A stretch of DNA of 37,558 nucleotides, taken from the IMG/VR virus record IMGVR_UViG_3300025141_000300, positions 1 through 37,558 of that record. One strand, 5' to 3'. The position numbers and the translations under genes are program-made. Under the pieces are notes generated by a model. The model was not told the origin of the DNA. It did no database searches and saw only the letters and a list, made by a program, of their open reading frames with translations. The stretch comes from a virus. Shown in pieces: positions 1-37,558 of the stretch; the stretch's first letter is position 1, and each line of letters begins with the position of its first letter.

Positions 1-33
1 CGCACGGGAAGACTTATTTGTTTCTTTTTTCAT
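1..33 (-). CDS. Start of probable major capsid protein (partial)
   Basis: An ATG at 33-31 opens a frame that runs off the left edge after 11 codons (MKKETNKSSRA). It is preceded by a strong ribosome binding site, AGGAGGAATAGC, immediately upstream. It lies just 3 nt after the stop of the scaffold gene. In T7-like and related podoviruses the order is portal, scaffold, major capsid protein, so the position suggests the capsid gene. The 11 residues themselves carry no family signature, so the call is from context only. Confidence 0.55.
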   Translation of the reverse strand, partial: MKKETNKSSRA

Positions 34-36
34 ATG

Positions 37-1056
37 CTATTCCTCCTTCGTGAGTTTTAGTTGTCTTGCATACTCTTCTAGTGGCACCCGTAACTTTTTA
101 GCTATTGCTACCTGTGACGGTGTGAGTTTTACAGTTTTGCGACCAGTCTTTGAACTACGCGTTGCAGAAGCAACGTTTTGTGTAGGTCTACTAGTCGTTT
201 TTTCTGTAGTATTACCAAATTTATGGGGAAATTCAAGTCTTATTCTTTTATTTATTTCCTCATAATATGAATCCGACTTCGGATCATATCCTTCCTCTTC
301 AGTAAGTTTCCTATGAAGATCAAAAGCGGTGTAGGTCATGGCATTATCTTTACCAAACCATTCATTTTTCTCTGCCCAATCCTCCGCTTTAGGATCTGGA
401 GCAGGGGTTTGACGTGGTGGTTGCGTAGAAAGAGTTGGTCTAGCTTTTGCTTCCTTCTCTTCTATTGCTTGCCTACTTTTAATTTCAGCAAGTTTACCTT
501 GTTCATAACCCAATTGAGAGATAGCAGTTAATGCCTCTACCTCAGCTTTCTTATCATCGGCTTCTCTTGAAGCAGATAATTTAGCCTGAGCAGCTGCTAA
601 AGATGATTGAATCCTATTCTCCATTTCAGAAGTATAGTCTTTCTCATAGGTAGTAGCTTGTTGACTTAACTGGTCTCTTTCGTGCATTACACGTTTAGCA
701 TAAGTGACAGCTTCTTCTTTTTGTCTCTCTGCTTCACGCATTTTACGAGTAAGTTTAGCGATACGTTTTTTAACGCCTTCACTATACTCATCCATCTCTT
801 GTCTTTGTTCTGTATCCTTTTTTTCTTGTTTCTCTTTTACTTCTTCTTTTTTCTCCGGTTCGCTTTCTTGAACATCCAACTGCTCACTAGGTTTCTCAGG
901 TGAGTCATCGGGCTTAGTAGTGTCTTGAGTAGTTGTTTCATCTTTCTTCTCTCCTTCTTTTTTACCTAAATCAATTTCAGCGCCTTCTTTTTCGCCAACA
1001 TCAACTAGGTCTGTTTTGTTTACTTCTTCTTGTTTTGTTTTTTCTACGTCTGGCAT
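37..1056 (-). CDS. Probable capsid scaffolding protein
   Basis: 339 aa, extremely charged. The first ~90 residues are Glu/Lys/Asp-rich and low complexity. A predicted helical coiled-coil stretch follows at about residues 90-205, including runs such as KLTRKMREAERQKEEA. The C-terminal end is short and basic (about 290-339), ending KLTKEE. This charge pattern, with an acidic helical body and basic tail, and the position between portal and the putative capsid start fit podoviral scaffolding proteins, which drive procapsid assembly and leave before DNA packaging. GGGAGGAACT precedes the ATG. Sequence alone does not prove the role. Confidence 0.7.
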   Translation of the reverse strand: MPDVEKTKQEEVNKTDLVDVGEKEGAEIDLGKKEGEKKDETTTQDTTKPDDSPEKPSEQLDVQESEPEKKEEVKEKQEKKDTEQRQEMDEYSEGVKKRIAKLTRKMREAERQKEEAVTYAKRVMHERDQLSQQATTYEKDYTSEMENRIQSSLAAAQAKLSASREADDKKAEVEALTAISQLGYEQGKLAEIKSRQAIEEKEAKARPTLSTQPPRQTPAPDPKAEDWAEKNEWFGKDNAMTYTAFDLHRKLTEEEGYDPKSDSYYEEINKRIRLEFPHKFGNTTEKTTSRPTQNVASATRSSKTGRKTVKLTPSQVAIAKKLRVPLEEYARQLKLTKEE

Positions 1057-1071
1057 AGTTCCTCCCTATGT

Positions 1072-1527
1072 TTATATGTCGTGGAATATATCTTCAGGGT
1101 TTTCCACGGTTGCTAGAACTTCATCATCATTGAGAAGTCTAACTTCACCCCCATCTATTTTAATTCTGGATCCAGCATAACGCGCAAAAACAACCCAACT
1201 TCCTTCTTTACACCAAGGTCCTTTGGGATATCTTTCTTTGTCTTTGTACGCATCGGGTCCAACTTTTAATACAAGACCACAAGTCGATGCTACTTGGGCT
1301 CGTTCTACAACATCGTCAGTTATAATAATTCCTCCTTTAGTTTTCTCTTTCATTTTAAAAGGTAAAACTAAAAGTCTCCAACCGGTAGGTATGGGTAGTT
1401 TAGCTGTTTCGGATGTTATTTCTTTTTTAGGCTCTTTTGGTTCTTGATCGTATTTTTCTTGAAGGGCTGCCCTATGTTTTGGGACTTCCTTTTGGTTTGA
1501 TACTGATAACTGTTCCGTCTTTGTCAT
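1072..1527 (-). CDS. GroES-like co-chaperonin (Cpn10 family)
   Basis: 151 aa. Residues ~46-142 match the Cpn10 fold: PTGWRLLVLPF (first strand), then KTKGGIIITDD at 63-72, which corresponds to the GroES mobile loop with its hydrophobic tripeptide (III here, IVL in E. coli GroES). GLVLKVGPDAY, AGSRIKIDGGEVRLL and DDEVLATV follow, the last matching the family's final strand. An N-terminal extension of ~45 charged residues is absent from bacterial GroES. Phage co-chaperonins such as T4 gp31 replace GroES so that host GroEL can fold the capsid protein. The position directly upstream of scaffold and putative capsid genes fits that role. It overlaps the preceding gene by 56 nt. Confidence 0.85.
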   Translation of the reverse strand: MTKTEQLSVSNQKEVPKHRAALQEKYDQEPKEPKKEITSETAKLPIPTGWRLLVLPFKMKEKTKGGIIITDDVVERAQVASTCGLVLKVGPDAYKDKERYPKGPWCKEGSWVVFARYAGSRIKIDGGEVRLLNDDEVLATVENPEDIFHDI

Positions 1528-1714
1528 TTTGCTCCTTTTTTTCTAGCAGGCTGGATAATTCCTGACTTAAATATTGATACGTTCGTATCTGTCCTAACAT
1601 ATATTGATATTTCTCCATATTGTCAACACCCCCTGACACCATGGCAGAAACCACATCATCATGTCTCATTTTGATGATTTTTCTGATCTTATCTACTAAA
1701 ATTAAATCATCCAT
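1472..1714 (-). CDS. Small helical protein of unknown function
   Basis: 80 aa, predicted mostly helical: IRKIIKMRHDDVV followed by MEKYQYMLGQIRTYQYLSQELSSLLEKKE, a likely coiled coil. No catalytic motif is visible. Its ATG overlaps the stop of the upstream basic 44-aa gene by one base (TAATG) and its 3' end overlaps the co-chaperonin gene, so it is translated as part of the head-gene cluster. Small helical proteins at this position occur in related marine phages as I recall. A structural or assembly role is inference. Confidence 0.7.
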   Translation of the reverse strand: MDDLILVDKIRKIIKMRHDDVVSAMVSGGVDNMEKYQYMLGQIRTYQYLSQELSSLLEKKEQNDKDGTVISIKPKGSPKT

Positions 1715-1848
1715 TATTTTTTTCTCCTTTTTGTCTTCTTTTTTTTCTTTCCTACTGGCTTACTACCATAAGCTTTGGTCCATTCTTTTGCAATCTTAGG
1801 TTCATGTTTCCATAAATATCTTCGTTGCTTTTCTGATTTAAATGGCAT
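1714..1848 (-). CDS. Small very basic protein, MPFKSEKQRRYLW type
   Basis: 44 aa. It begins MPFKSEKQRRYLWKHEPKIA and ends in a Lys/Arg tail (about 14 of the last 16 residues are basic). The N-terminal motif resembles a small conserved protein I recall from many marine phage head operons; its function is unknown. It overlaps the downstream 80-aa gene in TAATG and its start overlaps the upstream gene's stop codon, typical of translational coupling. DNA binding or packing inside the capsid is an inference from charge and location. Confidence 0.65.
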   Translation of the reverse strand: MPFKSEKQRRYLWKHEPKIAKEWTKAYGSKPVGKKKKKTKRRKK

Positions 1849-2015
1849 TATTTCAATAACCAATTAAAGAATTTGCTTAAAGCATTCTTTCCTTTTTTGG
1901 GAGATCTTCCTTTAACCCAAGCTTCATTCCAAAAAGGAGTACTTTTATCATCCTTTCTATAATGACCTTTTTTAGTTCTTGCTCTTTTATGCTTTTTCTT
2001 TTTTCGGGATTTCAT
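1848..2015 (-). CDS. Small basic protein, unknown
   Basis: 55 aa starting MKSRKKKKHKRARTKKGHYR. It has a highly basic N-terminal third, a middle section STPFWNEAWVKGRSPKKGK and a short amphipathic end LSKFFNWLLK. It overlaps both neighbours (start inside the 72-aa gene, stop sharing bases with the next ATG). No family is recognised. It belongs to a run of five or six basic proteins in the head operon and may be a virion nucleic-acid-binding component, by inference. Confidence 0.6.
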   Translation of the reverse strand: MKSRKKKKHKRARTKKGHYRKDDKSTPFWNEAWVKGRSPKKGKNALSKFFNWLLK

Positions 2016-2205
2016 AGTCCTTTAATACCTGTATTTTTTCTTCTGCAGAAGCAATTTTGTGTAATTGGCAATCTAATTCTTTTTGATGATTCAAATGTTC
2101 ACTAACCCCAACTGAATTTTCTAAAAGTAATTTAATCGTAGCATCAGCTGATGCTATTTCCGCTTCGTACTGTTTCTCTAACGCGTCTATTAAGACTTGT
2201 CTCAT
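1987..2205 (-). CDS. Small coiled-coil protein, unknown
   Basis: 72 aa. It starts MRQVLIDALEKQYEAEIASA and is helical throughout, with two heptad-like stretches separated near GVSEHLNHQ and a Lys-rich tail. Unlike its neighbours it is roughly neutral to acidic. The start codon overlaps the final base of the upstream gene. Probably a structural accessory protein, as inferred from its place between basic virion-type proteins and scaffold. No motif gives a function. Confidence 0.65.
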   Translation of the reverse strand: MRQVLIDALEKQYEAEIASADATIKLLLENSVGVSEHLNHQKELDCQLHKIASAEEKIQVLKDYEIPKKEKA

Positions 2206-2546
2206 TAAGCTGATTTTCTTTCTCTCGCCATTTTCTTAAAGGTTTTAGCTAAAGCTTTAGCTCTACCTGTACATCCTGGTTTTGTTATCGGAGTACATTT
2301 ACCTTTAGTTCCTCTTTTTTCAATGGACTTATTAACTTTTTGAATCCATTTACCATCTTTCGCTCCAACTCTTCCGCCATCGGCTTTAAGTTCACGAACG
2401 ATTCTTTTTTTCTCTTCTTTTAAATTTCTTTTACCTTTTCGTGAGTAACCTCTTTCAGCATCCACACGACCCAATTCTTCTAAACGATTTTCTCGTTTAG
2501 TATTGCGTCTTTCAATACCATGACCTTTGATAGAAATATCGCCCAT
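2205..2546 (-). CDS. Basic protein of unknown function
   Basis: 113 aa, strongly basic and hydrophilic. It begins MGDISIKGHGIERRNTKREN, contains an ADGGRVGAKDGKWIQKVNKS segment, then KCTPITKPGCTGRAKALAKTFKKMARERKSA. The two cysteines (CTPITKPGC) might pair or bind metal. No enzyme motif. It lies in the same co-directional cluster as three other Lys/Arg-rich proteins, suggesting a capsid-internal or DNA-condensing set. The family is not recognised. Confidence 0.65.
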   Translation of the reverse strand: MGDISIKGHGIERRNTKRENRLEELGRVDAERGYSRKGKRNLKEEKKRIVRELKADGGRVGAKDGKWIQKVNKSIEKRGTKGKCTPITKPGCTGRAKALAKTFKKMARERKSA

Positions 2547-2550
2547 GTGA

Positions 2551-2769
2551 TTATCTATTTATTTTTCCTCTTTTACGCTTGCCCCATTTTCCGTAGGACT
2601 CGTCTCTTCTAGCTTTAAAAGATTGTTTTTTTGTAGATTCTTTTCCACGTCTTGCGCTGATAGACTCATCTTCTCTATCTTTGTAACCTTGTTTTTTAGC
2701 TTTGCCACCTTTCTTCATACCACTTGCGTATGGAAATCTGACATTGCTTCTTACTCCGTTTTGTCTCAT
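2551..2769 (-). CDS. Small basic protein, unknown
   Basis: 72 aa, about 40 percent Lys+Arg. It starts MRQNGVRSNVRFPYASGMKK and continues with low-complexity KGGKAKKQGYKDRED, SARRGKES and KWGKRKRGK stretches. Likely disordered. The ATG shares bases with the stop of the upstream 109-aa gene. Tandem placement with other basic small proteins suggests a shared virion function. No specific family recognised. Confidence 0.6.
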   Translation of the reverse strand: MRQNGVRSNVRFPYASGMKKGGKAKKQGYKDREDESISARRGKESTKKQSFKARRDESYGKWGKRKRGKINR

Positions 2770-3098
2770 TATTTTTTCCCCTTCATTAATGCTCTACCAA
2801 AACCACGTTTTGCAGCTCCAGTAACTCTTCCACCTTTACTTTTCATTGCTCTACCACCTTTAGCAGCAGCAAAGTTTGGCTCATCAAACATATCAAAATT
2901 TGGCCATATTTTTGGTGGTGTACTAGCAACCTTTGATTTTTTATAAGGACCATAATTTTTTATTTGGGCTCCAGGTTCCTCATCAGCTGCTGCAATACCT
3001 GCATCAATTGCTTTGTTTCTTCTAGCTTTCGCTAATCCTAATCCACCTGCTAAAGCGGCTCCTAACATTAATGCTTTTTTTAGTTTTTTCTTAGCCAT
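2769..3098 (-). CDS. Small protein with hydrophobic N-terminus and basic tail
   Basis: 109 aa. A Gly/Ala-rich hydrophobic segment lies near the N-terminus (ALMLGAALAGGLGLAKARR, ~9-27), either a short membrane helix or amphipathic. A Pro-rich middle (PPKIWPNFDMFDEPNF) and a basic Gly-rich end (GGRVTGAAKRGFGRALMKGKK) follow. The end resembles a motif I recall in marine phage small virion proteins, without a known function. It is read just after the holin-like gene, with a 38-nt gap. Confidence 0.65.
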   Translation of the reverse strand: MAKKKLKKALMLGAALAGGLGLAKARRNKAIDAGIAAADEEPGAQIKNYGPYKKSKVASTPPKIWPNFDMFDEPNFAAAKGGRAMKSKGGRVTGAAKRGFGRALMKGKK

Positions 3099-3136
3099 AA
3101 TATTAATACCTATTACAATTGTTTATATAACGCAAC

Positions 3137-3529
3137 TTATTTTTTTCCTCCACCATTTCGGAATATCTGCGTTCCTTTTATTCCAAAAACGCTCGCCACG
3201 ACGAGAATCCATAAATTCGTAAACCATTTTGGAAGATTCGAGAAATACTCAAAAAAGATCTCTATCTTCTTCATAGCTTCCGGATCCTCTGTCCACACCG
3301 ACCAAGCGAGCACAATTATGGGGAGCGTAAGTATCGCAAGTACGATCTCGTCCTTGTAGTCGTTTTGCCGGGCTTCTAAAAGCTTGCCCTGGTAAGATTC
3401 TTCTCCTCGGGCCATACGTTCTGCATGCATAAGCTGCGCGTCAGACATAGCCATCTTCGTCTTTTGACGATTAGCGTATATCTTACTTCCAGCTTGTAAA
3501 GCAATTTTTGCTAGACCAAACCAAGCCAT
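3137..3529 (-). CDS. Holin-like membrane protein
   Basis: 130 aa. The soluble, charged N-terminal half (1-60) is followed by two hydrophobic helices: IVLAILTLPIIVLAWSVW (~62-79) and FTNLWILVVASVFGIKG (~103-119), ending NGGGKK. An upstream Ala-rich helix may be a third weak membrane segment. This size and pattern match holin-like proteins of the GTA/3TM type. Holins open the inner membrane so that an endolysin can reach the wall. The candidate endolysin is far away at 33196-33654. Other small phage membrane proteins could look the same. Confidence 0.55.
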   Translation of the reverse strand: MAWFGLAKIALQAGSKIYANRQKTKMAMSDAQLMHAERMARGEESYQGKLLEARQNDYKDEIVLAILTLPIIVLAWSVWTEDPEAMKKIEIFFEYFSNLPKWFTNLWILVVASVFGIKGTQIFRNGGGKK

Positions 3530-3530
3530 A

Positions 3531-3737
3531 TTAGAACCAAGTAGCTTTTCTTTTTTTAGAAGCTAATATTGCGCCTTCACCTTGAACAGCAACTTTAGTT
3601 CCTTTATCAATTTTAGATTCAGCAGCTACCTCATTAGAAATGATATCTGATCTTGGATCAATTCCAACGCTTTCAGGATCGGCTTTATATGTTTTGCCGC
3701 CTTCTGGGTATCCTACTTCTTTTGTTACTTTTACCAT
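3531..3737 (-). CDS. Small protein of unknown function
   Basis: 68 aa: MVKVTKEVGYPEGGKTYKAD, then an acidic middle and a GTKVAVQGEGAILASKKRKATWF end. Hydrophilic, with no membrane helix or metal site. It sits between portal and the holin-like gene with a one-base gap to the latter, so it is part of the late operon. Function unknown; possibly a small virion or connector protein from location. Confidence 0.6.
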   Translation of the reverse strand: MVKVTKEVGYPEGGKTYKADPESVGIDPRSDIISNEVAAESKIDKGTKVAVQGEGAILASKKRKATWF

Positions 3738-3764
3738 GTTTTTTCTCCTATACTGGTTTGTATC

Positions 3765-6272
3765 CTATCTTTTAGGACCTTTCAAGATCTTCACATCTCT
3801 TTGTTTGTAACGATCTTGTGTTAATTTAAAATCATTAGCCATTTGTTGTTTAACTAATGAAGTATCGGCTCTTAACTCAGCTAATTCTTCGTTCTGATCA
3901 AGTTTTTCATCAAACTGTTGTTGACCCATTAATTGTTTAGATCTATCTAGATTAATCTTTTCTTGATCTTGTTCTCGTTTCTTCTCATTATCCATTGCTC
4001 TTAAATCAAGTTCTCTTGCTTTTAATCTAGCAATTGGATCATTTCCAAACGATCCCATTAATTTTTGTTCTTCATCTTTGAATTCTTGCATCATTTCTGC
4101 AATTAAATTGGCTTTTCTTGCTTCAATTTGCATGGAAAGCTGCATAAGTTGTTGTTGAAACTGCGGATTTTGCTGCATAGCCGGATTTTGCTGCATCATC
4201 TGCTGCATTTGTTGTAATTGCATCATTTCTTCTCTAAATTCTACTTCAACTTGCTCTTGAGCCATCATAGAGATGTGTTCAAAGCAGTTTTTCTCTAAAG
4301 CACCTAAAATCATCGGATTATTTCGCGCTAAATTGCTTGCCATGAAATTTAAATGCGAAGTCATATGCGCTTGATGGTTCTGACCCTTAAAAGCTTGAAA
4401 AGGTTTTGACGATAAGGCCATAATATTCTCTACAGCAGGGTCTAAAGGTTGTGGTTGAGGTGGTGGAGGAAGAATTTTATCAATATCTTTAACTCCAATC
4501 GCTCTATACATTGCATAAAACGCTTCGTAAAGATTATGCAGTTGTGGATTTGCCATAGCTAACTGTAATTCTGTTTGTGCCATAGAAATTCTTTGTGATT
4601 GTGAAAATATATTTGGATCCGCCACAGGAATAATATCAATTTTGTCATCAAAGTCTGTAACTTTTACATTTCGTTGTGCTCCTACAACATCGTAAGGATA
4701 TTCTGGAGGTAAATAAGTTTTAAATACATCCGCTAATAATTTAAATTCTTGCTTCATCGCCACAAACAACCTTTTATGGATGGCTGACATGACCCTGGAG
4801 CCACGCTCTAAGAGTGCAATGGTCGTCCCAACAGCGGCCTGTTGGTTGCCGTCACCGACCTGCATGTCAGCTATGGCGGCAAATCTCTGTCCTGCTTGGA
4901 CAACAATTCCCATCAACGATAATAATGTCTGTGATGGTTCTTTGAAAGGTAGAGTCATAAAAGCATCCTTGATGTTTCCACCAGGTGCATCGACATCTCT
5001 AAATTCGCCGGGCTGAATAGCCTGTGCTTCATCTCTTACGCGTATTCCACGTTGTTTAAATCCTGCAGGAAGATTACTTAACGTTCCTGCATCTAATAAT
5101 TGACGGAGAGCAGTGGTTGCTGTTCTTGATAAACCACCGATCATATGAATTAATCCAAATCCATAAAAGCCCATTCCAGGTAAAAATCTGAAATGAACAA
5201 AATATTGAACCGCTTTTTTTAAAGGATCATTCGGTTGATAGTTTCTTCTAATTGAAAGAACTTGTCTTGAGCTATGTTCAATTGTAACAATGTAAGGAAG
5301 TTTGATTCCTGTAGGTTCTCCGTCTTGTCCTACATCTTCAAATCCTTCTAAATCTAAATTCACGTGACATTCTATAATTGTAAAAACGTCTTCGTCTCTA
5401 GTTTTTTTTATACCCTCTAATTGTCTTTCCTTTTTTTCAACTTCTGTTTCGGAATCATAACCAGGTTTTAATTCAATATCTCGATAGAAACCTGAAACTT
5501 GTTTTTTTCTAAGATCGTTCTCTGACATTTTGATCATATGCATAATTGCTTCCGCATCAGCTAATGAGGTAGCTGTGTACGGAACAATTAAATCATCCGC
5601 TTGAACGAATTTAGATACCGCTCTGCCTAAGAGTTCATCGTAATAAACTTTTTTAAAGGCAGAGCCGGCAAGAGGGAGATAAAAGAGCATTTGATCAAAT
5701 TCGGGTTCATACTCTGTCATCACATCCATGAGCTGATAGTTCATGAAATTTTTTACTCTAATCGATTGTTCTTCTTTAGGTCGACTAGGTCTTCCTAACG
5801 CTTGGGTTCTAACAGGACCCATCGCTGGAAGTAATTCTTTATAAGCTTGTGCTTGAAACTGGGTTACCGCTTCTGCGAGCACGGGGTGCGTTGCACCACT
5901 TGCTCCTTGAAACGGCTGTGTTGGATTAACATACTTGAATCCCAAAAGGTCTAAACCTTTCATATAAGTATCTTCCCATTCTTTTCGAGAAGATTTATAG
6001 TGCATATAATTTTCTGTTAATCTGGATCCGAGTCTTCCTAAAACATCATCAGGTACATATTCGGCTAAATTATCAAAATGACTTTGTGCTTCTTGTTGCG
6101 GAGCCATTGGGTCAAAGCTTATTTCAGCTCCACCTTCCTCATCCATAACAACTTCAGCACCCTCAGGAGTTACTTCAGATAATTTATCTGTTTCTGTAAC
6201 CGTGATTTCTTCTGGTTGTATATTAACTTCTGGATCTACGTTGGGTAGAGCCTTGTCGATTTTGTCTGCCAT
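3765..6272 (-). CDS. Portal (head-to-tail connector) protein
   Basis: 835 aa. The acidic N-terminus (1-60) is followed by a conserved-looking core with RKEWEDTYMKGLDLLGFKY, a QFQAQAYKELLPAMGP segment, YFVHFRFLPGMGFYGFGLIH and TATTALRQLLDAGTLSNLPAG, of the type seen in large podoviral portals. The C-terminal 200 residues are Gln/Met-rich helical (MQLQQMQQMMQQNPAMQQN). It forms the dodecameric ring through which DNA enters and leaves. Size and its place downstream of TerL and upstream of scaffold support the call. Its start overlaps the upstream 68-aa gene by 50 nt. Confidence 0.82.
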   Translation of the reverse strand: MADKIDKALPNVDPEVNIQPEEITVTETDKLSEVTPEGAEVVMDEEGGAEISFDPMAPQQEAQSHFDNLAEYVPDDVLGRLGSRLTENYMHYKSSRKEWEDTYMKGLDLLGFKYVNPTQPFQGASGATHPVLAEAVTQFQAQAYKELLPAMGPVRTQALGRPSRPKEEQSIRVKNFMNYQLMDVMTEYEPEFDQMLFYLPLAGSAFKKVYYDELLGRAVSKFVQADDLIVPYTATSLADAEAIMHMIKMSENDLRKKQVSGFYRDIELKPGYDSETEVEKKERQLEGIKKTRDEDVFTIIECHVNLDLEGFEDVGQDGEPTGIKLPYIVTIEHSSRQVLSIRRNYQPNDPLKKAVQYFVHFRFLPGMGFYGFGLIHMIGGLSRTATTALRQLLDAGTLSNLPAGFKQRGIRVRDEAQAIQPGEFRDVDAPGGNIKDAFMTLPFKEPSQTLLSLMGIVVQAGQRFAAIADMQVGDGNQQAAVGTTIALLERGSRVMSAIHKRLFVAMKQEFKLLADVFKTYLPPEYPYDVVGAQRNVKVTDFDDKIDIIPVADPNIFSQSQRISMAQTELQLAMANPQLHNLYEAFYAMYRAIGVKDIDKILPPPPQPQPLDPAVENIMALSSKPFQAFKGQNHQAHMTSHLNFMASNLARNNPMILGALEKNCFEHISMMAQEQVEVEFREEMMQLQQMQQMMQQNPAMQQNPQFQQQLMQLSMQIEARKANLIAEMMQEFKDEEQKLMGSFGNDPIARLKARELDLRAMDNEKKREQDQEKINLDRSKQLMGQQQFDEKLDQNEELAELRADTSLVKQQMANDFKLTQDRYKQRDVKILKGPKR

Positions 6273-6429
6273 TTATATCTCCCGAATTTATTATTGTTTT
6301 AACCTGTTTAGATTCATTATTCAAGCCTTGTGGATCCGGCCCTCTCAAAGGAGGAATTTCCTTCCACTTCACATGTTGCATATTTGCAACAAGCGTTTTA
6401 TTTGTATTTACTGTTTTGCCAGATGTCAT
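6223..6429 (-). CDS. Small protein upstream of portal, unknown
   Basis: 68 aa: MTSGKTVNTNKTLVANMQHV then KWKEIPPLRGPDPQGL and a hydrophilic tail. The RGPDPQGL motif resembles a small protein I recall next to portal genes in marine phages. It overlaps the large upstream gene by 32 nt and the portal by 50 nt, with AAAAGG just before the ATG. The long double overlap makes a shadow frame possible, but the N-terminal half reads as real protein. Confidence 0.55.
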   Translation of the reverse strand: MTSGKTVNTNKTLVANMQHVKWKEIPPLRGPDPQGLNNESKQVKTIINSGDINGRQNRQGSTQRRSRS

Positions 6430-8704
6430 AACCTTTTAATCCTGCTGATAGCGCTAGTCCCGGTAATCCGAATCTACTAGATATCATTCTTAATGTTGAA
6501 GGTTTCATTCCTAATCTTAAAGCTTTAGATAAAATTCCTGTAGGCTTCATGCCTTTAGTTGCTAATTCAGCTCCTGAACTAGCAAACGCGGGTCCCATCC
6601 AATTAAATGGGTCTGTTGCAATATCTTCAAGACTTGAACCCCCTTCTCTTTGTGCTGCTACACTGATGGGTAAAGTCGCGGCTACTGCTAAAGGAGAAAA
6701 ACTTGCTCCTAAAGCTTTTCCTAAAACGCCTCTGATTCCTAAAGCAGCTCGAGTTTTGCCCACTCCTTTTTGCATCGGTCCTACGAAATCTTTGGTTGGG
6801 GGCAATCCTCGTCTAGCTTTGTACACTGCTCCGGCACCAGGAATCGCACCTGCTGCAGTTGCTCCTGCTAAACCAGGATACTGCCATTTTAAAATTTCTT
6901 CATCAACTTTTGGAGTTTCTTGTTCCACCATAGATAACAACATTCCTTTCTGTTGTTCTGGATTCGATAAATAAGTTGAAGGATCATCATTTCTAAATTG
7001 TTTCACTAAAGGCTCTGCAGCTGCTCCTACCGCAGCAATTGCTGCGTACGGCGCAGCTTTCACTCCGCCTCTACCCAAGATTCCTAAAAAGGTTGTTGCT
7101 GCATTTTTAACTTTTCCTAATGCGCCTGAAGTTGCTTCCATAGTTGCTAATTTATTAGCAGAGCCTACTGGATCTCTCTTAATAGCTTCAACGCATGTCG
7201 TTGCAATTCCCCCTGTCTGTTTTCTAAGAATAGCCTGACAAGATCCGGGAGCGCCTTTAACTTCCTTTATCAAATCTTTTACTAAATCTTGAATTGAAAA
7301 AGGGTAATTTGTTCCTTTATATTTTTGAATACCTTTTGCTTGAGTTCCTAATCTGTCAATGATTGATTGGCGATATTCTGGCCCGGTTGTGCCTTTAAAC
7401 ATTCCTCTTAAATTTTTTACAGCATTATTATAATCTGTTCCACTAATTTTATTTGCTTTCAATGAATTAGCAAGAGAAGCTTCAGCTATATTGACGTCGG
7501 TTGTATTCATCACTAAATTAGTAAAAGGTTCACCTTTAACTCCTTTAGGACCATGGAGTATAGCTAAACTTCCCAACCGAGGTTTGAATCCATAACCATC
7601 AACTTGAACTTTTTTAACAAGATCCTTTATCTCAATTTTAGATCCAGGTTTGAAAGGATTATCAATTTTCTTTTGACCAAAATTATTCATTTCGTTTGTT
7701 ATTCTTTCAACTTCAGGAAAATATTTTTTAAGAACTGTCGGATCACTTATATTATTGATTTTATAAGGTCTGTCGCGAAGACTAAACATTTTTCCTTTAT
7801 ATTTAAATGAAATATCTTTCGCATCAAAAGCTTTTCCATATTCATAAGGTATGAGTTTACCTTTTTTATCAAATAATTGGATATCGCCTTTTCCTTGATT
7901 AAGGGCCCAATTACGAAAGGCAAAGTGCATTGCTTTCATTTTTGGAGTATTAGCTCTCGAACCTATTTGTTTCAAAATAGGTATTCCTTGTTGAATCTCA
8001 AGAGCTTTAGCTAACTGATCACTAAAGGATAACTTTGTTATAAAACTATAAGCGCCTCCAGTTTTAGCCATTCCCTTTCCTCCCCTACCTGAAATAAAAT
8101 CAGCACCCTGATCTTTAAGGACTTCATAGGTGGGAACCGCTCCTCGAAATTTTGTAACACCAGCAGTTCTAACATCTTCTAACATTCTTCTGAAAGAAAG
8201 GTTATGCATGCCCACTCTTTTTGCAGCCACTTCATTCCAATAACCGTTTAACGGAGTTTTTTCCATTAACATATTTTTTAAAACTTGATCCGCTTTCTGA
8301 GCTCTTGTATCCAAAGTGGATAAAACAGGATAGAGCCTAATACTTGGTTTTGTCGGCTTGTTAAATTTTTTCTTAACTTTTTCTAATATTTCCTCTGCCG
8401 TAACATACCTTTCACCTGCATTGGCCTTAGATACTTCTTGTGAAACAAATAATTTCTGTGCCGGTGTTGCATGGACAGGTGTTCTACCTATTTCAGTTTT
8501 TATATCTTTAATTGCATTAGCAAGATTGAAATTTTTCTTGAGAGTATATGTAATAGGATTACCCGGTGTCGTACCTTCTTTAATAATAAAATATTTTTTA
8601 AGTTTGTTAACCGCTTCTGGATTTTTTGAAATGTAAGAAGAAAGTGTTTGAGGTTTAATGCCTAATTTTTTGGCTATTTCTTGATATGAAAAAGTCAGTG
8701 CCAT
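6398..8704 (-). CDS. Large virion-associated protein, unknown (possible ejection protein)
   Basis: 768 aa. Residues ~1-45 look like a helix-turn-helix (YQEIAKKLGIKPQTLSSYIS). The long middle is mixed, with Lys-rich domains. The C-terminal third is Gly/Ala-rich with several hydrophobic stretches (APYAAIAAVGAAAEPLV, GLAGATAAGAIPGAGAVY, FSPLAVAATLPISVAA). Large proteins with such apolar repeats near the packaging genes are often ejected internal virion proteins, but this is inference. A single cluster GSCQAILRKQTGGIATTC contains two cysteines. The ATG overlaps the upstream stop. Family not recognised. Confidence 0.7.
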   Translation of the reverse strand: MALTFSYQEIAKKLGIKPQTLSSYISKNPEAVNKLKKYFIIKEGTTPGNPITYTLKKNFNLANAIKDIKTEIGRTPVHATPAQKLFVSQEVSKANAGERYVTAEEILEKVKKKFNKPTKPSIRLYPVLSTLDTRAQKADQVLKNMLMEKTPLNGYWNEVAAKRVGMHNLSFRRMLEDVRTAGVTKFRGAVPTYEVLKDQGADFISGRGGKGMAKTGGAYSFITKLSFSDQLAKALEIQQGIPILKQIGSRANTPKMKAMHFAFRNWALNQGKGDIQLFDKKGKLIPYEYGKAFDAKDISFKYKGKMFSLRDRPYKINNISDPTVLKKYFPEVERITNEMNNFGQKKIDNPFKPGSKIEIKDLVKKVQVDGYGFKPRLGSLAILHGPKGVKGEPFTNLVMNTTDVNIAEASLANSLKANKISGTDYNNAVKNLRGMFKGTTGPEYRQSIIDRLGTQAKGIQKYKGTNYPFSIQDLVKDLIKEVKGAPGSCQAILRKQTGGIATTCVEAIKRDPVGSANKLATMEATSGALGKVKNAATTFLGILGRGGVKAAPYAAIAAVGAAAEPLVKQFRNDDPSTYLSNPEQQKGMLLSMVEQETPKVDEEILKWQYPGLAGATAAGAIPGAGAVYKARRGLPPTKDFVGPMQKGVGKTRAALGIRGVLGKALGASFSPLAVAATLPISVAAQREGGSSLEDIATDPFNWMGPAFASSGAELATKGMKPTGILSKALRLGMKPSTLRMISSRFGLPGLALSAGLKGYDIWQNSKYK

Positions 8705-9552
8705 TATAACTCCAGTATCCTAGCCAAACCGCCTCCCGCAAACGCTGGAATCAGTTTAACATTTTTTAAAATCATTTCGGCAAACTCCTCGGGACGGGCT
8801 GCATCCAGATTGACGCTATTTAAAAAGTCATCGTACTTCTCCATGGATCTTCCGTAATATTTTGCCATAAGGTCTAAAGGATCTTCTCCTCTACTTCCTG
8901 TTCTTAAATTGTTTAAAACATCGTCGGGTAAATTAAGTCTCGTGTCTTTGAGTAAAAGTTGTCTGGCAATGGCTCGGGACATTCCGGTTTGCATATCAAG
9001 CGCGCCTTTGAAAGCCGCTATATCCTCGGGCCCTGGTTCAGGAAGCTGGGACGGAATTTTATCTTTTCCATAGATAGCAAGTCGTTCTTTTTCCATCTGA
9101 CCTAATTTATCGCTCATGCCTTTAATGTTTTCCATTCGTTGTTTAATACCTGCGATCCCTGAGCCCTGTGTCGGGTTTGCCCACTCCCGTCTCGGCTGTA
9201 AGCCGCTTCTGGAAAGTGTGGTAATCGACGCCATCGGTAATGGAGGCGGATTTAAAATTTTGTTAATGCCCGTTAGGTTCTCGGTTAAAATTTTTAGTTG
9301 GATGTCGTTTAATTTACCTGCAGACGCAAATCCCATGGCGTCTTCGGTGGCTTCAATGAGCGAGGATCGGGAACCGAGGCTTTGAGTCGTCGCACTTTCT
9401 AATCCGGGTAGATATCTCTGGAACAAGGGATTCTTTTGAGGGCCTTTTCCCAAAAAAGTGATATTAGTTCGAGTTCCCATAAATTTATTTGGATTCGCTC
9501 CAATACCCGAAGCCAATTTCATTAAATTCTCTAATATTAGTTTCCTAGCCAT
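8704..9552 (-). CDS. Protein of unknown function following TerL
   Basis: 282 aa, soluble and helical (KQRMENIKGMSDKLGQMEKERLAI), ending FAGGGLARILEL. A similar Gly-Gly-Leu-Ala terminal motif is one I recall at the ends of several marine-phage proteins. It overlaps TerL's 3' end by 8 nt, so it belongs to the packaging/head operon. No catalytic signature. Base composition is somewhat richer in GC than the next gene. Likely a virion protein by context. Confidence 0.65.
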   Translation of the reverse strand: MARKLILENLMKLASGIGANPNKFMGTRTNITFLGKGPQKNPLFQRYLPGLESATTQSLGSRSSLIEATEDAMGFASAGKLNDIQLKILTENLTGINKILNPPPLPMASITTLSRSGLQPRREWANPTQGSGIAGIKQRMENIKGMSDKLGQMEKERLAIYGKDKIPSQLPEPGPEDIAAFKGALDMQTGMSRAIARQLLLKDTRLNLPDDVLNNLRTGSRGEDPLDLMAKYYGRSMEKYDDFLNSVNLDAARPEEFAEMILKNVKLIPAFAGGGLARILEL

Positions 9553-11020
9553 AGTATACTAAGTTATTTCCTCTGTTTATTTTTTCATCCTTATAATCTT
9601 CAGGGTGAACAATAAAATGTCCCCCTCTTAAACGCATAATAGCTTGTGTGGTTGAGTCCACATAGTCATCATAGTCGCCATGAGGAAATGCTGCACATTC
9701 CTCAATAACTTCTTGCGCAAATTGTTCGTGTTTCGGAGCCCATATCTTTCCTGCTTCGAAAAGCGGGGCTATCGAATTCACTCTTACATGCTTATCATTT
9801 CCTTTTGACGGCGTAAAGTTAATAACAGGGATGTCCATCTGTCTCAACTCGTGCGTCAGAGGGATCCCTGATGCCTTGGCCTCGATCAAGACGATATCCG
9901 GACGCCACCATTGATATTCTTGTTGGGCCTTTCTTCGAAGTTCGGGGAACTCGTACCTATCTTTAAACGCATTCAATAAAATTACATTTTGACCGGAATC
10001 TTCAGTATTAAAAACACCCCAAGTCGTAATAGCTGAATAATCAGCACTTTCTTTTTTCATAAAAGCTGTATCGTAAGACTGGATAATAAAATCACACGCA
10101 GGAGGATCTTTATGTTTCCAGTCCTTCCACCATTCTCGTTTTATAATGGCTCCTTCATCAGAGGTTGGAGATTGCATGTACTGAGCATTCCATTTCCCAA
10201 TACTAATAGAAGCTTTAACAGAATCTAATTCTTTTTTCTTCCAATACTCTGGCCAGACCGGTTTATTATTAGGAAGAATAGCTGGGAATTCAACAACATC
10301 CCATTCATCTCCCTTCACATCTCCCTGTTGCTTGATGAGTTGGCCAGTGAGATCTTTAGTAGACCAGCGGGTCATAACCAAAACGATTCGACCACCAGGT
10401 TGTAAACGTTGACGGGGTCCGGAGGTATACCATTCATAAGCTTTATCAAAAGAGTCACGACTTAACATATCCTTTTCCTTGTGTGGATCATCAATGATTA
10501 GTAAGTCCGCACCTCTTCCAGTCATGGCTCCTCCTACCCCCACTGCAAAGTACTCACCTCCTTGCGCTGTTTCCCAGCGACCGGCTGCTTGTGAATCTTC
10601 TCGCAGGGAAGTATCGAAGATCTCCTTGTATTCAGGAGAATCAATTACGTGTTTAGCTTTTCTTCCAAAACGTATAGCAAGTTCTGCTGTGTGGGTGGCT
10701 TGAATAATTTTTAAATTAGGATTCTTTCCGATCATCCAAGCAGGTAAATAATTAGATGCAAATTCAGACTTCGTGTGTCTTGGAGGCATATTGACGATTA
10801 AACGCTTCGTCTCTCCTGTAGAAATTTTATTAAATTTTTCTGCAATAACTCTATGGTGATAACCACTAATGAACTCTGGCCAAATAAACCTAACGAACTC
10901 TAGGAAGTCATTATGACACTTCTTTTTATTTTCTAGTTGATCTGCTTTTAAATAAGTCTTTAGGTATTCTTTTTGTTCCGCTAATGGTAATTTTTTTATA
11001 AAATTTATGTCATCTATCAT
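9545..11020 (-). CDS. terL: Terminase large subunit (TerL)
   Basis: 491 aa. ATPase domain: Walker A-like NMPPRHTKSEF (~78-88), Walker B LLIIDDP (~173-179), and the coupling region LVMTRWSTKDL. Nuclease domain: IIQSYDTAFMKK with the first metal-binding Asp (~319), IVLIEAKASGIPL with the second acidic residue (~379), and DDYVDSTTQAIMRLRGG near the C-terminus holding a further Asp. It cuts concatemeric DNA and pumps it through the portal. It is the first gene of the late minus-strand operon. The preceding ~320 bases hold no gene. Confidence 0.95.
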   Translation of the reverse strand: MIDDINFIKKLPLAEQKEYLKTYLKADQLENKKKCHNDFLEFVRFIWPEFISGYHHRVIAEKFNKISTGETKRLIVNMPPRHTKSEFASNYLPAWMIGKNPNLKIIQATHTAELAIRFGRKAKHVIDSPEYKEIFDTSLREDSQAAGRWETAQGGEYFAVGVGGAMTGRGADLLIIDDPHKEKDMLSRDSFDKAYEWYTSGPRQRLQPGGRIVLVMTRWSTKDLTGQLIKQQGDVKGDEWDVVEFPAILPNNKPVWPEYWKKKELDSVKASISIGKWNAQYMQSPTSDEGAIIKREWWKDWKHKDPPACDFIIQSYDTAFMKKESADYSAITTWGVFNTEDSGQNVILLNAFKDRYEFPELRRKAQQEYQWWRPDIVLIEAKASGIPLTHELRQMDIPVINFTPSKGNDKHVRVNSIAPLFEAGKIWAPKHEQFAQEVIEECAAFPHGDYDDYVDSTTQAIMRLRGGHFIVHPEDYKDEKINRGNNLVYYG

Positions 11021-11107
11021 GATATGGAACCATTTATAAAAGTTCTACCATGAGAGTCTGAATTAAGCAATAAAGGGTAAACCTTGGGACCCCTTTTTTT
11101 GTTTTTA

Positions 11108-11124
11108 GGGGGTGGGCCCCTCCC
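11108..11124. repeat. GC-rich near-palindrome, copy 1 (degenerate)
   Basis: Centre GGGCCC at 11114-11119, flanked by GGGGGT and CTCCC. It is related to the GGGTGGGCCCGCCC element found five more times but with mismatched inner pairs. Confidence 0.6.
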
Positions 11125-11169
11125 GGGAAATCTGAGGTATGCAAAAACTGGGACCCCTCCCCTTGGTTA

Positions 11170-11183
11170 GGGTGGGCCCGCCC
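11170..11183. repeat. GGGTGGGCCCGCCC near-palindrome, copy 2
   Basis: Exact copy of the 14-bp element. Only one pair (T with G, a wobble in RNA) breaks perfect dyad symmetry around GGGCCC. Confidence 0.8.
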
Positions 11184-11202
11184 CCGATGCCCGACCTATG
11201 GG

Positions 11203-11216
11203 GGGTGGGCCCGCCC
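11203..11216. repeat. GGGTGGGCCCGCCC near-palindrome, copy 3
   Basis: Exact copy, 33 nt after copy 2 in the same orientation, in the gap upstream of TerL. Confidence 0.8.
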
Positions 11217-11291
11217 CGAATGGCTACAACTTGCACGAGCTATGCAAAAATAACATGGGAGATTGTGAGATTTTACTTGACACAAGATATT

Positions 11292-11313
11292 GCGAGGCGA
11301 TCTCTCGCCTCGC
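11292..11313. terminator. Strong GC-rich hairpin downstream of the small-gene operon
   Basis: Perfect stem GCGAGGCGA / TCGCCTCGC with a TCTC loop. It lies about 30 nt beyond the stop of the minus-strand gene at 11344, so it could end that transcript. No U-tract follows on either strand, so classical intrinsic termination is doubtful. An operator or RNA-processing hairpin is an alternative. Confidence 0.5.
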
Positions 11314-11343
11314 ACAGTATAACTTATTGGGATAAGCTATTCG

Positions 11344-11625
11344 TTAATTAATTGTTTTCTTTCTTTCATCAACAGTATTCTTGAAGTCTTTAAACTCATT
11401 ACTGCTTTGAGCCATATCAACTAATCTATCAAAAACTAAAAGAGCCATAACCCATTTTAATTCTTGTTCCGATAAGTAATTCTTCATCTTATCTATTCTT
11501 TTAATTGCGTTGGGAATACTTGGACTAGCTTGATGAATATATCCAACTGCCGATATTATTTTCGGCGAAAGATAGTGGGGCAAATCTGCCCCACTAATAT
11601 TTACTCTAAATGGTTTTTGTTTCAT
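11344..11625 (-). CDS. Small helical protein, unknown
   Basis: 93 aa from the ATG at 11625 (MKQKPFRVNISGADLPHYLS). A longer frame reaches 11751 but duplicates the coding frame of its upstream neighbour, so the internal start is preferred. Helical C-terminal half (LKWVMALLVFDRLVDMAQ). It overlaps the preceding gene by 20 nt. It is the last gene of a three-gene set followed by the 11292-11313 hairpin. Function unknown. Confidence 0.6.
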   Translation of the reverse strand: MKQKPFRVNISGADLPHYLSPKIISAVGYIHQASPSIPNAIKRIDKMKNYLSEQELKWVMALLVFDRLVDMAQSSNEFKDFKNTVDERKKTIN

Positions 11626-11836
11626 TGAACTCCCATTTATGCGTTGCAGTTCTATATTGTGGAGTACCAAATTTTTCAGTTGCCCAGATATCCAAATAAT
11701 TAAAACATGGATATCCTTTTTTAGCAGTGAACTCGCCTTTGGCAACTCCATCTAACTGTCCTTTCCTCTCAATAGTTTCGCCATGTTTAGTGGCGAAGTA
11801 TTTAATATAGAAAATGCTAGAATCTAATTTTGTCAT
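11606..11836 (-). CDS. Small protein, unknown
   Basis: 76 aa from the ATG at 11836 (MTKLDSSIFYIKYFATKHGE), chosen because GAGGAATCTG precedes it; the frame is open further upstream to 11893. Aromatic-rich with YFATKHGETIERKG and CFNYLDIWATEKFGTPQYRTA, reminiscent of a small OB/beta-barrel-like domain, although no family is recognised. It overlaps both neighbouring genes. Confidence 0.6.
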   Translation of the reverse strand: MTKLDSSIFYIKYFATKHGETIERKGQLDGVAKGEFTAKKGYPCFNYLDIWATEKFGTPQYRTATHKWEFNETKTI

Positions 11837-12005
11837 CAGATTCCTCGCTGTTTCTTTTTTTCCATTTTCTAAACTCAGCTTGTTCTCTATCATCTGCGTC
11901 TAGTTCTCTACTGATTGCGTTTCCAACTACATCAAGAACATTTTGAAGTTCTTTTGTCGTGTCTAACATCAGCACTTTTTTGATTATGTCTATTTGTAAT
12001 GACAT
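11817..12005 (-). CDS. Small acidic protein, unknown
   Basis: 62 aa from the ATG at 12005 (MSLQIDIIKKVLMLDTTKEL), which has AAAGGATAATACC upstream. An alternative ATG at 12032 adds nine residues and falls on the predicted transcription start. Helical, with an acidic/basic C-terminal section (ELDADDREQAEFRKWKKRN). First gene after a sigma70-like promoter with an overlapping inverted repeat. Function unknown. Confidence 0.6.
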   Translation of the reverse strand: MSLQIDIIKKVLMLDTTKELQNVLDVVGNAISRELDADDREQAEFRKWKKRNSEESDDKIRF

Positions 12006-12030
12006 GGTATTATCCTTTCTTTTGTTATAC

Positions 12031-12067
12031 ATGGGATAATATTACACTATCCCATATATAAAGTCAA
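12031..12067 (-). promoter_or_regulatory. Promoter with inverted repeat over the -10
   Basis: Minus strand: TTGACT (12067-12062), 17-nt spacer, TAATAT (12044-12039); predicted start about 12032, at an ATG. An exact inverted repeat ATGGGATA / TATCCCAT (12031-12038 and 12048-12055) covers the -10, the layout of a repressor operator. Confidence 0.65.
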
Positions 12068-12070
12068 GCA

Positions 12071-13054
12071 CTATTTTTGTTGTGATTGTTGTTGTGTGTC
12101 GTATGCCTTGCGTAGAGCAATTTTTTGCTCTCTTGATATGTTTTTATTCTTCATGCCTTTTATTCTATCAGCCAGATTTTTTGGATTATAGATTACAAGC
12201 CCAGTTGAGTTTGTTCTGATAATCTCAGCATCATTAACTGACAAGCCCAGTTCGGTGCATAACTCAATTGCTTCATCTAAATATTTATAACCTTTTAAAC
12301 CAACTTTAATCTCTTTCATTTGATTTAAAATACTTTCAATCCATTTTTCATGACAAGTAATTAAATGACCTTTCTTTTGTTGCCAGAACATCAGGACATC
12401 ATATTCCTCTTTATTACAAGCGATTGATCTATCTCTACAATACTCACGACCAATTAAATCAAGAACATAATCATTGTTCCACTCTCTCGCATAAGAGGTT
12501 TGATTTTCACGACCACCATTAGTTCCAAGATATTTGTCATTGGCATCTTGAAATTTTTGTTGGTGTGGATTGCTTGGTTTGTCTTTCATCTCAATATTAA
12601 TATCTGGATTGCAACCCTCTCGCCCTTTTAGTTCATCTCTAAAATAGGCATAACCAAAATCCATATCTCTTGAATTTTCGTTCCCATTAATATTTCCATT
12701 AAGTCTAAAATCAAAATGACTTTCAATATATTTGTCTTTCATAATTGGTTTGTCATTTTCATCTCTTTCTTCTACTTGACCTTGATATCCAAAATGAAAG
12801 CAACTATCTTTTGCGATAGTATTTACATTCTCAAACTTGTTTTGTAGATACCAAGCTTTCTCAACATCTTCTGGTGTGTAGTGTCGTCTAACTATTTGCT
12901 CAGCAAGTTTCCAAGTTATATCTTGCAAAGGTTTCATTTCCTCTCTTGCTTTTAGATATGCCTCTTTCTCTTGCGTGTCCTCTTGTTCCAAGTGTACTCG
13001 CATACGATTTGCGATCTTATTACGATACTCTTGATTTAGTCTTATTCTACCCAT
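12071..13054 (-). CDS. Protein of unknown function (327 aa)
   Basis: 327 aa from the ATG at 13054 (MGRIRLNQEYRNKIANRMRV), preceded by AGAAAGGTAAAAA. An in-frame TTG at 13114 would run through a hairpin and is unlikely. Charged N-terminal helices; middle FHFGYQGQVEERDENDKPIM and DFGYAYFRDELKGREGCNP; C-terminal DLIGREYCRDRS, then a helical region and a Gln-rich end. Five or so cysteines but no clear zinc site. No family recognised. It has its own divergent promoter and is separated from the next minus gene by another promoter, so it is probably expressed independently. Confidence 0.65.
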   Translation of the reverse strand: MGRIRLNQEYRNKIANRMRVHLEQEDTQEKEAYLKAREEMKPLQDITWKLAEQIVRRHYTPEDVEKAWYLQNKFENVNTIAKDSCFHFGYQGQVEERDENDKPIMKDKYIESHFDFRLNGNINGNENSRDMDFGYAYFRDELKGREGCNPDINIEMKDKPSNPHQQKFQDANDKYLGTNGGRENQTSYAREWNNDYVLDLIGREYCRDRSIACNKEEYDVLMFWQQKKGHLITCHEKWIESILNQMKEIKVGLKGYKYLDEAIELCTELGLSVNDAEIIRTNSTGLVIYNPKNLADRIKGMKNKNISREQKIALRKAYDTQQQSQQK

Positions 13055-13080
13055 AAGTTTTTTTACCTTTCTGTTGTGCT

Positions 13081-13114
13081 TTGCCAAGTGCGTTTTTGTA
13101 CTGCCACTTGGCAA
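13081..13114 (-). other. Leader hairpin of the 327-aa gene
   Basis: Perfect 10-bp arms TTGCCAAGTG and CACTTGGCAA separated by 14 nt. It lies between the predicted promoter and the start codon at 13054, ending 27 nt before the ATG. It could be an mRNA leader structure or an operator. No adjoining U-tract argues for a terminator. Confidence 0.6.
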
Positions 13115-13161
13115 ATGCGTTATATAGTTTAATAGTTTTTATTCATATTAATATCTAGGAG

Positions 13162-13188
13162 ATTATAGTATTCACTTTAAGCTGTCAA
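13162..13188 (-). promoter_or_regulatory. Sigma70-like promoter, minus strand
   Basis: TTGACA (13188-13183) and TATAAT (13167-13162), both consensus, with a 15-nt spacer that is shorter than ideal. It points toward the 327-aa gene. It is divergent from the plus promoter at 13244, with the 13207-13220 near-palindrome between the two -35 boxes. Confidence 0.7.
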
Positions 13189-13206
13189 GCCCTATTTTTT
13201 CTTTTT

Positions 13207-13220
13207 GGGTGGGCCCGCCC
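13207..13220. repeat. GGGTGGGCCCGCCC near-palindrome, copy 4
   Basis: Exact copy. It sits between two divergent promoters, 18 nt from the minus -35 and 23 nt from the plus -35, a typical operator position. Confidence 0.8.
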
Positions 13221-13243
13221 CCAGATCTGCAAAAATTTTTTAG

Positions 13244-13272
13244 TTGACAAAGGCTATGGGATATTATAAGAT
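13244..13272 (+). promoter_or_regulatory. Sigma70-like promoter, plus strand
   Basis: TTGACA (13244-13249), 17 nt, TAAGAT (13267-13272). The spacer contains ATGGGATA. It is preceded by an A/T-rich AAAAATTTTTTAG UP-like stretch. Predicted start near 13279, which is the A of an ATG, so the first mRNA may be leaderless. Confidence 0.65.
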
Positions 13273-13278
13273 AAGAAA

Positions 13279-13392
13279 ATGATTATTTATGGAAAAAGTG
13301 GAAAGGAAAGGTTTAAAATGCTAGTGGACAGTATTTGGTTTTATCCAATTATGGCAGTAGTAGTAATGGCAGTTTTATACTGGTGGTATTAA
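13279..13392 (+). CDS. Tiny single-pass membrane protein
   Basis: 37 aa from ATG 13279 (MIIYGKSGKERFKMLVDSIW), or 24 aa from ATG 13318, which has a good AAGGAAAGG site 6 nt upstream. A single hydrophobic helix (WFYPIMAVVVMAVLYWWY) reaches the C-terminus. The TAA abuts the ATG of the next gene. Which start is used is open: the long form would be leaderless, the short form has the ribosome site. Function unknown. Confidence 0.5.
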   Translation: MIIYGKSGKERFKMLVDSIWFYPIMAVVVMAVLYWWY

Positions 13393-13740
13393 ATGAAATA
13401 CTGCCAAGGAACAAAGTGTCACGAATATAGAACGAAAGATCGTATTCGTGGCACGAAAGGAAATAAGTCTTATCAAACTAGACGCAGATCATCTTTTTAT
13501 TACTCGGATAATTTTTGCTCTCTTAATTGTCAGAACGATTGGCTTAATAAATATATTGAACAAGCTTTAAATCATTTTGGAAGAATAACTGAGCCTAAAA
13601 AAACTGAATGCGATAATGCTTGGTATAAAGAATATGATTGGCGCAATGGAACTAATCATTACTTCGTTAATGATTTACTTGGTCAACGCATTCCAATTAC
13701 AGAAGAACAATACGATGATGACAATTTAATTAGACCTTGA
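13393..13740 (+). CDS. Small zinc-finger-like protein
   Basis: 115 aa. Cys pairs at C4/C9 (YCQGTKC) and C42/C46 (FCSLNCQNDW) resemble a treble-clef or zinc-ribbon site. The segment between them is basic, with KSYQTRRRSSFYYSD just before the second pair. The C-terminal half is acidic, ending TEEQYDDDNLIRP. Proteins of this type, with FCS..C..DW motifs, occur in marine phages as I recall, without an assigned role. Nucleic-acid binding is an inference. Its stop codon lies within the -35 box of the next promoter. Confidence 0.75.
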   Translation: MKYCQGTKCHEYRTKDRIRGTKGNKSYQTRRRSSFYYSDNFCSLNCQNDWLNKYIEQALNHFGRITEPKKTECDNAWYKEYDWRNGTNHYFVNDLLGQRIPITEEQYDDDNLIRP

Positions 13741-13765
13741 CAGTTATAGGATTTTATGTTAATAT
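13737..13765 (+). promoter_or_regulatory. Promoter driving the structured noncoding region
   Basis: TTGACA (13737-13742) overlaps the TGA of the preceding gene. A 17-nt spacer containing TATAGGAT is followed by TAATAT (13760-13765); predicted start about 13772. No protein-coding gene follows for about 740 nt, so the product is likely an RNA. Confidence 0.6.
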
Positions 13766-13865
13766 AAAATATTGCTGAAGATAAACGGGTCTCGACCTGT
13801 GGATGATAAGCAAAGCCAATCGGCGCGTGGTGATAAATCAATTTATTGAATTTATGAAACGCGCC

Positions 13866-13925
13866 CTTGAGCCCAGATCCAGTGCCCAGAGATTAAGAGG
13901 AATTCCCGCTGGATCTGGGGTCAAG
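13866..13925 (+). other. Repeated long stem, copy A
   Basis: Arms CTTGAGCCCAGATCCAG (13866-13882) and CTGGATCTGGGGTCAAG (13909-13925) pair over 17 positions except one G-G mismatch at position 6. Loop of 26 nt. Confidence 0.8.
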
Positions 13926-14025
13926 TTTAAAGGTCGTCTGGCCATTGCTGGACTATATTTCAGGTCGTGATGTCCTTTGGATATAGAATTGTATAACGCG
14001 TAAGAAGATTCTCGCCTGCGAGACA

Positions 14026-14139
14026 CTTGAGCCCAGAACTATTGCTAGACCTAAAGATGTCTAGAACCCTTTAATTAGGGAAAGATGGCGAAACCATCTA
14101 AAATATCGGGTGACATCCGGTGATAGTTCTGGGGTCAAG
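14026..14139 (+). other. Repeated long stem, copy B (multibranched)
   Basis: Arms CTTGAGCCCAGAACTAT (14026-14042) and ATAGTTCTGGGGTCAAG (14123-14139) have the same 17-position pairing and the same G-G mismatch at position 6. The 80-nt interior holds at least three further hairpins. Confidence 0.8.
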
Positions 14140-14190
14140 CACACCTGTTAAAGTCAGGGCTCAGGATATCCTGAGGGCTGCTTGGCCAAA

Positions 14191-14258
14191 CTTAAGCCCT
14201 GATCTCTGGTTGGCACACTTGTAATAAGCTGATCGGCGCCCAGAGATCTGGGGTTAAG
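14191..14258 (+). other. Repeated long stem, copy C
   Basis: Arms CTTAAGCCCTGATCTCTGG (14191-14209) and CCAGAGATCTGGGGTTAAG (14240-14258). Seventeen of 19 positions pair. The G-G mismatch at position 6 is kept, and the outer stem has a G-C to A-U change on both arms relative to copies A and B, i.e. compensatory. Confidence 0.8.
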
Positions 14259-14373
14259 CATAAGCTCCAATTGGATGCGGTTCTTCAGTGAACATTGTTT
14301 GGCCATGGCCAAGTTGTAAGTGTTACAAGTAATGGTTTCGCGCGATGTAAAAAACCGCTTGGCCGTAAGATCC

Positions 14374-14421
14374 CAAGCCCTCAAGCCCTCAAGCCTTCAA
14401 GCCCTCAAGCCTTCAAGCGGG
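14374..14421 (+). repeat. CAAGCCYT octamer tandem repeats
   Basis: Five consecutive 8-bp units CAAGCCCT or CAAGCCTT (14374-14413) plus a sixth, CAAGCGGG, that merges into the GGGTGGGCCCGCCC element. It lies between the structured RNA region and the next promoter. Confidence 0.85.
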
Positions 14422-14432
14422 TGGGCCCGCCC
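14419..14432. repeat. GGGTGGGCCCGCCC near-palindrome, copy 5
   Basis: Exact copy placed 28 nt upstream of the -35 box of the consensus promoter at 14461. Confidence 0.8.
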
Positions 14433-14460
14433 AGTAAAGTACAGGAAAAAAATTTTTTAG

Positions 14461-14489
14461 TTGACAGGTCCGGGGATCTGGGATATAAT
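14461..14489 (+). promoter_or_regulatory. Consensus sigma70 promoter
   Basis: TTGACA (14461-14466), 17-nt spacer, TATAAT (14484-14489): perfect in both boxes. It is preceded by an A/T-rich UP-like stretch, AAAAAAATTTTTTAG. Start about 14496, followed by AAGAAGAGGT and the ATG at 14513. Confidence 0.85.
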
Positions 14490-14512
14490 AGGATTAGAAA
14501 GAAGAGGTAAAC

Positions 14513-14779
14513 ATGCAACTAGAAAAACCAAAAAAGAAAAAAATAAAATGGCACGACCAGACTGTGGTGATGCCCTTCAACTGTAGTGTATACGAAGAGA
14601 AGACGGTAAAAATTAAGAATAGATTCAGTGGTGAAGAAACGGAGATGCCAGGTTACGCAGCTTCAGTCTATGATACCATCATCGGTGCTGAGCGTTTTGA
14701 AGCCTGGGACATTGTTCGGGCTGGCTTAGACTGGTTCAAGAAGTACTTTCCAAAACAATACATGGTGGTCCTTGATTAA
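14513..14779 (+). CDS. Small conserved-type protein, unknown
   Basis: 88 aa. It starts MQLEKPKKKKIKWHDQTVVM, has central beta-rich PFNCSVYEEKTVKIKNRFSG and ends with a helix, FEAWDIVRAGLDWFKKYFPK. No catalytic motif. It is read from a fully consensus promoter with a proper ribosome site, so probably well expressed early. It is coupled to the next gene through TAATG. Function unknown. Confidence 0.7.
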   Translation: MQLEKPKKKKIKWHDQTVVMPFNCSVYEEKTVKIKNRFSGEETEMPGYAASVYDTIIGAERFEAWDIVRAGLDWFKKYFPKQYMVVLD

Positions 14780-14979
14780 TGAGACTTAATTCAAGACGAT
14801 CACTACTAAGATATTTTACGATGGCGGATGAAGATCTTCCGCCCTCGTATGTGAAGAGCTGCGAAAAATTCCTGAAAAAAATAAAACAAAACAGTAAGAG
14901 CTCAAGCGCCCGAGCGGGTGGGCCCGCCCATAAAGAATCAGGGCACGAGCGGCCAAGCTTGACAAGCCGCAAGCTATAG
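14779..14979 (+). CDS. Small basic protein running into the next promoter
   Basis: 66 aa from the ATG that overlaps the previous stop (TAATG); a second ATG at 14821 (MADEDLPPSYVKSCEKFLKK) is possible. The last ~25 residues are encoded by the CAAGC/GGGTGGGCCCGCCC module and part of the promoter of the next gene, so that end is probably a by-product of the inserted regulatory sequence. Function unknown. Confidence 0.5.
   Translation: MRLNSRRSLLRYFTMADEDLPPSYVKSCEKFLKKIKQNSKSSSARAGGPAHKESGHERPSLTSRKL
14916..14929. repeat. GGGTGGGCCCGCCC near-palindrome, copy 6
   Basis: Exact copy preceded by CTCAAGCGCCCGAGC, similar to the sequence before copy 5, and 29 nt upstream of a TTGACA box. Confidence 0.8.
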
Positions 14980-14987
14980 GATATTAT
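14959..14987 (+). promoter_or_regulatory. Sigma70-like promoter for the zinc-ribbon/GP88-like pair
   Basis: TTGACA (14959-14964), 17 nt with CTATAGGA, TATTAT (14982-14987). Predicted start about 14993-14994, coincident with the ATG at 14993, which has no ribosome binding site: a probable leaderless start. Confidence 0.7.
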
Positions 14988-14992
14988 AAGAT

Positions 14993-15166
14993 ATGAAAGA
15001 AAAATATGATTTACCAGATGGCTGGACTTGCATAGGCTGCGGAGATCAATATCTAGAAGACACTGAAGGCAAGCACATCGCTAACTATGATCAGGGCACA
15101 TTGTGCAAAAAATGCGACGATGATGACAAGCTCTGGCACAACGACACAATTAATAATTTAAAATGA
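14993..15166 (+). CDS. Small zinc-ribbon protein
   Basis: 57 aa. Two CxxC pairs, CIGC at 13-16 and CKKC at 38-41, form a plausible zinc ribbon. The rest is acidic (CDDDDKLWHNDT). The ATG is at the predicted transcription start. The stop overlaps the next ATG in ATGA, so it is coupled to the GP88-like gene. The role is unknown, possibly nucleic-acid or protein binding. Confidence 0.7.
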   Translation: MKEKYDLPDGWTCIGCGDQYLEDTEGKHIANYDQGTLCKKCDDDDKLWHNDTINNLK

Positions 15167-15771
15167 AAAAGAAAGAAGCAAGTAAGATCACCGGAGGACT
15201 GAGCGCACCAGGCAAAATGCCTGAGGGCTCATATAACCTGCCGGCCCGCGCCTGTCAGACTGGCGCTAAGCTCAGAGAGATTCCCGGCACGCCGTGCTAT
15301 GGCTGCTATGCCTTCAAGGGCCGTTACAACTTCCCGAACGTTAAGGACGCCTTAAGCAGGCGCCTGGACTCGTTAACACATCCAGACTGGGTTCAGGCCA
15401 TGGCTGTGTTGATCAAAGGCAAGAAGCATTTCCGCTGGCACGACTCCGGAGACCTGCAAGGGCCCGAGCACCTTAAAAAAATTTTTGAAGTCTGCAAGCT
15501 TACGCCGGATACAATGCACTGGCTGCCAACACAAGAGCGAAAGTACTTACAATTCCTGGATCCGGACATAATACCGCCCAATTTAATTATTAGACTATCC
15601 AATGCAAAAAATGACACGAAGCCCGGCAACGCCTGGACCCACTGGTCTACAGTCGTGAAGAGTCCCCGAGCTGGCCATGTGTGCCCGGCCCCGGAACAGG
15701 GCAACAGCTGCAAAGACTGCAGAGCATGCTGGTCAAAAGATGTCAAAGAAATTCAGTACAGGCTACATTAG
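15163..15771 (+). CDS. GP88-like cysteine-rich phage protein
   Basis: 202 aa. Features: SYNLPARACQTGAKL, then GTPCYGCYAFKGRYNFPNV, the conserved block HFRWHDSGDLQGPEHL, HWLPTQERKYLQFL, and a C-terminal Cys cluster VCPAPEQGNSCKDCRACW. The arrangement C-x(13)-C-x2-C plus C-x8-C-x2-C-x2-C could hold a metal or Fe-S cluster. It resembles the phage gene 88 family (GP88), whose biochemical role is not known to me. The coding sequence is clearly richer in GC than most of the window, hinting at separate ancestry. Confidence 0.7.
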   Translation: MKKKEASKITGGLSAPGKMPEGSYNLPARACQTGAKLREIPGTPCYGCYAFKGRYNFPNVKDALSRRLDSLTHPDWVQAMAVLIKGKKHFRWHDSGDLQGPEHLKKIFEVCKLTPDTMHWLPTQERKYLQFLDPDIIPPNLIIRLSNAKNDTKPGNAWTHWSTVVKSPRAGHVCPAPEQGNSCKDCRACWSKDVKEIQYRLH

Positions 15772-15812
15772 AATGATTCTAAACTACAAACCGGAACCAG
15801 TTCGGGTTCAGT

Positions 15813-16193
15813 CTACAAGCCTTCAAGCACAGAGACGCAAGACGTCAAGCCACAAGCTAAGGGCTCAAGCCTCAAGCCTGAGTCCACAAGCTCCAAGATC
15901 CTAGAGCCAGAGTACAAGCGTACAAGCCCAAGGTCCAGGGCACAAGCAACAAGGACAAAGGTATTTTTTTTATGCTTAATATGAAATGATATTTGGTGCG
16001 GGGAGAACCGTACCAAATAGGGGTTTTTTGGTGAGGTTGTTTTTAATTCAACAGTGAAAAAGTTCCCAGAAGGAGCATAGCCCAATAGATCAGGAGTGCC
16101 GAATAAAGCCCAGTTTTCCAGTCTAGTCCACGAAATCGAGGTAGTTTCATTTTTTAGTTTTTTCCAAAGTTGCCGTTCCGAAATGAACGACAT
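15813..16193 (-). CDS. VRR-NUC-like PD-(D/E)XK nuclease
   Basis: 126 aa from the ATG at 16193 (MSFISERQLWKKLKNETTSI) with GGGGTGG nearby; a TTG at 16226 is a weaker alternative. Motifs: E near the start, GTPDLLGY (the metal-binding Asp), FFTVELKTT (E-x-K), then SPHQISFHI with the conserved Gln. This is the VRR-NUC / Holliday-junction-nuclease arrangement, about 90 residues. It may process replication or recombination intermediates before packaging. The last ~40 residues (from VACALDLGLVRLY) come from the CAAG-repeat cluster and look like an appended, non-homologous tail. Confidence 0.75.
   Translation of the reverse strand: MSFISERQLWKKLKNETTSISWTRLENWALFGTPDLLGYAPSGNFFTVELKTTSPKNPYLVRFSPHQISFHIKHKKNTFVLVACALDLGLVRLYSGSRILELVDSGLRLEPLACGLTSCVSVLEGL
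15815..15960 (+). repeat. Dispersed CAAG-motif cluster
   Basis: More than ten CAAG-type motifs at irregular 6-15 nt spacing (ACAAGCC, TCAAGCC, ACAAGCT and similar), related to the octamer array at 14374. It covers the 3' end of the minus-strand nuclease gene and encodes its odd Leu/Ser-rich tail. Confidence 0.65.
15991..16029 (+). terminator. Possible plus-strand terminator inside the nuclease gene
   Basis: Stem ATTTGGTGCGG (15991-16001) and CCGTACCAAAT (16008-16018), eleven pairs counting one G-U, loop GGAGAA, then six T at 16024-16029. It would end the plus transcript of the GP88-like gene although it lies in a minus-strand coding region. Confidence 0.5.
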
Positions 16194-16212
16194 ATCCACC
16201 CCAGAACTTTTT

Positions 16213-16437
16213 TTAAAGTTTACCAATTATTTTACTCATCCGAGCTCTTTCTGGCTCAGCTACGAGGACCAATCTATGGGTCTCTCGCGAACCGATAATC
16301 TTATTTTCCATCAAATTAATTTCCCTGATGTCCATCATCTGACCATTAGGCAATTGAATCTGAACCCGTGCGTTACCGCTCGTAGGGCTTAGAAAAAACT
16401 TATCTAAAGCTTGTCTGAATGTCTTTCCGTTTAGCAT
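16213..16437 (-). CDS. Small protein of unknown function
   Basis: 74 aa: MLNGKTFRQALDKFFLSPTS then beta-rich ARVQIQLPNGQMMDIREINLM and KIIGSRETHRLVLVAEPERARM. The pattern suggests a compact beta-alpha fold. Divergent from the terminase small subunit gene, sharing a ~40-nt promoter region. It is followed by the VRR-NUC-like gene. No motif identifies function. Confidence 0.65.
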   Translation of the reverse strand: MLNGKTFRQALDKFFLSPTSGNARVQIQLPNGQMMDIREINLMENKIIGSRETHRLVLVAEPERARMSKIIGKL

Positions 16438-16447
16438 TATGATTGTA

Positions 16448-16476
16448 TATATACAAGAAATATATTATATTGACAA
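16448..16476 (-). promoter_or_regulatory. Promoter for 16437 gene, divergent from small terminase
   Basis: Minus strand: TTGTCA (16476-16471), 17 nt, TATATA (16453-16448); start about 16441, only ~4 nt before the ATG at 16437. A weaker plus-strand candidate (TTGTAT 16443-16448, TATATT 16466-16471) points at the terminase gene with start near 16478, so the two overlap. Confidence 0.5.
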
Positions 16477-16480
16477 CATT

Positions 16481-17020
16481 ATGCCGGGACCAAAAAAGTT
16501 TCTAACACCCAAACAAACAAAATTTGCAGAGCTTATAGTATATGGAATTGAAGGTAGCCCTATTACTAAAAGCGAAGCGGCCAGACTAGCAGGATATTCA
16601 GACTTTGCGTCCGAAGGATCAAAGCTAACTAATCCAAAATACTTCCCTTTAGTGTGCGCTTACATTAGCAATCTACAAGATGAAGTAAGGCAGAAATATG
16701 GCATAACTTTTGAAGGACATTTAGAAGAGCTAGGAAAAATTAGGGATAGAGGAAAGAAAGACAACAAGAATCTAGCGGCAGCAGCTACAACTGAAATAGC
16801 TAGAGGTAAAGCAGCAGGATTCTACATAGACCAGAAGATTATTAGACACGGTAATATTGACGACATGAATCTTGACCAACTCTATGCTCGTATGAAAAAC
16901 ATCAAGGAACGAAACGAAAAAATAATGGAAGCTAAAAAATTACTTACTGAAGACTCAGAAAAAATAGACAAATCAACAAAGTCCCTACCGTCACCGCAAC
17001 AAAAAAACGATCAGGATTAA
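16481..17020 (+). CDS. terS: Probable terminase small subunit
   Basis: 179 aa from the ATG at 16481 (MPGPKKFLTPKQTKFAELIV); the frame is open to 16439 but the preceding 14 residues look like promoter sequence. The N-terminal TPKQTKFAELIVYGIEGSPI-TKSEAARLAGYSD block is the helix-turn-helix DNA-recognition domain typical of small terminases. Helical oligomerisation region ~60-150, charged tail. It recognises phage DNA for TerL. It is separated from TerL by ~5.5 kb and on the opposite strand, which is unusual. No ribosome binding site is visible. Converges with, and overlaps by 4 nt, the next minus gene. Confidence 0.75.
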   Translation: MPGPKKFLTPKQTKFAELIVYGIEGSPITKSEAARLAGYSDFASEGSKLTNPKYFPLVCAYISNLQDEVRQKYGITFEGHLEELGKIRDRGKKDNKNLAAAATTEIARGKAAGFYIDQKIIRHGNIDDMNLDQLYARMKNIKERNEKIMEAKKLLTEDSEKIDKSTKSLPSPQQKNDQD

Positions 17021-17301
17021 ACATCTAGTTTCTCCATTTTTATAATACACCCTTTCGGGAACACATTCCTGTCAGAAAAGACTTCGTCTTTCTCATCATA
17101 CGACGCAAACGTCCAGACAAACTTTTTCGTTTTCTTGTAGACGTACGCGAATGAGACCATTTTAGAGCATTCAAATTTATCAAACTCTTCCCTAGTGGCA
17201 TGGCCTCCGTCGGCGGTAATATCCAACCAGGAAATTTTGTAGAAGTAATATTTCTTTTTGTGGATCGTGACATGTTTATATTTTGATTTTTTTCTGAACA
17301 T
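17017..17301 (-). CDS. Small protein of unknown function
   Basis: 94 aa. Basic, aromatic N-terminus (MFRKKSKYKHVTIHKKKYYF), then WLDITADGGHATREEFDKFECSKM and VSFAYVYKKTKKFVWTFASYD, probably a small beta-sheet domain. GGAGGGAG lies ~12 nt before the ATG. A competing frame (17040-17324) is far less protein-like. Function unknown; it is the last gene of the long minus-strand accessory run. Confidence 0.65.
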   Translation of the reverse strand: MFRKKSKYKHVTIHKKKYYFYKISWLDITADGGHATREEFDKFECSKMVSFAYVYKKTKKFVWTFASYDEKDEVFSDRNVFPKGCIIKMEKLDV

Positions 17302-17373
17302 AATATTGTATACTCCCTCCTCAATAAATTAAAAAATAAAAAACATCAATCATGTGCGCGCGTCCCTTAAGTT

Positions 17374-17498
17374 GTTGGTATTGCTAGCTTTTTGAAGAAT
17401 TGTATCTTTTGTAACCAATTGTATCCAATTAAAATATACAATTTTGAGCGAATAAGTGTTGGTATACAACAATTCTAGCTTTTGTACCAATTGTAACC
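17374..17498. repeat. Imperfect direct repeats with TTGTANCCAATTGTA motifs
   Basis: Unit one begins GTTGGTATTGCTAGCTTTTT (17374) and contains TTGTAACC and AATTGTATCC. Unit two begins GTTGGTATACAACAATT (17458), continues CTAGCTTTTG and contains TTGTACC and AATTGTAACC. Spacing is 84 nt. Confidence 0.6.
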
Positions 17499-17527
17499 AC
17501 TTTTAAAAAAAAATAAAAAAAATTTTT

Positions 17528-17544
17528 TTATTTCATTGAAATAA
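17528..17544 (-). terminator. Possible AT-rich terminator after the exonuclease gene
   Basis: Stem TTATTTC / GAAATAA with a 3-nt loop, 37 nt past the stop of the minus-strand exonuclease gene. On the minus strand it is followed by A6 then long T runs. Weak, since the stem has one G-C pair. Confidence 0.35.
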
Positions 17545-17580
17545 CAGTATACAAGGGATACAATGCAATTAATGGCTAAT

Positions 17581-18348
17581 TTACTCGCTAATCTGTTCAT
17601 TTTTTGTATCTTTCTGGTTTTTGTTCTGGTTACAATTCCTGTAATACTCATCAATTTTGCGAAGGAATGTGTGTTGGTAGTGGACAAATTCCTTGTCCGC
17701 AACTTCAAACTTCTGAAACAGGCCATCTTTAGAACACATAAGAACAACTCCTGATTGTATCTTAGTTCCATAAACATAATTGTGTGCCATTGCATAGGCT
17801 CCTAATTGGACAAAATAGTCCTCTATCCACTCCCTACGTTTTGGCTTATTGGTTTGTTTAAAGTCTATTATACTTTCACGCGAATTATAAATTCCCACCA
17901 CATCTGTTTGACCGGCATAAAGACCGGGGTAATGTAGCGTTACTTCAGTGCCCCAGACCTCTTCCAGGTCCCCGAGCCCCGATTCTATGACCTTTTTGGC
18001 CATGGATTCTGCCTCTCTGCCTACCGCCGTTAGGTCCTTGTGCCCTGTTCCCTTAATGAAGGCCTCTAGATACGTATGCATAGCCGTACCTCTTAACGCC
18101 GCAATATCCTTTATTCGATCAGCGCTTTCCGCTCCGACTCGTGCTCTCCAAGCAGCTAGAGACTGTCGCTTCTCTTCCGACTGGGTTGCAGAAATAATGG
18201 TTGTAACACTTGGTAACTTTTCGTGACCAATATCATAGTGTCTGGACCCCTGGATCAGGGACCGAATACTTCTAGGGTAGATAAATTTTTTATTCCACTT
18301 CACAGGTGCTCTCTCATCTGGCTCATCATACAAATTCCACTCATACAT
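17581..18348 (-). CDS. PD-(D/E)XK exonuclease (RecB/Cas4-like)
   Basis: 255 aa. Motifs in order: RGTAMHTYLEAFIKG with His91, LEEVWGTEVTLHY with Glu135, LYAGQTDVVGIYNSRESIIDFKQT with Asp149 and Asp162-x-Lys164, and YFVQLGAYAMAHN with Gln181 and Tyr185. This is the RecB-family nuclease signature. Phage relatives act as 5'-3' or host-DNA-degrading exonucleases and in recombination. Starts 8 nt inside the SET gene, so translationally coupled. No Cas4-type Cys cluster. Confidence 0.85.
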   Translation of the reverse strand: MYEWNLYDEPDERAPVKWNKKFIYPRSIRSLIQGSRHYDIGHEKLPSVTTIISATQSEEKRQSLAAWRARVGAESADRIKDIAALRGTAMHTYLEAFIKGTGHKDLTAVGREAESMAKKVIESGLGDLEEVWGTEVTLHYPGLYAGQTDVVGIYNSRESIIDFKQTNKPKRREWIEDYFVQLGAYAMAHNYVYGTKIQSGVVLMCSKDGLFQKFEVADKEFVHYQHTFLRKIDEYYRNCNQNKNQKDTKNEQISE

Positions 18349-18652
18349 TATAAAACGTATATTTTAATGTTAGTTCTTCTCCTGCTTTAATATCTTTAAT
18401 CGTGACTAGATTCCATTTCTTCTTAAAGGTTTCCCCCTGATATCCATTAGCACGAAGTTCAGCTTTAATACAGTTAGGTTCGTTAGCATGATTAATAAAT
18501 CCTCCAAGAGGAGTTCTAATAATGGCGTCATCAATCTTGATGTGAGATATACCTAGATTGGTAGCCACTATAATATCTTCCTTTGCAAAGAGGCCTAAGC
18601 CATCGACTTTGCTTTTTTTAATCGTCAGTGAGTCGGGTAACGGTTTATACAT
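18341..18652 (-). CDS. SET-domain protein (putative lysine methyltransferase)
   Basis: 103 aa, a minimal SET domain. KSKVDGLGLFAKEDI (13-27) matches the N-terminal G-x-G strand, GGFINHANEPNC (50-61) the SAM-binding N-H motif, and IKDIKAGEELTLKYTF (85-100) the C-terminal G-E-E-L...Y with the catalytic Tyr (Y98). No pre- or post-SET Cys cluster. SET proteins transfer methyl groups from SAM to protein lysines. The phage target is unknown: host chromatin protein, RNA polymerase or a virion protein are possibilities. It sits in an overlapping cluster with a nuclease. Confidence 0.85.
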   Translation of the reverse strand: MYKPLPDSLTIKKSKVDGLGLFAKEDIIVATNLGISHIKIDDAIIRTPLGGFINHANEPNCIKAELRANGYQGETFKKKWNLVTIKDIKAGEELTLKYTFYNV

Positions 18653-18882
18653 TAGTGAAGCGTTCCTTTCTTAATATCATAAGGTTCCACATTCGTTTCA
18701 TAGGCAACCTTCATAATACGTTCGTAATCTTCTTTACTTAAATTTGTTCGATAAAGTCTTTGGGCAATCGCCATTAGCGCGGCCGCAACCATTGCCGGGT
18801 CTAGTTTATGTTCTAACAAATGTAAAACATGATCTAAAAGATCATGATAAACTTTGTCTGCGTTTTCTGAATTGTTCGTCAT
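18652..18882 (-). CDS. Small helical protein, unknown
   Basis: 76 aa from the ATG at 18882 (MTNNSENADKVYHDLLDHVL), preferred over an upstream start at 18963 that would lie deep in the endonuclease gene. All-helical: HVLHLLEHKLDPAMVAAALM and AIAQRLYRTNLSKEDYERIM. It resembles small helical proteins recalled from other marine phages. Its stop overlaps the SET start in TAATG. Function unknown. Confidence 0.65.
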   Translation of the reverse strand: MTNNSENADKVYHDLLDHVLHLLEHKLDPAMVAAALMAIAQRLYRTNLSKEDYERIMKVAYETNVEPYDIKKGTLH

Positions 18883-19234
18883 AGTGATCAATAATAAGTT
18901 TTGCTTTCTCTTGTTTAACAATGAGGTAGGGATAGATTTGGTTAAGGACTCGATAAACAGCATGATGACATAAACGCCAACGATGTTGAGTTTTAAAGGT
19001 AGGATGATTAGGAAATTTCTTTAGGTCCCTGTTCCCTTCTCCCGTAGTCGCCATCAAGTAATCAATCAATCTTCCATCCACCTGCGGGACTTCCATACGG
19101 ATAACTAAAACATTATGTATAGGTTTCCCTGGACGAGTATTGCGTCTCATCTTCTTACGTCGGTACTCCAACCAACCTTCTCCATCCACAATCCCTGCGA
19201 CATAAGCTCGTTCTTCCAGAGACATAATTCTCAT
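18842..19234 (-). CDS. Free-standing LAGLIDADG-type homing endonuclease
   Basis: 130 aa. YVAGIVDGEGWLEYRRKK at 11-28 is a LAGLIDADG motif with the acidic catalytic residue. VLVIRMEVPQVDGRLIDYLM, HRWRLCHHAVYRVLNQIYPYL and KQEKAKLIIDHYDEQF follow as in single-motif monomers that dimerise. Homing endonucleases cut cognate sites lacking the gene and so spread it. No intron flanks are visible. It overlaps the upstream gene by ATGA and the next gene by ~40 nt, so it is embedded in the operon rather than inserted cleanly. A domesticated role is possible. Confidence 0.8.
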   Translation of the reverse strand: MRIMSLEERAYVAGIVDGEGWLEYRRKKMRRNTRPGKPIHNVLVIRMEVPQVDGRLIDYLMATTGEGNRDLKKFPNHPTFKTQHRWRLCHHAVYRVLNQIYPYLIVKQEKAKLIIDHYDEQFRKRRQSLS

Positions 19235-19506
19235 AGGATGCCGTCTTTCCTCATTTTATTAACCATATCATCCATCTCTTTCCGGTGGACCATATTATCA
19301 AATTCATGTTCTTCTCGGGCAATCGTCATTTCTTTCTTCAAATATTCTATTTCTTTTCTCAGTTCGTCTAGTTGCTTTTCGTACTTAGCAATCTTATTCA
19401 TCATCAATTGATCTGCTTCTTTCTTAACGTTCTCAATCTCAGCTTCGGCTCTTTCTGCCCGATCTTTCCAGTATCGGTGGTAATCAATTTCCTTTGATTC
19501 TGTCAT
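19231..19506 (-). CDS. Coiled-coil protein, unknown
   Basis: 91 aa from the ATG at 19506 (MTESKEIDYHRYWKDRAERA), which has AAAGAGA at proper distance; the ATG two codons earlier would be too close to it. Continuous heptad-rich coiled coil over residues ~15-80 (AEAEIENVKKEADQLM, YEKQLDELRKEIEYLKKEM). No domain beyond that. Possibly an oligomerisation partner for a neighbouring protein, by inference. Confidence 0.65.
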   Translation of the reverse strand: MTESKEIDYHRYWKDRAERAEAEIENVKKEADQLMMNKIAKYEKQLDELRKEIEYLKKEMTIAREEHEFDNMVHRKEMDDMVNKMRKDGIL

Positions 19507-19684
19507 ATACATGTCTCTTTATATCTTTATCTGTTTGCATAATGGTAAGTACATCAACCCCATTATAAGCTTTCACATACGTATTATGTGAAATAGCAAT
19601 ACTGCTTCCACTTGCAAGGAGCGCAAACTCACTGCAACCGGTGGATGCCATCAGCATCAATAATAATAGTATCGTTCGGATCAT
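19484..19684 (-). CDS. Small lipoprotein
   Basis: 66 aa. Signal peptide MIRTILLLLMLMASTGC with an ASTGC lipobox at 13-17; mature part ~50 residues (SEFALLASGSSIAISHNTYV, then YNGVDVLTIMQTDKDIKRHV). Predicted to be lipidated and membrane-anchored in the periplasm. Phage lipoproteins can be o-spanins or superinfection-exclusion factors, but no inner-membrane partner is paired here. Its start lies inside the upstream gene. Confidence 0.7.
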   Translation of the reverse strand: MIRTILLLLMLMASTGCSEFALLASGSSIAISHNTYVKAYNGVDVLTIMQTDKDIKRHVYDRIKGN

Positions 19685-19829
19685 TTAGTTCTCCTTCCGC
19701 TTCACACATCGTACAGTTCATTGTAACTTTTTCGTTAAGTTCTTCAACTGATTTATGTGTAATAGTTATGTACCCATTTCCTTTACAACGGGGACAAATT
19801 TTATTTTTCTTTGGGTCTTGCTTTGCCAT
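19629..19829 (-). CDS. DnaJ-type zinc-finger microprotein
   Basis: 66 aa. CPRCKGNGYI (12-21) and CTMCEAEGEL (39-48) reproduce two CxxCxGxG-like repeats of the DnaJ zinc-binding domain, here with an E in the second. It should bind one zinc. Paralogue-like to the 64-aa protein at 20666-20860. Possible roles in chaperone interaction or RNA binding are inferences. It overlaps both neighbours. Confidence 0.75.
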   Translation of the reverse strand: MAKQDPKKNKICPRCKGNGYITITHKSVEELNEKVTMNCTMCEAEGELNDPNDTIIIDADGIHRLQ

Positions 19830-19980
19830 TCAATCTTTCAATCTCCTTATTGATTAAGATATTAATCGTACCACTTCGACTTTGAACGGTATAGGGAGTA
19901 ATTACTTTTCGGATCTTATCTAAATTTTGGTAACACTCTTTAGACAAAGAAACGTTTTTATATTTACTTATGTCAGTCAT
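19801..19980 (-). CDS. Ribbon-helix-helix-like regulator
   Basis: 59 aa: YKNVSLSKECYQNLDKIRKV then ITPYTVQSRSGTINILINKE. The short strand VSL, helix, turn with SRSGTIN and second helix match the Arc/CopG ribbon-helix-helix pattern. Such proteins are dimeric repressors that often control their own operon. AGAGGATATAACAA precedes the ATG and the upstream promoter region carries an ATAGGA/TCCCAT inverted repeat, a plausible operator. Confidence 0.65.
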   Translation of the reverse strand: MTDISKYKNVSLSKECYQNLDKIRKVITPYTVQSRSGTINILINKEIERLNGKARPKEK

Positions 19981-20017
19981 TTGTTATATCCTCTTTCATA
20001 TTTATTTGTTTATTAAT

Positions 20018-20052
20018 ATAGGATTATTCCCATAAATTACAAGAAAAGTCAA
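20018..20052 (-). promoter_or_regulatory. Promoter/operator upstream of the RHH gene
   Basis: Minus strand: TTGACT (20052-20047), 18 nt, AATAAT (20028-20023). The inverted repeat ATAGGA-TTAT-TCCCAT (20018-20033) overlaps the -10. It is similar in form to ATGGGATA/TATCCCAT at 12031. The -35 overlaps the ATG of the divergent plus gene. Confidence 0.5.
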
Positions 20053-20279
20053 TGAAGATTATAACATTAACTGTAATTATTTGTTCAGCTTTATATGGTA
20101 ATTGTCAGTCGCCTTTTACCAAAAATGTAGAGTTCAATAGCTGGGCAGAATGCATGTATGCTGGCACCAACGACACCATGACCCTTTATAATACAATGGG
20201 TGAAAAGTATGTTAATGATAATAAAATTTTTATAAAATTTGCTTGTATTGAAGTTGAAAAGGAAAGAATAGATTCATAA
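20052..20279 (+). CDS. Small secreted protein
   Basis: 75 aa. Signal peptide MKIITLTVIICSALYGNC, with a Cys at 18 that might be lipidated (YGNC is not a standard lipobox), then SPFTKNVEFNSWAECMYAGT and IFIKFACIEVEKERID. Conserved-looking cysteines (C18, C33, C65) may form a disulfide in the periplasm. It resembles small SAR11-phage periplasmic proteins in my recollection. Only plus-strand gene in this region. Function unknown. Confidence 0.65.
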   Translation: MKIITLTVIICSALYGNCQSPFTKNVEFNSWAECMYAGTNDTMTLYNTMGEKYVNDNKIFIKFACIEVEKERIDS

Positions 20280-20303
20280 AACTCCTATAGTTTCCGTGCA
20301 CGT

Positions 20304-20317
20304 ACTCCTATAGGAGT
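20304..20317. repeat. Perfect 14-bp palindrome
   Basis: ACTCCTATAGGAGT, with a half copy ACTCCTATAG at 20281-20290, in the gap between two convergent genes. It contains the ATAGGA half-site seen near phage promoters. The rest of the 20280-20389 gap shows nothing else. Confidence 0.7.
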
Positions 20318-20389
20318 AAAGGCTCCACACATTGAAGTTGTCGTACAGAGGCTAGCGCGAGGCATTACATGGACGCAGGTCCTTTCATA

Positions 20390-20593
20390 TCATTTACATA
20401 TCCAGCCGACTAAAAGTTTGCCATCCTGGGTATAGTTTCCTTGAAGTTTTGCATCTCCATTAATTGCTGGATAATAGATGGTGTTCACCTCACTCCAGGC
20501 TTTTGCAATCTCTCCACAATTAAGACCGTTTGTCTTTAGGTTTATCTCTTCTATCCCGCTCGTGCTTAACAGAAGTATTACCAAATATTTCAT
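20390..20593 (-). CDS. Small secreted protein
   Basis: 67 aa. N-terminal hydrophobic signal MKYLVILLLSTSGIEEIN; mature LKTNGLNCGEIAKAWSEVNT and a Cys at the C-terminus (GWICK), giving a possible disulfide (C27-C66). Similar in plan to the divergent 20052 protein. It overlaps the basic 49-aa gene. Function unknown. Confidence 0.65.
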   Translation of the reverse strand: MKYLVILLLSTSGIEEINLKTNGLNCGEIAKAWSEVNTIYYPAINGDAKLQGNYTQDGKLLVGWICK

Positions 20594-20669
20594 TCCATCC
20601 TTTTTTATATTGATTAGTAGAAATTCGAGAGCGTCCGTCCCATTTTTTACCTTTTTCCTTTTGTTTCAT
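20520..20669 (-). CDS. Small basic protein, unknown
   Basis: 49 aa: MKQKEKGKKWDGRSRISTNQ then YKKGWNEIFGNTSVKHERD and a Lys/Arg end. The KWDGRSRxSTxxYKKGWNEIF motif is one I recall as a conserved small phage protein of unknown role. Its stop lies inside the next gene and its start overlaps the previous stop. Confidence 0.6.
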   Translation of the reverse strand: MKQKEKGKKWDGRSRISTNQYKKGWNEIFGNTSVKHERDRRDKPKDKRS

Positions 20670-20860
20670 TTTTTATAATACATTTGATAGATAAACTCAT
20701 CTACCTCCGCTTGGCTATAAGTATTTTCTCCTTCGGATTCACATAACCAGCACTGTTTAATTTCGACTTCACCGTCAATCCCTTCAAATGGGTTTCCACC
20801 TTCCATAATTTTAATATAGCCATTACCTTTACACAAAGAACAAATTTCTTTATACGACAT
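20666..20860 (-). CDS. DnaJ-type zinc-finger microprotein (second copy)
   Basis: 64 aa. CSLCKGNGYIKI (7-18) and CWLCESEGENTY (37-48) form the same two-repeat zinc site as 19629-19829, with the second Gly again preceded by Glu. The two are probably paralogues, ~1 kb apart. C-terminal helix DEFIYQMYYKK. Function unknown. The overlap with the upstream AT-hook-like gene suggests coupled translation. Confidence 0.75.
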   Translation of the reverse strand: MSYKEICSLCKGNGYIKIMEGGNPFEGIDGEVEIKQCWLCESEGENTYSQAEVDEFIYQMYYKK

Positions 20861-21332
20861 ATAGTTTAGGTCTTCCTCCTTTACTTCCTCTTAAAACCAT
20901 TTTTAAATTTTTTGGTGGTCTTCCTATTTTTTTAACTACTTTAAATTTTTTCTTGTATGGGCCTCTTTTATTTCTTCCTCTATAATGGCTGTGGTATATT
21001 TTACTACCGGTCGGAAGTGTTGGAAGAGAGGGATTCTTTTCCACATAGTATCTTCCTCCATTTCTAGTAATATGCATGTGAGCTTCTCGTTGAGCAATAG
21101 GGCCTAACATTTTTTGATAGACATAGTTAGGATCTTTGCCTGCCATCTCACAGACAGCCCTGAATCCTGATCCTTTCCCCTTGAACCATGCAATTGCCAT
21201 CTTGGATTCTCTCCAATCAGAAGTAAAGATAGCATCGTGTGCTGCTTTACTTAAAACACTTGTCCAAAGGTAGTGTTCGGGACTGGTTGTGTCTTCTTTT
21301 TCAGTCGTGTATTTCTGATCGAATATCGTCAT
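20850..21332 (-). CDS. AT-hook-like DNA-binding protein
   Basis: 160 aa. The N-terminal helical domain has AIAWFKGKGSGFRAVCEMAG and KDPNYVYQKMLG, which could be a helix-turn-helix. The C-terminal tail carries three basic GRP/RGP-type hooks: NKRGPYKKKF, KKIGRPPKNL and KGGRPKLYVV. AT-hooks insert into the minor groove of AT-rich DNA. A role as early regulator, host-takeover or nucleoid-like protein is inference. It overlaps the 62-aa gene by 32 nt and so follows its promoter at 21525. Confidence 0.7.
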   Translation of the reverse strand: MTIFDQKYTTEKEDTTSPEHYLWTSVLSKAAHDAIFTSDWRESKMAIAWFKGKGSGFRAVCEMAGKDPNYVYQKMLGPIAQREAHMHITRNGGRYYVEKNPSLPTLPTGSKIYHSHYRGRNKRGPYKKKFKVVKKIGRPPKNLKMVLRGSKGGRPKLYVV

Positions 21333-21489
21333 GCGACTTGGTTCCCCAATTAATTATTCTTTCTTGGCCTGGCAGACTAATTTCTACTCCATACTTACTC
21401 CAATTTTTGGCAATAAGATTCAACTCTAACACGATTGTAGAATATTGTTTAGTGCTACCACCTTTTATATTTAATGTTATCTTTCTCAT
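21301..21489 (-). CDS. Small beta-rich protein, unknown
   Basis: 62 aa: MRKITLNIKGGSTKQYSTIV then LELNLIAKNWSKYGVEISLP and a charged end. Probably a small beta-sheet fold. The ATG at 21489 is one base from the predicted transcription start, so it could be leaderless. First gene of the set running through the AT-hook-like protein. Function unknown. Confidence 0.6.
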   Translation of the reverse strand: MRKITLNIKGGSTKQYSTIVLELNLIAKNWSKYGVEISLPGQERIINWGTKSHDDIRSEIHD

Positions 21490-21491
21490 TA

Positions 21492-21525
21492 CCTATAATA
21501 TAAGAAATTATAGGAGCATTGTCAA
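21492..21525 (-). promoter_or_regulatory. Promoter with inverted repeat, minus strand
   Basis: TTGACA (21525-21520), 17 nt, TATATT (21502-21497); start about 21490, at the ATG. The inverted repeat CCTATAAT/ATTATAGG (21492-21499 and 21507-21514) covers the -10. Good evidence for a repressible promoter. Confidence 0.7.
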
Positions 21526-21540
21526 GCCTTAAAATAAAAT

Positions 21541-21678
21541 TTATCGCCCTTGGCCACGATAGCGTTTTTTACGAGGAGAACAACGTTTGGAGTAAGATTT
21601 TGCATGTCGTCCGGGTCTTTTTCTAGTTGCTCGTTTTTTGTAGAGACTGACTCCAAAGACAGGTCTCTTACGAGCCAT
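21541..21678 (-). CDS. Tiny highly basic protein
   Basis: 45 aa: MARKRPVFGVSLYKKRATRK then RPGRHAKSYSKRCSPRKKRY. About 45 percent Arg+Lys, almost no acidic residue. Probably binds nucleic acid by charge alone. Overlaps the zinc-ribbon gene by 11 nt. No family beyond similarity to other small basic marine phage proteins. Confidence 0.6.
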   Translation of the reverse strand: MARKRPVFGVSLYKKRATRKRPGRHAKSYSKRCSPRKKRYRGQGR

Positions 21679-21892
21679 CGTCTTTCACCAGATTTAATAC
21701 CGGTGGTTTTTTTCCGGCAATACTAATAGGCATGTAGCTGATAACTCCATTAACTTTTTGTTCATTATCAGTGCCACATTGTATACAACGATAAACGTTC
21801 TTATAAAGAGAAACAAAAACAGTAGAAGTATGACACGTCGGGCATTCTCCGTTAGTGACTTCAGTGTTAAAAGTAAATCCTTTTCCAATCAT
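21668..21892 (-). CDS. Zinc-ribbon protein
   Basis: 74 aa. CPTC at 17-20 and CIQC at 36-39 form a classic zinc ribbon with strands FTFNTEVTNGE and TVFVSLYKNVYR between; the C-terminal half is apolar and flexible. Similar ribbons occur in transcription factors and nucleic-acid-binding phage proteins. The exact role is unknown. It overlaps the basic 45-aa gene. Confidence 0.7.
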   Translation of the reverse strand: MIGKGFTFNTEVTNGECPTCHTSTVFVSLYKNVYRCIQCGTDNEQKVNGVISYMPISIAGKKPPVLNLVKDDGS

Positions 21893-22007
21893 TGTTCTTC
21901 CTATTATACTTCTTTTTATCTTTAAACCGTCTAGGAGTAAAGTATTTTAAAAGTCTAGCTATTGGATTTCTTTTACTCGAGGATGATTTTCGTGATGTGT
22001 TTTTCAC
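21867..22007 (-). CDS. Possible small basic protein (GTG start)
   Basis: 46 aa with a GTG start: VKNTSRKSSSSKRNPIARLL then KYFTPRRFKDKKKYNRKNND. It fills the otherwise empty 80-nt gap between two genes and has the basic character of its neighbours, but no ATG and only a weak ribosome site, so it may be a chance frame. Confidence 0.4.
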   Translation of the reverse strand: MKNTSRKSSSSKRNPIARLLKYFTPRRFKDKKKYNRKNNDWKRIYF

Positions 22008-22182
22008 CTAGATACATCTCAACTTCAGCTTTAGATTTAATACATTTATAGGATACAGTCTCACTGTACTGGCGTTCTGCTTCACGTTTTCCACGAAGGC
22101 ATACTGCCATATTAGGCTGAATACGATGTTCCTTAATTTCTCCGTTTACAAACATAAGTAATGCGATCACTGTCTCAACCAT
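21973..22182 (-). CDS. Small protein with hydrophobic N-terminus, unknown
   Basis: 69 aa. Hydrophobic start MVETVIALLMFVNGEIKEHR with a short segment (VIALLMF) too short for a secure membrane helix; then CLRGKREAERQYSETVSYKC and MYLGEKHITKIILE. Two cysteines ~18 apart could pair if exported. Starts on the stop of the upstream coiled-coil gene. Similar proteins are common in marine phages as I recall; role unknown. Confidence 0.65.
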   Translation of the reverse strand: MVETVIALLMFVNGEIKEHRIQPNMAVCLRGKREAERQYSETVSYKCIKSKAEVEMYLGEKHITKIILE

Positions 22183-22607
22183 TATTGTGCTCCATTTTCA
22201 TAATTTCCATTTGCAAATGTTCTCTGTCTATCTTTTAATTTTTCAATATCAGATAAAGCTTTGTTCATTTGTTTTGTTAAAAATTCTATATTTACTTTGT
22301 TGTGCATTCCATCCTCAATAGCTTTGTTTAAACGATCTACAGATTTATAAAGATCCTCCACCAACATGTAAAGCTCCTGTTCTCCAGAAGATTTGCCTAA
22401 TTGGCCCCGAGGGTATTTGATCCGGAATTCTGAATTAGCCTCTAAATCTTTATGCATTAATTCTAATTGTGTTGAGTGCTGGTTAAGCTTCTCGTTAATA
22501 CCGAAATAAGCCCAGGTCCCGATCGCGACCATCATAATTAAAGAGGCCACGGTTTTCATCGGCATCTGTACAGCTGCCTCCTCCGAGATTTTTAATGGTT
22601 TGGGCAT
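22182..22607 (-). CDS. Membrane-anchored coiled-coil protein
   Basis: 141 aa. A cytoplasmic N-terminus is followed by a membrane helix, TVASLIMMVAIGTWAYFGI (~19-37), then an extended coiled coil (KLNQHSTQLELMHKDLEAN; LVEDLYKSVDRLNKAIED; MNKALSDIEKLKDRQRTF). With the 85-aa neighbour of the same plan, it may form an inner-membrane complex, for example a spanin-like or superinfection factor. No family match recognised. TAATG overlap with the upstream gene. Confidence 0.65.
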   Translation of the reverse strand: MPKPLKISEEAAVQMPMKTVASLIMMVAIGTWAYFGINEKLNQHSTQLELMHKDLEANSEFRIKYPRGQLGKSSGEQELYMLVEDLYKSVDRLNKAIEDGMHNKVNIEFLTKQMNKALSDIEKLKDRQRTFANGNYENGAQ

Positions 22608-22864
22608 TAGTAATTATAACTCCCTGAAGGAGTATCTCCTTGTTCTAAAACTTGAAATAATTTTTTATGTTGGTCCATGATCTCTTCATCAGAGTCCATC
22701 ATCTTTTCAATTTGGCTTTGTAGCTTGTCCACATGTCTCTCTAATTTATCCACTTTATCTTCATGTACTGCTTGAATTGTAGAGAGTTCAAATGTACGAG
22801 AAAGACTCCAACCGCCTAGGGCGATGAGTAGTCCTACTAATAATGTCATTAACTTGTCAGCCAT
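22607..22864 (-). CDS. Membrane-anchored coiled-coil protein
   Basis: 85 aa from the ATG at 22864 (MADKLMTLLVGLLIALGGWS); a GTG at 22873 lacks a ribosome site. One membrane helix (LMTLLVGLLIALGGWSL), then a coiled coil (VHEDKVDKLERHVDKLQSQIEKM) and a flexible end. Same architecture as the next gene downstream, so the two probably work together at the inner membrane. Function unknown. Confidence 0.65.
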   Translation of the reverse strand: MADKLMTLLVGLLIALGGWSLSRTFELSTIQAVHEDKVDKLERHVDKLQSQIEKMMDSDEEIMDQHKKLFQVLEQGDTPSGSYNY

Positions 22865-22970
22865 AAACTCCACAACAACTAAATTTATCCATAAAAAAAT
22901 AATGATACACGGAGAATCCTATAGCAATCCCAATGCTCATTCCTATAAACAATGTTAAGTATTTTACCAT
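22857..22970 (-). CDS. Tiny membrane protein
   Basis: 37 aa: MVKYLTLFIGMSIGIAIGFS then VYHYFFMDKFSCCGVYG. One hydrophobic helix covers most of the length; a Cys-Cys pair near the end. Its stop overlaps the next start. One of five consecutive ORFs under 55 codons here; function unknown. Confidence 0.5.
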   Translation of the reverse strand: MVKYLTLFIGMSIGIAIGFSVYHYFFMDKFSCCGVYG

Positions 22971-22971
22971 A

Positions 22972-23055
22972 TTAAAAGATTATTTCAATTACTAGGTAAA
23001 GGGTGATAAAGACGAACGTCCCCATCATTTGAACATCATAGGGAAAATTATGCAT
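22972..23055 (-). CDS. Tiny membrane peptide
   Basis: 27 aa: MHNFPYDVQMMGTFVFITLY then LVIEIIF. One short hydrophobic helix ending at the C-terminus. GGGGGATTA precedes the ATG. It overlaps its upstream neighbour and abuts the next. Real translation is plausible from the tight packing but needs evidence. Confidence 0.45.
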   Translation of the reverse strand: MHNFPYDVQMMGTFVFITLYLVIEIIF

Positions 23056-23137
23056 TAATCCCCCATTTAGCTAGTGCTTGACTACATGTAGCTAACCATA
23101 GCAAGATAATTATGAGAGAGGATACTAAATATTTCAT
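23048..23137 (-). CDS. Tiny secreted or membrane peptide
   Basis: 29 aa: MKYLVSSLIIILLWLATCSQ then ALAKWGINA. The hydrophobic core is followed by an ALA signal-peptidase-like site that would release only six residues, or it stays as an anchored peptide. An LATC motif is near-lipobox. Overlaps the downstream peptide gene. Confidence 0.45.
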   Translation of the reverse strand: MKYLVSSLIIILLWLATCSQALAKWGINA

Positions 23138-23141
23138 CCAT

Positions 23142-23273
23142 CTAGTTTCCTGTGTGCTTATTTTCCTTAAGATCCTTCTTCTTCGAAATTCTTTTAAAGT
23201 TTGATATTTCATCTTCTATTACCCCAAGCTGTAATAAAATAGCGAGTTGCGCCGTTATTAATTTATCATTCAT
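23142..23273 (-). CDS. Tiny helical protein
   Basis: 43 aa: MNDKLITAQLAILLQLGVIE then DEISNFKRISKKKDLKENKH. An amphipathic helix then a basic tail. Starts immediately after the stop of the lipoprotein gene. Function unknown. Confidence 0.5.
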   Translation of the reverse strand: MNDKLITAQLAILLQLGVIEDEISNFKRISKKKDLKENKHTGN

Positions 23274-23435
23274 TTAATTACAATTGTTTTTATCTAAATC
23301 AGCTGGTTTTTCTCCAGAAAATACCCATAACCAAGAAGAGATTTTTGTTCCTTCTTGCGTATAGGTGCATTTTTTGCCCACTGAGCAGGAGCTCAAAGCA
23401 AAAAGTAATGCTAGTACTAAAAATATTTTATTCAT
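23274..23435 (-). CDS. Small lipoprotein
   Basis: 53 aa from the ATG at 23435 (MNKIFLVLALLFALSSCSVG), chosen because AAAGGAAACAA precedes it and because it begins the signal sequence; the longer frame adds an N-terminal extension inside the neighbour. Lipobox LSSC (14-17). Mature part ~37 residues with two further Cys (KKCTYTQEG, KNNCN). Lipoproteins next to a run of tiny membrane proteins could be the outer-membrane half of a spanin or an exclusion system, unproven. Confidence 0.7.
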   Translation of the reverse strand: MNKIFLVLALLFALSSCSVGKKCTYTQEGTKISSWLWVFSGEKPADLDKNNCN

Positions 23436-23586
23436 TTGTTTCCTTTGGTGCAGGTCCAACTTTCGCATGATGTTCATACGTTAATTGTTCTGCGTTTTCT
23501 TGTTCGTCTTTTACGCGACAACATGTACCTAAGTTTTCTTTTTCTTTGGTATGCATATTGCAAGTTTGTTTTTCTTTTACTGACAT
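23428..23586 (-). CDS. Small hydrophilic protein with Cys
   Basis: 52 aa: MSVKEKQTCNMHTKEKENLG then TCCRVKDEQENAEQLTYEHH and AKVGPAPKETNE. Cys at 9, 22 and 23 plus His 12 could make a metal site. It overlaps the 43-aa Cys-rich gene by 10 nt and the lipoprotein start by 8 nt. Role unknown. Confidence 0.55.
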   Translation of the reverse strand: MSVKEKQTCNMHTKEKENLGTCCRVKDEQENAEQLTYEHHAKVGPAPKETNE

Positions 23587-23708
23587 ACTTCACACTCTTC
23601 TAACTCATGTTCGCACACAGTACAACTACAGACACCGTATACATCGCCGTGTTCTTTTAAAGAACAGTGGCAATTGCAATTACAATGCTTACACTTTGTC
23701 GCTTCCAT
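23577..23708 (-). CDS. Cysteine-rich microprotein
   Basis: 43 aa with 10 Cys and 4 His: MEATKCKHCNCNCHCSLKEH, then GDVYGVCSCTVCEHELEECE and VCQ. The spacing (CxxCxCxCxC, CxCxxC, CxxC) is metallothionein-like and should bind several metal ions. GAGGAAAC lies before the ATG. The start overlaps the end of the 221-aa gene. Such a Cys-dense protein is unusual in phages; function could be metal buffering, or binding a host metalloprotein. Confidence 0.65.
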   Translation of the reverse strand: MEATKCKHCNCNCHCSLKEHGDVYGVCSCTVCEHELEECEVCQ

Positions 23709-24354
23709 TTTTTGTTTCCTCGATTCCGTAAAAAAATCTATCGGAATCTTCGGTTCTCCATTCCCTTGTGTTTTCTACATTCCATTCCCTTGTTTGAACT
23801 TTCCAATCAAATGGTATTTCGTCTTTCACCGTGAAAGATGGAAGACTCCATATCAATCTATTATTGGGTTGAGCCGCATAATTACCATCCTCTAAGGCGA
23901 GAATGTGGGCGCACTTATGTTCGTGCGGTATTTCAGAATGTTCTGTATCTACTATATTACTCTCTGGGTGAGCCCAGTCAACCGTAAAAAGATAGTGACC
24001 ATGATGCCATGCCTTATCTTTTCCAAAATATTTTCCTGATTGTCCGGCTAGGATATCGTAAGTAGTAATAGCAGGATAGTAACTGAAAGAATTCCAAAGC
24101 TCCAACTCGTCAAGTCTAGTCCTAGGAACTTTTTTGACATCAAAGCCTCTTTGGATAAAGGCGCTAATCGGTAAACGATAGAAGACAGCACCATTTTCCA
24201 TAATTGCATGAAAGAGTAAAGCGCGCCCTGTAAGTGATGCCATCCCAAAGATGATACAGTCCTCAACTTCTCCCACATGTCCGGAAAAGTCATATAGATA
24301 TTCTCTCCTTACCTGCGCATACGTCGCAGGAATGTTTGCGTTTAGATATGCCAT
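23689..24354 (-). CDS. Protein of unknown function (221 aa)
   Basis: 221 aa. N-terminal MAYLNANIPATYAQVRREYL; central VEDCIIFGMASLTGRALLFH and ENGAVFYRLPISAFIQRGFD; HGHYLFTVDWAHPESNIVDT; C-terminal KVQTREWNVENTREWRTED. Mixed alpha/beta, aromatic-rich, no obvious active site. I recall similar proteins next to PolA in marine phages without function. It lies between PolA and the small-gene run. Confidence 0.7.
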   Translation of the reverse strand: MAYLNANIPATYAQVRREYLYDFSGHVGEVEDCIIFGMASLTGRALLFHAIMENGAVFYRLPISAFIQRGFDVKKVPRTRLDELELWNSFSYYPAITTYDILAGQSGKYFGKDKAWHHGHYLFTVDWAHPESNIVDTEHSEIPHEHKCAHILALEDGNYAAQPNNRLIWSLPSFTVKDEIPFDWKVQTREWNVENTREWRTEDSDRFFYGIEETKNGSDKV

Positions 24355-24367
24355 TTAACATAAATTC

Positions 24368-24466
24368 CTATTGAGCTATTATTATAAGAACAATGACTAC
24401 AGCAACAGCTATAGAAATTTTTTTATGAGCTAATGCTAATGCCCATAATTGTTTTACTTTTTCCAT
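24368..24466 (-). CDS. Tiny single-pass membrane protein
   Basis: 32 aa: MEKVKQLWALALAHKKISIA then VAVVIVLIIIAQ. One membrane helix at the C-terminus. AAGGAGGAAAC is directly before the ATG, a strong ribosome site that makes translation likely. It fills the gap between PolA and the 221-aa gene. Function unknown. Confidence 0.65.
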   Translation of the reverse strand: MEKVKQLWALALAHKKISIAVAVVIVLIIIAQ

Positions 24467-24478
24467 GTTTCCTCCTTG

Positions 24479-26335
24479 TTAGTCATAAATATCTCCCCAG
24501 TTTTTTCCAAACTCATAGTCTACTTTATTAGGGACCTCTAAATCAACTGCCGATTCCATAATCTCGACTATTTTTTTAACCTGTTTATCATCTTCAATAG
24601 ACAAATCAAGTTCATCATGAATTTGTATATGTGCTACTATACCTTCTTTATACAATTCTAACATAGATTTTTTCGTCATATCTGCTGCTGATCCTTGTAT
24701 TAATTTATTTAATGCTTTGTAGGTATAAGCTCTTTTGATCCCTGGTCCATGTTCCCTGAGTGCATCTTCATGACTCATAGCTTTATGCATACCAAAACTA
24801 TTTGGTTCCCATAAATGAAACCGGCATAGTCTTCCCAGTAAAGTTCTTATCTGTCCTCTATCCTGGGCACGATTAGATGCTTTCTCCATGAGCTGTTTTA
24901 CAAATGGAACTTTAGCATGATACTGATTAAATAATTCTGCAGCTTTTTCTTTGGTTACTCCAAGTTCTGCTTGAAGTTTAGCTTTACCCATTCCATAAAA
25001 TAATCCTAGGTTAATTGTCTTGGCTTGTGATCTAGGGATCTCTGCCATATCGGCTACAGTTTGGTGAAAGTCTGATTTAATACTGTCTTTATAAGAATCT
25101 ACAACTTCATAGACAGAAGGTAATTTATATAACGAGGCATAGTGAACGACGAGTCTTGGTTCTTGTTGATTATAATCAAAACAACCCCACTTACATCCAT
25201 CTTCTGGAATAAATAAACTTCTAATCTTTGGTCCAAGATCTTTATTTCGTGCAGGAATTTGTTGGAGGTTAGGGTTTTGGTAAGAAAATCTTCCGGTTAC
25301 TGTTCCTCCTCCTGCATTTCTAAGTTGATTTATCTCTGCGTGAATTCTTCCATTATGTTCATATCTAATAATAGAATCAATAAAAGTTGTGTACGCTTTA
25401 TTAATTTCTCTTGCTTGTGCAATCATTCTAACCACAGGATGTTTATGTTCTTGTAAAAAATTTTTAGTAAAAGAAGGAGCAGAAGTTTTGTCTGTTCGCG
25501 GGTATTCTATTTTTAACATATCAAATACATTAGCAACAGATCGTGCTGCCCAGATTTGTGTATCAATATTAGTTTCTTTTTTTATTTTCTCTAACAGATT
25601 CCTTTCTGTTTGTTTAAATTCTTTTTTCATTGCATGGGCTTTTTCAATATCTACACGCACACCCTTGAATCGCATATCAACTAGACATGGAAATAAATCA
25701 GTCTCCAGATCAAAGATGTCTTCTAAATCTTGGTGAATAATTTCTTTTTTAAGTTCTTGCCATAATCCTAAAGTAATTTCTGCATCGCGTTCTGCATAAG
25801 ATCCTGCATGCATAGCAGGAAGTTTGTACATTTCTGCTTTGGGATCGATTCCCCATTCTTGAGCAGCTTCAGCAAGACCCGCTTCATTTTTTCCGTACCC
25901 TAAGTAATGCCACGATAAACTATTGAGATCATATCTAAATCTATTTTCATCAGTAATAGCAGCGGCAATCATTGTACAAACAATATCTCCATTGATTTTT
26001 AATCCCAGTCTTCTCAACCAACAGACATCGTAAATAGCATTGTGAAATATTTTTGTAGAGGGAGCTTCAAGTACATCCTTAAGCCAATTTAAAACTTGCT
26101 TACGATCCATATTACCACCACCTTCGTGAGCTATGGGAAAATATCCTTTGTAGTGAGAAGTGGCTACGGCAATTCCAATTACATCACCATTACCAATAAT
26201 GGATCCTGATCCTTTTTTAATTAGATCTGGATCTTTTGTTTCTAGATCGATTGCAATTTCATCAACCTGTCTCAGGTCTGGAAATTCTGTAGGTTTAACC
26301 CATTCAGTACGGGCTTCAAATCTAGGAATTCTCAT
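24479..26335 (-). CDS. polA: DNA polymerase I (family A) with 3'-5' exonuclease
   Basis: 618 aa. Exonuclease: IAIDLETKD with D30/E32 (Exo I), FHNAIYDVCWL with N99/D103 (Exo II), YAERD with Y180/D184 (Exo III). Polymerase: CFDYNQQEPRL with D387 (motif A), RSQAKTINLGLFYG with K439 and Y447 (motif B), QIHDELDLS with H573-D574-E575 (motif C). No 5'-3' exonuclease domain. At the position equivalent to E. coli Phe762 there is Leu (L443). This is the replicative polymerase, co-transcribed with helicase and primase; it overlaps DUF3310 by one base. Confidence 0.95.
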   Translation of the reverse strand: MRIPRFEARTEWVKPTEFPDLRQVDEIAIDLETKDPDLIKKGSGSIIGNGDVIGIAVATSHYKGYFPIAHEGGGNMDRKQVLNWLKDVLEAPSTKIFHNAIYDVCWLRRLGLKINGDIVCTMIAAAITDENRFRYDLNSLSWHYLGYGKNEAGLAEAAQEWGIDPKAEMYKLPAMHAGSYAERDAEITLGLWQELKKEIIHQDLEDIFDLETDLFPCLVDMRFKGVRVDIEKAHAMKKEFKQTERNLLEKIKKETNIDTQIWAARSVANVFDMLKIEYPRTDKTSAPSFTKNFLQEHKHPVVRMIAQAREINKAYTTFIDSIIRYEHNGRIHAEINQLRNAGGGTVTGRFSYQNPNLQQIPARNKDLGPKIRSLFIPEDGCKWGCFDYNQQEPRLVVHYASLYKLPSVYEVVDSYKDSIKSDFHQTVADMAEIPRSQAKTINLGLFYGMGKAKLQAELGVTKEKAAELFNQYHAKVPFVKQLMEKASNRAQDRGQIRTLLGRLCRFHLWEPNSFGMHKAMSHEDALREHGPGIKRAYTYKALNKLIQGSAADMTKKSMLELYKEGIVAHIQIHDELDLSIEDDKQVKKIVEIMESAVDLEVPNKVDYEFGKNWGDIYD

Positions 26336-26748
26336 TAGTTATGTGGGCACCTTTCTTTATTAATTTCTTTATTAAGTTTTTTTAATTCACCAAGTTTTAC
26401 TTTGTCGCTAACAACTCCTTTATCCTTAAGCGCTTTCCATTTATTATAACCTTCTACCCAACTCTCTGATTTTTTTTCTGCTTCTTCTTTAGTGATACCG
26501 GCATTACGATACTCTTCTTCTTCGGTCATAGCTACTAACGGATAATCTCTTTCGATAATCATATCAATATAGTGTTTTGCTTTTTCCAAATCTTCAACTT
26601 CTCCTTTATGTGCATGTCTGCAGATATATTTAATAGCATTTCCTTCTGCAAATTGCAATTTGTTCTTGTTTATAAACTCGCTAGGTTGCACCACCATATT
26701 TTTGTAGTGGGATCCTCCTACTTGTTTATTGTACACTTTCGATGTCAT
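26335..26748 (-). CDS. DUF3310 protein (possible nucleotide kinase)
   Basis: 137 aa. N-terminal domain YNKQVGGSHYKNMVVQPSEF then QFAEGNAIKYICRHAHKGEV and DLEKAKHYIDMII is the DUF3310 signature, shared with T7 gp1.7, which has thymidylate kinase activity. The C-terminal half is a charged helix. It probably boosts dNTP supply or modulates nucleotide metabolism. Coupled by overlap to PolA and helicase. Confidence 0.88.
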   Translation of the reverse strand: MTSKVYNKQVGGSHYKNMVVQPSEFINKNKLQFAEGNAIKYICRHAHKGEVEDLEKAKHYIDMIIERDYPLVAMTEEEEYRNAGITKEEAEKKSESWVEGYNKWKALKDKGVVSDKVKLGELKKLNKEINKERCPHN

Positions 26749-28213
26749 ATCCTTTATCCTCCTTTTTAGCTGTCATAATGTATAAATTTTGTTTAGCACG
26801 CGTGACACCCACATACCAAATTCTGTTTTCTTCGTCTTCTTTATCAGGGCTTTTATCAACGGCTTCCCTAATAGTTTTAGTATTATCTAAGATAAGTAAA
26901 ACATTTTCAGCTTCTCCTCCTTTTGCAGAATGAATTGTTGAAAGTTTAACTCTAGCTTCTTCAGATAATTTCTCACCACTTTGTAACATATCTCTAATAT
27001 AGAGACTGTCTTCTGGCTCTGTTTCAAAAACCTCGTACCATCTTTGAGTATGGCTATACCCAAATTCTTTAAGGTCGTACATGCGTTCTTCTTTTTGAGG
27101 AAATTCTTTTCCAAGATATTCAAATAAATCTCTACATTCAGAAATAGAGAGGAGGGATCCATTGGTCCATCTCGTAAAATTTTGAATTGCATCGTATAGT
27201 CTTGTCTTATAACTCTTTCTGTTTTTATATTCAAAATATATTCCCATCTCTCTTAGCTCTGGCTTAAGTTTAATAAGTCTGTCGTTGTACCGAGCTAATA
27301 TTAACCAATTTCCTTCATATAAAGGAACATCGGAAAGCGTCATTACTGGATGTACATTTCCATCAACATCTCTTGCTTTCCATTCTTTTTTTATTCTCCT
27401 ATCCTCTGGTATTCTACTTAAAATATTGTCAGCAATGTGTTGAACTTGTTTGGGAACTCGATAGGATTGAGGTAAAACTATTTCTTTCGCTGGTTCTTGT
27501 TGAAATCTTTTAACATCTGCTCCTGCCCAACCATAAATAGCTTGGTCGTCATCACCGGCTAATATAATATGTTTGGAGTTTTTCTTTAATACATCAAACA
27601 TTTTCCATTGAATCGGCGATAAGTCTTGGGCTTCATCAATAAAAACTACGTCATATTTTGGACACAATTCGGACACAATAAATTTTTCAATCATGTCAGT
27701 GTAATCTTTTAAGACATAAGATTTTTTATAGTTATCTAATTCATCTCTTAAAATATATAATAAGTTTTGATCTAAATCTTGGGAGTACATATCGGTGTTG
27801 TATTCATCTTCAATGGGTATTTCTTTTATTCTTGCTGCGTTAATGATGTTGAAGTATTCACTGTCTGAATCAACAAAACCTGTTTTCTCTTCTCCATTGC
27901 TGTAGACTGTTACTTCAATTCCTACCGATCGTCCTATGTCTTCATAATGTTCGTCCTGCATCACTTCACTTTTTTTCATACCAAGTTTCCAAAATGCTAG
28001 TGAGTGTAGGGTTCTAAAATGTTTTAATTTTTTATCATTTAGGTCAGGATAGTTGTCCAACATTCTATTTTTTGCTTCATTAGCAGCCTTTTTAGTAAAG
28101 GCAAAATATCCTATTTTATCAATGGGAGTTCCTAGTTTAAGAAATGTATTTACATATTTTAATAAACGAGTTGTTTTCCCTGTTCCCGGAGGCCCGAGTA
28201 TTTTTCTCATCAT
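26726..28213 (-). CDS. UvrD/Rep-like SF1 DNA helicase
   Basis: 495 aa. LGPPGTGKTTRLL (Walker A, ~6-18), FAFTKKAANEAKNRM (Ia), DVVFIDEAQDLSPIQW (Walker B), LAGDDDQAIYGWAGA (III), QSYRVPKQV (IV), STIHSAKGGEAENVLLILD (V), WYVGVTRAKQNLYIM (VI). Complete SF1A motor; shorter than bacterial UvrD. Probably unwinds DNA 3'-5' in replication or recombination. It overlaps both neighbours (primase by 4 nt). Confidence 0.95.
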   Translation of the reverse strand: MMRKILGPPGTGKTTRLLKYVNTFLKLGTPIDKIGYFAFTKKAANEAKNRMLDNYPDLNDKKLKHFRTLHSLAFWKLGMKKSEVMQDEHYEDIGRSVGIEVTVYSNGEEKTGFVDSDSEYFNIINAARIKEIPIEDEYNTDMYSQDLDQNLLYILRDELDNYKKSYVLKDYTDMIEKFIVSELCPKYDVVFIDEAQDLSPIQWKMFDVLKKNSKHIILAGDDDQAIYGWAGADVKRFQQEPAKEIVLPQSYRVPKQVQHIADNILSRIPEDRRIKKEWKARDVDGNVHPVMTLSDVPLYEGNWLILARYNDRLIKLKPELREMGIYFEYKNRKSYKTRLYDAIQNFTRWTNGSLLSISECRDLFEYLGKEFPQKEERMYDLKEFGYSHTQRWYEVFETEPEDSLYIRDMLQSGEKLSEEARVKLSTIHSAKGGEAENVLLILDNTKTIREAVDKSPDKEDEENRIWYVGVTRAKQNLYIMTAKKEDKGYDIESVQ

Positions 28214-29850
28214 ATAATATCCTTCTTATGTTTAAGTTGAGTATGATGTATAGGAACGTTTTCAAATTCTTTAGTAGAAATTTTTACAACGTTCTTTGTA
28301 GGTGTGTTATATTTTCCTTTTTCTTTTGTTGGAAATCTTTTTTGATCTAAAAATTCTATGTCACAATCTTTATAGGTTACCTGCATCATGGTACCTGTTT
28401 TGTCTTCGTTATACTTCCAGTTTTTAGATTTTAATTTGTCATAAAATTTATCAAATTTAAAATAGGCATAACCTTCTTCAATTAATACTGTACCTGATTT
28501 AAATCCCGCATCATTCATAGCTTTGGGACCATTTACTTTAGCGTATAATACATCATGTAATTTTTCTCGTGAGCTAGTTCCTATAGGAGGGTTAACAATT
28601 TTTTGTGTTTTCCAGAGAGCATCTAAAACTATTTGATCCTCATCCCCTTTAATAATAGGAGGAGGAAATCCTGCGGCTTTTGCTATGGCGTTTCTTCTTT
28701 TGCGTTGATCATTTACATGTTCTACTGAACGACAATGAACAGTGGCTGTACTAATTCCATCAGGCTTAATGACATCAAATTCAAATTCTGGCTCAGGGTC
28801 TAAATCTATTTTTTTAAGATTAGTTAAGACGGGATAGGTTCCTTTTGATCCTGCCAAGACTCCATACTTTTTCTTAACACATATTCCCTTTTTACAATGA
28901 TCGCTAATTGGACTTTGTGTACAGGTATATCCCTTAAATGATTTTGCCCATGATCTTACTTTAGCATTTAATACTTTATCGTCCCATGCATTCGCATGTT
29001 GTTCAGCAAAATATTTAACTGGAGCATTTTTAACTTTTTGTTTCCAGGTATCTTCATACTTCATCTTAACAAAGACATGATAGTTGTACATAAATCTATC
29101 TTTGCCATCAAAAGCAGGGTCCTTCATAATAGTAGACAGTGTGGCTAAACAAGGAGGACCATCTTTAAAATCTTCATCAGCAACTTCAAAAATCTTTTTA
29201 TCAATATCTTCTGTAATTTTATTTAAGTCATCAGGATCAACTAGATTAGATTCTACAAGAGGTATAAACTGCTCATATGTAAATTCTGTTCCGTCAATAT
29301 TTAAAGCTCTTCTTTCTGTCCTATTAAAATAAGGCAAATTAATAAATTGGCCAGGTCTTAAAGTTCCCCTTTCAAGATCTTTAGTTAACTGGGTTTGTTT
29401 TGGAAATGTTTCTGTGTCTGGTTTGAGTTTAAAGAGTGGAAGGAGATTGCTTAAAAATGATTTTAAAGCCGAAGCATTTACAAATCTCTTCATAAAGATA
29501 TATAAATGAATCCCCTTACTCTTGGATAAGATGGGTATTAAAGGTAGTTTGTATTCTTGAATTTTATCTATAATAAATTTCTTGTCAAAGTTTTCGTAGT
29601 TAGCTGGGTCTATATCAATAAGACCAAATTTTGTTTCCCCTTCTTCATTACAGGGTTGAATCCCAATAGATTTAGTGCCGTTTAAATGTTCTATATAAAT
29701 ATCGTCAGTAAGCTCTTGATAATTCCAGCGATAGTCCCCTGGTTTTAAGCGAAGCTTTCCGCTATCAGGATCAACGTAAGCGTTCTTAATATTAGCGACA
29801 CCATACGCTCCTCTATATCCATTAAATAAATTTATATACTTCTTATCCAT
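28210..29850 (-). CDS. Primase of the TOTE/archaeo-eukaryotic type
   Basis: 546 aa. KFGLIDIDPANY holds the two metal Asp residues (D79, D81); ILSKSKGIHLYIF has the Ser/His motif II (H115); GQFINLPYFN matches motif III by position (~200). A Cys motif follows at ~325-345 (CTQSPISDHCKKGIC), a possible zinc or Fe-S site. The C-terminal domain (KSGTVLIEEGYAYFKFDKFY) is of unknown function. AEP-type primases make primers de novo and can also polymerise. It follows the ssDNA-binding candidate after two tandem hairpins. Confidence 0.85.
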   Translation of the reverse strand: MDKKYINLFNGYRGAYGVANIKNAYVDPDSGKLRLKPGDYRWNYQELTDDIYIEHLNGTKSIGIQPCNEEGETKFGLIDIDPANYENFDKKFIIDKIQEYKLPLIPILSKSKGIHLYIFMKRFVNASALKSFLSNLLPLFKLKPDTETFPKQTQLTKDLERGTLRPGQFINLPYFNRTERRALNIDGTEFTYEQFIPLVESNLVDPDDLNKITEDIDKKIFEVADEDFKDGPPCLATLSTIMKDPAFDGKDRFMYNYHVFVKMKYEDTWKQKVKNAPVKYFAEQHANAWDDKVLNAKVRSWAKSFKGYTCTQSPISDHCKKGICVKKKYGVLAGSKGTYPVLTNLKKIDLDPEPEFEFDVIKPDGISTATVHCRSVEHVNDQRKRRNAIAKAAGFPPPIIKGDEDQIVLDALWKTQKIVNPPIGTSSREKLHDVLYAKVNGPKAMNDAGFKSGTVLIEEGYAYFKFDKFYDKLKSKNWKYNEDKTGTMMQVTYKDCDIEFLDQKRFPTKEKGKYNTPTKNVVKISTKEFENVPIHHTQLKHKKDII

Positions 29851-29862
29851 AATTATCTTTCG

Positions 29863-29920
29863 AAAGGGCGAGTTAAGTCTCCCGCTCTCGCCCCTTTTTT
29901 AATCGATATGTCGATTAAAA
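29863..29920. other. Tandem hairpins between ssDNA-binding candidate and primase
   Basis: Hairpin 1: AAAGGGCGAG (29863-29872) with CTCGCCCCTTT (29887-29897, one bulge). Hairpin 2: TTTTAATCGA / TCGATTAAAA with a TATG loop (29897-29920), perfect 10 bp. Both span the minus-strand intergenic gap. They may lower readthrough into primase (attenuation or RNA processing). On the plus strand, hairpin 1 is followed by T6 like a terminator. Confidence 0.6.
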
Positions 29921-29921
29921 C

Positions 29922-30683
29922 TTAAAAGTGCGAATCAGACCCTTTTGGTTTATCAGAGCCGTGTTTCGCTTTGACACTTCCTTTGGAAATGTTTTCAGAA
30001 AAAGTTTTAGCTTGCTGATACATTTGAGTATCTGTTACAGGACCAAGTTTACTTACTTCCCAACCAAACCAAGTGCCTTTGTCGTTAGACATTTGAGTAG
30101 TTTTTAGTTTGTAAATGTGGCTGAAAGATGCTGGCGTGAATAAGCCGTTCTTGCCTTTCAATTTAATCCCACTCATCATCGAGTTCCACTTTCTACTAAT
30201 TTTTAATTGAGTAGATTTCATAGAAATCAACGCTGTTGAAGGACTATCTCCTAAGATAATTACAAAATGAGATGCTGTCTTCTCAAGATAATTACCATTC
30301 GGTAATCTATCTTTGTAGTTTGCATCTGGTTTTGTTTTTGACATGATGTCAGATGAGGAATCATAGATAGCAATTGGTGCTCCTAATCCTTCTCCTCTAT
30401 CTTTCCATTCAATGTACTCGAGTTTATAAAAGCATGGAATGACATCAATGCCCTTCACACCATCATATAACTCACCAGTGACAGAATTGAAAATCATTCC
30501 TGCCTTGGCACCTTTGACATATTTACCATCTCTTTCGTTTACTTCAGGTGATAATTGTCCAAGGATTTTTAGAAACGGCAACGCCAAGTCTTGCTGACTG
30601 ATATTGCCTAAACCCTTACTCGCATCCTGTTCAAATACATTGGCAGGAAGAGAAGCGTTTGTTTTTTGTTGTACCTCGTTCAT
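29922..30683 (-). CDS. Probable single-stranded DNA-binding protein
   Basis: 253 aa. N-terminal LPFLKILGQLSPEVNERDGK and AGMIFNSVTGELYDGVKGID form a beta-rich core; GDSPSTALISMKSTQLKISRK and GTWFGWEVSKLGPVTDTQMY follow; the acidic/basic tail ends KGSDSHF. Size, abundance-type ribosome context and its place next to primase fit a phage ssDNA-binding or recombination-mediator protein of the gp2.5-like functional class, though no signature residue proves it. Confidence 0.55.
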   Translation of the reverse strand: MNEVQQKTNASLPANVFEQDASKGLGNISQQDLALPFLKILGQLSPEVNERDGKYVKGAKAGMIFNSVTGELYDGVKGIDVIPCFYKLEYIEWKDRGEGLGAPIAIYDSSSDIMSKTKPDANYKDRLPNGNYLEKTASHFVIILGDSPSTALISMKSTQLKISRKWNSMMSGIKLKGKNGLFTPASFSHIYKLKTTQMSNDKGTWFGWEVSKLGPVTDTQMYQQAKTFSENISKGSVKAKHGSDKPKGSDSHF

Positions 30684-30685
30684 GT

Positions 30686-31240
30686 TTATTGTTTCCTTGT
30701 TATTTTAGTTCGGCTGCCTGCGAACACGTTAAATAAGTCAGTGGGAATCTCTTGTCCAGCTTCCAGACGCTCTCTGACTAATGCTTTTAATGTCATTGGT
30801 TCAACCTTTAATTTCTGGACAGGTTCAAACCCTTGACGCTGTGCTAGGCTGGCATAATCGCTAGCCTTTGCATCTTCGTTACGACCGAAGGCAACAGTAA
30901 CCTCATTTTTAATAAGATCACCTAGATCGTTATCTCGAAGCCATTTAAATGCCTCTTCCCTTTTTGCAATTGGGATTGACGCACCGTAGACGGGTTTAAC
31001 TTCAACTGAAGATCCGTCTGCTAATTTTAATGTAGAGATGTTCATTTCCTGCATCATTGTAGGAATCACTTCTCCGGATACCAATTCTAACTTTCTTTTA
31101 AGTTCTTTCAACTCTTTTTCTTTGGTAGAATATTCATCCTCTAGTTGTTTTAGTTTTACTACTTGATCAGATAAATTTTTTGCTTCATTAACTGAATTCA
31201 AATCTTCTCTCTGATCTTTTTCAAAATCAATACTACTCAT
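30686..31240 (-). CDS. Conserved-type phage protein with coiled coil, unknown
   Basis: 184 aa. Coiled coil in the first third (LSDQVVKLKQLEDEYSTKEK), then a beta-alpha domain (MNISTLKLADGSSVEVKPVY) and helical end RERLEAGQEIPTDLFNVFAG. I recall relatives in marine phages adjacent to the ssDNA-binding gene. A partner or loader role at replication forks is inference. Starts overlap the upstream gene by 8 nt. Confidence 0.65.
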   Translation of the reverse strand: MSSIDFEKDQREDLNSVNEAKNLSDQVVKLKQLEDEYSTKEKELKELKRKLELVSGEVIPTMMQEMNISTLKLADGSSVEVKPVYGASIPIAKREEAFKWLRDNDLGDLIKNEVTVAFGRNEDAKASDYASLAQRQGFEPVQKLKVEPMTLKALVRERLEAGQEIPTDLFNVFAGSRTKITRKQ

Positions 31241-31628
31241 TTATTTCTCCTTTCTCGTGTAAGTTTATTGTAATAGGATAATATTGTCTTTCTTGTTTAT
31301 CCCATTTTAATAAGTTGTATTTTCCGTTAGTAATGTCAGCAGCAATTGAACAAGCGACTCCAATAATAGCTGGGTCTCCTGTCAATAATAAATAATCCGT
31401 TGATCTATAATCTTTCAACAAAGTTCTTAATTTAAAAATTAAAGGACCCGGAGAAAAAATAATCTGAGAAAATTCAGGTAATAAAAATTTAAATTTTCCA
31501 TACCTCGAAGCACTCATTATATTAATCTTTGGGGTTCCTGCTTTTGTGCCTGGTATTTCTTGAATAACATACACAATAGCTCCATTTGGTTTATCTGGGG
31601 CTGGGCCACATTTAAGACTACTAAACAT
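31233..31628 (-). CDS. First gene of replication operon, unknown
   Basis: 131 aa: SLKCGPAPDKPNGAIVYVIQ, GTPKINIMSASRYGKFKFLL, and LLTGDPAIIGVACSIAADIT. Mixed alpha/beta. A 28-nt leader with AGAAAGAGAG precedes the ATG. It is expressed from the minus-strand member of a pair of overlapping promoters, so probably the first early gene. No function recognised. Confidence 0.65.
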   Translation of the reverse strand: MFSSLKCGPAPDKPNGAIVYVIQEIPGTKAGTPKINIMSASRYGKFKFLLPEFSQIIFSPGPLIFKLRTLLKDYRSTDYLLLTGDPAIIGVACSIAADITNGKYNLLKWDKQERQYYPITINLHEKGEINE

Positions 31629-31654
31629 ATTTATTTATCTCTCTTTCTAACATC

Positions 31655-31691
31655 TTGACAAATATATAGTTTATCCTATATAAGAAGTCAA
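31655..31691. promoter_or_regulatory. Face-to-face overlapping divergent promoters
   Basis: Plus: TTGACA (31655-31660), 16 nt, TATATA (31677-31682), toward the SNF2 gene. Minus: TTGACT (31691-31686), 17 nt, TATATA (31668-31663), toward the replication operon. Each -35 lies just outside the other's -10, so only one polymerase can bind at a time: a built-in switch. A GGATA motif lies in the shared spacer. Confidence 0.75.
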
Positions 31692-31712
31692 TAGAAAGAA
31701 AAAAATAATATT

Positions 31713-33143
31713 ATGAATTACAAATTTAAAATGAAGCCCTATGCTCATCAAATAAAAGCATTGGAAATGTCGTGGAATAAATCTTATTTTGCTTATTTCA
31801 TGGAAATGGGTACAGGTAAATCAAAAGTACTTATTGATAATATAGCTATGTTATATGATCAAGGTAAAATAAATGGTGCCTTAATTATATCTCCTAAAGG
31901 AGTAACTGGCACTTGGTATGAACAAGAACTTCCTACTCATTTACCAGATCATATAGAAAATGAGAGCGTATTATGGCAAGCAAATATAACTAAATCTCAA
32001 TCGCGCAAATTAGGGACTTTATTTAAAACGGGAGAAGAGCTTCATATCTTAGTAATGAATGTAGAAGCTTTTTCTACTCAAAAAGGAATTAATTTTGCTT
32101 CTAAATTTTTATCTTGCCATAATGCAGTTATGGCGGTGGATGAAAGCACTACTATAAAAAATCCTGATGCCAAGAGAACTAAAAATATTTGTAAACTAAG
32201 TGTTGATGCGAAATACAGAAGAATTTTAACAGGATCCCCTGTTACTAAATCTCCTTTAGATCTTTATAAACAATGTGAATTTTTACAATCTGATTTATTG
32301 GGGCACTCTTCTTATTACACCTTTAGAACAAGATATGCAGTTATGAAAACTGCTAACTTTGGAGGAAGATCTGTTCAAATTGTGACAGGTTATAAAAATT
32401 TAACAGAACTGTCTGAAAAACTTAAACCCTTTTCATATCGCGTATTAAAAGATGAATGTTTAGATTTGCCGCCTAAAACTTACATGAAAAGAAGTGTTAA
32501 GTTATCCGAAGAACAAGCAAAAGTTTACAAACAAATGAAGCATTTAGCTCTTGCTGAACTTGAAGGTAAAACCATGACTACAGCTACTGTCTTAACTCAA
32601 CTTATGAGACTCCAACAAATTACATGTGGTCATTTCAAAGCTGATGATGGAACTATTCAACATATTAAAAGTAATCGAATGGACGAACTTTTAGATGTTT
32701 TAGATGAAGTGGAAGGAAAAGCTGTTATTTGGGCTCATTGGCAACAAGATGTAGAGCATATAATGAAGGCTATTAAAAAAGTTTATGGTCCCGGGTCCGT
32801 GGTCGATTATTATGGCCTAACTCCTAATAATGAAAGACAAACTAATATTGAAAAATTTCAAGATGATAAAAAATGTAGATTCTTTGTAGGAACTCCACAA
32901 ACTGGAGGATATGGTATTACGTTAACTGCCGCCTCTACCATGATTTATTATTCGAATGGTTATGACCTGGAAAAGCGCCAACAATCTGAAGCAAGGATTG
33001 ATAGAATTGGACAGAAATTTCCTATGACCTATATTGATCTAATTGTAGAAGATACGGTAGATACTCGAATAGTAAAAGCTCTGCGAAAAAAAGTAAACAT
33101 CGCTTCTAAGATTATGGGTGAAGAATTAAAAACCTGGATTTAA
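31713..33143 (+). CDS. SNF2-like SF2 helicase
   Basis: 476 aa. YFMEMGTGKSKVLID (motif I), LIISPKGVTGTWYEQEL (Ia), MAVDESTTIKNP (II, DES rather than DEAH), RILTGSPVTKSPLDLY (III), AVIWAHWQQDVEHI (IV), TGGYGITLTAASTMIYYSNG (V) and QSEARIDRIGQKFPMTYIDL (VI). Complete SNF2 motor of phage size. Likely translocates on dsDNA, perhaps replication restart or displacing host proteins. The only gene between two minus-strand modules, with its own promoter and terminator. Confidence 0.93.
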   Translation: MNYKFKMKPYAHQIKALEMSWNKSYFAYFMEMGTGKSKVLIDNIAMLYDQGKINGALIISPKGVTGTWYEQELPTHLPDHIENESVLWQANITKSQSRKLGTLFKTGEELHILVMNVEAFSTQKGINFASKFLSCHNAVMAVDESTTIKNPDAKRTKNICKLSVDAKYRRILTGSPVTKSPLDLYKQCEFLQSDLLGHSSYYTFRTRYAVMKTANFGGRSVQIVTGYKNLTELSEKLKPFSYRVLKDECLDLPPKTYMKRSVKLSEEQAKVYKQMKHLALAELEGKTMTTATVLTQLMRLQQITCGHFKADDGTIQHIKSNRMDELLDVLDEVEGKAVIWAHWQQDVEHIMKAIKKVYGPGSVVDYYGLTPNNERQTNIEKFQDDKKCRFFVGTPQTGGYGITLTAASTMIYYSNGYDLEKRQQSEARIDRIGQKFPMTYIDLIVEDTVDTRIVKALRKKVNIASKIMGEELKTWI

Positions 33144-33159
33144 CGTAGGATTTTATAGG

Positions 33160-33190
33160 AGCAGAGTAAAACTTTGCTCACAAATTTTTC
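33160..33190 (+). terminator. Intrinsic terminator after SNF2 gene
   Basis: Stem GAGCAGAGT / ACTTTGCTC (33160-33168 and 33172-33180, one G-U) with an AAA loop, then T5 at 33186-33190, 17 nt after the SNF2 stop and before the convergent endolysin gene. Confidence 0.75.
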
Positions 33191-33195
33191 CCTAA

Positions 33196-33654
33196 TTACT
33201 CCATTGAGTCGTATTTTGTGGCGCCATTAATTTTTGTAGCTTTTAAATATTGCTTTCTATTATTGTTTTCAGAATAACTACAGTGCACCCACCCAGAGTT
33301 TGGATCTGATTCTTTCCAGTACTCGAGGATCAATTGATCATAGTCTAGGGTTTCGTTGATGTAATCTGCTAATTCTTTATTAGATACTCCGAAGATTTCG
33401 AAGTCCGCCGCCTGGCCTTTTGCATGTTGCGAGGTCGTTTTGCTGCCGATGGCAACACACAGCTCCGGGGAGCGATATCCGCTAGAAACGCTCACAACTC
33501 GAGAAAAGTGATCTCTAATTGGCTGTAGGACGTGCGTACAGAGCGATCTTAGGTTCTCCTGGTGCTCAGCACTAGGGGTATTATCAATACCCTTTCTTTC
33601 GGCTGTTTGGCTGGCTGTCAGCTCTTTTAATGAAAAATTATTGCTTAACTTCAT
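33196..33654 (-). CDS. M15-type peptidase endolysin
   Basis: 152 aa, a single M15_3/VanY-like domain. SSGYRSPELCVAIG, then TSQHAKGQAADFE with zinc ligands H77 and D84 (SxHxxGxAxD), and GWVHCSYSE with the third ligand H124. It cleaves D-amino-acid peptide bonds in peptidoglycan. No signal peptide, so it needs a holin to reach the wall. It overlaps the coiled-coil gene by 17 nt and converges with the SNF2 gene. Confidence 0.88.
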   Translation of the reverse strand: MKLSNNFSLKELTASQTAERKGIDNTPSAEHQENLRSLCTHVLQPIRDHFSRVVSVSSGYRSPELCVAIGSKTTSQHAKGQAADFEIFGVSNKELADYINETLDYDQLILEYWKESDPNSGWVHCSYSENNNRKQYLKATKINGATKYDSME

Positions 33655-33850
33655 CCTTAGTTTCCTTCTCTTTAGTTTCGGTTTGTAGTTTATCTAAATC
33701 GTCGGTTGTATATTCTAGTTTCTGTAGTGATCGTTTTAACGCAGAGTCTTTCGCTTTGCAAGCATCGGTCAGTTCATTAACCTGCTCCTTAAGGATTCGA
33801 ACCTGCTCCTTATATTCATTGATAATATCTTGATACTCTGATTTTGACAT
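33638..33850 (-). CDS. Small coiled-coil protein
   Basis: 70 aa, fully helical: MSKSEYQDIINEYKEQVRIL then KEQVNELTDACKAKDSALKR and a Lys/Glu-rich tail. No membrane helix, so not an obvious spanin on its own. Located between the giant virion protein and the endolysin. Unknown role, perhaps a lysis or virion accessory. Confidence 0.65.
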   Translation of the reverse strand: MSKSEYQDIINEYKEQVRILKEQVNELTDACKAKDSALKRSLQKLEYTTDDLDKLQTETKEKETKDEVKQ

Positions 33851-33863
33851 ATATTATTTAGGA

Positions 33864-36800
33864 TTAGCTTCTGCCGAATAGTATATCAATTTTTTGTGTA
33901 GTAGTTAACTGATTAAATGGAATATTTCCACCAGCTCCCCCTCCCTGAGCGGTTACCGTTTGTTGAGATACACTAGGTAAATTTAATGAACCCTGAATAG
34001 TTAGAGGTGCACCAGCATCCCTAGGTATTAATGGATTTTCTACATTAGGAAAAGCTGGAGCATTCAATGAGAGTCTAGAAAATTGTCTGGCTAGAGAATT
34101 AATAGTAGTCGCTGCTTCTCGATAAGGATTAGGTAGATCTAATTTTCTTGCGTTCTCTTCGAAAGCTCTTTGAACATTAAGTGATGGGGTATAGGGTCTG
34201 AATCTACCCTGCTCAATGGAGTTTAATTCTATGGCTGAGATATCTACATTACTGTCGTAAGCTTTTGTTGATATTCCTAAGGTCTTAGCTGCACCTAAGT
34301 CTAACATAAGTTTTTTCTTAACATTAAACAGAGCTCTATTAGCATTGATGTATGCATCTACAATTTCTCTAGGTTCTATGGGTCCACCTCTTAAAGATTC
34401 TCTAGTAAATAAAGATCCTGATTGTCTAACTCCTTGTTTATAGTCAGCGACTTTAAATTTAATTGTTCGTTCAGGGTTAATATCGACAGCTCTGAAACCA
34501 AAGAGTCCTCCAAACTCATCACCGAATTCATAATCTTGACCGTACTCATCGTACTTACCTCTCGTAATAACATCTACTTCTTTAATAGATCTATCTAATC
34601 TTTTAAACTGATCAAAAGAGAAAGGCATTTGAGCTTTAACTAAGTGGTCAAATATTTTAGTAGCTTTATTTCCTCCACTATCTTGTTCATTATAAACTTC
34701 ATAACCTTCTCTAGTTCTTCCACCTCTCATAATAATATCGGAGACAGCTTCCGTCCAAATGGATTCACTAATAAACGGCTCTCCGAATTCTTTCATCGAT
34801 TCAAAGACACCCGCTAATAAATCATTCATGATTCCATCTTCAGGAGCACCATCAGCTACTTGGTTAATAACGGTTTGAAGAGGTCGGATTAAAGTATCGT
34901 ATGCATTAGCGTGACTGAAGTCGACATACTTAAAGTTTCCTTCTTCATCTTTAATAGGAAGGATGGTAGAGTTTTGAGACCAGTCCGCTACATATCTTCT
35001 GATGGCTTCTCTTTCTTCATCCGTAACATCATAAATAGTTTGGAACATTTTTTGAGTTGCGTAAGGTACGGCTGCAACTGTTGTCGTAAATCCAAACAGT
35101 CTAGTGTAACCTATCCCCGTAAAAGGTTTAATAACTTTACCATTTGCTAGCGTATAAGTTTGATTAATTTCTCTTAGTGCTCTTTGAACGATGTTCACTC
35201 CTGTTCTGGCAATCTCTGCCGGAAACGATACGAAGTTTCCAATTGGAAGTTTACGTAAGCCTTTAATAAAATCAGGGACATAATCATAGTTAGGAATATT
35301 ATTCTTAACAATGTCAGCGGCTTCTTTTTCTAACCATTCCTCTGTTACTTCAATCCATTCTCCCTTAGCATTTTTCATCCATGCATCTTTAGTTCCTCTT
35401 GCGACTCCTTGTTTTTCTAAAGCTCTTGTCAGTCTAGATTTTTCTATAGCCCAAGAATATATTTTCCAGAAGTCATCTTCAGCGGTATATAAATCTTGAC
35501 CAACTGATTTTATTTTAGAGAGTTGTTTCATTAAACCTCTCATACCTTTTTGGTAGCTCATGGTTGCACCAAAGTTTATATCTTCTAGTAGTCTGGAAAG
35601 ATCTCCGAGTCTTACGTTACTGTTTACCACTCCTAATCTAATAAGCTTATCGTATAAATCATTTTGTTGTCGTGTTCCCTTAAGCCCAGTCTGTAGAGCT
35701 TGGTAGGCTAACTTCATTGGATTTTCTACTAATTCTTTCCCTGCTACTGTTACATTTACCTTACCAAAGTTGGCAGGAATAATTCCATTTGCTGCTGCGA
35801 AAGCTCCAGCACTTATAAAGTTTCTCATGTGAGTGATGGGAGATAAAATCGTTTTAGCAATCTGTGATGTGGCTTTAGGATATAAAAGAAGTCCTGTGTA
35901 CATGTCTCCTAACATTTCACTTCCCATTAAAGTAAAACCTTTAGAGTTAATTCCTTGAGCCTCAAGCGCTTCAGCTAACCCAGGACGTGCATAAAAAGTT
36001 TGTCCTCTGTTTCCAAAAGGATTACTGGCGCCTGATCCCAGACCCACTCTTCCTTTTTGAGCTTCATCCAAGACTTGAATAGGTCTATATTCACTACCAA
36101 AAAAAGCACGGGCCTCATCCTCACTTTTTGCAAACATAGGCATGATATCTGTTTTACCTGTCGCTTCTATTTCAGCTTTGGCTTTAGCTAATAGCTCATC
36201 ATTTTTATTATAAATATTTCTAAAAAATATATTTCTTTGAGCAACTAAAGAAAGTTTAGCCATACCCCCTAAAATAGTTTGCATAGGATTCTGTTGTTTA
36301 CCTAAAAGGTTTTCAAAAGCTTTTCTAAATTCCGGAGCAATTTGTGAAAGCATGGGTTTCTTAAGTCCCATTCTTGTTGCTTCATCTAGAGTAGTCTTAC
36401 CTAAAAAGAAATCAGGGATAGCAAAATAAGGATCGGATGGTTTATCCATTCTCATTCCTTTAGGAAGTTCAGCCGTGTCTAATACTCTTGCGACAGCTTG
36501 CTCTGCTTCTAGATCCGATAATGTTTTCCCTGGATTAACTTCTTCATAAGTTTTTTTAAATATATTTTTAACCTCAGTAACTGCTTCTTCAGTTGGTTTA
36601 TATCTTAGCCATGGAATAATACTTTTGTTTTGCATGACATCATAAGTAGCCCCTAAGTAATCTTTAAATTTATTTCCAAATAGATCTTTGAATTCTTTAA
36701 TTTCATCTGCGTCTAATGTTCTTCCAATAGCTGTAAAGAGATCATCCCAACGCTGTCTTATTCTTCCAAGGCCCATAATCATCGCAGTAATGTCATCATT

Positions 36801-37558
36801 CTTAGCACCTAAACCTACAAGCTTCTCGGTTAATGCTTCGAGCTTAGCCTGATCCATTTTACCCCATTGAGAAACCATCTTACCTGTAGGTGCCCCCTCT
36901 ATCATTTCATCAACTAATTTAGGATCTCCAGATAAAAGCAGATCATTAATTTCTTTTAAAAGTTTATCTCGCTCTCCTTGTTTTTGTTTATTCCATATGG
37001 TTCTAAGCGGAGGAAAGACACCATCAATAAATTTATCCGTATCTCTGGATACATTTTTAGCAAGTACAGTATCTGCACCTCTCATCCCTGTAGAAGCTCT
37101 TTCTATTTCAAAAAACTCTGGAGTCTTATCACTCCGTGCTCTAAATTTTCCGGCTACTTTGTCAATCCATCTGTCCAGTTTACTATTAGCAATGTCTAAT
37201 TTTTCTCCACGACCTGCTAATCTTTTGACAGTCGAACCAATTCCACCAATAACTCCAGTAAATAAAGCTCCTTCAGTTCCAAACTTAACTCTGTTTAATA
37301 AATCTCGGACTGCATCTTCACCCTCACCTCTAGTAATTTCTGTGGGTCCACCAATTAAATCTCCAAAGCTACCAATCTTTTCTACGTCACCAACAAAGAC
37401 TCCTTCAGCAGCACCACCGGCTAATGCACCCGCAATGAATTGATTGGTCTTACCTCTTGCGTTTAAACGTGTAGCTTCTTGAACACCTTTTTGAAGAGAA
37501 GGATTTGAAAGTTGTAAATACTTACCACTTTTTTTGGCAAGCATTGATTGTTTAGCGA
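33864..37558 (-). CDS. Giant virion-type protein, partial at N-terminus
   Basis: At least 1226 aa. The frame is open across the right edge, so the ATG at 37544 is probably internal. Content: GAAAEGVF-like apolar patches near the start, LVAQRNIFFRNIYNKNDELL, ILSPITHMRNFISAGAFAAA, LYTAEDDFWKIYSWAIEKSR, RKLPIGNFVSFPAEIARTGV, and a Pro-rich end NIPFNQLTTTQKIDILFGRS. No polymerase, lysozyme or tail-fibre motif is seen. Size and place beside the endolysin suggest an ejected internal virion protein. Probably the last late gene upstream of the endolysin; family not named. Confidence 0.7.
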   Translation of the reverse strand, partial: AKQSMLAKKSGKYLQLSNPSLQKGVQEATRLNARGKTNQFIAGALAGGAAEGVFVGDVEKIGSFGDLIGGPTEITRGEGEDAVRDLLNRVKFGTEGALFTGVIGGIGSTVKRLAGRGEKLDIANSKLDRWIDKVAGKFRARSDKTPEFFEIERASTGMRGADTVLAKNVSRDTDKFIDGVFPPLRTIWNKQKQGERDKLLKEINDLLLSGDPKLVDEMIEGAPTGKMVSQWGKMDQAKLEALTEKLVGLGAKNDDITAMIMGLGRIRQRWDDLFTAIGRTLDADEIKEFKDLFGNKFKDYLGATYDVMQNKSIIPWLRYKPTEEAVTEVKNIFKKTYEEVNPGKTLSDLEAEQAVARVLDTAELPKGMRMDKPSDPYFAIPDFFLGKTTLDEATRMGLKKPMLSQIAPEFRKAFENLLGKQQNPMQTILGGMAKLSLVAQRNIFFRNIYNKNDELLAKAKAEIEATGKTDIMPMFAKSEDEARAFFGSEYRPIQVLDEAQKGRVGLGSGASNPFGNRGQTFYARPGLAEALEAQGINSKGFTLMGSEMLGDMYTGLLLYPKATSQIAKTILSPITHMRNFISAGAFAAANGIIPANFGKVNVTVAGKELVENPMKLAYQALQTGLKGTRQQNDLYDKLIRLGVVNSNVRLGDLSRLLEDINFGATMSYQKGMRGLMKQLSKIKSVGQDLYTAEDDFWKIYSWAIEKSRLTRALEKQGVARGTKDAWMKNAKGEWIEVTEEWLEKEAADIVKNNIPNYDYVPDFIKGLRKLPIGNFVSFPAEIARTGVNIVQRALREINQTYTLANGKVIKPFTGIGYTRLFGFTTTVAAVPYATQKMFQTIYDVTDEEREAIRRYVADWSQNSTILPIKDEEGNFKYVDFSHANAYDTLIRPLQTVINQVADGAPEDGIMNDLLAGVFESMKEFGEPFISESIWTEAVSDIIMRGGRTREGYEVYNEQDSGGNKATKIFDHLVKAQMPFSFDQFKRLDRSIKEVDVITRGKYDEYGQDYEFGDEFGGLFGFRAVDINPERTIKFKVADYKQGVRQSGSLFTRESLRGGPIEPREIVDAYINANRALFNVKKKLMLDLGAAKTLGISTKAYDSNVDISAIELNSIEQGRFRPYTPSLNVQRAFEENARKLDLPNPYREAATTINSLARQFSRLSLNAPAFPNVENPLIPRDAGAPLTIQGSLNLPSVSQQTVTAQGGGAGGNIPFNQLTTTQKIDILFGRS

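Follow-up and report, generated by a model that had tools for sequence, protein, structure and literature searches.

A pelagiphage locus beside the terminase genes that probably encodes a self-associating RNA of exchangeable hairpin cassettes

Phages of marine SAR11 bacteria carry a locus that probably specifies a non-coding RNA made of exchangeable hairpin cassettes, which would associate with its own copies through several private kissing loops. We describe it from positions 13737-14421 of a viral record of 37,558 nucleotides (IMGVR_UViG_3300025141_000300), the whole of which we call the window. The same modular element occupies the same site, between the divergent terL and terS genes, in hundreds of IMG/VR contigs. 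Comparison of these sequences supports a hairpin structure on the + strand, modular exchange, the replacement of palindromes by other palindromes and one conserved genomic place. In the literature searched, which covered the field in part, the element is not described, and the record of a cultured relative has no annotation for it. To our knowledge both the cassette organisation and the exchangeable palindromes are new, and they suggest an undescribed class of self-assembling phage RNA.

The initial annotation had pointed to a stretch without a credible reading frame, and this is borne out: 13737-14421 holds no credible gene, and no open reading frame above 76 aa lies wholly inside 13745-14420 on either strand. 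Among related arrays of 250-900 nt, 5 of 45 are open throughout in some one of the six frames, and the longest frame covers a median of 0.55. A protein-coding reading was rejected because no frame is conserved among the related arrays. ARAGORN called no tRNA or tmRNA in the window, and the element is not counted among these RNAs. Its upstream neighbour is a gene for a 115-aa protein (13393-13740); downstream, the consensus promoter reported before is confirmed with a 12/12 match at 14461-14489 and precedes an 88-aa gene (14513-14779). None of the neighbouring 115-, 88- and 57-aa proteins matches a known family. A sigma70-like promoter belonging to the element itself had also been claimed. The site is there (Table 1), but a scan found 14 promoter-like sites where 8.4 (sd 3.1) were expected, and a single 10/12 match is not beyond chance alone. 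Across 143 related arrays, promoters of at least 11/12 within 450 nt upstream number 57 on the sense strand and 15 on the antisense strand.

The stretch 13740-14430 folds far more stably than its shuffles, at -258.8 kcal/mol where 20 dinucleotide shuffles gave -200.1 (sd 8.3; z -7.1), a comparison set beforehand, and the reverse strand folds with similar stability, as expected for stems. At least ten stems had been noticed before; more than ten are found, and the plan that had been overlooked is that they repeat as three hairpins with the same arms, CTTGAGCCC...GGGGTCAAG (A1 to A3 in Table 1). Covariation, the other proposed check, appears in homologous contigs: over 38 aligned modules 98.5% of cells are paired, the score is 0.340 against 0.087 after shuffling (0/500), and 8 of the 16 stem pairs change on both sides. 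In all 180 modules both pair 15 and pair 16 are formed, and at each of them every one of the four Watson-Crick combinations occurs, as does U.G. Of about 307 modules, 293 have a G.G mismatch at pair 6, even where the search did not demand it, and pair 10 is usually T.T. In stem pairs 12-19 about 100 cells are G.T or T.G and 19 are A.C or C.A. Such wobbles read as wobbles on the + strand only, which shows that the + strand, the one downstream of the promoter, is the folded and functional single strand.

Table 1. Parts of the element in the window, with their positions
Feature	Positions	Strand	Observation
Sigma70-like promoter TTGACA-17-TAATAT	13737-13765	+	10/12 match, TG before -10; overlaps stop codon of the 115-aa gene
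Conserved 5' domain TTGCTGAAGATA-hairpin-GATGATAAGCAA, closed by UUGC/GCAA	13771-13813	+	8 distinct loci, covarying apical hairpin
H0 hairpin GGCGCG...CGCGCC, flush with arm 1	13822-13865	+	Support stem changes compensate in relatives
A1 hairpin: arm1 CTTGAGCCC, payload palindrome GAATTC (13900-13905), arm2 GGGGTCAAG	13866-13925	+	
B1 domain, unit 1 arm2 to unit 2; ACGCGT 13996-14001; without canonical arm3	13926-14025	+	Homologues in L071, L175, L349 and others
A2 hairpin, multibranched payload, conserved core GGGAAAGATGGCGAAACCATCTAAAATATCGGGTG	14026-14139	+	Homologues in L071, L175, L133, L355
B2 payload with GATATC (14165-14170)	14140-14180	+	Close relatives in L009/L142 and L154
arm3 CTTGGCC	14181-14187	+	Can pair with arm2 GGTCAAG in place of arm1; AAA linker 14188-14190
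A3 hairpin, arms CTTAAGCCC/GGGGTTAAG	14191-14258	+	Compensatory G-C to A-T change in arms
B3 domain with CAATTG, CCATGG, CGCGCG	14259-14357	+	
arm3 CTTGGCC, unit 3	14358-14364	+	Sequence; consensus of related arrays
Five 8-nt CAAGCCYT direct repeats	14374-14418	+	The repeat array claimed earlier for the end of the locus
GC-rich hairpin GCGGGTGGGCCCGC, possible element end	14417-14430	+	No U-run directly after

Rfam gave no match at the gathering threshold in the window; a search of 13720-14440 to E 5 returned only chance matches to miRNA and sRNA models, and ten related loci searched to E 1 gave none. The earlier remark that neither GOLLD nor ROOL is recognisable in the sequence agrees with this. 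The selected structured RNA then proposed is supported by the comparison, with one qualification. No conserved overall fold was demonstrated, and as judged from sequence the locus is an open-ended array of exchangeable hairpin cassettes and not a single giant fold.

The cassettes are set in a constant frame. Each unit follows the plan arm1-A-arm2-B-arm3 (CUUGAGCCC...GGGGUCAAG...CUUG[G/A]CC), and the arms are near-invariant and keep the G.G mismatch. The arm3 motif CTTG[G/A]CC occurs 18-125 nt past the A module in 177 of 272 cases (2 after shuffling), and the first bases of B pair with the last more often than when shuffled (0.70 vs 0.41 at the second pair). Since arm2 (GGGGUCAAG) is complementary to arm1, G.G mismatch included, as well as to arm3, either pairing is feasible, and co-transcriptional strand exchange at arm2 is possible. 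A second arm subtype, CTGATCCC/GGGATCAG/CTGATC, is present in at least 120 contigs; its third arm matches too (106/172; 5 shuffled), so all three arms have changed together. Between one and five A hairpins were detected per locus, and an array holds up to nine payloads. Compensatory change is visible within the window already, in the A3 arms (CTTAAG.../...TTAAG), and the support stem of H0 reads GGCGCTC/GAGCGCC and GGCGTC/GACGCC in two relatives (L046 and L054). Such flush hairpins were counted in 60 of 198 cases, compared with 108 of 990 at control ends.

In contrast to the near-invariant arms, which alone are shared, the payloads are hypervariable: clustering of 462 A and B payloads gave 260 groups. 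Payloads are common to A, B and H0 positions, to different phages and to both arm types. One payload core was found in A and B positions and in both subtypes with differing support stems; the core TTTCCATAGGGCCAAA, for example, is carried on CAG/CTG, CGC/GCG or GAC/GTC. The same payload is met in different neighbourhoods, which indicates that modules recombine. A repertoire of this size, shared between phages and positions, would also suit independent trans-acting RNAs, each cassette acting against the host or its defences as a protein decoy, aptamer or antisense RNA and being exchanged like an arsenal, and some payloads, A2 among them, have strongly conserved cores and no palindrome swap. We regard this as unlikely, since it leaves the palindrome-for-palindrome replacement described below unexplained.

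The genomic place of the element is constant. Relatives of the 88-aa protein led to 28 loci, most of them with such hairpins upstream, and four pattern scans through IMG/VR found 39, at least 120, at least 120 and 66 contigs; as the collection grew, the distinct A hairpins with common arms rose from 61 to 180 and then to 280 (from 267 loci). In 252 loci that have the element, TerL lies upstream in 127 of 129 and is encoded on the opposite strand in 127; for TerS, 150 of 151 are downstream and all are on the same strand. Subtype 2 is placed alike (TerL upstream 50/51; TerS on the same strand 81/81). Identity between the TerL of the window and its counterparts is 64% for HTVC027P and 59% for HTVC023P, both isolated on the SAR11 strain HTCC1062, and the phages that carry the element are HTVC023P-type pelagiphages. 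HTVC027P, a cultured Pelagibacter phage reached through TerL, has a subtype 2 element, read by eye, at 18050-18099 (minus strand) with arm3 at 17940, likewise between terL and terS. A search of 84,980 prokaryote genomes matched only the SAR11 single cell AG-404-L13 (L169, CACEXE010000006.1, 16001-24000), whose 62-kb contig holds a pelagiphage terL and three units and would represent an infected cell or a prophage-like state. A blastn search of INPHARED phages with the window element and two other arrays gave nothing meaningful, and the G000 search picked up nothing beyond the element and a 35-nt repeat on the promoter side. Two contigs (L113 and L177) have units in both orientations, which means that a genome can hold more than one copy of the element.

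This position raises the question of a packaging RNA, a ring or scaffold that would sit on the terminase or portal by means of kissing loops. The element is found between terL and terS in almost every locus, subtype 2 and HTVC027P included, and the packaging RNA of phi29 (pRNA) multimerises through loop-loop pairing too. One to five units per locus and hypervariable payloads fit a motor of fixed stoichiometry poorly, however, Rfam gave no pRNA match, and closeness to the terminase genes may be accidental; we consider a packaging RNA quite unlikely.

The strongest indication of self-association comes from the payloads. Self-complementary hexamers are replaced by other self-complementary hexamers in conserved flanks (GUAUAC/GUGCAC/GCAUGC; ACCGGU/CGCGCG/CUCGAG). 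Examples are GTTAAAATCCT-[GTGCAC / GCATGC / GTATAC]-TTTG, GGAATAAT-[ACCGGT / CGCGCG / CTCGAG]-TGATG and CCCTG-[GTCGAC / ATGCAT / CTCGAG / GTGCAC / TTCGAA / GACGTC]; in the window, the wobble palindrome TGATCG of A3 (14230-14235) is CGATCG or CGTACG in relatives. Among aligned relatives the palindrome is kept in 28/47 pairs with two changes, 21/24 with four and 2/2 with six, in 24 of 48 families, whereas the mirror and other control symmetries are kept in 2/23, 3/25 and 1/27 at two changes and never at four. In coding DNA of the same phages the values are 50/938, 2/158 and 0 at two, four and six changes. The result was replicated in the independent subtype 2, gathered afterwards, which keeps 16/58, 11/45 and 3/3, and many of its pairs with several differences are not palindromic, possibly owing to one large family that aligns poorly. 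Between subtypes the values are 8/13, 8/8 and 3/3; in both of these sets the control symmetries keep 0 to 2 at any number of changes. Being neighbours, the two bases at the centre of a hexamer cannot pair within one strand, and thus the constraint acts between two copies. Single changes off the palindrome favour a + strand wobble weakly (17 vs 12).

Palindromes containing GC are enriched about twofold (132 vs 77, 101 vs 59, 30 vs 14) and those of A and T alone are depleted (18 vs 30), which is what a need for a stable duplex of six pairs would predict; 59 of the 64 possible palindromes are in use. Consensus folds place the hexamer in a 14-nt hairpin loop (families 2 and 13) or a long loop (families 4 and 7), and by our reading of them in a short loop of about 6 nt (families 1 and 5). 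At least one GC-containing palindromic hexamer is present in 382 of 531 payloads, in part by chance, and some payloads have no palindrome. The palindromes inside one array are not significantly more distinct from each other than chance would give (16 of 327 pairs share one, 20.1 expected).

Could the palindromes arise without selection? Inverted repeats are known to mutate by quasipalindrome correction, and template switching at hairpins might perfect palindromes in this way. It should perfect the arms, however, and not exchange a 6-nt core in unchanged flanks; moreover, one and the same length is found in family after family, GC content plays a part and coding regions keep only the 2/158 given above, so that such an artefact is most improbable. 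Alternatively, the palindromes and hairpins might work as untranscribed DNA, serving as sites for packaging or recombination, as decoys for restriction or as sites where proteins bind. Hexamer palindromes are indeed two-fold symmetric DNA sites, the modules recombine and the site lies between packaging genes. Yet a sequence-specific DNA-binding protein would not accept so wide a range of palindromes, AT-only ones are depleted, and the palindromes are located in loops of covarying hairpins. The G.T wobbles and the conserved G.G and T.T mismatches favour one strand, and sense promoters are enriched upstream. A DNA element is in our judgement quite improbable.

For a self-associating RNA, which we prefer, the following can be proposed. 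We infer that the locus is transcribed, that its palindromes adopt kissing-loop geometry and that multimers form. Within the constant frame, many payloads would expose a six-base self-complementary sequence in a hairpin or internal loop, and copies of the same RNA would bind like with like through symmetric kissing loops. Several different palindromes per transcript would make the RNA multivalent, and this could yield a defined or closed homo-oligomer, as in ROOL or GOLLD, or an RNA condensate in the infected SAR11 cell. Since palindromes are swapped between phages in unchanged flanks, each phage seems to keep a private pairing code. In its fullest form this would be a naturally evolved, programmable RNA self-assembly, with cassettes exchanged in a three-arm frame and lineage-private palindromic loops that co-assemble only with their own copies into an RNA body in the infected cell; we put this forward as a tentative possibility, short of probable. 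That the multimer might be a scaffold or compartment serving replication or packaging is our guess.

Among known RNAs, GOLLD, ROOL and OLE are the closest in kind: large structured non-coding RNAs with poorly understood function, GOLLD and ROOL from phages. Kretsch et al. used the adjacent-base palindrome argument together with cryo-EM for the kissing loops OLE L9.3 and GOLLD L21a, where GGCC/GAUC/AGCU in OLE and GC/CG in GOLLD are palindrome-to-palindrome covariation at adjacent bases (PMC12286853). The pelagiphage element has the same symmetric covariation of self-complementary loops. Those three are known homo-oligomers (PMC12286853). Their covariance models do not match the pelagiphage element, and it differs in being a cassette array in constant arms without a conserved global fold, in having several palindromes per RNA, and in lying at terL-terS and not near tRNA islands. 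The retroviral dimerisation initiation site likewise presents a self-complementary hexamer in a loop and tolerates various palindromes, but it is one dimer site on an RNA genome, compared with several on a non-coding RNA of a DNA phage. The phi29 pRNA shares the phage origin, loop-loop multimerisation and a link to packaging, which in the pelagiphage element is genomic, but uses unlike complementary loops in one fold, and its covariance model does not match. Type III toxin-antitoxin systems (ToxI and relatives), present in phages too, have tandem structured RNA units; these are near-identical direct repeats, unlike the variable pelagiphage payloads, and no ToxN-like endoRNase gene is found among the 115-, 88-, 57- and 202-aa neighbours of the window element.

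Natural self-assembling RNAs are few and their roles in phages unknown; if the proposal is right, it adds a widespread marine class from phages whose host, SAR11, is among the most abundant bacteria on Earth. Swappable hexamer contacts in fixed scaffolds would then be nature's equivalent of the kissing-loop RNA nanostructures and condensates made by design. The sequence evidence for self-recognition by palindromic loops is strong, and the natural swaps already act as compensatory mutants. With the cultured pair HTCC1062/HTVC027P and published RNA-seq of its infection, transcription can be tested at once. In HTVC027P, gp33 and gp34, just downstream of the element, form an unusual expression cluster with a peak at 6-9 h (PMC12753301), and rRNA is no longer detectable in some infected cells (PMC11066056); neither observation counts as evidence of what the element does.

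Some further features of the locus may be mentioned. A terminator was considered and rejected: a TTTAGAAT-ATTCTAAA palindrome comes after no more than 21 of 143 arrays, and the window element lacks it; GGGTGGGCCCG occurs within 300 nt downstream in 29 of 143. The 5' domain (13771-13813) has an internal loop GCUGAAGAU / GAUGAUAAGC, possibly kink-turn-like, and begins the predicted transcript in at least 8 relatives. In the A2 payload (14076-14113) the core is strongly conserved and the stem covaries; it is seen in both arm subtypes (L071, L175, L133, L355) and, showing no palindrome swap, could be an aptamer or protein site. A 202-aa GP88-family protein (PF17338, E 2.8e-29; window 15163-15771) lies downstream of the element on the same strand in 142/142 loci where it was found. 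CAAGC-type repeats, possible regulator sites, stand ahead of the -35 boxes in many relatives. Upstream of promoters the GC-rich palindrome GGGTGGGCCCGCCC turns up repeatedly (13207-13220, 14420-14433 and 14917-14930, also 11111, 11171 and 11204), and near-identical promoter modules (AAAAATTTTTTAGTTGACA ... GGGATATWATARGAT) are found at 13231-13272 and 14448-14489, with a similar one at 14959-14987.
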